Translations under genes and position numbers: made by a program
The notes under the pieces: model-generated
Told to the model about the DNA's origin: nothing
Seen by the model: the letters and a program-made list of their open reading frames with translations, nothing else
The model's database searches: none
Assembly (NCBI GenBank): GCA_944386525.1
Contig: CALXBL010000004.1
Coordinates: forward strand, 1-64,000
Source of the DNA: an uncultured Ruminococcus sp.
GTDB lineage: Bacteria > Bacillota > Clostridia > Oscillospirales > Ruminococcaceae
Direction: 5' to 3'
Length of the DNA stretch: 64,000 nt
In this document: piece by piece, positions 1 to 64,000 of the stretch
Layout: the number at the start of each line of letters is the position of its first letter
How positions within the stretch are numbered: position 1 is the first letter of the stretch

Positions 1-25
1 AAACAGCCACTTTCAACAGTGACTG
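1..25 (-). terminator. Possible terminator hairpin at window edge
   Basis: Read on the minus strand, positions 25-18 and 11-4 form an 8-bp stem with one T-G wobble; on the plus strand that pair is a C-A mismatch, so the structure favours a minus-strand transcript. A short T run begins at the last three bases and runs off the window. It lies 54 bases past the better terminator at 79-114, so it may be a second terminator or belong to something outside. Confidence 0.3.
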
Positions 26-78
26 CTTGTTTGTAAATTCCTTTTTAACTTATTTCCCCAATTATTGACAGAGAACCC

Positions 79-114
79 AAAAAAAATCAGGCATACAACA
101 AATAGCTGTATGCC
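79..114 (-). terminator. Rho-independent terminator of the sigma/anti-sigma operon
   Basis: On the minus strand GGCATAC pairs with GTATGCC (114-108 with 96-90) and is followed after a few bases by eight T residues (86-79). It lies just past the stop codon of the anti-sigma-like gene that ends at 126. Confidence 0.85.
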
Positions 115-125
115 CATTCAAATCA

Positions 126-965
126 TCAGTCAATACTATAGAAAATATAGTAAGCTGTCTGGCCTGCATACTGTACTGCGAAGCCTTCTTCCACCGGTAC
201 GCCCTGAAGTTCGTACAGCAGGATAGTGTATATGCCTTCGGCATTTTCTCCCGTTGCAACACCTGAACCCAGATGCTTCCCGGATAGCTGGCTGTAGTCC
301 GCTACAACATAATCAGTAGCATAGCTTCTTCCTGCCCATGTTACCAGGTTAAAGTCATAAAGATCACCATAAAGACTTGGATTTGTGGTAACTTCTGTAG
401 TGGTTGTGACAGTTTCAGCAGAGGTCTCTGTCGTAACTACCATCTCAGCTGTAGTTGTCGTCATGATCTCTTCAGCCGTAGTCGTCAGCTCTGCCGCAGC
501 ATCTGTTGTAAGTGAGGAATGAACAACAGGCGCCGTTGTAGGAGGAACGGCTGTGCTGACAACTATTTCTGTCTCATCCGCAGCTTCTGTAACTGCAGTT
601 GTATCGCCGGTCAACAGCGATGTTGTATAGGTTGTGTTCTGCATTTCAGCTGCTATAGTAGTTATCTTCGGCTGTTCGGTCGTCTGAGCAGTCTGCGTTT
701 CAAGCATCTGCTGACGTGAGCCGCCGTTCTTTACAATAGCAGGATCGGTTAGCGCAATAGTAAATACCATTGCACACGCCATAGCTGCCGTGCAGAATCC
801 TATAGGTGTTTTTAACCGTATATACCACGGTGCTTTTTGCGGCTCAGCAGAGACTTCCTGTTTCAGTTCTTCGGACTTTGCCATAATATTGCGCAGCATA
901 CGCTCCTTAGCTGTGCTGTCCGGAGTAATGCTGTCATACGCTTTTTTTATCTTATCATTCATCAT
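126..965 (-). CDS. Anti-sigma-like membrane protein with Thr-rich extracellular stalk
   Basis: About 279 residues. A cytoplasmic N-terminal region of about 50 residues is followed by one transmembrane helix (hydrophobic run from GFCTAAMAC to FTIAL), a long Thr/Ala/Glu-rich low-complexity stalk, and a compact C-terminal domain of about 85 residues starting near SLYGDLYDF. The gene overlaps the ECF sigma factor upstream, the usual arrangement of a sigma/anti-sigma pair, so I infer that the N-terminus binds the sigma factor and the C-terminus senses an outside signal. I do not see a clear zinc anti-sigma motif. I place the start at the ATG at 965 because a G-rich Shine-Dalgarno run lies about 7 bases before it; a GTG at 974 is the alternative. 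Confidence 0.75.
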   Translation of the reverse strand: MMNDKIKKAYDSITPDSTAKERMLRNIMAKSEELKQEVSAEPQKAPWYIRLKTPIGFCTAAMACAMVFTIALTDPAIVKNGGSRQQMLETQTAQTTEQPKITTIAAEMQNTTYTTSLLTGDTTAVTEAADETEIVVSTAVPPTTAPVVHSSLTTDAAAELTTTAEEIMTTTTAEMVVTTETSAETVTTTTEVTTNPSLYGDLYDFNLVTWAGRSYATDYVVADYSQLSGKHLGSGVATGENAEGIYTILLYELQGVPVEEGFAVQYAGQTAYYIFYSID

Positions 966-1467
966 CTGCTTCACCCCCCAATTTCTTTTCGAGTATAGCC
1001 CTGCCTCTTTTCAGAAGTGAGCGTACTGTAGATTCCTTCTTGGAAAGAGCTTTTGCTATTTCGGCGGTAGAATACTCCTCATAATAGTAGAGATATATCA
1101 CCGTCTTATACTTATCCGGAAGTCCCAGAACCGCTTCAAGCACCGGGCTGCTTTCACCTTTATGGTCCTCGCTCGCTCCTAACTCATCGGCATCTTCTAC
1201 TTCCTTACGTTTCTGCCATGTCCAACTCTTGAGGTGATTCTTACATATATTGGAGGCTGTTACTATCAACCATGCTCTCTCATGTGATTTGCTCTCAAAA
1301 ACCTGACTGTCTCCGCACTGCAGGAGCTTCAAAAAAGTCTCCTGCACTGCGTCTTCAGCATCCGCATAGTTTTTCATAAATCCATAGCATACCCTATAAA
1401 CAGCGTCTACGTGCTGCTGGTACACTCTCTGAAAGCCGTTTTCAATCGGCGCTCCATTATGCAGCAC
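955..1467 (-). CDS. ECF-type RNA polymerase sigma factor
   Basis: An alternative sigma factor of the sigma-70 family, about 170 residues. Region 2 is visible as the stretch with AVYRVCYGFMKN, ADAEDAVQETFLKLL and ERAWLIVTASNICKNHL; region 4 is the helix-turn-helix with LPDKYKTVIYLYYYEEYS and IAKALSKKESTVRSLLKRGR. There is no region 1.1 or 3, as in ECF factors. The start is set at the GTG at 1467 because AGGAGG lies 7 bases upstream; an in-frame GTG at 1500 has no such site. It overlaps the membrane protein gene downstream by about 11 bases, so the two are probably translationally coupled and the membrane protein probably holds this factor inactive. Confidence 0.9.
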   Translation of the reverse strand: MLHNGAPIENGFQRVYQQHVDAVYRVCYGFMKNYADAEDAVQETFLKLLQCGDSQVFESKSHERAWLIVTASNICKNHLKSWTWQKRKEVEDADELGASEDHKGESSPVLEAVLGLPDKYKTVIYLYYYEEYSTAEIAKALSKKESTVRSLLKRGRAILEKKLGGEADDE

Positions 1468-2096
1468 ACAGATTCCTCCTTCGCCTGCAATACAGTTCAC
1501 TCAGATCAATATACATTATAAGTGTACTATATCTGCCTTGCGATTTTTTGGATGTACTGTAAATAAAGTATTTTTTGTATATGTATCATCCGTCACATAT
1601 CACCTCTCATGCTAAGGAAGCACCGACATACCGGCATTTCCTTAACAGTATGTTTTCAAGAGGCATATAATATCAGTGCCTCACGGCACACTTCCCTTCT
1701 TGTACCCACCTATTTCTGCAACACGACCTTTTTCTGCTGCTCCGGCACGGCGTCCCGTACCGCCCTTTCTGAGCTTTGCAGTGTGCCTTGCGCCAGCCAT
1801 TCTATGCGGCTGTCCCTTTCTGCGCTCCGCAACACAAATCCTGCGACAGAGAACCGGCTTGTACTTAAAACACCAGGCATACGCCTAGCCTAAAAGTCCC
1901 TTCATTCTATACACAATCGAGCACCCCAAAATGTTGCACTTTTTGGAAAAATTTTTCAATTCGTACAGATGCACAATAAATCGGTACTTTTAATCTCTAA
2001 AGACAGCGCTTTGCACATAAAATGAAATATATCAGATTTTACTATTATCTCTCAAATATTTTTCAAAAAGGGATTTTATTCTGAGCAGATTTATGG
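1468..2096. other. Intergenic stretch with a structured block at 1600-1900
   Basis: About 630 bases without a convincing gene between the sigma factor and the flippase. The part from 1600 to 1900 is clearly more GC-rich than its flanks and contains a series of hairpins: 1614-1643, 1677-1694, 1743-1762, 1795-1813, 1820-1830 and 1876-1890. In the stems at 1614-1643 and 1743-1762 the odd pairs are G-T wobbles on the minus strand and A-C mismatches on the plus strand, which points to a minus-strand RNA. A short minus-strand reading frame of about 56 codons crosses it but has no ribosome-binding site. It could be the leader of the sigma operon, a separate RNA, or a dispersed repeat. Confidence 0.4.
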
Positions 2097-2102
2097 TATA
2101 AT
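2074..2102 (+). promoter_or_regulatory. Extended -10 promoter of the flippase gene
   Basis: TATGGTATAAT ends at 2102, giving a perfect TATAAT (2097-2102) with an upstream G-rich extension. The -35 region about 17 bases earlier is poor. It lies about 40 bases before the flippase start. Confidence 0.55.
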
Positions 2103-2141
2103 ATTATTTAAACTACTATTATTAAGTAAAGGATGTATCAA

Positions 2142-3560
2142 ATGAATAAGTACAAACAGCTTGCTTCAAACACGATAGTTTTTGCTATCGGTTCGTTTGG
2201 ATCAAAGATCCTGCTGCTTTTCCTTACAAAACTGTATACAGCAAACATCAATCCTGCCGACAACAGTACCAAGGAACTGCTGGAGATCACTGCTCACTTC
2301 CTCATACCTCTCGTCACTTTCTCAATGGCGGAGGCTATCATACGTTTTGGCGTTGACAAAAGATATAACAATGTCAAAGTCTACACTTCCGCCCTGTCGG
2401 TAACGCTCTTTGGCATGATGGCACTGCTGGCAGTTTCACCTATGCTTTCTGTTCTGCCTTTTATGAACGGATACACATGGCTGCTGATAGTCTACATCTG
2501 TGCCTCGTCGCTCAGGTCAATCAATTCGCAGTTCGTTAGAGCAAGAGGTCTTGTAAAGCTTTTCGCCTTCGACGGCATTCTTGCAACGCTCACTCTTTTC
2601 ATATTTAACATCCTCTTCATTGCTGTTATGGATATGGGAGTTTACGGTTTCTTGCTGTCGGTGATCTGCTCCGACCTGCTTTCGGCAATTTTCCTATGGA
2701 CAGTTGCAGGACTCAGAAAATTCGTAAACTTCAGCGCTCTCGACGAAAAGCTCACTAAAAAAATGCTGGCATTCGCCATACCGCTTATCCCATCAACGCT
2801 GCTATGGACTATCACCGGCTTCTCTGATAGAATATTTATAAGATATATGCCTGGTCCCGAGGGACTTGTCGGCGAAAGTGCTGCCGGTATATATGGTATA
2901 GCCAATAAGATACCCAATCTTGTCTCCACCTTCTCCACTATTTTTTTCCAGGCATGGAATATGTCCGCCATAATGGAAAACGACTCCAAAGACAAGGGTA
3001 AATTCTATCAGCGGATATTCGAAGCCTACACCTCGTTTCTCTTTATCGCCGGAACTGCTATGATCGTCTTTGTAAAGCCTCTTTCTGCCATACTGATCGA
3101 CACAAACACATATCCTGAATACGGCGACGCCTATCTATATACACCTGTGCTGATAGTTGCAGTCATCATGATGTGTCTGAACCAATTCTTCAGCAGCGTC
3201 TACACTGCCACAAACCACACCTCTCACTCATTCTGGACAAGCTTAGTTGCAGCAGTCACCAACCTCATACTGAACGTAGTACTTGTCTGGATGTTTGGCA
3301 TAACAGGTGCATCCATCGCCACATTCGCAGGCTACTTCGCAAGCTACATCATCCGCCAGAAGGACGCACGAAGATATATCTACTTCCCCATAAATCAGGG
3401 CAAATTCTTTATCAACTTAGTTGTAATGTTTGTACTGGGATTTGTCGTTACCCACGATATCAACGGGCAAATATTCATTCTGGCAGCAGGTATGATATTT
3501 ATGCTCCTGTTCAACTTCAACGCAATTCTTGCAACCCTAAAACAGCTCAGAAGGAGATAA
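2142..3560 (+). CDS. Wzx/MATE-like polysaccharide flippase (polysaccharide biosynthesis protein)
   Basis: An integral membrane protein of 472 residues with about 12-14 hydrophobic segments spread over its whole length, similar in pattern to the O-antigen/teichoic acid flippase family (COG2244). Its N-terminus (NTIVFAIGSFGSKILLLFL) and the motif AEAIIRFG are typical of that family. Its role would be to flip lipid-linked oligosaccharides across the membrane. I set the start at the ATG at 2142, 8 bases after AAAGGA; an in-frame ATG at 2133 overlaps that site. The matching glycan operon may be the one at 51-57 kb, but it is far away, so this is inference only. Confidence 0.88.
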   Translation: MNKYKQLASNTIVFAIGSFGSKILLLFLTKLYTANINPADNSTKELLEITAHFLIPLVTFSMAEAIIRFGVDKRYNNVKVYTSALSVTLFGMMALLAVSPMLSVLPFMNGYTWLLIVYICASSLRSINSQFVRARGLVKLFAFDGILATLTLFIFNILFIAVMDMGVYGFLLSVICSDLLSAIFLWTVAGLRKFVNFSALDEKLTKKMLAFAIPLIPSTLLWTITGFSDRIFIRYMPGPEGLVGESAAGIYGIANKIPNLVSTFSTIFFQAWNMSAIMENDSKDKGKFYQRIFEAYTSFLFIAGTAMIVFVKPLSAILIDTNTYPEYGDAYLYTPVLIVAVIMMCLNQFFSSVYTATNHTSHSFWTSLVAAVTNLILNVVLVWMFGITGASIATFAGYFASYIIRQKDARRYIYFPINQGKFFINLVVMFVLGFVVTHDINGQIFILAAGMIFMLLFNFNAILATLKQLRRR

Positions 3561-3598
3561 CATCTCACCTGAATACAAACCAAAAAGGAGGAATCTCT

Positions 3599-4324
3599 AT
3601 GTCAACACCACATAACAACGCAAACAAAGGTGACATCGCCAAGACAGTCCTCATGCCGGGTGACCCGCTCCGTGCGAAATTCATCGCCGAGACCTATCTC
3701 GAAAACCCGATCTGCTACAACACTGTCCGCAATATGCTGGGCTACACCGGACTATATAAAGGTGTGCCCATATCTGTTCAGGGAAGCGGCATGGGTATGC
3801 CCTCTATCGGGATATACTCATACGAGCTTTTCCATGAATACGACGTGGACAGGATAATCCGTGTGGGAACTGCCGGCGGTGTGGCTGATTCCGTAAACCT
3901 ACGTGATGTAGTGATCGCTCAGGCTGCCTGCACAAACTCCGCCTACGCCAATCAGTATAACCTGCCCGGAACATACGCTCCCATCGGCGACTTTGAAATG
4001 ATCGAAGCTGCCGTAAATGCTGCCCGCAAGCTCGGTATAAAAGCTAAAGTAGGCAATATCCTCTCCTCGGATATCTTCTACTATCCAAAGGAAAGCGATC
4101 TGCCCAAATGGGCTGAGATGGGTGTGCTCGCTACAGAAATGGAGGCTGCCGCTCTATATATGAACGCTGCCGCAGCTGACAAAAAGGCTCTGTGCATTGC
4201 CACTATTTCCGACTGTCCTCTTAAAAATGAGTTCACCTCCGCTGAGGAGCGTCAGCTCACATTCATACAGATGATGGAAATTGCACTTGAAACAGCATAC
4301 TTTTTTGAAAAAAATTGTATGTGA
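3599..4324 (+). CDS. deoD: Purine-nucleoside phosphorylase, DeoD type
   Basis: A 241-residue protein that phosphorolyses purine (deoxy)nucleosides to the free base and (deoxy)ribose-1-phosphate for salvage. Family hallmarks are visible: VLMPGDPLRAKFIAE near the N-terminus (phosphate binding), GSGMGMPSIGIYSYEL, RVGTAGG, the TEMEAAALY nucleoside-binding stretch, and ISDC near the C-terminus carrying the catalytic Asp. Length matches the E. coli enzyme (239). The start is the ATG preceded by AGGAGG with a 7-base gap; the reading frame is open far upstream but only antisense or overlapping sequence lies there. It starts 38 bases after the flippase gene and may be co-transcribed with it. Confidence 0.96.
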   Translation: MSTPHNNANKGDIAKTVLMPGDPLRAKFIAETYLENPICYNTVRNMLGYTGLYKGVPISVQGSGMGMPSIGIYSYELFHEYDVDRIIRVGTAGGVADSVNLRDVVIAQAACTNSAYANQYNLPGTYAPIGDFEMIEAAVNAARKLGIKAKVGNILSSDIFYYPKESDLPKWAEMGVLATEMEAAALYMNAAAADKKALCIATISDCPLKNEFTSAEERQLTFIQMMEIALETAYFFEKNCM

Positions 4325-4363
4325 TTTAAGATTCTTTTAAGCCTGGAGGCATATAATATAATC

Positions 4364-4524
4364 AAGGATTAAGTAATCCTCACAAATCCCCTAAATTTTA
4401 TTTGCAAGGCTGCCACGAACCGATTGTCCCGAAAGGATGAAGTCCCTCTTGTACGAGGGACGCAACGAGACGTGATGCCGAATATTTTTATTTTCCGCCT
4501 GCACTTCTGATGCAGGCTTTTTTC
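4364..4524 (+). ncRNA. Candidate small non-coding RNA with its own terminator
   Basis: A region between convergent genes that codes for nothing obvious but has a TATAAT at 4352-4357 and ends in a strong terminator (4497-4517 stem, six T). Between them are hairpins: an AGGATT/AATCCT stem near 4365, TTGTCC/GGATGA with loop CGAAA near 4425-4442, and GTCCCTC/GAGGGAC at 4442-4461, the last two enclosed by pairing of GGC..CACG with CGTG..GCC. The second stem has G-T wobbles that only pair in plus-strand RNA. The -35 box is weak. The next gene is on the other strand, so a riboswitch role is unlikely; I do not recognise a known RNA family. Confidence 0.5.
4497..4524 (+). terminator. Terminator of the candidate small RNA / deoD
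   Basis: GCCTGCA (4497-4503) pairs with TGCAGGC (4511-4517), followed by TTTTTTC. It would end the candidate small RNA and any read-through from deoD. Confidence 0.85.
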
Positions 4525-4549
4525 TTTTCAGTGCAGGTTTATGGTAAAC

Positions 4550-4579
4550 AAAAAACGCTGCACCAAACGGTACAGCGTT
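4550..4579 (-). terminator. Terminator of the sugar-ABC ATPase gene
   Basis: On the minus strand AACGCTG pairs with CAGCGTT (4579-4573 with 4560-4554), with further pairing inside, and is followed by a T run. It sits about 20 bases past the stop codon at 4599. Confidence 0.85.
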
Positions 4580-4598
4580 CTTATTGCAAAATTTAAAA

Positions 4599-5741
4599 TC
4601 AGTTGATAATAGTAGGATTGCCTTCTGCGTCCTTGTCAAACAGGTGGATCTTGTTCGGGTCGAGAGCAACCTTTATAGTATCCTGAGGCTTAGCTGTAGA
4701 TCTTGGATCAACACGAGCTGTCAGCGGGATACCAGCGCAATTCAGGTACAGGAAAGTTTCAGCACCCATCATTTCTGTGATTTCTACGTCAGCATCAACG
4801 ATACCTGTTGTAGCTGTGGACAGGAACATTTCATCATCATGTATAGCCTCAGGACGGATACCCATGATAACTTCCTTGTCTACGTACTTAGCCAGGTCGC
4901 TTGTAATCTTAGCAGCAGGAATCTCGATCTGATACTTGATAGCCTTGCTTGTCTTTGTAGCTTCTGCGCCGAATTCTACATAGTAGTTAGTGCCCTTCTT
5001 CAGAACAGCGTCAATAAAGTTCATCTGAGGAGAACCAAGGAAGCCTGCAACAAACTTATTGCCTGGCTTCTCGTACAGAGCCTGAGGAGTATCTATCTGC
5101 TGAATGATACCATCCTTCATAACTACGATACGGTCACCCATTGTCATAGCCTCTGTCTGGTCATGTGTTACGTAGATGAATGTTGTACCCAGCTTCTGGT
5201 GGAGCTTAGAGATCTCAGTTCTCATCTGTGCACGGAGCTTAGCATCCAGGTTGGACAGCGGCTCGTCGAGCAAGAATACCTGAGGATTACGTACGATAGC
5301 ACGGCCAAGAGCAACTCTCTGTCTCTGACCACCGGACATAGCCTTAGGCTTACGATCAAGCAGGTGACTCAGGTCGAGGATCTTTGCAGCCTCTTCAACC
5401 TTACGAGCGATCTCGTCCTTAGGAACCTTACGGAGCTTCAGACCAAATGCCATATTGTCAAATACTGTCATATGAGGATACAGAGCGTAGTTCTGGAACA
5501 CCATTGCGATATCTCTGTCCTTAGGAGCAATGTCGTTGACCAGACGGTCGCCGATGTACAGCTCACCTTCGGAGATTTCTTCCAGACCAGCGATCATTCT
5601 CAGTGTGGTAGACTTACCGCAGCCAGAAGGTCCTACCAGAACGATAAATTCCTTGTCCTGGATCTCGATGTTTACATCCTTTACAGCAACTACGTTGCCA
5701 GGATACTTCTTATAGATGTGTCTCAGTGATAAACTTGCCAT
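4599..5741 (-). CDS. Carbohydrate ABC transporter ATP-binding protein (MsmK/UgpC type)
   Basis: A 380-residue ATPase that energises sugar import permeases. It has Walker [10 protein letters not shown] (about residue 38), the Q-loop [12 protein letters not shown], the signature [13 protein letters not shown], Walker [17 protein letters not shown] and the switch His in THDQTEAM, followed by a C-terminal regulatory OB-fold/TOBE region of about 140 residues typical of the CUT1 subfamily. No permease or solute-binding gene is next to it, so it is probably a shared ATPase serving several oligosaccharide importers encoded elsewhere, as known for MsmK and MsiK. The start is the ATG at 5741, 9 bases after AGGAGG; an ATG seven codons earlier overlaps that site. 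Confidence 0.93.
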
Positions 5742-5811
5742 TGAGCAGTTCCTCCTAAACATATTTTATATCATTCACCAGCAGCGTAAATGCCGGCTTC
5801 CGTATAATACT

Positions 5812-5840
5812 ATAATACCAGAAACATAATAATTTTGCAA
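5812..5840 (-). promoter_or_regulatory. Sigma-A promoter of the sugar-ABC ATPase gene
   Basis: On the minus strand TTGCAA (5840-5835), a 17-base spacer and TATTAT (5817-5812), about 70 bases before the start codon. Confidence 0.65.
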
Positions 5841-5879
5841 GTCGTTAATTGCACAAACTTTTTTACATCTATTCATTGA

Positions 5880-6632
5880 TTATGACGAACATTTCATAAG
5901 TCTTTGGAGATGTGACGAAAATTTATCCTCAGAATTCAACAGTTTCAATAAATCTTTGTCTAATAGAACAGCCGTCTCTCCCTCTGGTAAATCCTGGGAT
6001 AAATACAAACCACCCATACCCACACGCCGCAGCTTTTCGACATGATTTCCTACTGCAGCAAGCATACGCTTTACCTGGTGATATTTACCCTCGTGTATGC
6101 ATATGAGTATCGATAGCCGACTGCGGTCAAAAGCCTCTGCCTGTGCGCCCTGACAGACTGTTCCATCCTTCAGAACAACTCCCTCTGCAAGCTTTGCCTT
6201 CATTTCCGCTGTAAAGGGTCTTGCAAGAGATGCGACATAATATTTTGGCACGTGTTTTCTGGGAGACGTCAGCCTGTGGAGAAGATCACCGTCGTTTGTA
6301 AGCAAAAGCAGCCCTGTTGTATCCTTGTCAAGCCTGCCCACCGGCGACAGATTTTGTCCCTTGTACTCCTCGGGCAGCAGATCTATTACTGTTTTCTCAA
6401 CCTTGTCCTCTGTTGCGCTTACAACTCCTGCCGGCTTGTTCATTATAAGCGTAAGCGTCCGGGACGTCCGCACTGACTTACCTGAAACCTTTATCTCATC
6501 AGCATCATCAACGCTTGTATCCGCCTTTTTAACAACGTTTCCGTTTACTGTTATTTTGCCGGAGAAAACAAGCCTCTTTATCTGACTTCTTGAATACTGC
6601 GTTCGCTCCGACAAGTATTTATCAAGCCGCAT
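5880..6632 (-). CDS. rsuA: 16S rRNA pseudouridine synthase, RsuA/RluB family
   Basis: A 250-residue enzyme that isomerises a uridine in rRNA. The N-terminal S4 RNA-binding domain spans about residues 1-48 (MRLDKYLSE, SRSQIKRLV). The catalytic domain holds GRLDKDTTGLLLLTNDGDL with the nucleophile Asp at about 102, and KPAGV and KYHQVKRM, which mark the RsuA/RluB/E/F group. Which uridine it modifies cannot be told from sequence alone; the length fits RsuA. AAAGGAG lies 6 bases before the ATG. It is separated from its neighbours and appears monocistronic. Confidence 0.92.
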   Translation of the reverse strand: MRLDKYLSERTQYSRSQIKRLVFSGKITVNGNVVKKADTSVDDADEIKVSGKSVRTSRTLTLIMNKPAGVVSATEDKVEKTVIDLLPEEYKGQNLSPVGRLDKDTTGLLLLTNDGDLLHRLTSPRKHVPKYYVASLARPFTAEMKAKLAEGVVLKDGTVCQGAQAEAFDRSRLSILICIHEGKYHQVKRMLAAVGNHVEKLRRVGMGGLYLSQDLPEGETAVLLDKDLLKLLNSEDKFSSHLQRLMKCSS

Positions 6633-6712
6633 GAGCTTCTCCTTTCCACTGGTATCAGCCAGGCTTTGTCTGCATATGATTTAACATAATCTCTAAGGAG
6701 GAATATGCCGCC

Positions 6713-7147
6713 ATGAAAAAATCAGGATCTATATTTATCCTTGTCCTAGGCTGTGCCGGTTTTATTCTTGGGTTATGGGGTCTCATTTCCTACACCGGAA
6801 AACAAGAGGAATATACGCAGATACTCCTTACCAGTGATGAGTCCCGACGCCAGTGCCTTGCAGAATTTGGTCAGACAGCAACAGATGTGCCGCCTGTAGC
6901 TCAGGAGATCAGACTTCCCGAAGACGACACATCATCTCAGGCTTATGATACATATTGTCAGCTCCAGAAGGAACAGTCTCTGCCTTTGCACGAATACGCC
7001 GGACAGAATGCCGTTATATGGACATACACCCTGGAAAACTGCAAAACTCATCGGGCTGAGCTTATATGCTCACCTGAAGGGCTGCTCCTTGGAGCAATGT
7101 GCTACGACTGTACAAAACCGTACTATATGTATCCTCTTATTACTTGA
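6713..7147 (+). CDS. Small secreted or membrane-anchored protein of unknown function
   Basis: A 144-residue protein with a short positively charged start and one hydrophobic segment (IFILVLGCAGFILGLWGLI, about residues 7-26), which could be an uncleaved anchor or a signal sequence; a Cys sits inside it but without a good lipobox. The rest is hydrophilic with no motif I recognise and four Cys residues toward the C-terminus. An AGGAGG lies 11 bases before the ATG. Its last 8 bases overlap the end of the convergent gene at 7140, an unusually tight arrangement. Confidence 0.7.
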   Translation: MKKSGSIFILVLGCAGFILGLWGLISYTGKQEEYTQILLTSDESRRQCLAEFGQTATDVPPVAQEIRLPEDDTSSQAYDTYCQLQKEQSLPLHEYAGQNAVIWTYTLENCKTHRAELICSPEGLLLGAMCYDCTKPYYMYPLIT

Positions 7148-7523
7148 TAAGTCTCGGCAGACATCCAATGCCGATAAGCTCCTTTGCCTTTCCTTGACCA
7201 GCATTTACCATGCCATAAACCATAAGACCGATCTCAACTACAAATATCGCAAGACTTACCAGTCCGGTAACGATTGCACCGATAAACGGTATCCAGCCAA
7301 TAACCACCTCCAGCACCGCTGACGCTATAGTAAGCGCCACGCCGAACAGCAGAAACAAAAGTCCCTGATTGGCATGAAATCTTCCGAAAGGTGAATTTCC
7401 TGCCACAAGCGGTATCCAGAACAGGAGCGGAATGTAGGCAAGCACGCTTACCACCTTGTTATCCGCTATATCCTGTGTGCCATACTCGTTGGTATAGTCA
7501 GCTCCCATAAAGTTGTAATTCAT
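7140..7523 (-). CDS. DUF4870-like small membrane protein
   Basis: A 127-residue protein with three to four transmembrane helices: a short polar start, then VVSVLAYIPLLFWIPLV, FHANQGLLFLLFGVAL, and VVIGWIPFIGAIVTGLVSLAIFVVEIGLMVYGMVNA. The NQG motif between helices and overall pattern fit the DUF4870/Tic20-like group of small bacterial membrane proteins, whose function is unknown. AAGGAG lies 8 bases before the ATG. It converges with and slightly overlaps the gene before it. Confidence 0.78.
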   Translation of the reverse strand: MNYNFMGADYTNEYGTQDIADNKVVSVLAYIPLLFWIPLVAGNSPFGRFHANQGLLFLLFGVALTIASAVLEVVIGWIPFIGAIVTGLVSLAIFVVEIGLMVYGMVNAGQGKAKELIGIGCLPRLIK

Positions 7524-7557
7524 GTTAAAATCTCCTTTTCGTTATTTATCCGGAAGA

Positions 7558-8022
7558 TTATTTATCTTCCTTTTTATGATCACTACCCAATTCGCTGACC
7601 GCATTGATAAAGCCCTCTACATCTGAAAAGTCCTGGTATACAGAAGCAAAGCGCACATATGCAACAGGATCGATCTCCTTGAGCTGCTCCATAACAAAAT
7701 TGCCTATCTCTGTTGTGGTCACGCTGGTACGCATTTCATTGGCGTACCGTTCCTCAACAGCATCTACTATTCCCTGTACCTGAACTGCAGTTACAGGACG
7801 TTTTTTTATAGCATTAAATATGCCCTCCATAAGCTTATTCCTATCAAAGGGCTGAACGCTGCCGTCTTTTTTCTCAACGGTTAGCATAGGCAGTTCAACA
7901 GCCTCGTAGGTTGTGAATCTTTTCTGACAGTTATCACAAACTCTCCTGCGTCTTATTTTATTTTCAGACGGACGTGAATCCAGAACTCTTGTATCCTTTT
8001 CTCCGCAAAAGGGGCATCTCAT
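7558..8022 (-). CDS. nrdR: Transcriptional repressor NrdR
   Basis: A 154-residue regulator of ribonucleotide reductase genes. The N-terminal zinc ribbon has Cys pairs at about 3/6 and 29/32 (RCPFCG, CDNCQKRF), with the family signature DSR..... IRRRRVC between them. The ATP-cone domain follows (MLTVEKKDGSVQPFDRNKL through YVRFASVYQDF). Length matches the family. Its ATG overlaps the stop of the upstream isomerase gene (ATGA), so the two are translationally coupled although no nrd genes lie nearby. Confidence 0.97.
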   Translation of the reverse strand: MRCPFCGEKDTRVLDSRPSENKIRRRRVCDNCQKRFTTYEAVELPMLTVEKKDGSVQPFDRNKLMEGIFNAIKKRPVTAVQVQGIVDAVEERYANEMRTSVTTTEIGNFVMEQLKEIDPVAYVRFASVYQDFSDVEGFINAVSELGSDHKKEDK

Positions 8023-8825
8023 AAGCTTTTCTTCTCCTGTTCATAAACACTCTGGATCATATGCTCCAGAACCTGATAATTCTGTATCAGATCTGCGGTA
8101 CTGCTAAACGCACTGCGATAAAGTTCCAGCATTACACTGCAATCAGGACTTATTTCCGACAGCCGGCTTAAAAACCGCTTTATCTGAAAGCTGCCACTAC
8201 CCACTTTAAGGCAATCGCCATACGATCCGTGATCGCTTATATGGACGTGTATCACCGACTCTCCAAGCGTTTCAAGCATTGCCTCGGGACTTTCTCCTGA
8301 GCGGACAGACTGCTTAACGTCAAGTACGAATTTCGCCTCAGTTCCCAGTGCCTTTTTAAGCTCCGCCAGAAAGGCAGCAGAGCCGCTTGCACATCGTGAA
8401 ACGTTCTCCTGAGCAACTGTAACTCCAAATTCCTTAGCCGTTTCTGCTATCTGGCAGAATCGCTCCGCATAAAGGGGCACATTCCCCGACGACTTTCCTC
8501 CGTGAAGAACAAATATCTCCGCACCCAAAGCCTCCATGGCAGCGAAGTAGTGCTTGTAATAGTCAAGCATATCGTGCATCCTTCTCTTGTACGGCGAAAA
8601 GAACATAAGCGTCTCCATCTCGCAGGTAAACGGATGAAGTGAGCGGCATTTCATATCAAACCGTTTTAGCAGATCCCCCATACTCATGATAAAGCTGCGG
8701 CGCAGCTCAGAGTGCGTATTTATAAATATCTCAGTCTGCTGCACTCCGCCCAGCGCCAGCTCATAGAGCGACTCCTCCACGGGCAATGGATACAGACAGG
8801 CTGTTGATACACCTGCTGTCAGCAT
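8019..8825 (-). CDS. Sugar phosphate isomerase/epimerase (xylose isomerase-like TIM barrel)
   Basis: A 268-residue protein of the AP endonuclease 2/xylose isomerase-like TIM-barrel fold. Visible marks are the metal-ligand-like strands LHGGKSSGN, VAQENVSR, FVLDVKQSV and HVHISDHG, which occur in this order in the family. The substrate cannot be predicted. I set the start at the ATG at 8825, 9 bases after AGGAGG; the frame extends 30 codons upstream through the promoter, so that part is not coding. It is the first gene of a two-gene operon with nrdR. Confidence 0.83.
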   Translation of the reverse strand: MLTAGVSTACLYPLPVEESLYELALGGVQQTEIFINTHSELRRSFIMSMGDLLKRFDMKCRSLHPFTCEMETLMFFSPYKRRMHDMLDYYKHYFAAMEALGAEIFVLHGGKSSGNVPLYAERFCQIAETAKEFGVTVAQENVSRCASGSAAFLAELKKALGTEAKFVLDVKQSVRSGESPEAMLETLGESVIHVHISDHGSYGDCLKVGSGSFQIKRFLSRLSEISPDCSVMLELYRSAFSSTADLIQNYQVLEHMIQSVYEQEKKSL

Positions 8826-8852
8826 AGCGGGCAGCCTCCTTCCAATACACTT

Positions 8853-8881
8853 ATTATACCATATACAATCGACTTTGGCAA
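8853..8881 (-). promoter_or_regulatory. Sigma-A promoter of the isomerase-nrdR operon
   Basis: Minus strand TTGCCA (8881-8876), 17-base spacer ending in TATGG, and TATAAT (8858-8853), 28 bases before the start codon. Confidence 0.75.
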
Positions 8882-8896
8882 GTACATTTTCCCAAC

Positions 8897-8928
8897 AAAA
8901 AAAGAACTGCCGCACAAGCAGCAGTTCC
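8897..8928 (-). terminator. Terminator of the secDF operon
   Basis: Minus strand GAACTGC pairs with GCAGTTC (8927-8921 with 8910-8904), followed by seven T. It lies just past the secF stop at 8945. Confidence 0.9.
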
Positions 8929-8944
8929 TGTCATTATTAAGCTA

Positions 8945-9934
8945 TCAAACCTTTGCAGCCTTCTTTTTCTTTGTATAGCGGACAATGCCGTTACCCATCT
9001 TCTTCTGCCAAAGTACCCAGATAGTAGGAACGAAGCAAATAGAATTAAATGTACCTACCACAATACCAATAGCCATAGGAATAGAGAAGCTGAGAATTGA
9101 GTTTACATCCATAACAGCTGCTACTATTGATACAACGATCATTGCAACTACTGTTGTGATAGATGTTCTTATTGTGCGGCGCAGTGACTGGGAGTTGCTT
9201 ATATTCACAAGCTCCTCTATCGTCATGCCATTGCACTTTTCCTGGTTCTCACGGATTCTGTCGTAGATAACAATAGTGTCGTTTACTGCATATCCCAATA
9301 GAGTGAGGATAACTGCCATAAAGTTGGAGTCTATCTCAAAACCGCACAGCACAACTCCGCCATAGGTGATTATCAGCGTAACAAGGAGTCCTGCCACTGC
9401 GCACACGCCTGAGGACCAGCCGCTGATAAGACGGAAACGGAATGCTATAAACAGAATAAGCACAATAGCTGCAAATACTGCCGCTACAATACACTTCGCA
9501 AAGAAATTGCTGCCGGAACGTGCGTCAACGTCGTTGGAGTCGAGAACCTTAAGATCAGCCTCGGGATACATTCCCTGAATAGTATCTGTTACCTCAGCCT
9601 GAAGGTCGGCTGTAAGACCCTCTGTTGAAGTGAAAGACACTGTCATTGTGTTTGAATTGTCGCTGAGAGACTCTCCTATCTGAGCCTGTACGCCCGAGCC
9701 TATAAGTTCCTCAAGCTCACTTTCAACGTCTGACTCAGATATATCGCCCTGATAACTGTAGGTGATGATAGTACCGCCCTTGAATTCCAATGCTACATCC
9801 ACTCCTGTAAATGTTGACAGGATGGACAGTACTACAAGTGATATTACAATTATGAGTATAAGCTTGGTCTTGCCGCAGAAGTCACGTACCTTTACGTCGA
9901 ATCTTTCATTCAGGTTTTCATAATTACTTGACAT
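8945..9934 (-). CDS. secF: Protein translocase subunit SecF
   Basis: A membrane protein of about 329 residues that works with SecD to use the proton-motive force in late steps of Sec export. It has an N-terminal helix (LILIIVISLVVLSILSTF), an external domain beginning DVALEFKGGTIITYSY (the characteristic EFKGG motif), then five clustered helices. The family motifs GYAVNDTIVIYDRIRE and SITTVVAMIVVSI are present. The start is taken as the ATG three codons after a GTG because GGAGG lies 8 bases before it. It overlaps the end of secD slightly, so the two are co-translated. Confidence 0.96.
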   Translation of the reverse strand: MSSNYENLNERFDVKVRDFCGKTKLILIIVISLVVLSILSTFTGVDVALEFKGGTIITYSYQGDISESDVESELEELIGSGVQAQIGESLSDNSNTMTVSFTSTEGLTADLQAEVTDTIQGMYPEADLKVLDSNDVDARSGSNFFAKCIVAAVFAAIVLILFIAFRFRLISGWSSGVCAVAGLLVTLIITYGGVVLCGFEIDSNFMAVILTLLGYAVNDTIVIYDRIRENQEKCNGMTIEELVNISNSQSLRRTIRTSITTVVAMIVVSIVAAVMDVNSILSFSIPMAIGIVVGTFNSICFVPTIWVLWQKKMGNGIVRYTKKKKAAKV

Positions 9935-11339
9935 TGATTCCACCTCCGTAAAGACTCTTCTTCTGGAAGCACTTGAATCTTGCCAGTGACAGCGTCATAA
10001 GCCTTGACGCAAGTACGCCCATGATAAAGTTCATGATAAGACCGGTCATCAATGTGAAACCGAATGAGTAAATAACTCCCTCAGTCGTTGCACCAAACCA
10101 GCGGAACAGCGGACTGAGAAGCTGTGCACACCAGCTGTCGGATACGCCGAATGCGCCCATGAGCACGATAGCTACAATAATACCAGTCAGATTGCCATCG
10201 AAAATTGCAGTAAACGCTCTGCTGTAACCAGATGTAAGCGCTGCGTCCAGTCTCTTGCCGGCACGAAGCTCCTCACGGATACGCTCACCGGTTATGATAT
10301 TTGCATCAACGCCCATACCGATAGACAGGATAATACCTGCTATACCGGGGATAGTGAGCGTTGCGCTATCCATAAAGCCGAACCAGCCGGATACTGCTGC
10401 CAGCATACCTGCAACCTGTCCGATAAGACAGATAGATGCAACTACTCCCTGGAGTCGATAGAGAACGATCATAAACACAATGATAAAGAGCAGTACAATT
10501 GCACCTGCAATCACCATTGCCTCAAGTGCACCCTGACCCATGGTGGGAGAGATAGTCTTAAAGCTTGATGTCTGGAGCGAAAAAGGCAGTGCGCCGGAGT
10601 TAATCTTGTCGGCAAGCTCCTTTGCCTCGTCGTATGTAAAGTCGCCCTCAATAGTACATTCACCGTTGGAAATAACGGTATTTACTGTAGGTGCAGAGAT
10701 CATTGTGTTATCCATCCAGATGGAGATAACTCCGTTTTCTGCATACAGCTCAGATGTTGCCTCATAGAACGCATCTGTACCGTCCTCTGTCAGCTTAAGT
10801 GTCACCATATATTTTGCAGCACCAGTAGTTTCATCCTGTGTTGCGCCTACGCCGGCTTCTGCCACCTGTGAGCCGGTGAGTACTATATCACCTGCCGGAA
10901 CAGTTTCGCCGTTTTCATCGTATGTTACGTCGGAACCATAGCGGAATGAAAGCTCTGCCATTTCGCCAAGCTCCTTTACCGCTGCCTCAGGATCGAAATC
11001 CTTCTCACCCGCCTGCCACGGGAAACGGACGATTATACGGTCGCTGTTGTAGTCAACGTATGTTTCGCTGTCGTTGATGTTCTGGGTGATGAGACGGTAC
11101 TTGATTGTTTCAAGTGCTGCGTCCATCTGTTCTTCAGTTGCATCTACGCCGTCTGCTGGCTCGAATGTAACGTCAACACCGCCCTGGATGTCGATACCAA
11201 GTCGAATGTCTTCAACACCGTGTACGTATGTTGTCACTATGTCGCCATACTGACTGTGTACGCCTGTTACAGTGGTTACAGTAAAGAGTGCGATAACGGC
11301 AAGCACAATGAAGAAAACGGATCTTTTCATTTTGTTCAC
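9924..11339 (-). CDS. secD: Protein translocase subunit SecD
   Basis: A 471-residue partner of SecF. It has an N-terminal helix, the signature RLGIDIQGGVDVTFEP, a large periplasm-facing domain, and a C-terminal block of helices with GMGVDANIITGERIREE and FTAIFDGNLTGIIVAIVL, both typical of SecD. The start is the GTG at 11339, 7 bases after AGGAGG; an ATG three codons later is less well placed, and 43 further codons upstream lack any site. The operon has its own strong promoter at 11440-11468. Confidence 0.95.
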   Translation of the reverse strand: MNKMKRSVFFIVLAVIALFTVTTVTGVHSQYGDIVTTYVHGVEDIRLGIDIQGGVDVTFEPADGVDATEEQMDAALETIKYRLITQNINDSETYVDYNSDRIIVRFPWQAGEKDFDPEAAVKELGEMAELSFRYGSDVTYDENGETVPAGDIVLTGSQVAEAGVGATQDETTGAAKYMVTLKLTEDGTDAFYEATSELYAENGVISIWMDNTMISAPTVNTVISNGECTIEGDFTYDEAKELADKINSGALPFSLQTSSFKTISPTMGQGALEAMVIAGAIVLLFIIVFMIVLYRLQGVVASICLIGQVAGMLAAVSGWFGFMDSATLTIPGIAGIILSIGMGVDANIITGERIREELRAGKRLDAALTSGYSRAFTAIFDGNLTGIIVAIVLMGAFGVSDSWCAQLLSPLFRWFGATTEGVIYSFGFTLMTGLIMNFIMGVLASRLMTLSLARFKCFQKKSLYGGGINVK

Positions 11340-11375
11340 GATTTTGCCTCCTGTTGTGAAGATTTGAAACTGCCG

Positions 11376-11400
11376 CCCAGTTGTCCGGCGGCAGATCCTC
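11376..11400 (-). other. Hairpin in the secDF leader
   Basis: On the minus strand CTGCCGCC pairs with GGCGGCAG across a short loop, between the promoter and the secD ribosome-binding site. It lacks a T run, so it may act in RNA stability or translation rather than termination. Confidence 0.45.
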
Positions 11401-11439
11401 TTTAGTTTGTCGATCATTAGCCTTCGACAGTTATCTATT

Positions 11440-11468
11440 ATTATATAACAACTTTCCCGATTAGTCAA
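11440..11468 (-). promoter_or_regulatory. Sigma-A promoter of secDF
   Basis: Minus strand TTGACT (11468-11463), exactly 17 bases, TATAAT (11445-11440), about 100 bases before the secD start. Confidence 0.85.
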
Positions 11469-11597
11469 TAGGGTTTAAAAATATTGTATAAAACATCTGA
11501 TTATACCTGCTGCTTTTCAGCGATATGCACTATCCTCTCCTTAACATTATATCCTCTAAGCATAAAACATACACACGGAAAAATTTCATAGAAACCA

Positions 11598-11626
11598 TTG
11601 AAATAAAATTTGAGATGTGATATAAT
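11598..11626 (+). promoter_or_regulatory. Sigma-A promoter of ung
   Basis: TTGAAA (11598-11603), 17 bases with a TG upstream of the -10, TATAAT (11621-11626), about 70 bases before the ung start. Confidence 0.8.
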
Positions 11627-11695
11627 AATAGTTATAATAGTTAAAATATGTAATTTTTAGCGGCAGTTCCCGCTTGATTTAAGGTGGTGTTTTTT

Positions 11696-12370
11696 ATGGT
11701 AAATTTCGGTAACAGCTGGGATAAGGTACTTATGGGCGAGTTCGACAAGCCCTACTACAAACAGCTAAGACAATTCCTTATAAACGAATACAAAACCCGC
11801 ACTATCTACCCCAATATGTACGACATATTCAACGCAATGAAACTCACTCCCTACGAAAAAGTGCGTGCCGTCATGATCGGTCAGGATCCATACCACGGCG
11901 AGGGACAGGCTCATGGACTTTGCTTCTCCGTGAAAAAAGGAGTTAATCCGCCTCCCTCTCTGGTGAATATTTTCAAGGAGATAAAGGACGATACCGGTAT
12001 TGATAACCTCGGGAAGCACGGCGAGCTAACTAAATGGGCTGAATCAGGTGTACTGCTCCTTAATGCGGTGCTCACCGTTCAGGCTGGCAACGCTGGCTCA
12101 CACAGAGGCAAGGGCTGGGAAACGCTTACTGATACCATAATCTCAAAGCTTAACGAACGGTGTGAGCCTATTGTTTTCTTGCTCTGGGGCTCGTATGCAA
12201 AGTCGAAACAGCCGCTTATCACCGCCCCTCAGCACCTTATACTTACTGCCGCACATCCAAGTCCGCTTTCTGCATATAACGGATTCTTCGGATGCAGGCA
12301 CTTCTCAAAAACCAACGACTTCCTAATACAAAAAAATCTCCCTCCTATCGACTGGAGTATAGATAACTAA
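11696..12370 (+). CDS. ung: Uracil-DNA glycosylase
   Basis: A 224-residue base-excision repair enzyme that removes uracil from DNA. The water-activating loop GQDPYHG with the catalytic Asp is at about residues 62-68, the PPSL loop follows, LLLNAVLTV corresponds to the uracil-binding LLLN motif, and HPSPLSA (about 187) contains the catalytic His. Length matches family 1 UDGs. The start is the ATG at 11696 behind AAGGTGG; the GTG four codons earlier lies within that site. Confidence 0.97.
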   Translation: MVNFGNSWDKVLMGEFDKPYYKQLRQFLINEYKTRTIYPNMYDIFNAMKLTPYEKVRAVMIGQDPYHGEGQAHGLCFSVKKGVNPPPSLVNIFKEIKDDTGIDNLGKHGELTKWAESGVLLLNAVLTVQAGNAGSHRGKGWETLTDTIISKLNERCEPIVFLLWGSYAKSKQPLITAPQHLILTAAHPSPLSAYNGFFGCRHFSKTNDFLIQKNLPPIDWSIDN

Positions 12371-12389
12371 AAAGAAAGGCGATAAACAG

Positions 12390-13262
12390 ATGAAAGCAGC
12401 AGAACTTTTCCACAAAAAGACAGTATATTCATTCGAGGTGTTTCCTCCAAAGAAGGACAGTCCTATCGAATCCATATACAGCACGCTTGACCAGATAGAG
12501 GAGCTGCGCCCCGACTTCGTGAGCGTCACCCTCGGCGCAGGCGGCAGCGGCAACGGCGAAAACACCATCGCTGTTGCAAAGAGACTCAAAGATCAGCATG
12601 GCATCACGCCTATGGTGCATCTGCCATGTATTCACCACACAAAGGCGCAGATTGATTCTCTCCTCGATACCTTCCGTGAAAACGGCATCGAAAATATCCT
12701 TGCTCTCCGTGGAGATATAGTTCCCGGAATGAAGAGGGCGGAGGACTTCGCCCATGCAAGCGACCTTATTGCATATATAAGCTCAAAGGGCGGATTCGAT
12801 ATTGCAGCTGCCTGCTATCCGGAAAGTCACACTGAAGCGCCTAATCTCGATACCGACATTGAATTCCTGAAGCTCAAACAGGAGGCAGGCGCTACTCACC
12901 TGATGTCACAGCTATTCTTTGACAACGAGGCTTTCTACAACTTCCGCTGGCGTGCGGAAAGAGCCGGTGTGACCATCCCGATAGAAGCCGGTATAATGCC
13001 GGTAACCAACCGCAAGCAGATAGAACGTATGGTCTCAATGTGCGGCGCAAGTCTGCCGAGAAAGTTTACCCGTATTATCCAGAAGTATGAGCACAACCCC
13101 GAGGCTCTCCGTGACGCCGGCATCGCATACGCCATAGACCAGATAGTTGACCTGCTCGCTGAGGGAGTCGACGGAATACATCTATACATCATGAACAATC
13201 CTTATGTTGCACGAAAAATAACTGAGGCTGTTGTCGGCATTATCAGGATCGGTGACAAATAA
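12390..13262 (+). CDS. metF: 5,10-methylenetetrahydrofolate reductase
   Basis: A 290-residue flavoprotein that reduces methylene-THF to methyl-THF, the methyl donor for MetH. The TIM-barrel family motifs are in order: YSFEVFPPK, VSVTLGAGG, HLPCIHHT, ILALRGD, ACYPESH, SQLFFDN, and EAGIMPVTN. An AAAGGCG site precedes the ATG. Its TAA overlaps the ATG of the next gene (TAATG), giving a tight operon metF / activation protein / metH. Confidence 0.96.
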   Translation: MKAAELFHKKTVYSFEVFPPKKDSPIESIYSTLDQIEELRPDFVSVTLGAGGSGNGENTIAVAKRLKDQHGITPMVHLPCIHHTKAQIDSLLDTFRENGIENILALRGDIVPGMKRAEDFAHASDLIAYISSKGGFDIAAACYPESHTEAPNLDTDIEFLKLKQEAGATHLMSQLFFDNEAFYNFRWRAERAGVTIPIEAGIMPVTNRKQIERMVSMCGASLPRKFTRIIQKYEHNPEALRDAGIAYAIDQIVDLLAEGVDGIHLYIMNNPYVARKITEAVVGIIRIGDK

Positions 13263-13930
13263 TGAAGCTAAACAGCATAGATCGTGCCGAGGCTCTCAGA
13301 TATATGGGCTATATGGGTATAACTCCCGACAGCTCCATGCAAAGCCGCATTGATCTCCTTGAACAGGAACTTATAAAAACTGCTGTCCCCAGATTCGTTT
13401 GGTGCGTTGAGGAGATAACCAGAGATGACGGCGTCCTGTCGGCAGGAGGCGTTCCTCTTGCAGGCAAAGCTATCGCTGAACATCTGGATGGATGCAGCCA
13501 TGCTGTATTTATGGCAGCTACGCTGTCGGCTCAGACGGATATACTCATTTCCAGAGCCGGAAAAAGAGATATCGCCGACGGTCTTATTCTGGACGCCCTC
13601 GGAAGCGCAGGCATTGAACAGATATGCAATCGTGTAGAGGAGCTTATAAAAGAGGAGCTTACCGACAAATTCCTGACATGGCGTTTCAGTCCCGGATATG
13701 GGGACTTTCCTCTTGATACGCAGACAAGCCTTGGCTCAAGGCTCAACATTTCCCGTCGTGCAGGTATAACTATTACCGATACCTATCTTATGATCCCAAG
13801 TAAATCAGTAACTGCTGTTATGGGCATTTCGGACAAGCCTCTTCCAAAAAGGCAGTCCGGCTGCCTCTATTGCAGCATGAAGGATAAATGCAATTTCAGA
13901 AGAAACGGAGTGCGGTGTACAGATGCTTAA
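13262..13930 (+). CDS. Stand-alone vitamin B12-dependent methionine synthase activation domain protein
   Basis: A 222-residue protein matching the MetH activation (reactivation) domain family, which binds S-adenosylmethionine during reductive methylation of oxidised cobalamin. The motif RFSPGYGDFPL corresponds to the RxxPGYP-type AdoMet-binding stretch of MetH. The neighbouring MetH is short and lacks this domain, so here the function is split between two polypeptides. The C-terminus carries a Cys cluster (CLYC, five more residues, C, then C near the end) that full MetH does not have and that could bind a metal or Fe-S cluster; that is inference. It overlaps metF by one base and metH by 8 bases. 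Confidence 0.88.
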   Translation: MKLNSIDRAEALRYMGYMGITPDSSMQSRIDLLEQELIKTAVPRFVWCVEEITRDDGVLSAGGVPLAGKAIAEHLDGCSHAVFMAATLSAQTDILISRAGKRDIADGLILDALGSAGIEQICNRVEELIKEELTDKFLTWRFSPGYGDFPLDTQTSLGSRLNISRRAGITITDTYLMIPSKSVTAVMGISDKPLPKRQSGCLYCSMKDKCNFRRNGVRCTDA

Positions 13931-16289
13931 AAAGCTGCTTAATGAGAAAAATTATATCCGCCTGGACGGCGGCATGGGAACTATGCTTCAGAAAAACGGT
14001 ATGCCTGCCGGCGCTGTTCCGGAACTTTATAATATAACTGAACCGGAACGTATCATGGCGGTGCACCGGGAATATGCCCGTGCCGGCGCAGACATCATAT
14101 ACGCAAATACTTTCGGAGCAAACCGTATAAAAATGAAGAATACCGGCTACAATGTATCTGAGCTTATCGAAGCTGGTATTGCCAACGCCAAAAAAGCTGC
14201 TGAGGGCACATCGGCTCTGGTAGCCCTTGACATAGGCCCTATAGGTCAGCTATTGGAACCGCTGGGTACACTCTCCTTTGAGGAGGCTTACGACATATTC
14301 CGTGAAGAGATAATCGCCGGAAAGCACGCTGACGTTATAGTCATAGAAACTATGACAGACCTCTATGAGACAAAGGCTGCACTGCTGGCTGCCAAGGAAA
14401 ACTCGCAAAAGCCGGTCCTTGTCACCATGACCTTCGAGGAGCGGGGCAGGACGTTTACCGGTTGCAGCGCCTCGGCTATGGCTATGACATTAGAGGGGCT
14501 GGGTGCTGACGCTATTGGTATAAACTGCTCTCTCGGCCCGAGGGAACTCTATCCTGTGGCTGAGGAAATTTGCAGATGGACCAATCTCCCCGTTATCGTC
14601 AAGCCGAATGCAGGTCTGCCGGACCCGGTAACCGGTGAATTTTCAGTAGAGCCGGAAGATTTCGCCGACGCTCTGGCTGCTATGGCTGAGCTGGGCGTAC
14701 GTATTTTTGGCGGCTGCTGCGGTACTACTCCCGATCATCTGAAAGCTGCCTACCGCAGACTCGACAGCATGAATCTCCAGTCTGTACCCAAAAAGAACAT
14801 TCCTGCTGCCGTATGCTCGGCAAATACCACTGTTACCATAACAGAGCCACGCATGATAGGTGAACGCATAAATCCCACAGGAAAAAAACGCTTCCAGCAG
14901 GCTCTCAAAGAAAACGACATTTCCTATATTCTATCTCAGGCTGCTGAACAAACCGACGCCGGCGCTGATATCCTTGATGTAAACGTCGGTATGCCAGGCA
15001 TAGACGAAAAGGAAATGATGGTGCGTACTGTCAAGGCTATCCAGTCGGTAACAGACGTTCCGCTGCAGCTCGACTCCACTAAACCGGAGGTTCTGGAGGC
15101 TGCTCTCCGTGTGTATAACGGCAAGGCTGTTGTCAACTCTGTAAACGGTGAAATTGCATCTCTCGAAACTATACTTCCATTATGTAAAAAGTATGGTGCG
15201 GCAGTTGTGGGACTTACCCTCGACGAAAACGGCATTCCTCAGAAGGCTGACGACAGATTCGCCATTGCTGAAAAAATACTCGCAAAGGCTCGTGAATACG
15301 GCATTCCAGACAGAGATGTATATATTGACTGCCTGACTATGACTGTATCCGCCGAACAGACAGGCGCAGCGGAAACTCTTAACGCCCTCAGACGTGTAAA
15401 GACTGAGCTTGGACTTAAAACAGTACTGGGCGTTTCAAATATTTCGTTTGGCCTTCCCAACCGTGAGGCTGTAAACAGAACCTTCCTAACCATGGCTCTC
15501 CAGAATGGTCTCGACCTGCCCATACTCAACCCGAATATCACAACTATGGCTGAGGCTGTGAGAGCTTTCAAGGTACTCACCTGCGCCGATGAAAATTCAG
15601 TCTCATTTATTAAATGGTATGGCTCTGTCCAGCCGGTTAAGACTCCTGCTCCTGTAAGCAGCAGCAATAATATGGACCTGGGTTACGCCCTTGAACACGG
15701 TCTGTCGGAGGAATGCGCTAAGATAACTGCCTCTCTCCTCGAAAACCACGACCCGATGGAGATAGTAAACGATATGCTCATACCAGCACTCGATAAGGCT
15801 GGTGTCCTCTTTGAACAGGGCAAGATATTCCTGCCGCAGCTTATCCTGACAGCCGGCTCGGCTCAGGCGGCTTTCGCTGTTATAAAGGATAAAATGGCTC
15901 AGTCGCAGGACGCTCCCCAGTCCAAGGGCAAGATAGTACTTGCAACAGTAAAGGGCGATGTTCACGACATAGGCAAGAATATTGTTAAGGTATTGCTGGA
16001 AAACTACGGTTATACCGTTATCGACCTTGGAAAAGATGTTCCGCCGGAAACTGTAGTTAATGCCGCTATAGAACACAAGGTTCCTCTTGTTGGACTCTCT
16101 GCCCTTATGACTACTACTCTCGACGCTATGAAAGAGACTATTGCTCTGCTGAACAAAAAATATCCGGAGTGCAAAACCGTTGTAGGCGGTGCTGTACTAA
16201 CTCCGGAATACGCTCAGCAGATAAACGCTGACTTCTATGCAAAGGACGCAAAACAGTCCGTTGATGTGGCTAAAAAGATCATTGGCTGA
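13923..16289 (+). CDS. metH: Cobalamin-dependent methionine synthase (three-domain form)
   Basis: A 788-residue enzyme transferring the methyl of methyl-THF to homocysteine through cobalamin. Domains in order: homocysteine-binding barrel (1-290) with zinc Cys at 202 (GINCSLGP) and 265/266 (GGCCGTTP); pterin-binding barrel (about 300-560) with GERINPTGKKRF and DVNVGMPG; B12 cap (about 580-660); and Rossmann B12-binding domain with the DxHxxG motif (DVHDIGKN, about 679) and GLSALMTTT. The usual C-terminal activation domain is missing, compared with about 1,220 residues in E. coli; it is supplied by the preceding gene. Confidence 0.96.
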   Translation: MLKKLLNEKNYIRLDGGMGTMLQKNGMPAGAVPELYNITEPERIMAVHREYARAGADIIYANTFGANRIKMKNTGYNVSELIEAGIANAKKAAEGTSALVALDIGPIGQLLEPLGTLSFEEAYDIFREEIIAGKHADVIVIETMTDLYETKAALLAAKENSQKPVLVTMTFEERGRTFTGCSASAMAMTLEGLGADAIGINCSLGPRELYPVAEEICRWTNLPVIVKPNAGLPDPVTGEFSVEPEDFADALAAMAELGVRIFGGCCGTTPDHLKAAYRRLDSMNLQSVPKKNIPAAVCSANTTVTITEPRMIGERINPTGKKRFQQALKENDISYILSQAAEQTDAGADILDVNVGMPGIDEKEMMVRTVKAIQSVTDVPLQLDSTKPEVLEAALRVYNGKAVVNSVNGEIASLETILPLCKKYGAAVVGLTLDENGIPQKADDRFAIAEKILAKAREYGIPDRDVYIDCLTMTVSAEQTGAAETLNALRRVKTELGLKTVLGVSNISFGLPNREAVNRTFLTMALQNGLDLPILNPNITTMAEAVRAFKVLTCADENSVSFIKWYGSVQPVKTPAPVSSSNNMDLGYALEHGLSEECAKITASLLENHDPMEIVNDMLIPALDKAGVLFEQGKIFLPQLILTAGSAQAAFAVIKDKMAQSQDAPQSKGKIVLATVKGDVHDIGKNIVKVLLENYGYTVIDLGKDVPPETVVNAAIEHKVPLVGLSALMTTTLDAMKETIALLNKKYPECKTVVGGAVLTPEYAQQINADFYAKDAKQSVDVAKKIIG

Positions 16290-16302
16290 GAAAGGATCTT
16301 AA

Positions 16303-17712
16303 ATGGCAAAACTTAACAACAATATAAATAAATCCCTTGCTATGACCCTTATATTCAGCGGTGCGGTGCTTATTGCTCTGGCATTCGTTCTAATGCGAAT
16401 AGAGAATATCATCGGCTGGATAGGAAGTCTGCTGAGTATACTAAGACCTATTTTCATAGGAATCCTGCTTACCTTTATCCTTTATGGTCCCACTGTAAGG
16501 CTCACCCATCTGCTGGAAAAGGCTACAAAGGGACGACGTTTTCCCTGCAATGGTGTGGCTGTGCTCATATCATATGTGCTGTTTTTAGGTATACTCACAG
16601 GACTTATCTGGATAGTTGTGCCGTCATTCATCTCCAGCATACAGGAATTCACAGCTAAATTTTCCACCTATATGTACAATATCCAGAACTGGCTGAACGG
16701 TGTATTAAGCTTCATAAATGATGCCGGCGGCTTCAATATTATGGAAATGCTGAGCCTTAATATCGACGAAATTATAAAACAGATAACCAATGTGGTTTCT
16801 ATGATACCAGATTATATACCCGACCTTATGGAGACTATAGGTGAGTGGGCAAGCGGCATTGCAGGTGTTCTGACTGATATAGTTTTTGGTATAGCCTTTT
16901 CGGTATATATGCTCATAGGCAGAAAGCGCCTTAAACGCCAGGCAAAACGCATTATTAAAACATTCTGCTCCCAGACTGTATACAACCGTATCGCTCACAT
17001 AACAAACCTTGTTTTCGGAACATTCTCAAACTTTGTCTCCGGACAGCTTATTGAGGCTCTTATATTGGGACTGCTGTGCTTTATAGGAATGACTATACTG
17101 GATTTCCCCTATGCCGTGATGATAAGCGTTATCATAGGTGTGACTAATATCATACCTATAATCGGACCTATTATCGGTACAATACCGGGAGTTATCATAT
17201 ATCTGCTGGTAGACCCTTGGCGTGCTGTTTGGTTTGTGATATTCATCATTATTCTCCAGCAGATCGATTCCAACCTTATCTACCCAAGAGTTGTGGGAAG
17301 CTCAGTGGGACTGCCGGCTATATGGATACTGTTTGCAGTAACGGTTGGCGGCGGTATGTTCGGAGTCGTTGGAATGGTCGTAGGCGTACCTTTGATGTCG
17401 CTTATCTACACAATTCTCCGGGAAAAGACAGCCGCCGCAGCGGCTGAAGAAGAAGTGGAGATAGACAATCGCCCTCCTATGTTTCCAGAGGTGAACGAAA
17501 AGGCATCTGAGATAGTTGCTAAGATGAAAGGTTCTGTACAGAATGGATTCAGCAGCGTTATGGACAAGATAAACGAGCGTATTCGCAGAAAAGATTCCGA
17601 AAAAGAGCGCTCCGAAACTAAAGAGACTGAAAACAGTGAATCAAACGATATTGATCAGACTCTTGAAAAAGTTGAAAGCGGCGATGACGAAAACAAAACA
17701 GAAGACAAATAA
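16303..17712 (+). CDS. AI-2E family transporter (YdiK/PerM-like)
   Basis: A 469-residue membrane protein with about seven or eight helices and the family's conserved end segments: an N-terminal pair of helices, a central loop with amphipathic helices, and the C-terminal block GQLIEALILGLLCF, GVTNIIPIIGPIIGTIPG and PRVVGSSVGLPAIW, all typical of PF01594. Members have been linked to autoinducer-2 export or sodium/proton exchange; the substrate here is unknown. The last 100 residues are a charged Glu/Lys-rich cytoplasmic tail. It starts 13 bases after metH with AAAGGA ahead of the ATG. Confidence 0.88.
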   Translation: MAKLNNNINKSLAMTLIFSGAVLIALAFVLMRIENIIGWIGSLLSILRPIFIGILLTFILYGPTVRLTHLLEKATKGRRFPCNGVAVLISYVLFLGILTGLIWIVVPSFISSIQEFTAKFSTYMYNIQNWLNGVLSFINDAGGFNIMEMLSLNIDEIIKQITNVVSMIPDYIPDLMETIGEWASGIAGVLTDIVFGIAFSVYMLIGRKRLKRQAKRIIKTFCSQTVYNRIAHITNLVFGTFSNFVSGQLIEALILGLLCFIGMTILDFPYAVMISVIIGVTNIIPIIGPIIGTIPGVIIYLLVDPWRAVWFVIFIIILQQIDSNLIYPRVVGSSVGLPAIWILFAVTVGGGMFGVVGMVVGVPLMSLIYTILREKTAAAAAEEEVEIDNRPPMFPEVNEKASEIVAKMKGSVQNGFSSVMDKINERIRRKDSEKERSETKETENSESNDIDQTLEKVESGDDENKTEDK

Positions 17713-17717
17713 AAGCA

Positions 17718-17749
17718 AATTCCAAAGGGATCTCAACCCCTTTGGAATT
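17718..17749. terminator. Shared hairpin between convergent operons
   Basis: A 12-bp stem (17718-17729 with 17738-17749) between the AI-2E gene and rlmH. A T-rich stretch follows only on the minus strand, so termination is more convincing for rlmH. Confidence 0.65.
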
Positions 17750-17799
17750 CTGCGTCTGTGCGTACTTTAGGTGCTTATTCTATCGAGGACTTTAAATGT

Positions 17800-18276
17800 C
17801 TATTTGTGATATTTGCTCCCCGTCTGTATCTGGAATCCACGATATATCTGCTCCATCAACATAACTCTTGCAAGCTGGTGCGGAAATGTCATCGGCGACA
17901 TCGACAGCCGCAGATCAGCTCTCCGCTTTACCTCATCCGAAAGCCCATAGGAGCTGCCAATTATAAACGTTACCGTACTGTCGCCTAATACTCCTGCCGC
18001 TGCTATCTTTTCCGAAAGCTGCACGCTGTCAAGCAGCTTTCCCTCAATACACATAGCTATATTATATCCCTTCATCCTCTTTAATAGCTGCTGTCCTTCC
18101 TTTTCAAGGGCAGCGGCTATCTCCTTATCCGACGCCTTCTCGGGCAATGCCACCGGCTCAAGCTCCGTACACCTGAACGTGCAGTAACGTGACAGCCTCT
18201 TTTCATATTCAGCACAGGCGTCACGAAGATACTTCTCTTTCAGCCTGCCGTATGCAAGTATCTGTATTGTCATCAT
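17800..18276 (-). CDS. rlmH: 23S rRNA (pseudouridine1915-N3) methyltransferase RlmH
   Basis: About 158 residues, matching the SPOUT methyltransferase RlmH, which methylates Psi1915 in helix 69 of 23S rRNA. The start aligns with known members (TIQILAYGRLKEKY), FIIGSSYGLSDEVKRRAD forms the AdoMet knot, and the protein ends MTFPHQLARVMLMEQIYRGFQI..YHK as in the family. The ATG at 18276 overlaps the stop of the upstream hydrolase gene (TGATG); an ATG one codon later is equally possible. Confidence 0.95.
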   Translation of the reverse strand: MMTIQILAYGRLKEKYLRDACAEYEKRLSRYCTFRCTELEPVALPEKASDKEIAAALEKEGQQLLKRMKGYNIAMCIEGKLLDSVQLSEKIAAAGVLGDSTVTFIIGSSYGLSDEVKRRADLRLSMSPMTFPHQLARVMLMEQIYRGFQIQTGSKYHK

Positions 18277-19067
18277 CAGAAGATCACCGCCCCTTTCAGG
18301 CCATTGCATCCTGCCACGTAAAGCAGATAATCAATGCCGCATTTGTAACTTGCATCAAGCCGCTCCCTCACAGAACTCTCTGCAAGATAAGGCGTATTAT
18401 TCTCCTCGCTCAGATGTCCGAGTATAAGCCTTGTCGTTCCGCCGGATATGAGCTTGTCTGCCTCTCTGGCACACGCTCCGTTTGAAAGATGCCCCTCATT
18501 TCCGGAAATACGCTCTTTCAGGTAATACGGATAGCTTCCCGTTTTGAGCATTTCCGGATCGTAATTGGACTCTATGACCACAAGATCGCTGCCGTCTACA
18601 GCGCTATGTACAGTATCAGTCACAACTCCCAAATCAGTACACACTGAACAGCTCCTCTCATCGGGAGTGAATATCCTGTAGCCGCAGCTGCCATCTGCAT
18701 CGTGCTCCGTGGGAAATGATCTTACCAAAAAGCCGTCTATTGTGCATTCATCGCCATCACAAAACACGCCGCCCAGCTGCTCGTCTGTAATATGCCCCTC
18801 TCTCAGGAGAGTGCTCATAGTTCGCTCCGTGCCGTATACCTTTACTCCCGTATTCTTACAAAAGACCCTAAGTCCCCTTATATGATCCGAGTGAGTGTGA
18901 GTTATGAGTATGCCGCCAAGTGAACCCTTATCTATTTCCCGTGCCTCCATGGACTTCATCAGCTGACGGCAGGAAACCCCTGCATCTATCAGCAGCGAGC
19001 TGCCGCAGGAACTTATTACATATGCATTCCCCTTGCTGCCGCTGAACAGAGAATGAAATTTTGACAT
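18276..19067 (-). CDS. MBL-fold metallo-hydrolase, WalJ/YycJ type
   Basis: A 263-residue metallo-beta-lactamase fold protein. The metal site motif HTHSDH is at about residues 56-61, after FSGSKGNAYVISS at the N-terminus, which is typical of the YycJ/WalJ group; further ligands are EHDADGSCGY, SNYDP and LGHLSEENN. In Bacillus the homologue is a DNA exonuclease-like protein next to walRK; here no walRK is adjacent, but rlmH, its frequent neighbour in Firmicutes, is. GGAGG lies 6 bases before the ATG. Confidence 0.9.
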   Translation of the reverse strand: MSKFHSLFSGSKGNAYVISSCGSSLLIDAGVSCRQLMKSMEAREIDKGSLGGILITHTHSDHIRGLRVFCKNTGVKVYGTERTMSTLLREGHITDEQLGGVFCDGDECTIDGFLVRSFPTEHDADGSCGYRIFTPDERSCSVCTDLGVVTDTVHSAVDGSDLVVIESNYDPEMLKTGSYPYYLKERISGNEGHLSNGACAREADKLISGGTTRLILGHLSEENNTPYLAESSVRERLDASYKCGIDYLLYVAGCNGLKGAVIF

Positions 19068-19094
19068 TATATACCTCCATGTTTTTTAATACAG

Positions 19095-19122
19095 AAAAGC
19101 CGCCGCAAAACCTGCGGCGGCT
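19095..19122 (-). terminator. Terminator of murA
   Basis: Minus strand AGCCGCCGCA pairs with TGCGGCGGCT, followed by TTTTC. It lies just after the murA stop at 19135. Confidence 0.85.
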
Positions 19123-19134
19123 GAGTTATTCATA

Positions 19135-20424
19135 TCAACCGGAAACTGCCTCACGCATTGTTGCTACGGGAGCTGATACCTTCTGGATATCTGCGCCTAC
19201 CTGACGAAGCTTTTCAACCAAGCCGCCGTATCCACGTTCAATATGGTATATATCCTCGATCTCAGTTATGCCCTTTGCAGCAAGTCCTGCAATGATAAGC
19301 GCTGCTCCTGCTCTCAGGTCACACGCCTTTACCGGTGCGCCTGTAAGCTTACCCGTGCCCTCGATAACTGCCACCTTGCCGTCTACGGAGATATCTGCAC
19401 CCATTCTTCTCAGCTCGTCCACATAGCGGAATCTCTGCTCCCACACGCCTTCAGTCACGATGCTTGTTCCCTCTGCCAGCGTAAGGAGAGTTGCCATCTG
19501 AGGCTGCATATCCGTCGGGAAACCGGGGTGAGGCATCGTCTTTATATTCGTTCGCACAAGAGGACCATCCACCCAGACTCTCACGCTGTCGTCAAACTCC
19601 TCTACATTCACGCCTATCTTACGAAGCTTTGAGGTTATTGGCTCAAGATGCTTTGGAATAACATTCTTTATAAGCACATCTCCGCCTGTAGCTGCTGCTG
19701 CGACCATATATGTGCCCGCCTCGATCTGATCGGGAACAACGGAATATGTTGTTCCGTGGAGATGCTTTACGCCTCGTACCTTGATAACATCGGTACCTGC
19801 GCCCATAATATCAGCACCCATGGAGTTCAGGAAGTTCGCCAAATCTACGATATGAGGCTCTTTAGCGGCATTCTCAATTACAGTAAGTCCCTCTGCTCTT
19901 ACAGACGCAAGCATGGCATTCATAGTTGCGCCTACGGATACTACATCTAAGTAGATCTGCGAGCCTGTCAGCTTTTCAGCATAAAGATCGACCATGCCAT
20001 ACTCAATGCTGCACTTTGCGCCCAAAGATGCAAATGCTTTCAGATGCTGGTCGATAGGTCTGTCACCAAGAGGACAGCCGCCTGGCATTGATACTCTTGC
20101 CTTGGAAAATTTTCCCAGAAGTGCGCCTAAAAAGTAGTAGGACGCCCTCATTCTTCTTGCGCTTTCATAGGGAACGCAGAAGTTCTTCACACCTTCCGCT
20201 GAGATCCGTACTGTGGTCTTGTCGATATATTCCACTGTTGCACCCATTTCGTACATAATCCTCAGACTCATGGATACATCACTTATATCCGGAACATTTT
20301 CCAGTATACAAGGTTCATCACAAAGCAGAACCGCCGGTATCAATGCTACTGCCGCATTCTTTGCTCCGCTGACTTCTATCTCACCGGACAGACGTCGTCC
20401 GCCATGAATTACAAACTTCTCCAA
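19135..20424 (-). CDS. murA: UDP-N-acetylglucosamine 1-carboxyvinyltransferase
   Basis: A 429-residue enzyme catalysing the first step of peptidoglycan precursor synthesis. The catalytic Cys is at about 117 in PGGCPLGDRPID; SGAKNAA near the N-terminus and FPTDMQPQM in the C-terminal half are further family motifs. The start is an unusual TTG at 20424: AAGGAG lies about 9 bases upstream, the encoded MEKFVIHGG aligns with the start of known MurA proteins, and there is no ATG in this frame near it. The gene has its own promoter about 200 bases upstream. Confidence 0.96.
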   Translation of the reverse strand: MEKFVIHGGRRLSGEIEVSGAKNAAVALIPAVLLCDEPCILENVPDISDVSMSLRIMYEMGATVEYIDKTTVRISAEGVKNFCVPYESARRMRASYYFLGALLGKFSKARVSMPGGCPLGDRPIDQHLKAFASLGAKCSIEYGMVDLYAEKLTGSQIYLDVVSVGATMNAMLASVRAEGLTVIENAAKEPHIVDLANFLNSMGADIMGAGTDVIKVRGVKHLHGTTYSVVPDQIEAGTYMVAAAATGGDVLIKNVIPKHLEPITSKLRKIGVNVEEFDDSVRVWVDGPLVRTNIKTMPHPGFPTDMQPQMATLLTLAEGTSIVTEGVWEQRFRYVDELRRMGADISVDGKVAVIEGTGKLTGAPVKACDLRAGAALIIAGLAAKGITEIEDIYHIERGYGGLVEKLRQVGADIQKVSAPVATMREAVSG

Positions 20425-20745
20425 AACGTTTTCTCTCCTTAGAACAATCAGTGTCTTTCTCTGTCATATCAAAGGCACTTTCTTTTTTCATAGCAGCCTT
20501 TTGCGGCTGTTTTTCTGTCTTTTTCTATTTCTTTTACTGACTGATGATTGTTTTATATTCCAACTTTGATATACTGCTTATATTACAGTACGCTTTAAGG
20601 CTATTTTACGATTTAACTTCTCTATTATACACCAGTTCATCTTATTTGTAAAGCCAATCAACTATACACCTTTTCCATTTTGTTATAAATTGCCAATATT
20701 TTTGCAAAACAAGAGTTTGTTTTATACAAATTTGAAGCAACCATA
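20425..20745. other. murA leader region
   Basis: About 320 bases between murA and the cyclophilin gene. The murA promoter at 20624-20652 gives a leader of about 190 bases that contains a small CAGCC/GGCTG hairpin and an AACAATCA...TGATTGTT inverted repeat closing close to the murA ribosome-binding site. An out-of-frame short reading frame starts inside the leader and runs into murA, but it has only a weak ribosome site. The part beyond the promoter is AT-rich with nothing recognisable. Confidence 0.4.
20624..20652 (-). promoter_or_regulatory. Sigma-A promoter of murA
   Basis: Minus strand TTTACA (20652-20647), 17 bases, TATAAT (20629-20624). Confidence 0.75.
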
Positions 20746-21564
20746 TTAGTCAGACTGTGCCTCTGCCCATGTTGTGATTTCAATACTCTCAATGAGAATG
20801 TCCTCAACAGGTGCAGTATAGCCGGATTTTTCATCTGCTGCCTTTACAGCTACGTCTGTTATGGCGTCGATAGTCGCAAAGCTCTCCTCGCCGTATGCTT
20901 GGGCAAAAATGGTCATCTGCTGGGCATAATTGGGAATTCCGCCCTTTTCAAGGAATGCGTCGCTTACTTCCTTTGCGGATTCGTCCATCTCCTCCATCTC
21001 CGCCTTGATGGCGTCGTCGAACTCGATAGTATCGCACACCAGAAACCTTGTTCCAACATAATCCTCCGCTTCGCCAAAGAGATTCTTCCAGAAACTTGTG
21101 TCACGTCCTGTTGTCGGCGCACAAAAAGCTCCGCGAAATGGCCACAGATCGGCAGATGTCTCTCTTACAACGTTCTCCTCCGCAGATGCTGACTGAGTTC
21201 CGCTTATCGAACCGGTAGCGTCGGGACTGCCGGCGGAGAAATATACTCCATTTTCTACCTGGAATACGTAAGTTCCGTCATAATAGCCCTCCTCGGCAAG
21301 GCGGGTAAACTGCGCCACATAATTCGGCGCTTCATCGGGATAGAGAACCGCTGTGATATCTCCCAGTGTTGTGTGTACTATGGCAGCAGGCGCATTATCC
21401 TCAGGCTCTTTTAGCTGGTGCAGTTCCGCCTGTGACATATCCACATATGTCTGCTGTCCCTGTGCACAATAGGTACTGCACGAAAACAGAGTCATACTTA
21501 TCGCCGCCATGACAAATACCATGATCGTCATTCTTGTAATGGCTTTTTTACTTAATTTCGGCAT
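20746..21564 (-). CDS. Membrane-anchored or lipoprotein cyclophilin-type peptidyl-prolyl isomerase
   Basis: A 272-residue exported protein. The N-terminus has a positive start and hydrophobic run (IMVFVMAAISMTLF) ending at SC, which is close to a lipobox. The rest resembles a divergent cyclophilin domain: IVHTTLGDITAVLYPDEAP, VAQFTRLAEEGYYDGTYVFQV, and later RFLVC, where the usual FSRI motif would be. The active-site Arg is not obvious, so activity is uncertain and a role as an exported folding factor or scaffold is inference. GGAGG lies 7 bases before the ATG. Confidence 0.78.
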   Translation of the reverse strand: MPKLSKKAITRMTIMVFVMAAISMTLFSCSTYCAQGQQTYVDMSQAELHQLKEPEDNAPAAIVHTTLGDITAVLYPDEAPNYVAQFTRLAEEGYYDGTYVFQVENGVYFSAGSPDATGSISGTQSASAEENVVRETSADLWPFRGAFCAPTTGRDTSFWKNLFGEAEDYVGTRFLVCDTIEFDDAIKAEMEEMDESAKEVSDAFLEKGGIPNYAQQMTIFAQAYGEESFATIDAITDVAVKAADEKSGYTAPVEDILIESIEITTWAEAQSD

Positions 21565-21629
21565 TTTTTACCTCCATTTAAAGGTTGCTGTCCTGAATTT
21601 ATTTTTCTAAAGCCTCTGGTATATCCCCG

Positions 21630-23024
21630 TTATATCCTTGTTATCTCTGTACCCTGCCGAGTTTCCTTTATCTGCCAGCCAAGAGCTGCTATCTCGTCAC
21701 GGATTCTATCTGCCTCGGCGAAATTCTTAGCCTTGCGTGCAGCTGCTCTCTCCTCTGCAAGAGCCAGCACCTCTGACGGTATCTCGTCAGCCTTTTTGCG
21801 GTTGTAGAGTATGCCCAGAACATCGGTCATAACATCAAACAGCTCTGCTCCTGCCGCAAGCTGTTCCTTTGATACGGAGCTGTCGGCGCTCATCTTGTTG
21901 AGATCTCTTGCAAGCTCAAAGAGTGCTGTTACTGCGTCGGCAGTGTTGAGGTCCTCGTCCATGGCTGATTCAAACTGAGCCTTACGCTTAGCGAAAAGCT
22001 CCTTTGCTTGGTCTGTAACTGTTCCGGACTGAGCTGCTCCCATAGCACGGTCAAGTGTATCACGGCAGGTATAGAGCCGATCCAATGAAGCCTTGCAGGC
22101 ATCCAGCAGTTCCTTACAGTAGTTGATAGGACTTCTGTAGTGAGCCTGTACCATCATATATCGGATGACCTCATATCCATACTTTTCAGCCACCTCACGT
22201 ACTGTGAAAAAATTCCCCAGTGATTTTGACATTTTCTTGTTGTCAATATTTATATATCCGTTATGCATCCAGTAGTTTGCAAAGGGTTTGCCAGAGGCAG
22301 CCTCGCTCTGTGCTATCTCGTTTTCGTGGTGTGGGAAGATAAGATCCTGACCGCCGCAGTGAATATCGAGAGTTTCTCCCAGGTAATGACTCGACATCGC
22401 TGAGCACTCAATATGCCAGCCGGGTCTGCCCTTGCCCCATGGCGATTCCCAGTAAGGCTCACCGGGCTTTGCGCTTTTCCAAACGGCAAAATCAAGCGGA
22501 TCGTCCTTGATATCGTTTACATCTATTCTTGCGCCTGCCTGAAGCTCCTCGATAGGCTGACCGGACAGCTTGCCGTAGCTTCCAAATGAACGTGTGCGGA
22601 AATATACATCACCCTCACGATCATATGCATGACCTGTTTCAATGAGCTTCTTTACGATATCAATGATAAGCTCCATACTCTCGGTAACCTTTGGATGAAT
22701 GTCGGCGTCCATAACGTTTAAACCATGGGCGTCCTTCTTGTACTCCTCGATATACTTTTCGGATATTTCCAGGGAGTCTACCCCCTCCTCGTTTGCACGG
22801 CGGATTATCTTGTCGTCAACGTCGGTGAAATTCTGGACGTATGTCACCTTCAGACCCTTATATTTCAGGTAGCGTCTCAACACATCAAATGCACATATGG
22901 GACGTGCGTTTCCAATGTGAATATAGTTATATACCGTTGGTCCGCAGGCATAGATACGGACATGGTTTTCCTCCATTGGAACAAGCTCTTCGGTCTTTCT
23001 TGACATTGTATTGTAGATTTTCAT
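21630..23024 (-). CDS. cysS: Cysteinyl-tRNA synthetase
   Basis: A 464-residue class I synthetase charging tRNA-Cys. ACGPTVYNYIHIGNARP near residue 30 combines the zinc-binding Cys and the HIGH motif; KMSKSLGN near 265 is the KMSKS loop; further zinc ligands are in WHIECSAM and the HHENE stretch. The start is the ATG behind GGGAGAG. It follows cysE closely on the same strand, and both lie downstream of a Cys-specific T-box. Confidence 0.97.
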   Translation of the reverse strand: MKIYNTMSRKTEELVPMEENHVRIYACGPTVYNYIHIGNARPICAFDVLRRYLKYKGLKVTYVQNFTDVDDKIIRRANEEGVDSLEISEKYIEEYKKDAHGLNVMDADIHPKVTESMELIIDIVKKLIETGHAYDREGDVYFRTRSFGSYGKLSGQPIEELQAGARIDVNDIKDDPLDFAVWKSAKPGEPYWESPWGKGRPGWHIECSAMSSHYLGETLDIHCGGQDLIFPHHENEIAQSEAASGKPFANYWMHNGYINIDNKKMSKSLGNFFTVREVAEKYGYEVIRYMMVQAHYRSPINYCKELLDACKASLDRLYTCRDTLDRAMGAAQSGTVTDQAKELFAKRKAQFESAMDEDLNTADAVTALFELARDLNKMSADSSVSKEQLAAGAELFDVMTDVLGILYNRKKADEIPSEVLALAEERAAARKAKNFAEADRIRDEIAALGWQIKETRQGTEITRI

Positions 23025-23089
23025 TTTTATCTCTCCCTTTCCTAAAGGTTTATGTATTTGCCGGAGCAGCCTGCTCCGGTGATATTTTG

Positions 23090-23746
23090 TTATTTGTCAT
23101 GCTCACGCTCGTACTGGTGCTCGAGGAAGTCAACCTCGTGGCGCAGCTTATCCATACCACTCCTAAGTTCGGTGATATCCTGCATAGTCGGGTCGGGATA
23201 GTGTACGTGATCAAGCTGATCTATCTTTACGCCGTCACGGACTGCAACTCGTGCAGGCACACCTACTGCCGTACAATTGGACGGAACAGGCTTCAGCACC
23301 ACTGCATTTGCTGCTATTTTCACATTATCGCCTATCTCGATAGGTCCCAGAACTTTAGCGCCGGCTCCCACCATGACATTATTGCCAAGCGTGGGGTGAC
23401 GCTTGCCCTTATCCTTGCCTGTACCGCCAAGCGTAACTCCCTGATACAGCAGGCAGTTGTCACCGATTATAGTTGTCTCGCCGATGACTACGCCCATGCC
23501 GTGGTCTATAAAAAGCCCCTTGCCTATCTGTGCGCCCGGATGTATCTCGATACCAGTCTTATTCCTTGCATGCTGGGAAATTATCCTTGCAATAACATAC
23601 TGCTTACGCTCATAAAACCAATGGGCAAGCCTGTAACTCCTCACTGCTCTGAGTCCTGAATATGTCAGCAGTATCTCCAGCGCATTACGTGCAGCAGGGT
23701 CCTTCTCCTTTACAAGGGCAATATCTTCTTTAAGTCGTCTGAACAA
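23090..23746 (-). CDS. cysE: Serine O-acetyltransferase
   Basis: About 218 residues, catalysing the first step of cysteine synthesis from serine; cysK at 62-63 kb would use the product. An N-terminal helical domain is followed by the left-handed beta-helix hexapeptide repeats, with [19 protein letters not shown] and RHPTLGNNV typical of CysE. I place the start at a TTG (23746), because LFRRLKEDI aligns with the start of Bacillus CysE and AGGCGG lies 7 bases upstream; an ATG at 23764 is the alternative. Coding sequence cannot extend further because the T-box terminator lies there. Confidence 0.92.
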
Positions 23747-23778
23747 AAGTGCACCGCCTTTCATTTTCTGCCGGAAAT

Positions 23779-24026
23779 AAAAAAGCCTCCGGCAGCGTCT
23801 CAGAAAAAAATACGTCTTGCCAGAGGCGGCATATATGCCACGGTTCCACTCTGATTTCTCACTTGAAGCCCTTAACGCAGGCGAAACGGGCATATATACA
23901 CAGTGCTCTGCACCTTCCCCATGCCGACTGACAGCCGCACTTCACAAGAGATACGCATACCGTCACACCACACCGGTACTCTCTGCGGCGTAAAACTCAG
24001 GCTACTCTGACTGCTACGTCTTTATT
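23779..24026 (-). promoter_or_regulatory. T-box riboswitch, Cys-specific, in front of cysE-cysS
   Basis: The leader contains the conserved T-box antiterminator sequence (minus strand 23852-23838, GAGTGGAACCGTGG), followed by a terminator in which GCCTCTGGC pairs with GCCGGAGGC and is followed by TTTTTT (23827-23779). The 5' part folds as a long Stem I; on its 3' side GTGAAGTGCGG offers TGC as the specifier codon, which fits cysteine and the two genes downstream. Uncharged tRNA-Cys would bind and favour antitermination, so both cysteine synthesis and tRNA charging respond to cysteine starvation. The specifier assignment is by position and downstream genes. Confidence 0.9.
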
Positions 24027-24033
24027 CTTTTTT

Positions 24034-24062
24034 ATTATATGCAATTTTTCCGCATTTGTCAA
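24034..24062 (-). promoter_or_regulatory. Sigma-A promoter of the T-box/cysE/cysS operon
   Basis: Minus strand TTGACA (24062-24057), 17 bases, TATAAT (24039-24034): a consensus match directly ahead of the T-box leader. Confidence 0.88.
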
Positions 24063-24077
24063 GGAAATACCGGTAAA

Positions 24078-25079
24078 TCATTTTTTAACGATCTCTGCTC
24101 CCTTGTAATAGTGGAGAAGTATGTCCCTCCAATCGGCGCCGCCCTTTGCCATGGCATCGGCTCCATACTGGCTCATTCCAACTCCATGACCGCAGCCCTT
24201 TGTGGTTATTGTGCAGCTATCACCGTCCCACTCAATCTCAAATGCTGCGCTCCTTAGATCCAAGGCTGTACGCAGCTGCTGTCCGGTCACATTTTCTCCG
24301 CCTGCCTTTGCAGTAAGCACAGTTCCAGAGTCGGAGACCTCCTCTGTCTCTATCCACTCCTTAGCCGGTGAGCTGAAGTCTCCATCAGGAAAAGCAGTCT
24401 CCAGCTTTTCACGAAGCTCGGATTTTGTAAACACTGTCTCGTCAAGGAAATTCGGTGCACTTTCATCTGCCTTGCTGTCTGCCGGCACAAGATAAGGCAC
24501 CGCCTGTCCCCATACATTTTCCGCACTCTCGGTAGTACCCGACGACATGGAACAAAACGCCGCAATCACCGGTTCGTCATCGTATGTAAGGATATACGGC
24601 AGCACTTCCTCCACTGCTGATGTTATCTTTGCATAAGCTGTATCAAAGCCTGTACCGTAAAACTGCATCGCCTGACTTTTCGTAAAGTACGCCTGATAAT
24701 GGCTGCTGTCGTTGGAAAGATCCGCTCCCTGCAGTTCAGGCGTGGGCGATTCGGCTTGAAGCTCCTGTTGACACACTGCATATGTATGAACTGCCACTGC
24801 CTGAGCCTTCAATGCCTCCTCCTCAAAGGACGCCGGCATCTCTGCACACACCGCTCCTATAACGTAATCCCTCATGCTCAGAGTCATGACCTCGCCCGTG
24901 GAAACATCGAGCAGCTTTATGCTTTCGTCATTTTCCGGTGCCTCCGTCTCCGATGGCTCTGTAGTCTCCTCGCTGCTCGCTGCGCCGGAGTTTGCTCCCC
25001 TCGTGATAAACGCAGGTACTGCCGGCACTGCAGCTATAGCCAGCCCGAACAAAACCATCATCAGTCCATATCTTTTCAT
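24078..25079 (-). CDS. SpoIID/LytB domain protein
   Basis: A 333-residue exported protein with an N-terminal membrane segment, an acidic linker (residues about 35-55), and a SpoIID domain. Family motifs are MRDYVIGAVCAEMPASFEEEALKAQAV..HTYA and the C-terminal GCGHGVGMSQYGA. SpoIID cuts denuded glycan strands as a lytic transglycosylase in sporulating bacteria; the window shows no other sporulation gene, so it may serve general wall remodelling here. Its upstream region contains AGAGGGAAGTG before the ATG. Confidence 0.9.
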   Translation of the reverse strand: MKRYGLMMVLFGLAIAAVPAVPAFITRGANSGAASSEETTEPSETEAPENDESIKLLDVSTGEVMTLSMRDYVIGAVCAEMPASFEEEALKAQAVAVHTYAVCQQELQAESPTPELQGADLSNDSSHYQAYFTKSQAMQFYGTGFDTAYAKITSAVEEVLPYILTYDDEPVIAAFCSMSSGTTESAENVWGQAVPYLVPADSKADESAPNFLDETVFTKSELREKLETAFPDGDFSSPAKEWIETEEVSDSGTVLTAKAGGENVTGQQLRTALDLRSAAFEIEWDGDSCTITTKGCGHGVGMSQYGADAMAKGGADWRDILLHYYKGAEIVKK

Positions 25080-25138
25080 AGTTGTTCACTTCCCTCTCTC
25101 TTAGCTATGCGCTCCTCCTGCAATTAACAGATAATCAG

Positions 25139-25167
25139 TTGACACAGCACTTTTTTTAATGTATAAT
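25139..25167 (+). promoter_or_regulatory. Sigma-A promoter of citrate synthase 1
   Basis: TTGACA (25139-25144), 17 bases, TATAAT (25162-25167), 43 bases before the start codon. Confidence 0.85.
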
Positions 25168-25210
25168 AAATATTATATGATTATAAGAAAAAACAATGGA
25201 GGACAGATAT

Positions 25211-26605
25211 ATGAATCAGCAGATTGAAAGCTATTTGAAACTCAGACAGGAGGAGTCTCAGCTTGATATTTCATCTTTATGCCAGAGACTTGCCGATTAT
25301 TCCATGATCGACCCTGCACTATATGACAAGTACCACGTAAGAAGAGGTCTGCGCTATGGCGACGGCTCAGGCGTTGCTGCCGGTATTACACGTATTTGCA
25401 GCGTTCATGGATATATTATCGATGAAGGCATCCGCACACCTATCCCGGGTGAGCTTATATATCGTGGATACGATATAAACGATCTCGTTGAAAACGCTGA
25501 AAAAGAAGACCGTTTCGTTTTCGAGGAAGTAGTACACCTGCTGCTCTTCGGTCAGCTCCCAACAAAAAAAGAACTGGCTGAATGCGAACACGCTCTCAGC
25601 ATAAGACGTGAGCTTCCGCCAGGCTTCCTGGTAGACTCCATCATGCAGTCTCCGTCCAAAAATATCATGAATAAACTGTCAAGAAGTATCCTGTCTCTTT
25701 ATTCATATGATGAAAATCCAGATAATACTACTCTTGAGGACGAGATGCGCATTGCTCTCAACCTTATTGCTAAAATGCCAAACCTCATGAACGGCGCCTA
25801 TCAGACTAAACGCCATAAGTACGACAACGCAAGCATGGTAATGCACCAGCTCAGACCAGAGGAACGCACTGCTGAATCTATCCTCTCTCTCCTGAGAAGC
25901 GACCGCTGTTACACCAGAAAAGAAGCTCAGCTTCTTGATGTTATGCTGGCTCTCCATGCAGAGCACGGCGGCGGTAATAACTCCACATTTGCCTGCCGTG
26001 TGGCTACATCTTCCGGTACCGACCCGTATGCTGCCTACGCATCCGCTATCAACTCCCTCAAGGGACCAAGACACGGCGGCGCAAACATCAAGGTCATCGA
26101 AATGCTTGACGACATAAAGGCTCACGTTAGAAACTGGGAGGACGAAGGCGAGGTTGCCGACTACCTTACAAAGATACTCCGCAAAGAGGCAAACGACGGC
26201 AGCGGTCTTATCTATGGCATGGGTCACGCTGTTTATACACTCTCCGACCCGAGAGCCGTTATTCTCAAAAGAAAAGCCTTTGACTTGGCTAAAGGCAAGG
26301 ACATTGAGGCTGAATTCCGTCTCCTTGATCTGGTTGAAAGACTCACTCCCGAACTGATGGTAAAAGTAAGAGGAATAGACAAAACCGTTTGCGCTAACGT
26401 TGATATGTATTCCGGTCTGGTTTACAGAATGCTGGGCATTCCGGACGACCTGTTTACACCTCTGTTTGCTGCAGCTCGTATGGTAGGCTGGTCTGCTCAC
26501 CGCATGGAGGAAATACTCACCGGCAAGAGGATAATCCGCCCGGCTTACAGAACAATTGCTAAGGGCAAGGAATATATACCGTTATGCCAGCGCTCAGAAG
26601 ACTAA
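25211..26605 (+). CDS. Citrate synthase (copy 1)
   Basis: A 464-residue enzyme condensing acetyl-CoA and oxaloacetate. Key motifs are LIYRGYDINDL, LLLFGQLPT, LHAEHGGGNNSTF with the catalytic His, RHGGAN, GMGHAVYTLSDPRA with the second catalytic His, and the GWSAHRMEEI end. The long form with N-terminal extension is the type usual in Clostridia. The start is the ATG at 25211, 8 bases after GGAGG; the ATG five codons earlier contains that site. A second, clearly related copy lies at 47629-49035. The lipoprotein gene downstream overlaps its end by 22 bases. Confidence 0.95.
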   Translation: MNQQIESYLKLRQEESQLDISSLCQRLADYSMIDPALYDKYHVRRGLRYGDGSGVAAGITRICSVHGYIIDEGIRTPIPGELIYRGYDINDLVENAEKEDRFVFEEVVHLLLFGQLPTKKELAECEHALSIRRELPPGFLVDSIMQSPSKNIMNKLSRSILSLYSYDENPDNTTLEDEMRIALNLIAKMPNLMNGAYQTKRHKYDNASMVMHQLRPEERTAESILSLLRSDRCYTRKEAQLLDVMLALHAEHGGGNNSTFACRVATSSGTDPYAAYASAINSLKGPRHGGANIKVIEMLDDIKAHVRNWEDEGEVADYLTKILRKEANDGSGLIYGMGHAVYTLSDPRAVILKRKAFDLAKGKDIEAEFRLLDLVERLTPELMVKVRGIDKTVCANVDMYSGLVYRMLGIPDDLFTPLFAAARMVGWSAHRMEEILTGKRIIRPAYRTIAKGKEYIPLCQRSED

Positions 26606-27909
26606 AGCTAAAACTTTCCGCTGCTGCAGCCCTGACAGCATTTACTCTGACAGGCTGCTCCTTTGGTGCTACTATAGATTCTCTCCTCGTTCCCCCAAGT
26701 CTTAGTCAGGAACAGGAACAGATATATCAGGCTCTCCAGAATGCCGTGGGCAGAGATATAAAACTCCAGTATCCCAAAACAGGCGATTATCTTTCTGCAT
26801 TCATACTCTCGGATCTGGACAGCGACAGCACAGAAGAGGCTCTCGTTTTCTACGAAAAATCAGGACTTTCTCCTTCTGAAAACAGCCTGCGCATAAACGT
26901 TCTGGACAAAAAGAACGGCTCCTGGCAGAGTATATGCGATGTGCCCGCTGAAGGCGCTGAGATAGAAAAGGTCATGATATCTCCGGTGGGAGGCGACAGC
27001 GATCCCCAGGTAGTTATCGGTTACTCTATTGTGGACCAGTCCGACCGTGGACTTGTTGTCTACGACTACAACAGCGAAAGCCTTAATAAACGGTTTACTG
27101 CAACATACTCCCTGTTCGATATTCACGACCTGGACGGCGACGGCAGACAAGAACTGCTTATTTTACAGTCCGACTCCAATGCCGCAGGAGCTACGGCTGC
27201 TGTGTATGTGCCGGACGATGCAGGTCAGTTCCGCAAAAATCAGCTCTCATTCCGCAGCAGCTGCACCGGATTCAGTCAGGTGCTCTATGCTAAACAGGAG
27301 GATGGCTCTGCTGTTGTGTATGCAGATATGCTTACCGGCGTCACTACCATACAGACAGAACTTTTCCGCTACGACGGCGAAAAAATGCACCATATACTGG
27401 AGGACGAAAGCGTCGTTTCGGAAACAGTCCGTCCTGCAAGCTGCCTCACTCTCGACGTGGACAACGACGGTACACCAGAAATACCTGTCCAGACCGTATT
27501 TCCTGGCTACGAGGGAAATGCCGCCGACCAAAGCATACGCCTTACCAGGTGGATGTCTGCTTCGAGCAATAAGCTTACCGAAAAATACAGGGGATACTAC
27601 AGTGTAAGCGAAGGTTATGCCTTCATGCTGCCGGAAAAGTGGCAGAGCGAGGTCACTGCTATAAGCGATGGCCTCACCGGTGATATAGTCTTCTATCACT
27701 TTACCGGCTCTCTCTCAGAACCTATGCAGGAACTCATGCGCATAGGCATGGCGTCTGACCATGATACAAGAGACTCAATGCTGGAGGAAGACTACAGCCT
27801 GCTCCACTCACGCGGCAATGCCTACTACTTTGTAAATGTTCCGGAAAGCTCCGACAGCTTATATATTCCGGAAAGCGATCTTCTGAGCTGCTTTTTATTC
27901 GTCAACTGA
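26584..27909 (+). CDS. Lipoprotein with VCBS/FG-GAP-like repeats
   Basis: A 441-residue exported lipoprotein: positive N-terminus, hydrophobic stretch and lipobox LTGC at about residues 22-25. The body contains several Asp-rich repeats of the VCBS/FG-GAP type (LSDLDSDSTEEAL, HDLDGDGRQELLIL, LDVDNDGTPEIPV), which in other proteins form beta-propeller blades that bind calcium. Function unknown. Its ATG lies inside the citrate synthase gene and no strong ribosome site is seen, so translation is probably coupled. The two-component genes follow 50 bases later. Confidence 0.82.
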   Translation: MPALRRLKLKLSAAAALTAFTLTGCSFGATIDSLLVPPSLSQEQEQIYQALQNAVGRDIKLQYPKTGDYLSAFILSDLDSDSTEEALVFYEKSGLSPSENSLRINVLDKKNGSWQSICDVPAEGAEIEKVMISPVGGDSDPQVVIGYSIVDQSDRGLVVYDYNSESLNKRFTATYSLFDIHDLDGDGRQELLILQSDSNAAGATAAVYVPDDAGQFRKNQLSFRSSCTGFSQVLYAKQEDGSAVVYADMLTGVTTIQTELFRYDGEKMHHILEDESVVSETVRPASCLTLDVDNDGTPEIPVQTVFPGYEGNAADQSIRLTRWMSASSNKLTEKYRGYYSVSEGYAFMLPEKWQSEVTAISDGLTGDIVFYHFTGSLSEPMQELMRIGMASDHDTRDSMLEEDYSLLHSRGNAYYFVNVPESSDSLYIPESDLLSCFLFVN

Positions 27910-27959
27910 CAGTATTTAAAACACTCAGTCCATTATAAATAAATAGAAAGGATGCAAAA

Positions 27960-28658
27960 ATGAAACGAATTCTTGTTTGTGAGGACGAGGACGCTATCCG
28001 TGAGTTTGTGGTCATGAACCTCAAACGTATTGGATACGACGTTCAGGACGTAAATTGCGGCGAAGATGCGCTCACTGCCTTCGACGCTGCCGACGGAAAC
28101 TTCGATATCGTTCTGCTCGACATCATGATGCCAGGTATTGACGGCTTCACCGTTTGCAAGAAGCTCCGTGAAAAAAGCTCAACTCTGGGTATTATCATGC
28201 TCACCGCACGTTCCCAGGAAATGGATAAGGTAAGCGGTCTTATGATGGGCGCTGATGACTATATCACCAAGCCATTTTCACTCTCTGAGCTGACCGCACG
28301 TGTCGATGCTATCTACAGACGTGTATGCATGAGCTTTATCAAGGACGAAAAATCCCCCCTCATACACAGTGGGCCCTTTACTCTTAACCTGAAAAGCCGT
28401 ACCGTCACCAAAAACGGTGCCCTAATTGAGCTTACTCAGGTGGAATACCAGATAATGGAATACTTCCTCAATAACAAGAACACCGCACTCGACAGAGCAA
28501 GCATTCTTGACCATATATGGGGCGATGGATATTTCGGCGACGATAAAATCGTCGATGTTAATATCCGCAGAATACGCATGAAAATTGAAGACGAGCCTTC
28601 AAATCCTCAGTATATTACAACTATATGGGGATATGGCTATAAGTGGAATGATAAGTAA
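27960..28658 (+). CDS. OmpR/PhoB-family response regulator
   Basis: A 232-residue regulator. The receiver domain has the acidic pair (CEDED), the phospho-Asp in VLLDIMMPG at about 53, the conserved Thr in MLTARS, and Lys in TKPFS. The C-terminal winged-helix DNA-binding domain shows LTQVEYQIMEYFLNN and VDVNIRRIRMKIE..YITTIWGYGYKW. AAAGGATG lies before the ATG. It overlaps the histidine kinase gene by 11 bases and forms a two-component system with it. Confidence 0.95.
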   Translation: MKRILVCEDEDAIREFVVMNLKRIGYDVQDVNCGEDALTAFDAADGNFDIVLLDIMMPGIDGFTVCKKLREKSSTLGIIMLTARSQEMDKVSGLMMGADDYITKPFSLSELTARVDAIYRRVCMSFIKDEKSPLIHSGPFTLNLKSRTVTKNGALIELTQVEYQIMEYFLNNKNTALDRASILDHIWGDGYFGDDKIVDVNIRRIRMKIEDEPSNPQYITTIWGYGYKWNDK

Positions 28659-30102
28659 CAGATCCAAGCACAAGCGTGCTGCACGAAAAAATACCATAAT
28701 ACGCAGATGGATGTTCAATAACTTAGGGCTTATAGTTCTGCTGCTGGTGGTGATAGTGCTGGCTGTCATATATGCGCTACAGAATTATCACTATAATTCC
28801 GCTAAGCAGCACCTCTATACAAAGATAAACTCCGTCTCGTCGGTACTCACACGATACGCTCAGGACGCCGATGTCAACTTCTCCGCAGAACTGAGGAGCA
28901 CTCTCGAAAACTTCTCCGACAAGGATAAGATGGAGCTTATGGCTATCGACTCTAAGGGACGTGTTATACTCACATCGTCCGGCTTTCCGCCTGCCGACAA
29001 CGCTGAGATGCCCGACTATACATCACTTATGGACGGCGGCGAAGGCTACTGGACAGGCACTCTCAACGGCGAAAAGGTCATGGCAGTAAGCGTGGATATC
29101 TCCGGTATGAGCACCGAATACAACGCAATACGTGTTATAACCTCGCTTCGCAACATAGATAGTGCAATGAGCACCTATATTTCAGTCATATCAGTCTGCT
29201 GCATACTCATAATCCTGCTGCTGTTAGTTACCGGCAATTACTTTGTAAACAGTATCGTAAAGCCTATATCCATAATAAATGAAAGTACAAAAAAATTCGC
29301 AAAAGGTGACTTTAAAGGGCGTATCAAAAAAACAACAGACGATGAAATAGGTGACCTTTGCGACTCTATAAACAACATGGCAGAGGCTCTTGCGTCTACC
29401 GAGGCTATGAAAAATGAATTCATCTCCTCTGTTTCGCACGAGCTGCGCACCCCTCTCACTGCCATAAAAGGATGGGCGGAGACTCTTTCCTACGACGTGG
29501 ACAAGGAAACCGCCCGCAAGGGCGTGAGAGTTATACGGAACGAAACTGACAGACTCTCCGAAATGGTGGAGGAACTGCTGGACTTCTCACGTATGCAGAG
29601 CGGTAAATTCACTCTCCAGAAAGTCCGTATGGATCTGCTGGCTGAGCTCGGCGACGCTGTGCTCATCTACGCCGAAAAGGCACGACGTGAAAATATCCGC
29701 ATGATATACAACGAACCCCAAATGCTCCCATTTATAAACGGCGATAAAAACAGGATTCGTCAGGTGTTTATCAACATAATCGACAACGCCATAAAATACT
29801 CAAATCCCGGCGGTACTGTTGTTATCGGTGCGGAAGCCGTGGGCAATAAGGTACAGGTCATTGTTACAGACAACGGCGTTGGCATCAGCAAGCAGGATCT
29901 GCCAAGAGTTAAGACCAAATTCTTCAAGGCAAATCAGACACGACGCGGAAGCGGTATCGGATTAGCCGTTGCGGACGAGATAATCACTATGCACGGCGGC
30001 ACTATGCAGATAGACAGCACTCTCGGCGAGGGCACAAGCGTTGTTATAACTCTGCCCGCTATAACTGAATCGGCTGTCGGTCAGGGGGAGTCTGCCAAAT
30101 AA
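28648..30102 (+). CDS. Sensor histidine kinase
   Basis: A 484-residue partner of the upstream regulator. Two transmembrane helices (about 26-46 and 181-201) flank an extracellular sensor domain of about 130 residues; a HAMP domain follows (NSIVKPISIINES through NNMAEAL), then the HisKA domain with phospho-acceptor His at about 264 in SHELRTPLTAIKGW, and the HATPase domain with N box NIIDNAIKYSN, G1 DNGVGI and G2 GSGIGLAV. The start at 28648 (ATG inside the end of the regulator gene) gives a short cytoplasmic N-terminus. The layout resembles PhoR/WalK-like kinases but has no PAS domain. Confidence 0.93.
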   Translation: MISNRSKHKRAARKNTIIRRWMFNNLGLIVLLLVVIVLAVIYALQNYHYNSAKQHLYTKINSVSSVLTRYAQDADVNFSAELRSTLENFSDKDKMELMAIDSKGRVILTSSGFPPADNAEMPDYTSLMDGGEGYWTGTLNGEKVMAVSVDISGMSTEYNAIRVITSLRNIDSAMSTYISVISVCCILIILLLLVTGNYFVNSIVKPISIINESTKKFAKGDFKGRIKKTTDDEIGDLCDSINNMAEALASTEAMKNEFISSVSHELRTPLTAIKGWAETLSYDVDKETARKGVRVIRNETDRLSEMVEELLDFSRMQSGKFTLQKVRMDLLAELGDAVLIYAEKARRENIRMIYNEPQMLPFINGDKNRIRQVFINIIDNAIKYSNPGGTVVIGAEAVGNKVQVIVTDNGVGISKQDLPRVKTKFFKANQTRRGSGIGLAVADEIITMHGGTMQIDSTLGEGTSVVITLPAITESAVGQGESAK

Positions 30103-30130
30103 AGGCAGCCAATGAAAGGATCAATCTAAA

Positions 30131-31096
30131 ATGAGCAATAATACCAAGGTACAGCACCGCTCAAAAATAGGCGGTCAGGCTCTCATTGAGGGCGTTATGA
30201 TGAAAGGCGCCGATACCGGCGCAATGGCTTGCCGCCTGCCCGACGGCACTATCGACGTGGAAACATGGGACGAAAATAATGGCAAAAATATGCCATGGTA
30301 CAGAAAATGTCCTCTCGTAAGAGGAAGCTTCAACTTCGTCATCTCTATGAAGGACGGCTACCGCTGCCTTATGAAGTCTGCTGAAAAACAGATAACCGAC
30401 GAAGACGATGAAGAAGAGGATATGAGCAAATTTGAAAAATGGCTGAATGACAAGCTGGGCGAAAAGCTATTTAGTATAATTATGGGCGCAGCTATGGTGA
30501 TTGGCGTAGTTGTGTCGCTGCTGCTGTTTATGTATCTGCCAAAGTTCCTGATCGGACTCCTTATCGACTACACACCTGTCCCCGACCACCTTGTGCTCCG
30601 CTCTTTCCTTGAGGGCATTATAAAGATTGCCATATTCCTGTGCTATATGGCTCTTACCGGCTGTATGAAGGATATCCGCCGTACCTATGAATACCACGGC
30701 GCTGAGCACAAAACTATCGCCTGCCATGAGGCGGGTGAGGAACTGACGGTTGAAAACGTCAGAAAACACTGCCGTTTCCATCCACGCTGCGGCACAAGCT
30801 TTATCTTCATCACACTTATCATAAGCATTCTTGTAATGTGTCTTGTTCCTATAAGACATCCCATCTGGCTGAGAACTTTGGTGAGCATTGCTCTGCTGCC
30901 GCTGACTGTTGGTATTTCCTATGAATTTATCCGTATTGCCGGCAGAAGCAACAGCCGTCTTACACGTGCGCTCTCATGGCCGGGACTCCAGATACAGAGG
31001 ATAACTACAAGAGAACCAGACGATTCTCAAATAGAATGCGCTATAGCTGCCATCAAGCCATGTATCCCTAAGGACCTTGCCGATGACCAGTGGTAA
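30131..31096 (+). CDS. DUF1385 membrane protein (YqhQ-like)
   Basis: A 321-residue protein of the DUF1385 family. It begins IGGQALIEGVMMKG, the family signature, has four transmembrane helices (about 115-140, 155-185, 225-245, 250-280) and the motifs YHGAEHKTIACHEAGEEL and CRFHPRCGTSFIF, with conserved His and Cys residues that suggest metal binding. Function unknown. In clostridia this gene commonly precedes prmC, as here, where the end overlaps prmC by 14 bases. Confidence 0.9.
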   Translation: MSNNTKVQHRSKIGGQALIEGVMMKGADTGAMACRLPDGTIDVETWDENNGKNMPWYRKCPLVRGSFNFVISMKDGYRCLMKSAEKQITDEDDEEEDMSKFEKWLNDKLGEKLFSIIMGAAMVIGVVVSLLLFMYLPKFLIGLLIDYTPVPDHLVLRSFLEGIIKIAIFLCYMALTGCMKDIRRTYEYHGAEHKTIACHEAGEELTVENVRKHCRFHPRCGTSFIFITLIISILVMCLVPIRHPIWLRTLVSIALLPLTVGISYEFIRIAGRSNSRLTRALSWPGLQIQRITTREPDDSQIECAIAAIKPCIPKDLADDQW

Positions 31097-31943
31097 TTTC
31101 ACAAGACGAGAGCTTTTCACTTATCTGGGAAAAGCTCTTTCTGACAATGTGACAGATACACCTCAGCTGGAGGCTGGCTTTATTCTTGAGTACGTTACAG
31201 GGCTGGAGCTGCCACGCTTCCTTATGGACGGCAGCAGTGCCGTACCGCATGATACGACTGAAAAGGCTCTTGGCATCCTAAAAAGACGCCTTACCGGCGA
31301 ACCTCTTCAGTATATCCTTGGACAGTGGGACTTTTTCGGCATGACTTTCAAAGTGGGTACAGGAGTGCTCATTCCACGTGCGGATACGGAAACTATCGTA
31401 GAATCTGCCATAAAGCTCCGTGAGGGCACAGATTCCACGAGATTTGCCGACCTCTGCAGCGGTAGCGGCTGCATTGCGGCGGCGCTTGCACGTCATATCA
31501 AAAATGCTGAGGGCTTTGCCATTGAATATTCACCCGATGCTCTCACATATCTCAGGCACAACCTGAATAAACTGGCACCAAACGTAAAGGCACTCCATAG
31601 AGATGCTCTCCTGCCGGAGACTGCCGCTGAGTTTACAGACCTGGATCTTGTAACTTCAAATCCGCCATATCTCACGGAAAAGGATATGACACAACTTCAG
31701 ACTGAAGTCACCTATGAGCCTGAAATGGCTCTTTTCGGCGGAAAAGACGGACTTTACTTCTACCGTGAACTGGCAAGAGTGTGGAAACCATCACTTAAAA
31801 AGGACGGCTGGATACTTTTTGAGCTGGGTCTTGGACAGTATCGTGACGTTATGGATATTCTAAGAGAAAATGGCTATGCGGACGTCTCGTATGCCTGCGA
31901 TCTTGCCGGCATCGAACGTGTCGTTATGGGCAGAAAACCATGA
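31083..31943 (+). CDS. prmC: Peptide chain release factor N5-glutamine methyltransferase
   Basis: A 286-residue methyltransferase that modifies the Gln of the GGQ motif in release factors. The N-terminal helical domain carries PLQYILGQWDFFGM, the AdoMet-binding motif is FADLCSGSGCIAAALA, and the catalytic NPPY is in VTSNPPYLTEKDM; RADTETIVE is also family-specific. The start is the ATG at 31083, 8 bases after AAGGA; a TTG two codons earlier is the alternative. It overlaps the DUF1385 gene. Confidence 0.95.
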   Translation: MTSGNFTRRELFTYLGKALSDNVTDTPQLEAGFILEYVTGLELPRFLMDGSSAVPHDTTEKALGILKRRLTGEPLQYILGQWDFFGMTFKVGTGVLIPRADTETIVESAIKLREGTDSTRFADLCSGSGCIAAALARHIKNAEGFAIEYSPDALTYLRHNLNKLAPNVKALHRDALLPETAAEFTDLDLVTSNPPYLTEKDMTQLQTEVTYEPEMALFGGKDGLYFYRELARVWKPSLKKDGWILFELGLGQYRDVMDILRENGYADVSYACDLAGIERVVMGRKP

Positions 31944-31959
31944 GGAGGCGCATATTATT

Positions 31960-33150
31960 ATGAAAATTGCCTTTGTTATCCCCTGGTACGGCGAAAATAT
32001 AAAGGGCGGTGCTGAAATGGAGCTGCGGCAGGTCTCACAGCACCTCCGGCAGGCAGGTGTTCAGGTTGAGATACTCACCACCTGCGTAAAAAGCTTCGAC
32101 TCCAACTGGAATCAAAATTACTACGCTGAGGGCACTGCCGTTGTATATAATGTGCCCGTTAGACGATTTCCAGTGAGAATACGCAATGTCCGTGCCTTCG
32201 ACAACATAAACCGCAGACTCCTGCAGGGAGCACAGATCTCACTTCATGAGGAAAAAACCTTTCTGCAGGAAATGGTGAACAGTCCTGCTCTCTATAAATA
32301 TATCCAGGAAAATCACCAGCTCTACGACCTTTTCATATTCATGCCATATATGTTCGGCACAACCTTTTTCGGTGTGCTTTCATGTCCCACGGATAAGGCT
32401 GTACTGCTGCCCTGCTTCCACAACGAAAGCTACGCACGGCTCACTCTTTTCCGACAGACATATATAAATATAAAAGCTATGCTCTTCAACTCCGCTCCGG
32501 AACAGGAGCTTGCCAATAAGCTCTACGACTTGCAGGAGGTAGAACAGGCTGTTATAGGACTTGGTATGGATACGGATATAAAAGGATATTCAGACGCATT
32601 CCGGCAGAAATTCAATATCAGTGACCCGTTTGTCCTCTACGCCGGACGAAAGGACGAAGGCAAAAATGTGGATACCCTTGTAAAATATTTCTCGGAATAC
32701 CGCTTGAGGCATACTGATTCCAAACTGAAACTTGTACTCATCGGCGGCGGTTATATGACGGTGCCTGAATCGGCTAAGGAATTTGTACTTGACCTTGGAT
32801 TCGTGGATACGCAGGATAAGTACAATGCCATGGCGGCAGCTGAGCTGCTATGTCAGCCGTCTAAAAATGAAAGCTTCTCCATTGTTATCATGGAAAGCTG
32901 GCTGTGCGGACGTCCGGTGCTTGTGCATGGGAAATGTCCTGTTACATCGGACTTTGTGAGGCGTGCCCAGGGCGGTCTATATTTCAACGACTACTATGAG
33001 TTTGAAGGCTGCCTTGAATGGATGCTCAGAAATCCCGACAAAACTGCCCTACTTGGTCAAAACGGAAACGGCTTCGTCCGTGAGAATTTCGACTGGAATA
33101 TTATTACCAGGAAATATGTAACGTTCTTTGAAAGACTGATTGAAGGATGA
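31960..33150 (+). CDS. Glycosyltransferase, GT4 type (first of a tandem pair)
   Basis: A 396-residue GT-B fold enzyme. The N-terminal domain begins IAFVIPWYGENIKGGAEMELRQ with the GG acceptor-side motif; the C-terminal donor domain has FVLYAGRKDEGKNVDTL, LVLIGGGY, LGFVDTQDKYNAM and the E-x7-E stretch at PSKNESFSIVIMESW. The acceptor and donor are unknown. Its closest relative in the window is the next gene, with which it shares layout and stretches such as the VxRFPV/VRRFNV region, so the two look like a tandem duplication. GGAGG precedes the ATG with an 11-base gap. Confidence 0.88.
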   Translation: MKIAFVIPWYGENIKGGAEMELRQVSQHLRQAGVQVEILTTCVKSFDSNWNQNYYAEGTAVVYNVPVRRFPVRIRNVRAFDNINRRLLQGAQISLHEEKTFLQEMVNSPALYKYIQENHQLYDLFIFMPYMFGTTFFGVLSCPTDKAVLLPCFHNESYARLTLFRQTYINIKAMLFNSAPEQELANKLYDLQEVEQAVIGLGMDTDIKGYSDAFRQKFNISDPFVLYAGRKDEGKNVDTLVKYFSEYRLRHTDSKLKLVLIGGGYMTVPESAKEFVLDLGFVDTQDKYNAMAAAELLCQPSKNESFSIVIMESWLCGRPVLVHGKCPVTSDFVRRAQGGLYFNDYYEFEGCLEWMLRNPDKTALLGQNGNGFVRENFDWNIITRKYVTFFERLIEG

Positions 33151-33154
33151 AATT

Positions 33155-34378
33155 ATGAAAAGAATTGCTATTGTAAGTCCTCGATACGGCGTTGAGGTTA
33201 CCAGCGGAGCTGCAAGATACGCCCGCCAGATAGCCGAAAAGCTGGTGCAGCGTTATGAGGTGGACGTGCTGACCACTAAAGCTGTGGACGACTCCACATG
33301 GAGAAACTGGTATGCACGTGATGTGGAAAATCTAAAGGGCGTGACTGTCCGCAGATTCAACGTGCTCCGTGAAAAGGCAGGAAATCTAGACGCCTACACC
33401 TCAACCTATCTGCAGGAGTGCAAAGAGGATAAAAAAAGCGTTGCCATTGAGAAAATATGGATCGAGAAATACGGACCATACGCTCCTGACTGCATACGCT
33501 ACATCATGCACCATAAACAGGATTATGATGTTATCATATTCGTAGGATATATGCACTATCTCACCGTTGCCGGTATGCCAGAGGCCGCACAAAAAGCTGT
33601 GCTCATTCCTCTTATCGAAGGCGAAAGTCCCTGTTTCCAGTTTATCACCTTCCAGCAGATGTTCACCATGCCAAAAGCATTCCTGTTCCTCACCGACGAG
33701 GAGAGAATGTTAGTGCGAAAAAAATTCCGTACACAGGGTATACCGTGCGAAGTCATGGGTACCAGTGCTGATGTACCGGATGATATTGATGAACGTGGAT
33801 TCTACCACAAGTACCAGATACGGGACACATACATCGTCTATGCCGGTAAAATTTCAGAGGATAAAGACTGCCCTCAGCTGTTCCACTACTTCACTGAGTA
33901 CCGACGAAGAAATCCTCAGATACCGCTTAAACTTGTACTCATGGGTAAGGAGATATGCCCGGTGCCGGAACATGAGGATATAATATCGCTGGGATTTGTA
34001 TCAGACCACGACAAATTCAGCGGAATTGCAGGTGCGGCTGTGCTTGTAAGTCCATGTCCGCATGAAAATATGCCCGATGCTGTAATGAGCGCTATGGCTC
34101 TTGGTGTGCCAGTCCTTGTAAACGGCGCTTGCGGCACTCTCCGGGAGCTGTGCGTTAAGAGCAACGGCGGTCTATATTATGAGAATTTCTTTGAATTTGA
34201 GGGCGCACTCAACGTCCTGATGACACGTGACGACGTTTACAGCCAGCTCTCCAGGAATGAGCGGGTATTTATCAAGCGTAACTATCAGTGGGACGTCATT
34301 ATCGAAAATTTTATGAAACTTATGAAAACAGCTGTTGTGCCTGAAGAGGGCGTTCTGCCGGATCATATGTTCATATGA
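33155..34378 (+). CDS. Glycosyltransferase, GT4 type (second of a tandem pair)
   Basis: A 407-residue GT-B enzyme beginning RIAIVSPRYGVEVTSGAARYARQ. The donor domain has YIVYAGKISEDKDCPQL, LVLMGKE, LGFVSDHDKFSGIAGA and SPCPHENMPDAVMSAMA; the first Glu of the E-x7-E motif is there but the second is replaced, which could alter activity. The start at 33155 follows GAAGGATG; only four bases separate it from the stop of the first copy, so they are co-transcribed. The pair probably decorates a surface glycan. Confidence 0.86.
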   Translation: MKRIAIVSPRYGVEVTSGAARYARQIAEKLVQRYEVDVLTTKAVDDSTWRNWYARDVENLKGVTVRRFNVLREKAGNLDAYTSTYLQECKEDKKSVAIEKIWIEKYGPYAPDCIRYIMHHKQDYDVIIFVGYMHYLTVAGMPEAAQKAVLIPLIEGESPCFQFITFQQMFTMPKAFLFLTDEERMLVRKKFRTQGIPCEVMGTSADVPDDIDERGFYHKYQIRDTYIVYAGKISEDKDCPQLFHYFTEYRRRNPQIPLKLVLMGKEICPVPEHEDIISLGFVSDHDKFSGIAGAAVLVSPCPHENMPDAVMSAMALGVPVLVNGACGTLRELCVKSNGGLYYENFFEFEGALNVLMTRDDVYSQLSRNERVFIKRNYQWDVIIENFMKLMKTAVVPEEGVLPDHMFI

Positions 34379-34418
34379 TACTATCATACATATTATAATA
34401 AAGAAAAGAGAGATTACT

Positions 34419-35747
34419 ATGGCTATTCGCGTGGGACTGGTTTCCCTTGGATGTTCAAAAAACCTTGTAGACTCTGAAAGAATGCTCTACAAACTCAAAA
34501 ATCACGGCTATAAGCTGGTTACTGAACCCGGCGAGGCTGATATTGCCGTTGTGAATACCTGCGGCTTTATACAGTCCGCTAAGGAAGAGGCTATCGAGAC
34601 TATAATGGAGCTGGCTGCTCTTAAACGTGACGACACTCTGAAAAAGATTATCCTCACCGGCTGCCTCACTGAACGATACCAGCAGGAGGCTGCCGACCTT
34701 ATTGAGGAGGCTGACGCTGTTGTGGGTATCACTGACCAGCGGGATATTGTGGATGTACTCGACCACGTTCTCGCCGGCGAAAGATATATAAAGTTCTCCC
34801 CGAAACTGGAAGCTCCTCTCACCGGCAAGAGAATAATCTCAACTCTGCCTTTCTTTGCCTACCTGAAAATAGCTGAGGGCTGCAGCAACTGCTGCTCCTA
34901 CTGCGCTATACCAATGATAAGAGGCAAGTACAGAAGCGTTCCCATGGAGGACGTGCTGAAAGAGGCTCAGTGGATGGCTGATAACGGCGTAACTGAAATT
35001 ATTGTAATAGCTCAGGATACAACACGCTACGGCGAAGACCTCTACGGCGAAAGCAAACTGCCGCAGCTGCTGAGAAAACTCTGCGCTATTGATAATCTGC
35101 ACTGGGTAAGAGTTCTCTACTGCTATCCTGAGAGAATAACTGATGAACTCCTTGATGTTATTGCGTCTGAAGAGAAAATGGTGCCCTATCTTGATATACC
35201 AATACAGCACTGCGATGACGATATCCTAAAAGCTATGAACCGCCAAAGCTCCGAGGCTGAGCTGCGGGCTCTCATCGCAAAAATACGCACAAAAATTCCG
35301 GATATCACCATAAGGACTACTCTTATAACCGGCTTCCCCGGCGAAACTAAGGAGCAGTTCAACCGGCTTGGCGATTTTGTTCAGGATATGAAGTTTGACC
35401 GTCTGGGCTGTTTCCCATACTCCGAGGAAGAGGGCACAAAGGCTGCTATGATGGAAGATCAGGTGGAGGAATCTATGCGCCAACACCGTGCTGAGATAAT
35501 CATGCAGCAGCAAACTGATGTGAGCCTTGCAAAGAATGAGGCTAAGATAGGTTCATGTCTTGAGGCTGTTATTGAAGGCTATGATAAGTATGCCGGCTGC
35601 TACTTTGGCAGAACAAAAGCTGATGCTCCTGATATCGACGGCAAAATCTTCATCAAGAGCAATAATCGTCTGAAGCTTGGACAGTACATAACTGTTGAGG
35701 TTTTCGACACAATGGACTACGATCTTATTGCTGAGGAGGTAGAGTGA
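34419..35747 (+). CDS. rimO: Ribosomal protein uS12 methylthiotransferase RimO
   Basis: A 442-residue radical SAM enzyme adding a methylthio group to an Asp of ribosomal protein S12. The N-terminal UPF0004 domain begins VGLVSLGCSKNLVDSERML; the radical SAM cluster CSNCCSYCAIPMIRG holds the CxxxCxxC Cys triad; a TRAM domain ends the protein. The SKNLVDSE sequence distinguishes RimO from MiaB. The start is the ATG at 34419; 28 in-frame codons upstream run into the previous gene and lack a ribosome site. It overlaps pgsA (TGATG). Confidence 0.96.
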   Translation: MAIRVGLVSLGCSKNLVDSERMLYKLKNHGYKLVTEPGEADIAVVNTCGFIQSAKEEAIETIMELAALKRDDTLKKIILTGCLTERYQQEAADLIEEADAVVGITDQRDIVDVLDHVLAGERYIKFSPKLEAPLTGKRIISTLPFFAYLKIAEGCSNCCSYCAIPMIRGKYRSVPMEDVLKEAQWMADNGVTEIIVIAQDTTRYGEDLYGESKLPQLLRKLCAIDNLHWVRVLYCYPERITDELLDVIASEEKMVPYLDIPIQHCDDDILKAMNRQSSEAELRALIAKIRTKIPDITIRTTLITGFPGETKEQFNRLGDFVQDMKFDRLGCFPYSEEEGTKAAMMEDQVEESMRQHRAEIIMQQQTDVSLAKNEAKIGSCLEAVIEGYDKYAGCYFGRTKADAPDIDGKIFIKSNNRLKLGQYITVEVFDTMDYDLIAEEVE

Positions 35748-36331
35748 TGAATCTGCCAAACAAGCTTACAGTACTGAGAGTTATACTTGTACCGGTATTT
35801 ATGGCGTTTATTTACATTGACGCTATACCGTTCCATTTTTTGTGGGCTGCTATAATATTTGTTGCAGCGTCTCTTACGGATATGCTGGACGGAAAACTCG
35901 CACGAAAGCATAATCTTATAACCACATTCGGAAAATTCCTTGACCCACTGGCTGATAAGATACTTGTTATTGCGGCTCTAGCTGTATTTATAGAACTGCC
36001 CGAGATACAGATGAGTGCGATACCGTTTGTTATTATTATCGCAAGAGAGTTTATGGTATCAGGCATGAGACTTCTTGCGGCTGAGGAGGGTGTGGTAATA
36101 GCTGCCGGAATCTGGGGCAAGCTGAAAACTGCCTTTACCATGGTGACTATAATTGTGGTGCTGGTGTATCTGGTTGTATTCTGCGACTTTGGTGTAACTG
36201 CCGATGGTGTTCAGGAGATAATACGCACCTGGGTACTGGACGGACTTATCTGGATATCAGCAGCGCTAACGGTGATATCTGGTGTTGTATACATGAAGAA
36301 CGGCTGGAAATATGTGGCTAAGACTATGTAA
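35747..36331 (+). CDS. pgsA: CDP-diacylglycerol--glycerol-3-phosphate 3-phosphatidyltransferase
   Basis: A 194-residue membrane enzyme making phosphatidylglycerol phosphate. The CDP-alcohol phosphotransferase motif D-G-x2-A-R-x8-G-x3-D-x3-D is complete in DMLDGKLARKHNL..FGKFLDPLADK, and the protein has about five or six helices. It begins MNLPNKLTVLRVILVP, the standard start of PgsA. The ATG shares bases with the rimO stop, and GGAGG lies 7 bases ahead within rimO. Confidence 0.94.
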   Translation: MNLPNKLTVLRVILVPVFMAFIYIDAIPFHFLWAAIIFVAASLTDMLDGKLARKHNLITTFGKFLDPLADKILVIAALAVFIELPEIQMSAIPFVIIIAREFMVSGMRLLAAEEGVVIAAGIWGKLKTAFTMVTIIVVLVYLVVFCDFGVTADGVQEIIRTWVLDGLIWISAALTVISGVVYMKNGWKYVAKTM

Positions 36332-36347
36332 ACAAGTCACCAAAAAA

Positions 36348-36417
36348 GCGCACAGAACCGGGATTCCAAATGGCAAGGAGTCCTTTAGTCGCTGTGCGCA
36401 TACTTCTTCTTTTTATT
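36348..36417 (+). terminator. Two-level terminator of the rimO-pgsA operon
   Basis: GCGCACAG (36348-36355) pairs with CTGTGCGC (36392-36399); within the loop GGATTCC pairs with GGAGTCC including one wobble. A T-rich stretch follows. The nested architecture is larger than an ordinary terminator. Confidence 0.65.
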
Positions 36418-36472
36418 CTATCTTTGTTACTTTTGCCTCTTGTAATACAAGCAGTTTTTCTGTATAATGTGT

Positions 36473-36559
36473 GTAGAGCATATTTGGTTTTCCTATCTGT
36501 TATGGTTTATCTTCAATTCCATTTTAACAGATTTTACCAAAATATGCTCTACTTTTTTT
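36473..36559 (+). repeat. 80-base inverted repeat followed by a T run
   Basis: The arms GTAGAGCATATTT (36473-36485) and AAATATGCTCTAC (36540-36552) match perfectly, and an inner ATCTGTTA/TAACAGAT pairing extends the stem. Seven T follow directly on the plus strand. It may be a second terminator or a remnant of a small inverted-repeat element. No target-site duplication was seen. Confidence 0.6.
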
Positions 36560-36638
36560 GCTTTTAATCTTGTAGGCTCTACTTGGCTTCCCCCAACATT
36601 TATTATAGAGCCAAAATTTAAATGATAATAAATAATCA

Positions 36639-39023
36639 CTATCTCGAGTCGATCAACATAGTTTTCATAACGCAAAGATCAAAAATATTGCACACCTTAT
36701 CGTCTGTAAGATCAGCCGATTGCGGTGCAGTGAGATTTTCCAGATTCAATAGGTATTTCTGAAGCATGACGCAATCGGCAATGCTGAATTTGCCGTCGGC
36801 GTTGACATCTCCTGCAATTGTCGTGTGGGTAAGTCGGATTTGTTTTAAAATAGAAGTTTCCCGATCAGTATAATAGACGCAATACAGGCTGCCATTGGCG
36901 CAGATCATTGAGGGCGAGTTGACAACTTCCATGGCAAGAGCATTTCCAATTGACTGCCACTGATCGTCCTGAAGCATATGCACAGAAAAAGAATCAGGAT
37001 TCTGGGTGACAGCGGCAAGATAAAGCACATTGCCGCCGAGTACCGGTTGGAGGAATAGCGGATTTGACACAATTTCTATTGGAAGTGTATGTGAAATAAT
37101 GGAATCACCGTTAAACTGATATACGGCGCTGCTGTCGCCTGTTGGAGTAATCCATGCGGTTGTATTGTCGGAAACAACGGAAATTGTACCGCAGGGATTA
37201 TTTGAAAGTGCAGCGATCTGCCAACTGTTATTTTCCAGAACCGCAATTTTTGGAATATTGCCTTCATCAATATCACGATATGCAATGATAGGCTCCCCAT
37301 TTATGACAGCAATGGACATATTACAGGCATTTGATGCGATATTGCTTCCTATTTCGGAAATTTCACCGGTGGTACAGTCATAGGCTGCAGCATTAAGCGC
37401 ATAGGGATAAGTACCGGTGGTGTAGGTCAGATAAAGCGTATTTTCAAATGCAGTTATTGCAACATACTGAACGAGAAAATCACTGTGATATACCTCCGTC
37501 CATGAATCAGACTGCGCATCATACCGGCAAAGACGCAGGTAATAATCATAATCATGATAAAGTACATAAGGCGTCTCGCCGACGAAGACAAGCCTTGGAA
37601 CATTTAAATCCATATATTCTCCACTTCCAAGAGGACTGCCGATGGAAATCAATTCTGAACCCTCAATGCGGTAAACCTCAGCAAAAGTACCGTCTGATGT
37701 CAGCAAATAGGGAACACCATTTTGTGATACGGCAAGCTGAGATGGAAGAGTATCTTGAATAACAGTTGTATCCAGTTCCTCCCACAATGCAGCCTCGGAG
37801 GTATCCGCAAATTCAATAGAAAAACTGAGAGATTCCCCGTCCATGGAAATATCAGAAATTTGAATGCCGCTGTTCATGCCATTGGAGTATACAAGGGCGC
37901 CGTCCTCAACACCGGCATTCCAGTCAAGCGAGCCGACAGAATCAGGCGCACCTTCACCGCCGTAGCAGGACAGGGAAAGATTTCCTTCGCCGGCATCCAA
38001 TTCAGTCTCATCGGGACGGAATACATAAATTTCATCCTGTGTGCCGTTGTAGTTGCCGCTCTGTTCGGTATTTACACGGTATACCACAAGACCGCTGCCA
38101 TATATTTTCACATCCAATTCATCTGAGTAGGGAGTACCCTGCTGACGGTACTCAAGAGCGAAAAATTCAGTGCTGGAAAGAGGCGTTTTAAGCAAATACA
38201 AACGTCTGCCGCTTTCTGACGACACTGGAGCAAGAGTATATGTACCGCTTTTGGAGATCTCCTCTGCATCAAGCCACCCGGAAACAGACGCTCGCTGGTA
38301 GGCAAGCGGATACTGTAAAAAGGTGGAATTCGACGCCATAATATCCCAGCTTCCGACAGGCACACCGGTGCGGTTATTTCGGTAGAGATCAGGATATCCA
38401 AGAGAATGCAGAAATTCGTGACACAAAACACCCACGCCTCCGGTAACCATTGTTTCAAAGAGCTGAGTGCTGTTGTGGAGGTTGACATCTCCAACAGGAA
38501 TGCCGCCGATTTCAGCACCATTGAGAAAAAACGCCTTTGGCCAGAGCAGTGCATTGGAATCCGATGCATCACCGGCAATCACGACCGTCACATTATCGAC
38601 ATAACCATCGCCATTGCCATCCAGTGGGATATCTGACGGAACAGTTACACCAGCAATAAGTTCATCTGCAAGCTCCTGACAATATAGATAATCAGATTCC
38701 GTACCCGAAAAAACATATGTTGTAATGACGCCGTCGGATAACTGAGGAAAATAACTTGTAACCTGTGTCTTGCCATAGGAAATGGCGTCCACATAACCGG
38801 CAAGGGAGCGTGGGGTATCGGTATCATTGCACATTGTGGCAATCTCCTCTACATAACCGTCCATAAAGTTTCCATCAGAAATAGGATCAAACTGTGCAAA
38901 CAGGACGATATTGCATAGCTGCTGAGGTGTGCTGGCAAATACAGGCTTTGGAATGCCCCAAACCGTGAGGATAATCGCAAAAACTACAATAAGCACTTTC
39001 CGAAAAATATATTCAACTTTCAT
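36639..39023 (-). CDS. Secreted M6-type metalloprotease with propeller-like repeats and C-terminal dockerin
   Basis: A 794-residue exported protein. Signal peptide about 1-31. The peptidase domain holds HEFLHSLGYPD at 203-213, the HExxHxxGxxD zinc motif of the immune-inhibitor-A (M6) family, with a following GSWDIMA stretch typical of M6. Residues about 420-730 consist of repeated strands (for example PYVLYHDYDYYLRL, EPIIAYRDI, SLYCVYYTD) that look like beta-propeller blades. The last 58 residues are a type I dockerin with GDVNADGKFSIAD as first calcium loop and a degenerate second loop. The dockerin should anchor it to a cohesin on the cellulosome. AAAGGTAG precedes the ATG. Confidence 0.9.
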   Translation of the reverse strand: MKVEYIFRKVLIVVFAIILTVWGIPKPVFASTPQQLCNIVLFAQFDPISDGNFMDGYVEEIATMCNDTDTPRSLAGYVDAISYGKTQVTSYFPQLSDGVITTYVFSGTESDYLYCQELADELIAGVTVPSDIPLDGNGDGYVDNVTVVIAGDASDSNALLWPKAFFLNGAEIGGIPVGDVNLHNSTQLFETMVTGGVGVLCHEFLHSLGYPDLYRNNRTGVPVGSWDIMASNSTFLQYPLAYQRASVSGWLDAEEISKSGTYTLAPVSSESGRRLYLLKTPLSSTEFFALEYRQQGTPYSDELDVKIYGSGLVVYRVNTEQSGNYNGTQDEIYVFRPDETELDAGEGNLSLSCYGGEGAPDSVGSLDWNAGVEDGALVYSNGMNSGIQISDISMDGESLSFSIEFADTSEAALWEELDTTVIQDTLPSQLAVSQNGVPYLLTSDGTFAEVYRIEGSELISIGSPLGSGEYMDLNVPRLVFVGETPYVLYHDYDYYLRLCRYDAQSDSWTEVYHSDFLVQYVAITAFENTLYLTYTTGTYPYALNAAAYDCTTGEISEIGSNIASNACNMSIAVINGEPIIAYRDIDEGNIPKIAVLENNSWQIAALSNNPCGTISVVSDNTTAWITPTGDSSAVYQFNGDSIISHTLPIEIVSNPLFLQPVLGGNVLYLAAVTQNPDSFSVHMLQDDQWQSIGNALAMEVVNSPSMICANGSLYCVYYTDRETSILKQIRLTHTTIAGDVNADGKFSIADCVMLQKYLLNLENLTAPQSADLTDDKVCNIFDLCVMKTMLIDSR

Positions 39024-39059
39024 AAAACTACCTTTCTGTGTTGATTACTCAAGAGAGAA

Positions 39060-39090
39060 AATGTTCTTATGAGGGCAGAGCTGCATAAAT
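39060..39090 (-). terminator. Weak hairpin after the methyltransferase gene
   Basis: On the minus strand GCAGAG/CTCTGC with an inner GCAT/ATGC stem lies between the methyltransferase stop and the protease start. It lacks a long T run, so it may only partly terminate. Confidence 0.35.
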
Positions 39091-39110
39091 ATGCCTCTGC
39101 TGATAAATGT

Positions 39111-39950
39111 TTATAAACCTTTGTTTTCAGCATTCTTTTTGTATTCATATAGTCTGTAGATCTTTTTGGCTACTCTGCCTGCAAACATAATTCTGAAAAA
39201 TACTCTTTCAAAACCCTTCAGTTCTCTGACAAGGTGTTCCGGAGTCATATCATGCTCTTTCAGGAACATTATACCGCTGTTATCAAGCACCTCTTCGGGA
39301 GAATCTATCCCATAAACATTTGTAATTCCTACATCATTTATAGGACTTTTGTATTTCGAGGCTTTTGCTCCAAATTCCGTATATACGTCCATAAGTATAT
39401 GTAGATGGTTATATTTACTATCTAATGCTCTGAACAAGTGCGCCACCTGAAAATTCGTTAGATACATACTTATACCTTCTAAAATTACAATGGCACAGCC
39501 GCTGTCTGGAAGTTGCAATATCCAATCTGGATTTGATACGTCTGCGTCAAGCATTTTATAATTTTTATTTTCGGCATAGTATTTCCTACGTTCGCTGATT
39601 ACCTGGGGAAAATCAACGTCTATCCACATACAGCCTGCACTATTTATTCTTAACACACGGCTGTCCATTCCACAGCCAATATGCAAAACAAGCGAGCTAG
39701 GGCATTCTAAAAGCTTCTGCCTTATCCGGTCATCAAACACTCTTGCTCGCATTGCCATATAATAGGCAAGCCATTTCGATTTTGACTTTCCTTTCAGCGG
39801 AAACAGTTCTTTTCTCCATATTTCCTCGGCTTTTGAGTCTTTCAGTATAATACCCTTTCTGCTGACCAGTGACCTGCCGTAAAGCGGTATATACATTGTG
39901 TTATTTACGGCATTCATTTGTCCTTCGCCTGTTTCCTTGCTTGATGCCAT
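39111..39950 (-). CDS. Class I SAM-dependent methyltransferase, LCM/O-methyltransferase type
   Basis: A 279-residue methyltransferase related to the leucine carboxyl methyltransferase group (COG3315), often annotated as O-methyltransferases involved in polyketide synthesis. The AdoMet site is SLVLHIGCGMDSRVLRI, followed by WIDVDFPQVISERRKYY and the acidic DADVSN, then ILEGISMYL, all in the order seen in that group. The substrate is unknown. The start at 39950 follows AAAGGA with 8 bases between; it is 3 bases after the stop of the flavodoxin gene, so the two form an operon. Composition is more AT-rich than most of the window. Confidence 0.84.
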   Translation of the reverse strand: MASSKETGEGQMNAVNNTMYIPLYGRSLVSRKGIILKDSKAEEIWRKELFPLKGKSKSKWLAYYMAMRARVFDDRIRQKLLECPSSLVLHIGCGMDSRVLRINSAGCMWIDVDFPQVISERRKYYAENKNYKMLDADVSNPDWILQLPDSGCAIVILEGISMYLTNFQVAHLFRALDSKYNHLHILMDVYTEFGAKASKYKSPINDVGITNVYGIDSPEEVLDNSGIMFLKEHDMTPEHLVRELKGFERVFFRIMFAGRVAKKIYRLYEYKKNAENKGL

Positions 39951-39953
39951 TTT

Positions 39954-40490
39954 TTACGTCCTTTCTGCTTTTATTTCATTCAGGAGCGGTTGTATGTATT
40001 TTTTGTCAGTCCAGTCGCAAGGCTTATCACCGGCTGCCATAAGAGCCTGTTCCCATACCTCATATTCCGAAGAGGCTTTCTTTGCTACAGCTTTTTGCAG
40101 CATTTTACAGAGATTTCTGTCAATCACATTCATAGCCTCCATGTCCCACGCACCTCTGCAATAAAATAAGGGAATATCCGCAAGATTATCTTTCATATTC
40201 CGGGACTTCATCTCCTGAAAGGCTTTTTCCTCATAAGGCGACGCTCCCACACAAAATACAAGGATTTTCTTGCCGTGCAAAACATCAATATGCTTTTTCA
40301 AAAATGACAGCCCTGCAATACCCGATGCATATATTCCCCCACCAAGAATAATTATATCGTATGCTTTTACTTCTGTAATTCTTGCCTTAGCCGTTTCAAT
40401 ACATGAAAATCCCGTTTCTTCAGAAAGCCAGCCTGCATATCTTTTTGCTGCACCGTATCTTGATTTGTATAAAATAATGCCTTTTTTCAT
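39954..40490 (-). CDS. Flavodoxin-domain protein
   Basis: A 178-residue flavodoxin-fold protein. It begins GIILYKSRYGAAKRYAGWLSEE, which corresponds to the FMN phosphate loop, followed by AYDIIILGGGIYASGIAGL and KILVFCVGASPYEE, matching the second and third FMN-contact regions. Such short proteins occur in clostridia as electron carriers or HemG-like enzymes. It probably supplies or receives electrons in a reaction involving the methyltransferase downstream, which is inference from operon position only. Confidence 0.83.
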   Translation of the reverse strand: MKKGIILYKSRYGAAKRYAGWLSEETGFSCIETAKARITEVKAYDIIILGGGIYASGIAGLSFLKKHIDVLHGKKILVFCVGASPYEEKAFQEMKSRNMKDNLADIPLFYCRGAWDMEAMNVIDRNLCKMLQKAVAKKASSEYEVWEQALMAAGDKPCDWTDKKYIQPLLNEIKAERT

Positions 40491-40522
40491 GTTAAACCTC
40501 CCGAAGAGCTTTTATTATAATA

Positions 40523-40551
40523 ATTGTACACCATCTGCCGTCTTTTGTCAA
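40523..40551 (-). promoter_or_regulatory. Sigma-A promoter of the flavodoxin-methyltransferase operon
   Basis: Minus strand TTGACA (40551-40546), 17 bases, TACAAT (40528-40523), 33 bases before the start codon. Confidence 0.78.
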
Positions 40552-40614
40552 TTTTGATGCATAATAAATACACTCCGATATATTGTGCACCGCCCCAATT
40601 TATGCAGACGGCAT

Positions 40615-40651
40615 AAAAAAGCCCTCTCCGGGAACGTATCCCAGAGAGGGC
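40615..40651 (-). terminator. Terminator of the dockerin lysozyme-like gene
   Basis: Minus strand GCCCTCTC pairs with GAGAGGGC (40651-40644 with 40628-40621), followed by TTTTTT. Confidence 0.9.
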
Positions 40652-40660
40652 GATTTTATT

Positions 40661-42046
40661 TTACACAATAGGAAGAGCTGTGTAATGACCTGTCAGATGC
40701 TGCATTATAACAGTAACGTCCACATCGGACAGCTTTGCGTCGTATGAGCAGTCGCTGTTTGCGATCTGTTCAACATTCAGATGAACCACACCCACCAGAT
40801 ACTTGTGGAGAAGGATCGCATCTGCTACAGAAACTGAACCATCACAGTTGACATCGCCATAAACTGACGCATAAGCATCGTTTACGATAACGTCTGAACC
40901 GTTTGGAGCAGAAACCGCAAGTTTTGTTGTAGTTGTAGTTTCAGCAGTAGTATCTGCCGAAGTCGTTGTGGTAGTAGTCATCTCAGCGGAGGCTGTAGTT
41001 GACTCAGTAGTTGTAGTCGCTGAGGATACAGTAGTTGTTTCCGAAGAAGTAGTTGTAGTTTCAGCAGTCGTAGTAGTAGTCTCGGCTGTTGCAACAGGTA
41101 CCAGATACTGCATTGAGCAGTAGCCTGAATAGCCGCTGTAGTCTACAGCTGCCCAGTTATTGTTTGAAGTGGCAGTGACTGTAACAGTCGTGCTGTTTGG
41201 TATTTTTGTGATAATAGAGTAACTGGTACCGGGGCCGCTTCTCATGTAAAGAGCAGAAGCATTCACGGTGTATAAGCCTGCACCGTCGTCGGTAAATTCA
41301 ACATCGACGGCAACAGTCGTAGTAGTAGTAACTACCGTATTGTCATCTGTGACAGACTCATCGCTCCAACCAAGACCAAGGATATGGTTATAAACCATCT
41401 TTGTTCGTGAAACGAAAGCGCTGTTTGAGCCGTAGCTATCGTTCATAGCTGCTTTGTACATATCATCAAGAGTAACAGAAGCGTAGGAGCCAGTGTAGGA
41501 AGCTGCACGCTTAGCAATCCTTGATGCGATTCCACAGCCGAAATTGTAGATGTCGGCATAGAGGACGAGAGCGCCAGGATCAGTAATTCCCTTGTTCTGT
41601 CCTGTGATTATGTAACCCTGAACATCGTTAAGAGCGGTTTCGTCCTGAGCCTTGATTCCATATTCGGAACTCAAAAGGGCGGAAGCCGCAGCCTTTTCAG
41701 AAGAATTGAATGTACGATAACTCCAGCTGGATGCACTCATAATCTCATTGTAAAAAGAAGAACCGAGTGTTTCCTCTGCAAAGGAAGGACAAAGCTCACA
41801 GGTCTTTCTCATAAGAGCCAGTGCTCTGTCGGCGTGCCACTGAAGCTTTCCAACGCTTACAGCGCCGCAGTCGTTGGCGTTGATGGAGCCATATGATCCC
41901 TCGTGTGAGGTGATACATTCAATAGCGGTATTAGCCATTTGTTCCAGCGTTACCGCTGAAACGGACGCAGGCGTAGCCAGTGCAGACAGCATCAGTACGA
42001 GTGCAGTTGCGCAGGATAACCCGACTGCTAAGATTTTCTTAAACAT
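40661..42046 (-). CDS. Secreted lysozyme/chitosanase-like protein with SH3 domain, Thr-rich linker and dockerin
   Basis: A 461-residue exported protein with signal peptide (about 1-31). The N-terminal domain (about 32-240) contains ITSHEGSYGSINANDCGAVSVGKLQWH, whose Glu followed by an Asn-Asp pair and the GKLQWH turn resemble phage-type lysozymes and GH46-like folds; which glycan it cuts is not certain. A bacterial SH3 domain follows (YTVNASALYMRSGPGTSYSII..CSMQYL), then a Thr/Glu linker and a type I dockerin (YGDVNCDGSVSVADAILLHKYL..ISDVD). It would be carried on the cellulosome or its anchoring scaffold and act on cell walls. It has a long structured leader. Confidence 0.85.
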   Translation of the reverse strand: MFKKILAVGLSCATALVLMLSALATPASVSAVTLEQMANTAIECITSHEGSYGSINANDCGAVSVGKLQWHADRALALMRKTCELCPSFAEETLGSSFYNEIMSASSWSYRTFNSSEKAAASALLSSEYGIKAQDETALNDVQGYIITGQNKGITDPGALVLYADIYNFGCGIASRIAKRAASYTGSYASVTLDDMYKAAMNDSYGSNSAFVSRTKMVYNHILGLGWSDESVTDDNTVVTTTTTVAVDVEFTDDGAGLYTVNASALYMRSGPGTSYSIITKIPNSTTVTVTATSNNNWAAVDYSGYSGYCSMQYLVPVATAETTTTTAETTTTSSETTTVSSATTTTESTTASAEMTTTTTTSADTTAETTTTTKLAVSAPNGSDVIVNDAYASVYGDVNCDGSVSVADAILLHKYLVGVVHLNVEQIANSDCSYDAKLSDVDVTVIMQHLTGHYTALPIV

Positions 42047-42386
42047 GATAAATATACTCCTTTTTTCAAAAAACGGTTAAAATGATTTGCGGAGCAGCGG
42101 TCAAGGCTGCATCGCTGTACGGCATGAAGAAATGTGATTGCCGTTTATGCAATGCGCTGCATTTAAACTGAATATTTCATTTTAAAGTTTCTAAACAGGA
42201 ATTGATGTTACAGAACCGTGGAGCATTGCTCTGGCACATTGTCCTGTGCACGATGGCATAAGCTGCCGGCCTGAACAATTTGGTCCTGATCATGGCATTG
42301 CGACACTTCTGATAAAGTGCCTTAATTGGTCCGGCTCATAAGCTCCGACAGTGTACTGTCGGTTATGCCGGTTACCGTACCCTATA
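42047..42386 (-). promoter_or_regulatory. Long structured leader of the dockerin lysozyme-like gene
   Basis: From the promoter at 42387 the transcript has about 330 untranslated bases. The first 180 fold into several hairpins: 42331-42371 (a CCGG-CATAA-CCGACAG stem with TACA loop), 42302-42321 (GGCACTT/AAGTGTC), 42237-42254 (GCACA/TGTGC), and 42220-42232 (GAGCA/TGCTC). The whole is far more structured than its flanks. I compared it from memory with the c-di-GMP, c-di-AMP, cobalamin and T-box consensus elements and found none of them. It may be a regulatory RNA of unknown class. Confidence 0.5.
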
Positions 42387-42415
42387 ATTATACCACGTTT
42401 GTAACCGTATTGCAA
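42387..42415 (-). promoter_or_regulatory. Sigma-A promoter of the dockerin lysozyme-like gene
   Basis: Minus strand TTGCAA (42415-42410), 17 bases, TATAAT (42392-42387). Confidence 0.72.
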
Positions 42416-42715
42416 GACTTTTCGCTTTGCAGACGGATTTATTCATTAACCGGGACAGTCTTTGCTGTTTAATTTATATCATTTTTGACGTGTTCTACAG
42501 AAAATATATCCTCATAGATAAAATATAGTTGACATACTATGAACTTGTACTCACAATTTGATGAACAACAGAATGCGACATCAGGCAAAATCGGAGCAAA
42601 AAAACTAAAAAGTACGGTAATTCCTCATAAAACGCACGACGGATAACGCACCCTCAAATTGGCAAAAATTACGTTTAATCTTTGGAGTTGCATAAATATT
42701 TGTTGAAAAAGGCTA
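42416..42715. other. AT-rich spacer between two divergent structured leaders
   Basis: About 300 bases between the promoter of the dockerin gene on the minus strand and the glgP promoter on the plus strand. I see no gene and no clear structure; the stretch is AT-rich and could hold regulator sites for both. Confidence 0.5.
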
Positions 42716-42744
42716 TTGAAAAGGCCTCTGAAATCCGTTATAAT
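42716..42744 (+). promoter_or_regulatory. Sigma-A promoter of glycogen phosphorylase
   Basis: TTGAAA (42716-42721), 17 bases, TATAAT (42739-42744). Transcription would start near 42751, exactly where the first leader hairpin begins. Confidence 0.8.
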
Positions 42745-42750
42745 AAGTAT

Positions 42751-42928
42751 GTGGCATAATCGGCGCTCTTTGCCACAAAAAGGCGGCTCCGCAGATGGGA
42801 AGGAATAGAGAATAAGGAACAGCGAACGAATCCTTACGGATTGTTTGTTGCTCTTTGTTCTTTGTTTGCTCTTCCCCTGCGGAACGCAGCTTCCACAAAA
42901 TACAATACGCCGGAGAACGGAGATAAAT
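42751..42928 (+). promoter_or_regulatory. Structured leader of glgP with a 94-base hairpin
   Basis: The leader begins with a GTGGCA/TGCCAC hairpin (42751-42776). The region 42789-42882 folds back on itself almost completely: CCGCAG/CTGCGG and GGGAAG/CTTCCC at the base, then about 30 further pairs with a TTAC loop. About seven of these are G-T pairs that work only in plus-strand RNA, which suggests selection on the transcript and not on the DNA. There is no T run, so it is not a simple terminator. I do not know any RNA family with this shape upstream of glycogen phosphorylase. Confidence 0.6.
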
Positions 42929-45334
42929 ATGGCTGTTAAAAATTCAGCAAAGCGTTCAGAGCTAAAGGAGCAGTTCTTAGAAAGGCTCCAGCATGAGTGC
43001 AGCGTAACACCCAACGAGGCTTCTGACAAGCAGATATATCAGACGCTCTCAGAAATGATGGTTGAAAAGCTCAAGACCAAGCGCAGACAGTTTATTAACA
43101 AGGTACACTCAGAAGGCCGCAAGCAGGTATACTATCTTTCAATGGAGTTTCTTATGGGACGCTCCCTCAAGACCTCTATCTATAACCTGGAGCTTGCAGA
43201 GGATCTGACTGATATCCTCAAGGAATACGACATCAATCTTGAAAGAATCTTCGAGTGCGAACCCGATGCAGGTCTGGGCAACGGCGGTCTGGGCAGACTT
43301 GCTGCCTGTTATCTTGACGCTATGGCAACTCAGGAGATCCCGGCAAAAGGTCACTCTATTTGCTATGAGTACGGCATTTTTCAGCAGAAGCTCGAGGACG
43401 GCTGGCAGACAGAATTCCCCGATAATTGGCTCCCCGGCGGCAGCGTTTGGCTCGATCCCAAGCCCGATCAGGCTATCGAGGTACACTTCGAAGGCGATGT
43501 AAAGGAATACTGGCAGGATAATTATCACTATCTTTTCCATGAAAACTACAATACTGTAGTTGCAATTCCTTATGATCTCTATGTATCCGGATATGGCAGC
43601 AGCGGTGTATCAACACTCCGTCTATGGCAGGCAAAGGCTCCGAGCTTCGATATGAAGTCATTCAACGACGGCAACTATGCAAGCGCACTTAGCCAGAATT
43701 CTATGGCAAATGCCATCTCCAAGGTGCTCTATCCCAACGATAATCACCTGGAAGGTAAGTCACTGCGTCTGCGTCAGCAGTACTTCCTGTGTGCGGCAGC
43801 TATCGGCGACATTGTAAATCATCACATGAGTGTTTATGGTACACTCGACAACCTCCACGAAAAAGTTGCTATTCACATCAATGATACTCACCCGACTCTG
43901 GCAATTCCGGAGCTTATGCGAGTTCTTCTTGATGACTGCGGTTACACCTGGGAGCACGCATGGTATATCGTAACAAATACATTTGCATATACAAACCACA
44001 CTGTAATGGCAGAGGCTCTTGAAAAGTGGGATGTGAACCTCGTAAAACACGTTATTCCAAGAATCTTCCAGATAATCGTTGAGATAAATAACCGTTACTG
44101 CGCAAAGCTGTTCCAGAAGTACAACGGCAACAGTGCAAAGACTTCACGTATGTCCATCATAAAGGATAACCAGATCCATATGGCAACACTTTGTGTAATG
44201 GCGTCACACAGCGTAAACGGCGTATCAAAGCTCCACTCTGAGATCATCAAGGAGTCCGTATTCAACGAGGAATTTCAGGATACACCCGAAAAGTTCAAAA
44301 ATGTAACAAACGGTATTGCATATAGAAGATGGCTGTATCAGTCTAATCCAGGACTTACAAACCTACTCAGGCAGAAAATAGGCGACGGCTTCCTTATGGA
44401 CGGCGCAGAACTTAAGAAACTGCTTGCATTTGAAAATGATGCCGCAGTTCTCCAGTCACTCCAAAAGATAAAGAAGGAGAACAAGGAACGTTTTGCAAAG
44501 TATGTAAAGCATAAGAGCGGTATTATCATCAATACTGACAGTATCTTCGACGTACAGGTAAAGCGTCTGCATGAATACAAGAGACAGCACCTGAATGTAA
44601 TGAACATTCTGGCACAATATCAGTATCTGCTTGATAATCCAAATGCTGATTTCACACCTAAGACCTATATCTTTGCAGCAAAGGCTGCGCCCGGCTACTA
44701 TCTGGCAAAGCAGATAATCAAGCTTATCTGGGCTCTTTCTGAGGAGATCCGCAAGAATCCGAGAATCTCTGAAAAGCTGTCTGTATACTTCCTGGAGGAC
44801 TACAAGGTAACACTTTCTGAGCTGCTTATGCCGGCAAGTGATATATCGGAACAGATTTCTCTGGCAGGTACAGAGGCGTCCGGTACAGGCAATATGAAGC
44901 TCATGCTGAATGGCGCTGTTACACTGGGCACTCTCGACGGTGCAAATATCGAGATCGGTGATGCTGTAGGCGATGACAATATTCTTATCTTTGGTATGAA
45001 GACAGAGGAAGTAAATGCGCTTAAGGCACAGGGCTACAACCCGGAACATTATTATCACAACAACGGTATTATAAAGAACTGTATTGATCGTATGTACAGC
45101 GGCATAAACGGCTGCAAGTTTTCAGAGGTTGCAAACTCACTTAAGACAAGTGACCCATATATGGTGCTGGCTGACTTCGATTCCTACGCAGCAGTTCAAA
45201 CACGCAGCTCCGAGCTGTATCGTGACCAGAAGAAGTGGACTCAAATGTCACTCAGAAATATTGCAGGCGCAGGCATATTCTCAGCTGACCGTGCAGTAAA
45301 TGAGTACGCTCACGATATCTGGGGTATAAAGTAA
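42929..45334 (+). CDS. glgP: Glycogen/maltodextrin phosphorylase
   Basis: An 801-residue PLP enzyme releasing glucose-1-phosphate from alpha-glucans. Family motifs include YLSMEFLMGRSL, PDAGLGNGGLGRLAACYLDA, DTHPTLAIPELMR, VKRLHEYKRQHLN and the PLP lysine in EASGTGNMKLMLNG (about residue 656). Length matches bacterial GlgP. The start is the ATG at 42929 behind CGGAGAT; 28 more in-frame codons upstream would come from the hairpin leader and are not coding. No other glycogen gene is in the window. Confidence 0.96.
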   Translation: MAVKNSAKRSELKEQFLERLQHECSVTPNEASDKQIYQTLSEMMVEKLKTKRRQFINKVHSEGRKQVYYLSMEFLMGRSLKTSIYNLELAEDLTDILKEYDINLERIFECEPDAGLGNGGLGRLAACYLDAMATQEIPAKGHSICYEYGIFQQKLEDGWQTEFPDNWLPGGSVWLDPKPDQAIEVHFEGDVKEYWQDNYHYLFHENYNTVVAIPYDLYVSGYGSSGVSTLRLWQAKAPSFDMKSFNDGNYASALSQNSMANAISKVLYPNDNHLEGKSLRLRQQYFLCAAAIGDIVNHHMSVYGTLDNLHEKVAIHINDTHPTLAIPELMRVLLDDCGYTWEHAWYIVTNTFAYTNHTVMAEALEKWDVNLVKHVIPRIFQIIVEINNRYCAKLFQKYNGNSAKTSRMSIIKDNQIHMATLCVMASHSVNGVSKLHSEIIKESVFNEEFQDTPEKFKNVTNGIAYRRWLYQSNPGLTNLLRQKIGDGFLMDGAELKKLLAFENDAAVLQSLQKIKKENKERFAKYVKHKSGIIINTDSIFDVQVKRLHEYKRQHLNVMNILAQYQYLLDNPNADFTPKTYIFAAKAAPGYYLAKQIIKLIWALSEEIRKNPRISEKLSVYFLEDYKVTLSELLMPASDISEQISLAGTEASGTGNMKLMLNGAVTLGTLDGANIEIGDAVGDDNILIFGMKTEEVNALKAQGYNPEHYYHNNGIIKNCIDRMYSGINGCKFSEVANSLKTSDPYMVLADFDSYAAVQTRSSELYRDQKKWTQMSLRNIAGAGIFSADRAVNEYAHDIWGIK

Positions 45335-45378
45335 AAAACAGACCATAAAGAGCACTGACTCTCTTGTGCTGTATCAAA

Positions 45379-45416
45379 AAAATGGACAGACCTGAAAATA
45401 CAGGTCTGTCCATTTT
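45379..45416. terminator. Bidirectional terminator between glgP and a small membrane protein gene
   Basis: A perfect 16-bp stem with flanking A and T tracts (45379-45394 with 45401-45416) between convergent genes; T-rich on both strands. Confidence 0.88.
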
Positions 45417-45458
45417 CGTTCTGAGTGAAAAAACACTCAGCCATCAATTTGAAATTTT

Positions 45459-45866
45459 TCAGGCATTCTTGTTCTTGAATGCTCCGATGATGTAGAGTAC
45501 AGGGAGCACAAGACCGATGAGCAGTGAAACGATATTGAACTCACCGCCGCCTACAGATGACAGGATAGTACTGATAATGTAGAGAACAGCAACAAGTACA
45601 CCCCATACGATACAGATGCCTGCCTTTTCAGGATTCTTGCAGTTTTTTACGCCTACGATGCCGGCAATAAGCTCGACAACGGCACAAACCAGAGACAGCG
45701 CACAGGCAGCATAGAGCATACCCATAGACACTTCTGCCAAATATGACAGAGCAGCTACTCCGGCAAAGGATATTAAACTCAGGATAATTGACAGAGAGCC
45801 GCCAATAATCATAAGAATACCCGTAACCTTCAGAAATCCTGAACCTTTCGCAATGTTTTGATCCAT
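45459..45866 (-). CDS. Small four-helix membrane protein of unknown function
   Basis: A 135-residue protein with four hydrophobic segments (about 14-38, 42-66, 80-105, 110-128) and little else; no motif that I recognise. The start is the ATG at 45866, 8 bases after AAGGAGG, which rules out the ATG eight codons earlier. It has its own promoter at 45979-46007 and appears monocistronic. Confidence 0.75.
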   Translation of the reverse strand: MDQNIAKGSGFLKVTGILMIIGGSLSIILSLISFAGVAALSYLAEVSMGMLYAACALSLVCAVVELIAGIVGVKNCKNPEKAGICIVWGVLVAVLYIISTILSSVGGGEFNIVSLLIGLVLPVLYIIGAFKNKNA

Positions 45867-45978
45867 TTTCAGATCCTCCTTAAAAAACATTATATAGAAT
45901 AGTCACAAGACTTTTCTACCAATATAAAACAAAACAAATTTTAAAACATTATAACAATTTATATACTACGCCCGTTAT

Positions 45979-46007
45979 TATTATACATATAAATGGAAAA
46001 AAAGTCA
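45979..46007 (-). promoter_or_regulatory. Sigma-A promoter of the small membrane protein gene
   Basis: Minus strand TTGACT (46007-46002), 17 bases, TATAAT (45984-45979). Confidence 0.8.
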
Positions 46008-46061
46008 ATAGTAAAATTGATAAATATGAAGGTTCTGTAATAGAATTTTAAAGCAGATCCG

Positions 46062-46087
46062 TGCAAAGCTGTCGGATGAGCTTTGCA
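46062..46087 (-). terminator. Hairpin after the phosphopantetheinyl transferase gene
   Basis: Minus strand TGCAAAGCT pairs with AGCTTTGCA with a longer outer pairing. The following T tract is weak, so termination efficiency is uncertain. Confidence 0.5.
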
Positions 46088-46097
46088 TGGTGCTGCA

Positions 46098-46661
46098 TCA
46101 TATGCGCTCCTCTGTAATAAACTCTATGCTGAAATCCCTGTCGGGCTCTGCTGCACAGGCCGATATTATGTAGCGATCTGCTATAACATACTGCCTGAAC
46201 GACGCACCCTTTACGCTGCTGCATATACTATCCCCCGATATGTCAAAAGCCGCTCGCTTCATTGGATATGATATCCCCACCCCAATGGCTTTTACAAAGC
46301 TTTCTTTAAGCGTCCAGAGCCTTGTAAACTCAAGGTCACGCTCTTTGCAGCCGTGCAGATATTCAGCCTCCGCCATTGTACAAACACGCCTTACCACGCC
46401 TTCCCTGAAACTGCGCACCTGCTCACAGTCTACACCAAGAGCCGTAAAACCCACCGCACACACTGCTAGCCCTCTGCAATGAGAAAGGTTTATCCTCACC
46501 GCCGGATGAGATATGAGCACTGGCTTTCCATGACTATTTCTGTCGATAATATATTCCGTTATCCCATACTCCCTTTTAAGTACGCTATTAAGTAGTCTGT
46601 AGACTGTAGCATGCTCCTGGCTGCGCTCCGTCTCATGGTAAAAACAGGCATATATCTTCAT
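46098..46661 (-). CDS. 4'-phosphopantetheinyl transferase, Sfp-like
   Basis: A 187-residue enzyme that would transfer phosphopantetheine from CoA to a carrier protein. The magnesium and CoA motifs are ALGVDCE and FTRLWTLKESFVKAIG, with HGKPVL and NLSHC before them, all in the Sfp order. It is shorter than Bacillus Sfp (224), mostly at the C-terminus. No carrier protein or NRPS/PKS gene is nearby, so the partner is unknown. It follows the glycerophosphodiesterase gene by 9 bases and is co-transcribed. Confidence 0.88.
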   Translation of the reverse strand: MKIYACFYHETERSQEHATVYRLLNSVLKREYGITEYIIDRNSHGKPVLISHPAVRINLSHCRGLAVCAVGFTALGVDCEQVRSFREGVVRRVCTMAEAEYLHGCKERDLEFTRLWTLKESFVKAIGVGISYPMKRAAFDISGDSICSSVKGASFRQYVIADRYIISACAAEPDRDFSIEFITEERI

Positions 46662-46670
46662 TGTATCACC

Positions 46671-47480
46671 TCACGATTCATCTACCATTGCCCTTACAAG
46701 TTCTGGTTTATCTGTTATTATATGGTCTACTCCTATTTTTATAAGACGCTGAACCTCCTGCCCATTATTTACTGTCCAGGCGTATATGTCCTTGCCGCAT
46801 TTGTGCGCCTCAGATACTGTATCAGCCGTGATGAATACGCTCTTTACGCTGAATGCGTCAGCCGCCTTGTAATCGCTGAGCTTTCCGGTAAGCCGGCTTA
46901 CAATAAGACCTGTGCGTACATCGGAATCTATTTCCTTTATATTCTCCAGGTGACTGTAGGAAAATGATGTCACCACGCATTTATTCTTCATGGAATGCGA
47001 CTCGATAAGCGCAGCCACCTTCTCCTCGGCTCCGTTGGATTTAAGCTCTATATTCACAAAACAGCGTCCATCTATAAATTCAAGTGCTTCGTCAAGAGTC
47101 ATTATCCTTGCTCCATTATAAAATGGACTGAACCAACTGCCTGCGTCAAGCTCCTGTATCTCGCTTAGACTTACCTCTGATACATTCTTGTCTACACCGG
47201 TCGTACGCTTTAAACTCTTGTCATGTATCACCACCGGTACTCCGTCGCTGGTAAGCTGCACATCCAGCTCTATGCCATCAGCCTTCATTCCTATCGCCGC
47301 CTCGAATGCAAATGCTGTATTCTCCGGCATAACCTGCGACGCCCCACGGTGGGCAATCACATCCGGCTTGGAATTCATTATTATATCAACCGCAAAAAAT
47401 ACAGCAAAGCCAACTGCAATCAGTATTATCGTTATTACAACGGCTAATCGCCTGCCTGGTATTTTTGATAATTTCATCAT
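46671..47480 (-). CDS. Membrane-anchored glycerophosphodiester phosphodiesterase
   Basis: About 269 residues. One N-terminal transmembrane helix (about 13-33) anchors a GDPD TIM barrel: VIAHRGASQVMPENT has the catalytic His and metal ligands, then GIELDVQLTSDGVPVVIHD with the second His, and NIELK. It hydrolyses glycerophosphodiesters, probably on the outer face of the membrane. The start at 47480 lies behind GAGGGAGAG; an ATG one codon later is an alternative. Confidence 0.92.
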   Translation of the reverse strand: MMKLSKIPGRRLAVVITIILIAVGFAVFFAVDIIMNSKPDVIAHRGASQVMPENTAFAFEAAIGMKADGIELDVQLTSDGVPVVIHDKSLKRTTGVDKNVSEVSLSEIQELDAGSWFSPFYNGARIMTLDEALEFIDGRCFVNIELKSNGAEEKVAALIESHSMKNKCVVTSFSYSHLENIKEIDSDVRTGLIVSRLTGKLSDYKAADAFSVKSVFITADTVSEAHKCGKDIYAWTVNNGQEVQRLIKIGVDHIITDKPELVRAMVDES

Positions 47481-47540
47481 ACTCTCCCTCTGTCGGTAAA
47501 CCACTCAAACTCTCCCTATGCGTTCTTTTCGTCTGAAAAT

Positions 47541-47585
47541 AAAAAAGAGAATAACAGACGCTGAATATACTGCCTGCTATTCTCT
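47541..47585 (-). terminator. Terminator of citrate synthase 2
   Basis: Minus strand AGAGAATA pairs with TATTCTCT, followed by six T. Confidence 0.85.
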
Positions 47586-47628
47586 ATTATTCACCGGCAG
47601 TTAAGGTGTATTCCATTCGCTCCGGTTC

Positions 47629-49035
47629 TTATCTTTCCTCCATGGGAATATATTCACGAGACTCTCTTGCAGGCAGATACGATGGGCGTATTATCTTTGC
47701 AGAATTTATAAGCTCCTCAATTCTGTGGGCCGACCAGCCTGCTATTCTAGCTATGGCGAATAATGGTGTGTACAGATCAGCCGGAATATCCAGCATCTTA
47801 TATACAAATCCACTGTAAAGATCTATATTCGCACATACACCCTTGAATATCTTTCTCTTTGCTGTTATAAGCTCCTTGGCTATACGCTCAACATCTGTGT
47901 AAAGCTTATATTCGTCATGACAGTTCTTCTCTATAGACAACTTCTCTGCATAAGATTTGAGTATCTCAGATCTCGGGTCGGATATTGAATAAACCGCATG
48001 ACCCATACCATAGATAAGTCCGCTTCTGTCAAACGCCTCCTTATCAAGCAGCTTGCTGAGATATTCTGTCAGGGCTTCCTCGTCATTCCAATCTGGAACA
48101 TTCGCCTTTAAGTCCTCCATCATCTCCATAACCTTCAGATTTGCTCCGCCGTGTTTAGGTCCTTTCAGTGATCCAAGTGCTGCTGCAATGGCGGAATAAG
48201 TATCTGTTCCTGAAGATGTTACTACGTGTACGGTAAATGCGGAGTTATTACCGCCTCCATGCTCAGCATGAAGGACAAGCGACAGATCAAGCAGTCTTGC
48301 CTCAAGCTCTGTATACTTTCCGTCGGGACGGAGCATAGTCAGAAAATTCTCCGCAATGGTCTTTGTGGGGTCTGGTATGTGATATACCATGCTTGCGCCC
48401 TGTCTGAAATACTGTGCCGCCTGATAGCTGTATACAGCCATTGCCGGAAATCTCGCTATAAGCTCCAGACTCTGACGCATTACATTTTCTATTGATGTAT
48501 CATCCGGATTAGGATCTACCGCATGCAGCGACAAAACACACTTCTCCATCATACTCATTATATTATCGCTCGGCATCTTCATGATAACACCGCTCTTGAA
48601 TTTTTCCGGCAGTATCTGATATTCGCCCAGAAGCTGACAAAACTCATCAAGCTGCGTCCTTGTAGGAAGCTCGCCGGTAAGCAGCAGGTATACTGCCTCC
48701 TCGTATCCAAACCGTCCGCTATTTACAAAGCCGTTTACAAGCTCCTGTATCGGTATGCCACGATATATAAGCTTTCCCTCAGCAGGCACTCTTACTCCGT
48801 TTTCCTCACGGCTTGCAGATATCTCACTTACTGTAGTAAGTCCTGCTACCACACCTTTACCATCGGCGTCTCTAAGGCCTCTTTTCACATCGTATTTTCC
48901 ATACAGCTCCGCCGGCACTATATATCGCTCATACGATTCTCTTGTAAGCTCTGCTGCCTTTGCGGAAATTGCCTGATAACGGTGCACTCTTTCAATAATT
49001 TTTGATTCAAAATTTCCATCTTCTTTTATGTACAT
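47629..49035 (-). CDS. Citrate synthase (copy 2)
   Basis: A 468-residue paralogue of the enzyme at 25 kb, with the same long form. Motifs are LIYRGIPIQELV, LLLTGELPT, LHAEHGGGNNSAF, KHGGANLKV, YGMGHAVYSISDPR and GWSAHRIEEL, so all catalytic residues appear intact. It differs in the N-terminal 60 residues and many internal positions, so the duplication is not recent. The start is the ATG at 49035 behind AAAGGAG. One of the two copies may use another acyl-CoA (2-methylcitrate synthase) or be regulated differently; sequence alone does not decide. Confidence 0.93.
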   Translation of the reverse strand: MYIKEDGNFESKIIERVHRYQAISAKAAELTRESYERYIVPAELYGKYDVKRGLRDADGKGVVAGLTTVSEISASREENGVRVPAEGKLIYRGIPIQELVNGFVNSGRFGYEEAVYLLLTGELPTRTQLDEFCQLLGEYQILPEKFKSGVIMKMPSDNIMSMMEKCVLSLHAVDPNPDDTSIENVMRQSLELIARFPAMAVYSYQAAQYFRQGASMVYHIPDPTKTIAENFLTMLRPDGKYTELEARLLDLSLVLHAEHGGGNNSAFTVHVVTSSGTDTYSAIAAALGSLKGPKHGGANLKVMEMMEDLKANVPDWNDEEALTEYLSKLLDKEAFDRSGLIYGMGHAVYSISDPRSEILKSYAEKLSIEKNCHDEYKLYTDVERIAKELITAKRKIFKGVCANIDLYSGFVYKMLDIPADLYTPLFAIARIAGWSAHRIEELINSAKIIRPSYLPARESREYIPMEER

Positions 49036-49074
49036 AGTACTCCTTTCCATCTAAAAAACATCCTTATACCTACA

Positions 49075-49099
49075 GGCATTATTTCACCAGTCAGGCGAA
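49075..49099 (-). other. Hairpin in the leader of citrate synthase 2
   Basis: Minus strand TTATTTCGCC pairs with GGTGAAATAA with one G-T wobble that favours a minus-strand RNA. No T run follows, so it is likely a leader element and not a terminator. Confidence 0.35.
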
Positions 49100-49112
49100 A
49101 TAATACATATGC

Positions 49113-49142
49113 AAAAACGGCTGCCGTCTGTATACGGCAGCC
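49113..49142 (-). terminator. Terminator of the pspA operon
   Basis: Minus strand GGCTGCCGT pairs with ACGGCAGCC (49142-49134 with 49127-49119), followed by GTTTTTG. Confidence 0.85.
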
Positions 49143-49166
49143 ATTGCTTTAACTTAGCAATCGGAC

Positions 49167-49319
49167 TTATCCCAGTCCGCACTCATCATATTCGCTCCAC
49201 TTTTCCTCATATGCACGCTTTTCCATTGCACGACACATAAGATATGCAGCTCCTGCTAGTATTGCAATTACCGCCAGCAGTACCGACACCGGACCGGCTC
49301 CGCCTGATTTCCTTCTCAT
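49167..49319 (-). CDS. 50-residue single-helix membrane protein overlapping pspA
   Basis: A small gene whose ATG (49319) shares a base with the pspA stop codon (TAATG). The product starts RRKSGGAGPVSVLL, has one transmembrane helix (about 11-30) and a charged Tyr/Glu-rich tail ending GLG. The composition, the exact stop-start overlap and the terminator right behind it support a real gene. Its role may be to recruit PspA to the membrane, as PspB or LiaI-like partners do; that is inference. Confidence 0.72.
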   Translation of the reverse strand: MRRKSGGAGPVSVLLAVIAILAGAAYLMCRAMEKRAYEEKWSEYDECGLG

Positions 49320-50020
49320 TAAACTGCGCCTCCTTCAGTTGACGTTCCAGCTGTTCCCATGCCAGACATTTCTGCCATAAGTCTCTGAAGCTCTGCGTCT
49401 ACCTTAGCATCATTTTCAAGTTCCTCAAAGCTCTTCATATCAGATGATCCACCTGCAATCTCCGCAAAAGCTGCTGCCTCCGCCTCTTCACGCTCGATCT
49501 TTTCCTCCATGCGTGAGAACTTATCAAGAGCCGCTGTGGCATCCATTCCGCCCATTGACTGGGCAAGATTCTTCTGAGTTTTTGCCATCTGTGAGCGGGC
49601 AATTAGCATAGACTGTCTGCTCTTTGCCTCGTCAAGCTTTGCCTTCAGCGCCTCCACCTGATCACGTATAGCCTCTGTCTGGGTGGTGATAGTTTCCAGC
49701 ATCTGGGCTGTTGATTCAACATCGGCGTCTGCCTTTACTTTATATGAAAGCGCCTTCTTTGCCATTTCGGTATCACCTGCAGCAAGAGCCGCCTTTGCCT
49801 TTGACTCCCAGCTTGCTGCGGAACTTACAGCCTGCTGGTGCTGACGCTCTGCTATTCTCTGGCTTGCCATTGCCTTTCCAAGAGCCTCGGTGGATGTACG
49901 TACATCTTTCTGAAGATCTATGATTATCTGTTTTACCATCTTCTCAGGATCTTCTGCACGATCTATCATATCATTGATATTTGCTTTTAGCACGTCGCCT
50001 ATTCTCGAAAAAATACCCAT
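49319..50020 (-). CDS. PspA/IM30 family envelope-stress protein
   Basis: A 233-residue, mostly helical protein of the PspA/LiaH/Vipp1 family. It begins MGIFSRIGDVLKANINDMIDRAEDPEKM, the conserved amphipathic first helix and linker, then a long coiled coil up to about residue 200 with many Ala/Glu/Lys. These proteins assemble on damaged membranes. GGAGG lies 8 bases before the ATG. It forms a two-gene operon with the small membrane protein. Confidence 0.94.
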   Translation of the reverse strand: MGIFSRIGDVLKANINDMIDRAEDPEKMVKQIIIDLQKDVRTSTEALGKAMASQRIAERQHQQAVSSAASWESKAKAALAAGDTEMAKKALSYKVKADADVESTAQMLETITTQTEAIRDQVEALKAKLDEAKSRQSMLIARSQMAKTQKNLAQSMGGMDATAALDKFSRMEEKIEREEAEAAAFAEIAGGSSDMKSFEELENDAKVDAELQRLMAEMSGMGTAGTSTEGGAV

Positions 50021-50072
50021 TATTATTACCTCCGCTCATTTGTCTGCAACTTCTGCAGCGATCTGTACTTTT

Positions 50073-50101
50073 ATTATAACTCATTTTCACAAACCTGTCA
50101 A
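50073..50101 (-). promoter_or_regulatory. Sigma-A promoter of pspA
   Basis: Minus strand TTGACA (50101-50096), 17 bases, TATAAT (50078-50073), about 50 bases before the start codon. Confidence 0.86.
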
Positions 50102-50240
50102 GACAAAAAATTACAAATTGGATACAAAGATAACATTTTGCTTAACAGGCGAAGCTAACATTATACTACTATTGTACCATAGTTATCTATTTTTGTCAAA
50201 TCAATTGTCCATTTTTTCACCTTGCTTTCACTTTGTACAC

Positions 50241-50282
50241 AAAAATCAAAACTGCCCTGGACTTGTGCAGCACCCAGGACAG
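50241..50282 (-). terminator. Terminator of the glycan operon / coiled-coil gene
   Basis: Minus strand CTGTCCTGG pairs with CCAGGGCAG (50282-50274 with 50260-50252), including a T-G wobble, followed by TTTTGATTTTT. Confidence 0.78.
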
Positions 50283-50304
50283 TGTTCTTTTATTTATAAT
50301 AGTT

Positions 50305-50766
50305 TTATTCGGAAAGGTTTTCCGACGCACCTGTCTCCAATGCATCGAGTCTTTCGTTTATAACCTCCACCTCTCTTGTGTTCATGGTACAGGTGTTGGT
50401 ATTGAGCTTTGTGTGAAGTCTCAGCTCATTTATGACCTTCTGCATAACCTTCATATCATTTGCCATACGCTCAAAAAGCTCTCGGTTCATCTTCTTTTCC
50501 ATCTCAAGCTGTGCACGAAGACGATCATTCTCCTCCTTGAGACTGTTTATCTCTCCCTGAAAGCGCCGGCATACAGACTGTACAGCCTGCATACGTGATT
50601 CCATATTCCGGTTGTAGGCATTCTGTCGCTCACCAAACTTATGTATAAATATCATTGCCGGATTGGAAGTCACTCTCATAAGCTCTTCGGAGTAGGTCTC
50701 GATCACAACACGCTCTTCTTTTTTCTCGCTATTGGAATTTGCATCTCGTTCGTACTTCTGTATCAT
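50305..50766 (-). CDS. Coiled-coil protein of unknown function at the end of the glycan operon
   Basis: A 153-residue soluble protein with no signal. A long helix with heptads (about 60-115: MESRMQAVQSVC, EINSLKEENDRLRAQLEMEKKMNRELFERM) suggests a coiled coil; the N-terminus is charged. Nothing in it shows an enzymatic function. The gene follows the reductase at 50791 by 24 bases on the same strand and could be a structural or regulatory partner of the glycan machinery, though this is only position-based. AAAGGAG lies before the ATG. Confidence 0.7.
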   Translation of the reverse strand: MIQKYERDANSNSEKKEERVVIETYSEELMRVTSNPAMIFIHKFGERQNAYNRNMESRMQAVQSVCRRFQGEINSLKEENDRLRAQLEMEKKMNRELFERMANDMKVMQKVINELRLHTKLNTNTCTMNTREVEVINERLDALETGASENLSE

Positions 50767-50790
50767 ACTTTTCTCCTTTCACAAACTCCC

Positions 50791-51720
50791 TCAAAGGCTT
50801 CCCTCTATCATCTCTCTCAAAGTCTGGGAAAGCGGTATTTCTGGAGTCCAGCCAGTATCCTTTCGCAGCTTTGTTATATCAGCACGTATCTCTGGTATAT
50901 CAGATGGTCTCATTCTTGCCGGGTCTGTCTCGTGGCGGATATCACAGCCGCTTATTGATATTATCTCCTCTAAAAGACTGGATATAGCTATGCTTTTGCC
51001 GCTGCCCACATTGTAGGTCTCGCCAGCCCTTCCCTTTAACGCCAGCAGTCCGTAAGCTCTTACAACATCTCTCACGTCCGTAAAATCACGCTTTGCCGAC
51101 AAGTTGCCCGTGCGTATAACGCTTTCCCTGAGTCCTGCCTTTATTTCAGCAGCCTGTCTGCAAAAGTCAGCTGCCACAAACTGCGGGAGCTGTCCCTTGC
51201 CTATGTGGTTGAATGCTCGCACCATTATTATATCCATACCATAAGACTTGGCGTAAAGGCTGCCGAACATATTCTGTGCCGCCTTTGTGACTGCATATGG
51301 GTTGGAAGGATTTATTGACGTCTCCTCTGATACAAGTGAAACTCCCTCCGGCAGTGCGCCGTATTCCTCGCCTGAGCCTATAAGCAGTATCCTCGGACTA
51401 TAACCCTCAATGCTGCGCACAGCCTCCAGCAGGTTTATGCAGCCCTCAATATTTACAGCCGCTGTAAGACGCGGCTTTTTCCACGAAAGAGCAACTGAGC
51501 TTTGCGCCGCCAAGTGAAAAATTACATCCGGCTTTACCCTTTCAAGCAGCTCTGCTATAGCCTCAACGCTCATTATATCAAGGTCACAAACCTTATATTC
51601 ACCCGATATTTTCTCTCCCGGAAGCTTAGTAAGAATTATATTCCAGCCAAGGTCGTTTTTCAAATGGCTTGCAAGATATCCACCAACAAAGCCTGCTGCA
51701 CCAATTATAAGAGCTTTCAT
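50791..51720 (-). CDS. GDP-4-keto-6-deoxy-D-mannose reductase-like NAD-dependent epimerase/reductase
   Basis: A 309-residue short-chain dehydrogenase of the extended type. The NAD(P)-binding loop is GAAGFVGGYLA, the catalytic YxxxK is in NPSNPYAVTKAAQ, and IGSGEEYG provides the Ser/Thr. Its best fit in this context is the Rmd-type reductase that follows GDP-mannose 4,6-dehydratase, giving GDP-D-rhamnose. It could also be a UDP-sugar epimerase, so the specificity is inference. The ribosome site before the ATG is poor (AAAGGCGG about 14 bases away). Confidence 0.85.
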   Translation of the reverse strand: MKALIIGAAGFVGGYLASHLKNDLGWNIILTKLPGEKISGEYKVCDLDIMSVEAIAELLERVKPDVIFHLAAQSSVALSWKKPRLTAAVNIEGCINLLEAVRSIEGYSPRILLIGSGEEYGALPEGVSLVSEETSINPSNPYAVTKAAQNMFGSLYAKSYGMDIIMVRAFNHIGKGQLPQFVAADFCRQAAEIKAGLRESVIRTGNLSAKRDFTDVRDVVRAYGLLALKGRAGETYNVGSGKSIAISSLLEEIISISGCDIRHETDPARMRPSDIPEIRADITKLRKDTGWTPEIPLSQTLREMIEGSL

Positions 51721-51744
51721 ATGCTATGCTGCCGCCTTTCCATA

Positions 51745-52866
51745 TTATTCCTTTATTATATCGTAAAGCCGTCCTACTGTCTGAGATTCAGAAAACTCAT
51801 TTTCAGCACGGCTTGCTGCTGCTTTTCCGTATTTTTCCCTCAGAGCTCTGTCTGAAGCAAGGGTATTTATAGCGTCCGCAAGAGCCGCCTCGTCGCCGGG
51901 CGGTACGGTTATACCTGTTTCACCGTCAAGACTCACAAAGGGAACTCCTGTTGGGAGTGACGTGTTTATAACAGGCTTTCCGTAGACCATAGCCTCCAGC
52001 TGCACAATGCCAAATGCCTCGCTGTTTGCAACTGATGGCAGCACAAATATATCGCAGTCACCAAATGCAGACTTCAGGTCATCATCTGAAAGCACTCCCA
52101 GAAAATGCACCTTTTTACCCATTCGTGACGCTCTATCCATTAACTCCTGTTCAAGCGCACCTGTTCCCACTATAAAAAGCTCGCAGCCATTAGTTTTCTC
52201 AAAGGCTCTTATGAGCACGTCCACACCTTTATAGTATACAAGTCTGCCGGTAAATAAAACCTTTACTGCTGATTTATCGGAAAGTCTCTCCGTAAGATAT
52301 GGCGTCCGGGCTGCGTTTGTGTATTTTTCCGTATCTATGCCATAGGGCAGCACTCTGCACTTTTCCCTGAATTCCGGAAGAAATGCTGAGCTGCCTATAT
52401 GTCCCTGAGTTGCTGTAAGAATAATATCGCTGCGGCGGAGAAAGCTCTTCAGAACAGGACGATAGAAAAACAAAAGCTTCTTCTGCTTTACAACATCACT
52501 ATGCCACATAAGTATGGTCTTTCCCTTATATCCAGACAAAAGACACGCCAAATCTCCCAGTGGAAACGGCATATGAAATATTATGGCATCGGCGTTTTTC
52601 GCCATTTTCCTGAAAAGTCTGAAAAATGAAAATGACAGAGGACACGAAAAATATGTCCCTATACTGCCGGCTCTTGTAACACTCACTCCGTCTATGACTT
52701 CATGAACCGTCCTGCCCTTTTCCTGGCATACAAGCACCTGCATCTCCACGTCCGGAAATCTGGAAAGCTCTATCGCATATGTGCGCACAAGACTCTCTAT
52801 GCCGCCTATGTGGGGATAATAAGCCTTGTTCACCTGCAATATCCGCAGCTTTTTATCTTCAGCCAT
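51745..52866 (-). CDS. Glycosyltransferase, GT4 type
   Basis: A 373-residue GT-B enzyme of the glycan operon. It begins LRILQVNKAYYPHIGGIESLVRTYA with the GG motif; the donor domain has VLFTGRLVYYKGVDVLIRAF, LFIVGTGALE, and the E-x7-E motif in SVANSEAFGIVQLEAM. The pattern resembles mannosyl- and rhamnosyltransferases. The start is the ATG at 52866, 6 bases after GGAGG; 28 upstream codons overlap the previous gene and are rejected. It overlaps that gene by 8 bases. Confidence 0.9.
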   Translation of the reverse strand: MAEDKKLRILQVNKAYYPHIGGIESLVRTYAIELSRFPDVEMQVLVCQEKGRTVHEVIDGVSVTRAGSIGTYFSCPLSFSFFRLFRKMAKNADAIIFHMPFPLGDLACLLSGYKGKTILMWHSDVVKQKKLLFFYRPVLKSFLRRSDIILTATQGHIGSSAFLPEFREKCRVLPYGIDTEKYTNAARTPYLTERLSDKSAVKVLFTGRLVYYKGVDVLIRAFEKTNGCELFIVGTGALEQELMDRASRMGKKVHFLGVLSDDDLKSAFGDCDIFVLPSVANSEAFGIVQLEAMVYGKPVINTSLPTGVPFVSLDGETGITVPPGDEAALADAINTLASDRALREKYGKAAASRAENEFSESQTVGRLYDIIKE

Positions 52867-54010
52867 CAAGCGCCTCCCTGTATACATCGTAGAGAACTGC
52901 CGCAGCATTTTCCCAGGAATAAAGCATTGCCCGTTTAAGTCCTGCTTCACTCAGCTCTCGTCTCAGCTTGCTGTCGTAAAAAAGATCTTCAAGACAGCTG
53001 GTCATCTGCTCCGGATCGTATGGATCGCATATAAGAGCACAGTCTCCCACCACCTCCGGCAGTGAGGCTGCGTCTGTAGTCAGCACCGGAACTCCACACG
53101 CCATTGCCTCCAGCGGCGGCATTCCAAAGCCCTCGTATATGGACGGGAACACAAACGCAAGTGCACCCGACATAAGCGCACGTATATCCTCCTCTGCCAC
53201 ATAGGATAGAATTGTAAGATCCTCCGAAAGATTAAGCTCATTTATAGTGTTCATCAGTTCCTCGTTGAGCCAACCCTTGCCTCCTGCAAGCACCAGCACC
53301 GGATATTCCGACTTCCCCTTGCGGAACAAGTCGTATGCGATCACCAATCGGCGGAGATTCTTTCTTGGCTCCAGCGTTCCAAGATACAGGAAGTAATCCC
53401 TGTTTATACCAAGTCTTTTCTTAGTTTCCTCAATAACGTTCTGGTTCTGCTCCGGGTGGAATCTTGTTCTGTCGACGCCGCATGGAACTACCCTCAGCTT
53501 TTCAGCCTGCTCCGGAAAATATTTGATTATCTCACTGCGTGAAAACTCAGAATCTGTAACTATAAGATCAGCACGTTTCATTGAACGTTTAAGTCCCGTC
53601 TCCAGCATATACCTTGTTCTTCCACGTACAGTCTCCGGAAAAGCCTTATACACCATGTCGTGAACGGTGACTATAGTCTTTCCCTGAACTGCCGGTGGTA
53701 CGATATAGTTGAAGAAATGAGTTATATCTGCGTCCTTGCCAAAAAAATAACAATATGGAACAGGCAAAAAGTTAGACACTAACCTGTAGAGATACCCCGA
53801 GCACCTGCCCTGACGTATCTCTGCACGTGCTTCCTCGTATTTTTTAAGTCTCTGCCGCTTTTCGCCGCCGTCGCCAGTAGCGAAAAACTGCATTATATAC
53901 TGCTCCTCCGGGTGGAGTGCCATAAGTGCCTGTATCTGTCCAGCCTGACAGTAGCCTATGCCTGTCATTCTTTCACTGATAAGCGGCAGAGCATCAAATG
54001 CTATCTTCAT
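52859..54010 (-). CDS. Glycosyltransferase, GT4 type
   Basis: A 383-residue GT-B enzyme beginning KIAFDALPLISERMTGIGYCQ, a start common in mannosyltransferases of the WbaZ/MtfB type. Donor domain: YFLYLGTLEPRKNLRRLV, LVLAGGKGW, LSYVAEEDIRALMSGA and E-x7-E in FPSIYEGFGMPPLEAM. It lies 12 bases after gmd and overlaps the second glycosyltransferase, so it belongs to the operon. Confidence 0.91.
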   Translation of the reverse strand: MKIAFDALPLISERMTGIGYCQAGQIQALMALHPEEQYIMQFFATGDGGEKRQRLKKYEEARAEIRQGRCSGYLYRLVSNFLPVPYCYFFGKDADITHFFNYIVPPAVQGKTIVTVHDMVYKAFPETVRGRTRYMLETGLKRSMKRADLIVTDSEFSRSEIIKYFPEQAEKLRVVPCGVDRTRFHPEQNQNVIEETKKRLGINRDYFLYLGTLEPRKNLRRLVIAYDLFRKGKSEYPVLVLAGGKGWLNEELMNTINELNLSEDLTILSYVAEEDIRALMSGALAFVFPSIYEGFGMPPLEAMACGVPVLTTDAASLPEVVGDCALICDPYDPEQMTSCLEDLFYDSKLRRELSEAGLKRAMLYSWENAAAVLYDVYREALDG

Positions 54011-54022
54011 TTTCCGTTTCCC

Positions 54023-55066
<1,044 letters not shown>

Positions 55067-56146
55067 TCAAAGGAGTGACGCACGGTTGCATATTTTAAGA
55101 TTTTCGATAACCTTTTTGACGTCCTGAGTCTTGTCCTTTGAACAAATGAGCAGTGCGTCGTCGGTATCGACTACAATTATATTATCAACACCTACAGCCG
55201 CAACAAGTCGCTTGCCGCCGCAGATGGTGCTGTGCTCAGTGCCTATAGTTATAACGTCGCCCTCCACGTAGTTGCCAAGCTCATTGGTGGAATTTATCCG
55301 CTCCACGGCAAGCCAGCTGCCCACGTCGTCCCAGCCGAAACTGCCGGGTAAAGTGTATATCTCGTCAGCCTTTTCCATAATGCCAAAGTCCACCGACTCC
55401 GACGGAAGCTTTTCATAGTCCCTTTCAAGTACAGCTTTAAACTCATCCGTACCGTAGCTTTCGGCTATTGCCTTAGTACCCTCATACACCTCGGGCATGA
55501 ATTTTTCCATTGCCTTCAGGATAGTACTCGTTTTCCACACAAACATACCGCTGTTCCACAAATAGCGCCTTGAAGCAAGGTAGGACTTTGCTGTCTCCAG
55601 ATCGGGTTTTTCCACAAAGCGGCTGACCTGATATACTCCGTGCATACCAAGAGTGCTGTCACGCTCAAACTGTATATAGCCATAGCCTGTCTCAGGATAT
55701 GTGGGAGTTATGCCTATGGTCACAAGACGGTCGCCTGTTTCAGCTACTGATATTGCCTGCCGCAGCGTGTCGGTATACATATCCTCATAGCGTATAAGAT
55801 GGTCGGATGGCAGCACAAGCATCATTGCCTCACCGCCGTATTTCTTCTCGATAACTGCCGCTGCCAGTGAGATGCATGGTGCTGTATTTCTGCCGCACGG
55901 CTCTAAGATGATATTTTCAGCCGGTATCTCCGGGAGCTGCTCTGCTGCAAGACCAGCATACAGAACGTTTGTCACAATAAAAATATCCTCTGGTGACACT
56001 ATGGGGAGCAGTCTCTTTACTGTCTTTTGTATCATTGTCTCCCTATCCGATGTTAGGGACAGAAACTGCTTGGGTGTTTTTGTACGGCTTCTGGGCCAGA
56101 ATCTCTCTCCCTTGCCGCCTGCCATAATAACTGCTGTTGTTTTCAT
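55067..56146 (-). CDS. manC: Mannose-1-phosphate guanylyltransferase
   Basis: A 359-residue nucleotidyltransferase making GDP-mannose. Motifs are VIMAGGKGERFWPRSR with the activating Lys, RNTAPCISLAA, VLPSDHLI, GYGYIQF, and FVEKPD..A, with IWNSGMFVWK-like SLRYLWNSGMF. There is no C-terminal isomerase domain, so it is the monofunctional type. The ATG at 56146 is used because AAGAGG lies 8 bases upstream; an ATG six codons earlier overlaps the end of the preceding gene. Confidence 0.95.
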   Translation of the reverse strand: MKTTAVIMAGGKGERFWPRSRTKTPKQFLSLTSDRETMIQKTVKRLLPIVSPEDIFIVTNVLYAGLAAEQLPEIPAENIILEPCGRNTAPCISLAAAVIEKKYGGEAMMLVLPSDHLIRYEDMYTDTLRQAISVAETGDRLVTIGITPTYPETGYGYIQFERDSTLGMHGVYQVSRFVEKPDLETAKSYLASRRYLWNSGMFVWKTSTILKAMEKFMPEVYEGTKAIAESYGTDEFKAVLERDYEKLPSESVDFGIMEKADEIYTLPGSFGWDDVGSWLAVERINSTNELGNYVEGDVITIGTEHSTICGGKRLVAAVGVDNIIVVDTDDALLICSKDKTQDVKKVIENLKICNRASLL

Positions 56147-56150
56147 TTTC

Positions 56151-57527
56151 TCATTCCTCTTCATAGTTTTTCAGCTCGTCTTGGTGTTTTATCTTTTCGT
56201 TTGTTTCTCCGGGGAAGATGACTGTCTTTATGGTCATCATTATTATTCTAAGGTCAAGGAGCATGGAGTACTGCTCGATATACATCAGGTCCATTTTCAG
56301 CTTATCATAAGGTGTGGTGTCGTAGAGTCCCGTCACCTGTGCATAGCCCGTAAGTCCTGCCTTTACTCTCAGACGGAAGTCAAACTCCGGCATACTCTGC
56401 TCATATTCATGGGCAAGCTCCGGACGCTCAGGTCTTGGTCCTACTACCGACATATCACCCTTTAAGATATTTATTATCTGAGGCAGCTCATCAAGACGGC
56501 ATTTCCTCAGAAATCTGCCAACTTTTGTTATACGTTCGTCGTGCTCGGTGGCAAGCTGAGGTCCGTTGATCTCGGCGTTCTGCACCATACTCCTGAACTT
56601 GTATACATAAAAAAGCTTGTCGTCGATAGTAAGCCGCTGCTGCCTATAGAATACTGCGCCGCCGTCCTCCAGCTTTATGCACACTGCTACTATTATCCCG
56701 ATAGGCAGAGCTATAACTCCCACGACAAGGGAAAAGCACAAATCGAATATCCTCTTTCCAAGTCTCTGCTCGGGAGTGAGTCCACTGTTGCGGCACAGCA
56801 GCAAGGGCGTATCAAACAGCCTTATCTCCTCTGCACCTCTTATTATAATATCTGAAATTTTCGGAGCAACATACACTCTTATCTTACGTGCAAAGCAGTA
56901 TTTCAGTATGTCGTTCCTGAGCTGTCCCGGCATTTCGCACAGTATAACACCCTCATATTTGTCGATAGCCTCCTGTATCTCATCCCAAGACCGGTCTGCG
57001 CTTACCGATTCGCATATCATATACTTGTCCACTCGCCGGCTCATCTTTGAAACAAGCTCTGCCGCCGCACGCTCCCCGTAGATTATTACAAGCCGTCTTG
57101 CGGGAAACAGCGAAAAATAAAGCCTGTTCGTCCCGATTATCCACAAGGGCAGAATCGCCACATCGGCAAGCGTCAGTATGAGCATGGGCAGCCACTGGGC
57201 AAAATCTCTTGCAATCAGACTTATCTGAAAATAGGTCACTACGTTTACACACAACATTGAAAGCGACTGGGAGTAAAATGTATCGGTACGTTTCAGATAT
57301 CCAGCCTTTAGTCCTCCGAACACATTACTGAACAACAGCATAAGCACGGCATAGATGGTTATCATCACCCAGTTTCCGCGTCTGTAGAAAGGCAGCATTA
57401 TCGCGTCAGCATAGAATTCATACCACACAAAGCCAAAACCTGCTGCAAATACTCCAAGGAGAACCGCTGCTGCCAATATTGAATATATCCTCTTTACGGA
57501 ATCCTTGTCTCTTAATATATCAGGCAT
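56151..57527 (-). CDS. Undecaprenyl-phosphate sugar phosphotransferase (polyprenyl glycosylphosphotransferase)
   Basis: A 458-residue membrane protein starting the glycan on its lipid carrier. Four N-terminal helices are followed by a CoA-binding-like domain (VIIYGERAAAELVSK) and the C-terminal catalytic domain of the WbaP/PglC family: GAVFYRQQRLTIDDKLFYVYKFRSM, CRLDELPQIINILKGDMSVVGPRP, and VKAGLTGYAQV. The sugar transferred is not determined. It is the first gene of the operon and has its own promoter at 57584-57612. Confidence 0.93.
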   Translation of the reverse strand: MPDILRDKDSVKRIYSILAAAVLLGVFAAGFGFVWYEFYADAIMLPFYRRGNWVMITIYAVLMLLFSNVFGGLKAGYLKRTDTFYSQSLSMLCVNVVTYFQISLIARDFAQWLPMLILTLADVAILPLWIIGTNRLYFSLFPARRLVIIYGERAAAELVSKMSRRVDKYMICESVSADRSWDEIQEAIDKYEGVILCEMPGQLRNDILKYCFARKIRVYVAPKISDIIIRGAEEIRLFDTPLLLCRNSGLTPEQRLGKRIFDLCFSLVVGVIALPIGIIVAVCIKLEDGGAVFYRQQRLTIDDKLFYVYKFRSMVQNAEINGPQLATEHDERITKVGRFLRKCRLDELPQIINILKGDMSVVGPRPERPELAHEYEQSMPEFDFRLRVKAGLTGYAQVTGLYDTTPYDKLKMDLMYIEQYSMLLDLRIIMMTIKTVIFPGETNEKIKHQDELKNYEEE

Positions 57528-57583
57528 ACTCTTTACCTCGTTCTGTAGGTTTACATTACATGACCTTTACATACATATAAAAT

Positions 57584-57612
57584 ATTATAACAAAGCACAC
57601 AACCGGTGTCAA
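57584..57612 (-). promoter_or_regulatory. Sigma-A promoter of the glycan operon
   Basis: Minus strand TTGACA (57612-57607), 17 bases, TATAAT (57589-57584), about 60 bases before the first gene. Confidence 0.88.
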
Positions 57613-57713
57613 GCATTTTTCTCTGTAATAACGCTGTTTAAGGCTCACTTTTCATCTGGCTCTCACAAATTTTTTAACTACAACGCCGTTGTTGTCACAT
57701 CACACTAAACTGC

Positions 57714-57742
57714 TTGACATTGCGGGAATATTATGGTAAAAT
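57714..57742 (+). promoter_or_regulatory. Sigma-A promoter of the GH9 cellulase gene
   Basis: TTGACA (57714-57719), 17 bases, TAAAAT (57737-57742), 49 bases before the start codon. Confidence 0.78.
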
Positions 57743-57790
57743 TAAAGAAAAAGGGGCATTTTGCCATGAAAACGAAAGGAGTTTTTTATT

Positions 57791-60205
57791 ATGAGATTCA
57801 AAAGGCTTACTGCCATTGCTGCAGCTGCTGTAGTGAGTGTTACAGGTACGCTCTCAGGCATCACATCAACGGCAGGCGTTTCCGCTGAGCCAAATTCCGA
57901 CTACAACTACGGCGAGGCTCTCCAGAAATCAATGTTCTTCTATCAGGTTCAGCAGTGCGGCGAACTGCCGGAGTGGAATCAGGTGGAATGGCGTGACGAT
58001 TGTATGGTGAACGACTATATCCCCGGCGGCTGGTTCGATGCCGGAGATCACCTGAAATTTACCCTCACCAACGCATATGCAGCTACTATGCTGGGCTGGG
58101 GTATACTCCAGTATGGCGAGGGCGTTGAAAAAATCGGCATGACCGACCTCTATGAGAAAAATCTGGAGTTCGCTCTTGACTACGTTGCTGCCTGCGACCT
58201 GGGTGACGAAATAGTATATATGATCGGCGAGGGCAGCTTCGACCACGTATGGTGGGGCTCTTGTGAAGTGTATATGGATAAGTATGAACTTATGACAGGC
58301 AATACCGAGCGTCCCTACTATACCTGCAACGACAGCTCCATTGAGGCTCAGATGGCTGCGGCTCTCTCCACAGGCTACTTAGTTTTCAAGGACAGCAACC
58401 CAACAAAGGCGGATTATTATCTTGAACACGCTATTGCCTGCTTTGAGCGTGCCGACAAAAACCGCTCAATAGGCGATGATACCGAGGAGCATCCCTACTA
58501 TAAGCCATCTTCATTCTACGACGACCTGTTCTTCGCTGCTAACTGGCTCTATATGGCTACAGGCGAACAGAAATATCTTGATCTCTGTGAGTCGGACTAT
58601 ATCCCGAACCTTGGTAAGGAAGAACAGTCAACCGAGCTGAAATTCACATGGGGTCACTGCTGGGACGACACTCAGCAGGGCGGTACTCTGCTCTATGCTA
58701 TCAATACCGGCGACTCTGCATGGAAAGAACAATTCAAAAAACACCTTGAATACTGGACAACCGGCTACGGCGGCAAACAGATAACAAAGACTCCAGACGG
58801 ACTATCATGGCTGTTCCAGTGGGGTTCACTCCGCCACGCTACTACTACTGCCTTTCTGGCGTATGTTGCTGTTGACGAGCTCTTCGCCGATGACGCTGCC
58901 TATGCTGAAAAGTATACCGAATTTGCCGACGATACCATGAACTACTGCTTCGGCGACAACTCCGCTAACTTTAGCTACGTTGTAGGCATGGGTGAGGATT
59001 ATCCTCAGGCATGGCACCACAGAACCTCCTCCGGCGCTTGGAACGACAAGTGGAGCAACATCGGTCAGACCGAGGGCGAGGACGCTAAGCCCCATGCACA
59101 TATTCTCTACGGTGCGCTCTGCGGCGGTCCAGACCAGCAGGACGGCTACTCCGACAAGATCGGCGACTACCAGTATACTGAAGTTGCTATCGACTACAAC
59201 GCAGGTTACACCGCTGCACTCTGTGCTATGGTTGAAAAGTACGGCGGTTCATCCGACCCGTCATTCCCACCTACTGAAGAACCTAAGTGGAATGAATTCT
59301 TCATGCGTGCCTCAATCAACCAGTCCGCCGGCTCATACACTGAGATAAAGGCTTTCGCTATGAACCACTCCGCATGGCCTGCAAGAACTATAAAGGACCT
59401 TTCTTATAACTACTACTTCGATATCTCCGAACTGGAGGCTGCCGGTATGTCCATTGCAGATGTATCAGTAAAGGTCGGCTACGATCAGCACGCATCTGAT
59501 AAGGGCGTTATCTCCATCTCCGACCCCATACAGTACGATGGCAGCATCTACTATGTAAAACTCTCATTTGCTGACGGCAGCGTTGTAATGCCGACCGGTC
59601 AGTCCGAGCATCGCTCCGAATGCCAGTTCAGAATATCTATCCCCGACAACATTCAGGGCGTATGGGATGCAACTAACGACTACTCATTCCAGGGCCTTGT
59701 TCAGGGCGGCGAAGACGCTATGGTGGATACCTCTTATATCACCATGTACGACGGCGATACTCTCATCTGGGGTATAGAGCCGGACGGGACAACGCCGGAC
59801 GACAATCCGGTAACAACAACTCCAACGCAAACAACAACTACTACCACTTCCTCCGATATAAGCACTACAACTACAACCGAAACTACCGTTTCAACTACGG
59901 AAACTACGTATACAGAAACTCTCCCCACCTCTACCGCATCAACAGATACGACGACCGAAACGACTACTACAGCCTCAGGCGGCGGCGTAGCTCCGACGCT
60001 TATGGGTGACGTAAACCTCGATGGCACAGTTTCAATGGTCGATTTGGTTTACTTAAACAAGGCTATGTCAAAGGCGATAAGCCTCAACTACCAGCAGGCT
60101 GCAAATGCCGACTGCTGCTCCGATAACAAGAACACCGCTGCTGACGCAAGTGCACTCCTCCAGTTCCTTGTACTGACAATCGAAAAGCTTCCGATAATCC
60201 CGTAA
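57791..60205 (+). CDS. GH9 cellulase with CBM3c, Thr-rich linker and dockerin
   Basis: An 804-residue secreted endoglucanase. Signal peptide about 1-32. The GH9 domain (about 37-485) has GGWFDAGDHLKFTL with the catalytic base Asp, HHRTSSGAW, and DYQYTEVAIDYNAGYTAAL with the acid Glu. A CBM3c follows (about 500-665, FFMRASINQSAGSYTEIKAF and AWPARTIKDLSYNYYFD), which in this architecture feeds the chain to the active site and makes the enzyme processive. After a Thr/Glu linker comes a type I dockerin (MGDVNLDGTVSMVDLVYL and NADCCSDNKNTAAD), ending LPIIP. AAAGGAG lies before the ATG. Confidence 0.97.
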   Translation: MRFKRLTAIAAAAVVSVTGTLSGITSTAGVSAEPNSDYNYGEALQKSMFFYQVQQCGELPEWNQVEWRDDCMVNDYIPGGWFDAGDHLKFTLTNAYAATMLGWGILQYGEGVEKIGMTDLYEKNLEFALDYVAACDLGDEIVYMIGEGSFDHVWWGSCEVYMDKYELMTGNTERPYYTCNDSSIEAQMAAALSTGYLVFKDSNPTKADYYLEHAIACFERADKNRSIGDDTEEHPYYKPSSFYDDLFFAANWLYMATGEQKYLDLCESDYIPNLGKEEQSTELKFTWGHCWDDTQQGGTLLYAINTGDSAWKEQFKKHLEYWTTGYGGKQITKTPDGLSWLFQWGSLRHATTTAFLAYVAVDELFADDAAYAEKYTEFADDTMNYCFGDNSANFSYVVGMGEDYPQAWHHRTSSGAWNDKWSNIGQTEGEDAKPHAHILYGALCGGPDQQDGYSDKIGDYQYTEVAIDYNAGYTAALCAMVEKYGGSSDPSFPPTEEPKWNEFFMRASINQSAGSYTEIKAFAMNHSAWPARTIKDLSYNYYFDISELEAAGMSIADVSVKVGYDQHASDKGVISISDPIQYDGSIYYVKLSFADGSVVMPTGQSEHRSECQFRISIPDNIQGVWDATNDYSFQGLVQGGEDAMVDTSYITMYDGDTLIWGIEPDGTTPDDNPVTTTPTQTTTTTTSSDISTTTTTETTVSTTETTYTETLPTSTASTDTTTETTTTASGGGVAPTLMGDVNLDGTVSMVDLVYLNKAMSKAISLNYQQAANADCCSDNKNTAADASALLQFLVLTIEKLPIIP

Positions 60206-60212
60206 GCTAATA

Positions 60213-60257
60213 GCAGCAAAAGACTCCGCAGGATAATCCTGCGGAGTCTTTTGCTGC
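60213..60257 (+). terminator. Terminator of the cellulase gene
   Basis: A perfect inverted repeat with 20-bp arms (60213-60232 and 60238-60257); the T tract lies inside the 3' arm. It works on either strand in principle. Confidence 0.85.
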
Positions 60258-60268
60258 AGCTATATACA

Positions 60269-60297
60269 ATAAAGGAGCTGCATATCATACAGCTCCT
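60269..60297 (-). terminator. Terminator of the zinc-ribbon gene cluster
   Basis: Minus strand AGGAGCTG pairs with CAGCTCCT, followed by TTTATTG, just past the stop at 60310. Confidence 0.78.
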
Positions 60298-60309
60298 CTT
60301 ATTCATGAG

Positions 60310-61011
60310 TTAATATATACTGTCATACAGATCATCGTATATATCGTTGTACATATCGTTGTAATCCTCGTAATTCTCATAATAATATGAGTCAAAATCA
60401 ACACCATTTTTCTCCATCATACCAATGCCGGCAAGCCCCAGAATAAGAATAATCACAGACAGCACCAATCCTACTGCTGAGCAGACTATTCCTGCTATGG
60501 CACAGCCCTTTTTACTGCTGCCTACTCCAATAATACTCAGTACCAGACCTGCTATAGCTATCGGTATATCTATAAAGTTGAGACATGATAAAACTATCGA
60601 CACAATACCAACTATCATACCTACAATAGCCAAAATGCCCTTTACTTCGCTCGGCTTCTTTTCAGGCTGCTGCTGATATTGATGCGGCGGCATATAGCCA
60701 TTATTCATAGGCGGAACATATCCGCCCTGCGGATTGCCGCTGTTCATTGGCGGGGTATATCCGCCTCTGTTCTCTGGTGCACTGCTGCTTGTGAACGCTC
60801 CTGACGTTGGCGCTTCAGGCGGTACGCTGCCACCAAACTGTTCCTGTGATGGAGCCGGCGGTACGGGTGGAATGTTGCCGCTGAAAGGCGCTTCAGCAGT
60901 TGCTCCGTTCGTATTTTCTTCCTTCATAACTGTGCCGCCGCACTCAGGACAAAATGAAAATCCTTCCTCATAATGCTTACCGCATGATGAGCATACAAAT
61001 ATGTCAGCCAA
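60310..61011 (-). CDS. Zinc-ribbon, DUF4190-like membrane protein with Tyr/Asp repeat tail
   Basis: A 233-residue protein. An N-terminal zinc ribbon (CSSCG and CPECG, residues about 7-25) is followed by a Pro/Gly/Met-rich linker (GGYTPP, GGYVPP repeats), two to three transmembrane helices (about 125-205, with the DUF4190-like AIAGIVCS motif) and an acidic tail with repeats of DMY, NDIY, DDLY, DSIY. Function unknown. It is the last of three related genes on this strand. Confidence 0.8.
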   Translation of the reverse strand: MADIFVCSSCGKHYEEGFSFCPECGGTVMKEENTNGATAEAPFSGNIPPVPPAPSQEQFGGSVPPEAPTSGAFTSSSAPENRGGYTPPMNSGNPQGGYVPPMNNGYMPPHQYQQQPEKKPSEVKGILAIVGMIVGIVSIVLSCLNFIDIPIAIAGLVLSIIGVGSSKKGCAIAGIVCSAVGLVLSVIILILGLAGIGMMEKNGVDFDSYYYENYEDYNDMYNDIYDDLYDSIY

Positions 61012-61034
61012 TTTTCTTACCTCCCATTAGTCTG

Positions 61035-61580
61035 TCAATAAATATCATCGTAAATATCATCATAAATATCATCGTAGAATTCGTAATATCCATAGTTGCC
61101 CATCTGGTCAGCTATCTCGTCAGCCGTACATATACACGATGCCAATATGATAGTTGACAGAACAAGCGATATCACTGAACATACCAATCCTGCTATTGCC
61201 ATACCCTTCTTTGACGCCTTCATTCCAATTGCACTCACGATAATTCCTGCTGCTGCAAGGATAGAGCCCAGTACAGGTATCCAGAAAAATACTATCGCTG
61301 TTATTCCTATCACCATTCCTGCAATTGCAGTTCCGCTGCCGTTATCTGCCGGCTTCTCAGGTGTAGATGGTGCTCCGTATACAGGCGGCACGTCATTCGT
61401 CTTCGGTGCTTCTTTGAATGGAATATCGTTTGGAGCTGCTCCGTTTGCAGATTCCTGACCTGTAACAGGACTGCTGTCCTCAGTATCTACAACATTCATA
61501 GGTGAGCCGCACACCCCGCAAAAACGACTTTCGCCCTCTTTCTCCATGCCGCACGATGTACAAATTGATTTTTTTGCCAT
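61035..61580 (-). CDS. Zinc-ribbon, DUF4190-like membrane protein (second paralogue)
   Basis: A 181-residue protein with the same layout: zinc ribbon CTSCGMEKEGESRFCGVCG, a polar linker, and two to three helices with GMAIAGLVCSVISLVLS, then a tail of three exact YDDI repeats at the C-terminus, encoded by a 12-base tandem repeat at about 61035-61075. The start at 61580 is chosen because GGGAGG lies 9 bases ahead; 23 codons upstream are not coding. It sits 23 bases before the next paralogue on the same strand. Confidence 0.78.
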   Translation of the reverse strand: MAKKSICTSCGMEKEGESRFCGVCGSPMNVVDTEDSSPVTGQESANGAAPNDIPFKEAPKTNDVPPVYGAPSTPEKPADNGSGTAIAGMVIGITAIVFFWIPVLGSILAAAGIIVSAIGMKASKKGMAIAGLVCSVISLVLSTIILASCICTADEIADQMGNYGYYEFYDDIYDDIYDDIY

Positions 61581-61701
61581 TGCCAAAACCTCCCATATAT
61601 TATTTATCATACTTATTATAACATATTTTGCACTTTTTGAAAAGACCATTTGTATAATATTACAGCATTTTCTACATTTTCACCAAATAATCAACTTTCT
61701 G

Positions 61702-62103
61702 TCACAATGAAATCATAGCTATTTCCACAAGTGAAATGATAGTTCCTGTTATGGAACAGATAAGTCCCGCAACAGCACAGCCCCTGTTCCTAGTCCCCTT
61801 TAGTCCTACGGCTGAAAATACTATGCCCGCTATACCTATAACAATGCCTACATAGCTGAAACAGCAGCACAACAGCGAGATTATTCCCACTACAAGTCCT
61901 GCTATGGCAAAACCGCCGAAAAGCTTATTATTCTCCGGCTCAGGCACACCATAACCTTGCTGATACATCATGGGAGGTATACCATAAAACTCAGAGTTAT
62001 GTCCATGGCCGTCACCTCTGAGAGAAGCTCCGCAACAAGAACAGTACGTCCGCCTTGCTTCAACCTCTGCCCCACAGGCCGGACAATAAATTTTATCAGA
62101 CAT
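61702..62103 (-). CDS. Zinc-ribbon, DUF4190-like membrane protein (third paralogue)
   Basis: A 133-residue protein: zinc ribbon CPACGAE..RTYCSCCGASLRG, a short Met/Tyr/Gly-rich linker (MMYQQGYG), two to three helices with the shared GFAIAGLVVGIISLLCCC and GCAVAGLICSITGTIIS motifs, and no repeat tail. The AIAGLV...AVAGLICS pair is seen in all three paralogues and defines the group. It has its own promoter at 62139-62167. Confidence 0.78.
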   Translation of the reverse strand: MSDKIYCPACGAEVEARRTYCSCCGASLRGDGHGHNSEFYGIPPMMYQQGYGVPEPENNKLFGGFAIAGLVVGIISLLCCCFSYVGIVIGIAGIVFSAVGLKGTRNRGCAVAGLICSITGTIISLVEIAMISL

Positions 62104-62138
62104 TAAAAAGCTCCTCTCCTATTACATTTATCATCAAC

Positions 62139-62167
62139 ATTATACCATACATCTGACAATTTGTAAA
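62139..62167 (-). promoter_or_regulatory. Sigma-A promoter of the third zinc-ribbon paralogue
   Basis: Minus strand TTTACA (62167-62162), 17 bases ending in TATGG, TATAAT (62144-62139). Confidence 0.75.
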
Positions 62168-62187
62168 GAGAGGAGGCTTTTTTATTA

Positions 62188-63117
62188 TCATTTTGCAAAA
62201 AGTTCTGTTGAAAGGTATCTGTCGCCGGAATCGGGGAGCAAAACAACTATATTCTTTCCCTTGTTTTCGCAGCGCTTTGCAAGCTCCAGTGCTGCATATG
62301 CCGCCGCTCCTGAGGATATTCCCACCATGATGCCCTCACATGATGCAATAGCTCTTGCTGCGTCAAATGCATCTTCTGCCGAAACTGTCACTACTTCATC
62401 ATAAACGTCCGTATCAAGAACATTTGGAATAAAGCCTGCGCCTATTCCCTGTATCTTGTGAGGTCCTGCCGCACCGCCGGAGAGAACTGCTGAAGCATTC
62501 GGCTCTACTGCAACTATTTTCACATCGGGATTTTTTTCACGGAGATATCTGCCAACTCCCGTGATAGTGCCGCCTGTGCCTACTCCTGCTACAAAAATAT
62601 CCACCTTCCCGTCAGTATCTGTCCATATTTCAGGTCCGGTAGTCTCGTAGTGAGCCTGTGCATTCGCCGGATTGCCAAACTGGTCTGGGATAAAGCTGCC
62701 CTGTATCTCCTTTGCAAGCTCCTGTGCACGCTCAATAGCCCCCTTCATACCCTTTGCGCCGTCTGTAAGCTCCAACTCTGCGCCGTAGGCGGCAATAAGG
62801 CGTCTGCGTTCCTCACTCATGGTTTCGGGCATTACTATTATCGCACGGTATCCCTTTGCCGCCGCCGCTGAGGCAAGACCTATACCTGTATTTCCGGATG
62901 TCGGCTCTATTATCGTACCGCCAGGCTTTATTTTTCCGGTCTTTTCGGCATCCTCAAGCATATACTTTGCTGCTCTGTCCTTGGCCGAACCGGTGGGATT
63001 CAGATATTCAAGCTTTGCAAATATCCTTGCCTCTGCGTCGTATGCTTTTTCGAAATTCACCATCTCCAAAAGCGGTGTATTTCCTACGAGCTGCTGTGAT
63101 GAGGTGTAGATTTTCAT
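62188..63117 (-). CDS. cysK: Cysteine synthase (O-acetylserine sulfhydrylase)
   Basis: A 309-residue PLP enzyme making cysteine from O-acetylserine, the product of CysE at 23 kb. The PLP lysine is in [11 protein letters not shown] (about residue 46); [10 protein letters not shown] binds the substrate carboxylate; [13 protein letters not shown] forms the phosphate loop; and the C-terminal [11 protein letters not shown] is family-typical. GGAGG lies before the ATG. It lies on the same strand as guaB, whose stop is 65 bases upstream. Confidence 0.95.
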
Positions 63118-63139
63118 AATTTTTCCTCCTTAAAAGCAA

Positions 63140-63165
63140 CAGGGCTGCCCTCTGCGGACAACCCC
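63140..63165 (-). terminator. Possible terminator between guaB and cysK
   Basis: Minus strand GGGTTGTCC pairs with GGGCAGCCC including T-G wobbles that favour this strand; only a short T run follows after a few bases. Confidence 0.5.
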
Positions 63166-63181
63166 ATTTTATCATTGTTTA

Positions 63182-64000
<819 letters not shown>

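Follow-up and report, generated by a model that had tools for sequence, protein, structure and literature searches.

A predicted pseudoknot at the ribosome-binding site of glgP in Ruminococcus and the variable hairpin in its loop

Upstream of the glycogen phosphorylase gene glgP of an uncultured Ruminococcus lies a very long hairpin, and this locus raises the question of whether that hairpin, or some other part of the leader, is the functional element. The window analysed here is the whole stretch of 64,000 nucleotides from this genome (G000), and the features of the leader, including the terminal hairpin P1, the long hairpin P2 and a helix between the P1 loop and the region of the ribosome-binding site (RBS), are given in Table 1. 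Judged from the position of the promoter, the glgP mRNA would begin at about 42751, at P1. Upstream of glgP, two large secreted proteins are encoded on the minus strand (36639-39023 and 40661-42046), both ending in dockerin-like modules (GDVNADGKFSIADCVMLQKYLL... and GDVNCDGSVSVADAILLHKYLVG...), which would be fitting for a fibre-degrading Ruminococcus. A perfect 22-bp palindrome with a gap of 1 nt (GCAGCAAAAGACTCCGCAGGAT) is present at 60213-60257 of the window.

Table 1. Features of the glgP leader and gene, in window coordinates
Feature	Position	Strand	Remarks
Sigma-70-like promoter of glgP	42716-42744	+	TTGAAA at 42716, 17 nt, TATAAT at 42739-42744; consensus scan, 11/12 matches
P1, 5'-terminal hairpin	42750-42777	+	TGTGGCA-TAATCGGCGCTCTT-TGCCACA; flank pairing against permuted partners
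Pseudoknot helix, 5' strand TCGGCG, within P1 loop	42760-42765	+	covaries with 42908-42913
P2, long hairpin, 45 pairs	42783-42887	+	folding; orthologue only in nearest species (G006)
P2, 5' arm	42783-42833	+	
P2, loop TTAC	42834-42837	+	
P2, 3' arm	42838-42887	+	
Loop 3, A-rich 3' part (AGCTTCCACAAAATACAATA)	42888-42907	+	A/U-rich before 3' strand in nearly all leaders
Pseudoknot helix, 3' strand CGCCGG	42908-42913	+	covaries with 42760-42765, 95.7% of cells paired; 15-18 nt to start codon in all leaders
RBS ACGGAG (relatives: ATGGAG)	42917-42922	+	5' of ATG at 42929; nearly invariant in alignment A1
glgP, glycogen/starch/alpha-glucan phosphorylase, 801 aa	42929-45334	+	TIGR02093, 1035.7 bits against a cut-off of 552.9

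The preliminary description of this DNA had reported one long stem with a TTAC loop at 42789-42882, lying between the glgP promoter and its ribosome site and not a plain terminator. Folding confirmed the stem over the slightly longer range of P2 (-58.4 kcal/mol, z -8.0, with none of 200 shuffles as stable), its placement agrees with both the promoter and the RBS, and no terminator-like site was found in the region between these two. The stem is interrupted by bulges, its arms consist of low-complexity purine/pyrimidine sequence, and the complementary strand reaches only -39.9 kcal/mol. P2 was among the most stable structures when about 1.2 Mb of its own genome was folded in 110-base windows, and it was one of very few stems of at least 30 positions with at most 3 mismatches, GT-rich repeats aside, in 2.2 Mb of fetched sequence. 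The same genome has another long stem-loop (G000:C27, about 275-385; L100), whose strands differ strongly in stability (-49.7 vs -29.7) and which precedes a T run, and a 130-nt almost fully paired hairpin of -78 kcal/mol lies 3' of glgP in another Ruminococcus (L161, 4171-4302).

Comparison of glgP leaders, gathered from 16 genomes of the genus, 80 loci of named genomes and two further genera, pointed to conservation around P2. P1, with a loop word (mostly of 6 to 7 bases) complementary to a word just 5' of the Shine-Dalgarno sequence, is present in G000 and 11 other members of the genus, and the same pairing was found in L134, L137, L138, L139, L161, L166, L168 and the genera g109 and g120. 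No such pairing was found in four members of the genus (G004, G005, G007 and G012), and G002, where the pairing is in a shifted register, was excluded from the count. About six leaders of genus g120 have the pairing reduced to 4-5 bp and a weak P1. In alignment A1, which comprises 31 leaders from several Ruminococcaceae genera chosen after the pairing was seen, 95.7% of the helix cells are paired, against 23-51% in slid controls; this choice of leaders inflates the percentage, but has no such effect on the double changes or on the fixed site. Both positions vary in five of the six pairs, and the doubly changed cells number 17 vs 3.5 in shuffles (0/500 as high; the null is shuffling and is not tree-aware). 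The first pair appears as U-A, U.G, A-U, G-C and C-G across leaders, and variants of the two strands include CCAGCA/TGCTGG, CCGACG/CGTCGG and CCGGCA/TGCCGG. Among 32 leaders, the P1 flanks also pair better with their own partner (mean 15.4) than with permuted partners (9.1, sd 0.72, 0/500).

In these 32 leaders the distance from the 3' strand to the ATG is fixed at 15-18 nt, and the loop between the two strands measures 24-173 nt. The 3' strand sits a few bases 5' of the glgP Shine-Dalgarno sequence, and the helix ends before reaching it. Loop pairing with a downstream single strand, compensatory changes and a 3' strand at a fixed site beside the RBS together identify the glgP leader, at the level of sequence comparison, as a predicted H-type pseudoknot, with P2 occupying the loop between its strands (loop 3). 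The RBS-side motif occurs once per genome, at glgP only, in the seven members of the genus with the exact motif. In a sample of 298 genomes of the family its hits include the glgP of two more genera, where its own pairing partner is present, but in other genera the pattern is also found inside genes or before unrelated genes, so that the motif is specific only within the genus. When one mismatch was allowed, the P1 loop motif gave scattered chance hits elsewhere, and in several genomes the reversed motif used as a control gave about as many. A blind scan in which every hairpin loop was compared with the RBS region for complementarity likewise returned chance pairings in other leaders and was not discriminating alone; since such complementarity is common by chance, the case rests on the compensatory changes and the position.

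Loop 3 is far more variable than the elements that enclose it. The long hairpin is found in G000 and its nearest species (G006) only; other members of the genus have loop 3 hairpins of differing length and sequence, some relatives have none, several relatives from other genera have a loop 3 of about 14-35 nt that is A/U-rich and mostly unstructured, and that of genus g120 is somewhat longer and weakly structured. An A-rich stretch directly 5' of the 3' pseudoknot strand is present in nearly all leaders. By this comparison, conservation within the glgP leader is lowest in P2. The preliminary description had seen in the hairpin the mark of selection on an RNA structure and had proposed that glgP leaders of relatives be examined for covariation; selection on structure holds for the glgP leader, in which the flanking pseudoknot is conserved and covaries, and the long hairpin itself, with an orthologue in G006 only, fails the conservation test beyond one sister species.

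P2 is not a repeated element. BLAST over the whole of its own genome returned no second copy, and the only other significant DNA match in the 16 genomes of the genus was the orthologous G006 leader (75% over 67 bases, E 8e-5). With a covariance model built from the G000 and G006 hairpins, only those two scored above 40 bits, the remaining hits reaching at most 27 bits and being mostly terminators. The search for further copies put forward in the preliminary description, where many of them were to indicate a mobile repeat, has thus left P2 as single-copy by both methods, without the several related genome copies that characterise MITE- or REP-like elements. It is unlikely that P2 is a palindrome of chance or mobile origin (MITE-like or a simple-sequence inverted repeat), inserted into a tolerant loop 3 and without a role there. 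Its low-complexity arms, the very different inserts that loop 3 tolerates and the presence of another low-complexity palindrome in the genus (G011, L316) would suit such an origin, but there is one copy only in its genome and genus, and two species have it in the orthologous place with pairing largely preserved. A target-site duplication could not be shown, and loop 3 of the relatives was too diverged for an empty site to be aligned.

We consider it quite unlikely that P2 is itself regulatory, for example as an RNase III site or as double-stranded RNA bound by a protein, and was selected for pairing in the plus strand. Such selection would be in keeping with the far greater stability of the plus strand (-58 vs -40) and with the 7 G.U pairs against 1 A.C opposition in the G000 stem. 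Among the 9 differing positions in the aligned G000 and G006 hairpin cores, 8 are transitions, of which 7 preserve plus-strand pairing (one-sided binomial 0.035), a pattern that selection for the plus-strand RNA could have produced, though it is not a strong sign of it. The wobble bias noted in the preliminary description, with about seven G-T pairs, is one-sided in G000 as stated, but it is weak as an argument (one-sided binomial p ~0.035) and absent in the sister species, where the orthologous stem has 4 G.U and 2 A.C and is equally stable on both strands (-32.6 and -33.2). Against a regulatory P2 there is also the fact that its orthologue is confined to that one species, others having an unrelated hairpin or none in an otherwise preserved leader.

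The reading that we favour, and hold to be fairly probable, is that the H-type pseudoknot leader controls the translation of glgP, with P2 as a compacting insertion in its loop. The P1 loop, with the consensus NCGGCG, would reach over the long loop 3 to pair with the word CGCCGN, located a few bases 5' of the Shine-Dalgarno sequence, and P2, an optional arm of loop 3, would fold away about 100 nt and bring the pseudoknot strands together. Because P2 would only need to fold, its sequence would be free to vary. Docked at the edge of the RBS, the pseudoknot would most likely lower or gate access of the 30S subunit to glgP; as the helix stops short of the Shine-Dalgarno sequence, occlusion would be indirect. 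With structure at its 5' end, the glgP mRNA should also be protected, and the leader probably tunes the amount of glycogen phosphorylase in Ruminococcus-type gut bacteria. We found no description of RNA-level control of glycogen breakdown genes in gut Firmicutes, and a covarying, gene-exclusive pseudoknot at the glgP RBS is a concrete candidate for it. The locus also illustrates that a species-specific long hairpin can mimic a functional element when what is conserved is a short helix formed at long range around that hairpin.

A more specific role, as a new riboswitch or protein-sensing leader dedicated to glgP and coupling glycogen breakdown in Ruminococcaceae to a cell signal such as a glycolytic sugar phosphate, with loop 3 freely elongated and here carrying a 105-nt arm, seems to us distinctly doubtful. 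Hardly any unpaired bases outside the RBS are conserved in alignment A1, which argues against an elaborate ligand pocket and would favour a protein site, or a structure acting simply as a valve, over an elaborate aptamer.

It is very improbable that the flanking halves form a DNA operator, an inverted repeat bound by a transcription factor: a CGGCG/CGCCG inverted repeat does lie near the promoter, but P1 covaries as well, and halves that are free in their spacing (24-173 nt), the second keeping its 15-18 nt to the start codon and not to the promoter, fit an RNA and not an operator, which is disfavoured on these grounds. CsrA controls glycogen genes in E. coli, and glg control of this type is found in enterobacteria; the GGA motifs found within the RBS and close to it (AGAACGGAG) would suit a CsrA-type repressor site, but csrA was not found in the G000 assembly, from which 8% is missing, and is present in 1 of the 16 genomes of the genus (with working controls), and this extremely improbable reading was rejected for G000.

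The glgP pseudoknot leader is apparently undescribed. In searches of Rfam 15 with cmscan, covering the window leader and the loci of eleven relatives, no glgP leader scored above the gathering threshold of any family, including preQ1-I, preQ1-II, SAM-II and the L20 leader, and nothing relevant to a glgP leader RNA was found in the open-licence literature, in line with the earlier remark that no RNA of such form before glycogen phosphorylase was known. Its overall arrangement resembles that of the SAM-II riboswitch, which has an H-type topology near the RBS, and differs from it in gene and sequence, with no Rfam match. Pseudoknots in ribosomal-protein leaders (such as L20 and S15) are translational mRNA leaders as well, serving as autoregulatory sites for RNA-binding proteins; unlike these partners, GlgP is not, to our knowledge, an RNA-binding protein. 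The preQ1 class II riboswitch (RF01054) is a translational pseudoknot with its 3' strand at the RBS, and it has an extra hairpin outside the binding pocket. It differs in its HLout topology and in having the Shine-Dalgarno sequence inside the pseudoknot (PMC11625349), which in the glgP leader, again without an Rfam match, lies outside the helix. The preQ1 class I riboswitch (RF00522) is a 5'-leader H-type pseudoknot in which P1 is short, loop 3 is rich in A and the 3' strand lies at the Shine-Dalgarno sequence or beside it, and it controls translation by partial or indirect occlusion (PMC11625349). Indirect occlusion has been described for its type I, and in preQ1-I pseudoknots loop adenines contact the minor groove of P1 (PMC11625349). 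The glgP leader differs in lacking an Rfam match, in preceding a gene that is not queuosine related, and in its long loop 3 with a variable hairpin and few conserved unpaired bases.

Other relatives have glgP leaders of different architecture. In a second type, that of R. flavefaciens (L164, L170 and L174-L201), a helix joins ACCGCTTGTA to TACAAGCGGT, about 60 nt further 3', and is followed, directly 5' of AGAATGGAG, by a hairpin that covaries (GCCGC/GCGGC, GTCAC/GTGAC, GTCGC/GCGAC). Doubly changed cells in this type numbered 22 vs 9.8 in shuffles, L174 had no Rfam match, and in class B leaders the RBS-proximal hairpin was the only structure that RNAalifold recovered. A third type (L140, L142-L145, L147, L151, L153-L160, L163, L165, L169, L172 and L180) has GAAAGGAG and then a hairpin, for example CGCTCC...GGAGCG, between the Shine-Dalgarno sequence and the start codon, in which CTCC could pair with either the Shine-Dalgarno sequence or the downstream GGAG. 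None of the three architectures had an Rfam match in the loci tested. These findings point to structured leaders as a common feature of the glgP RBS in the family, perhaps with more than one origin.

Near the glgP of one locus, on the opposite strand, a c-di-GMP-I riboswitch was identified (L272, 2499-2582; 73.4 bits). In two species of one genus (L263 and L264), a uracil phosphoribosyltransferase-like gene has a leader with GTCCGGCGGC, and CGCCGGAGAATGGAG before the RBS, so a similar pairing of loop and RBS is possible at another gene.
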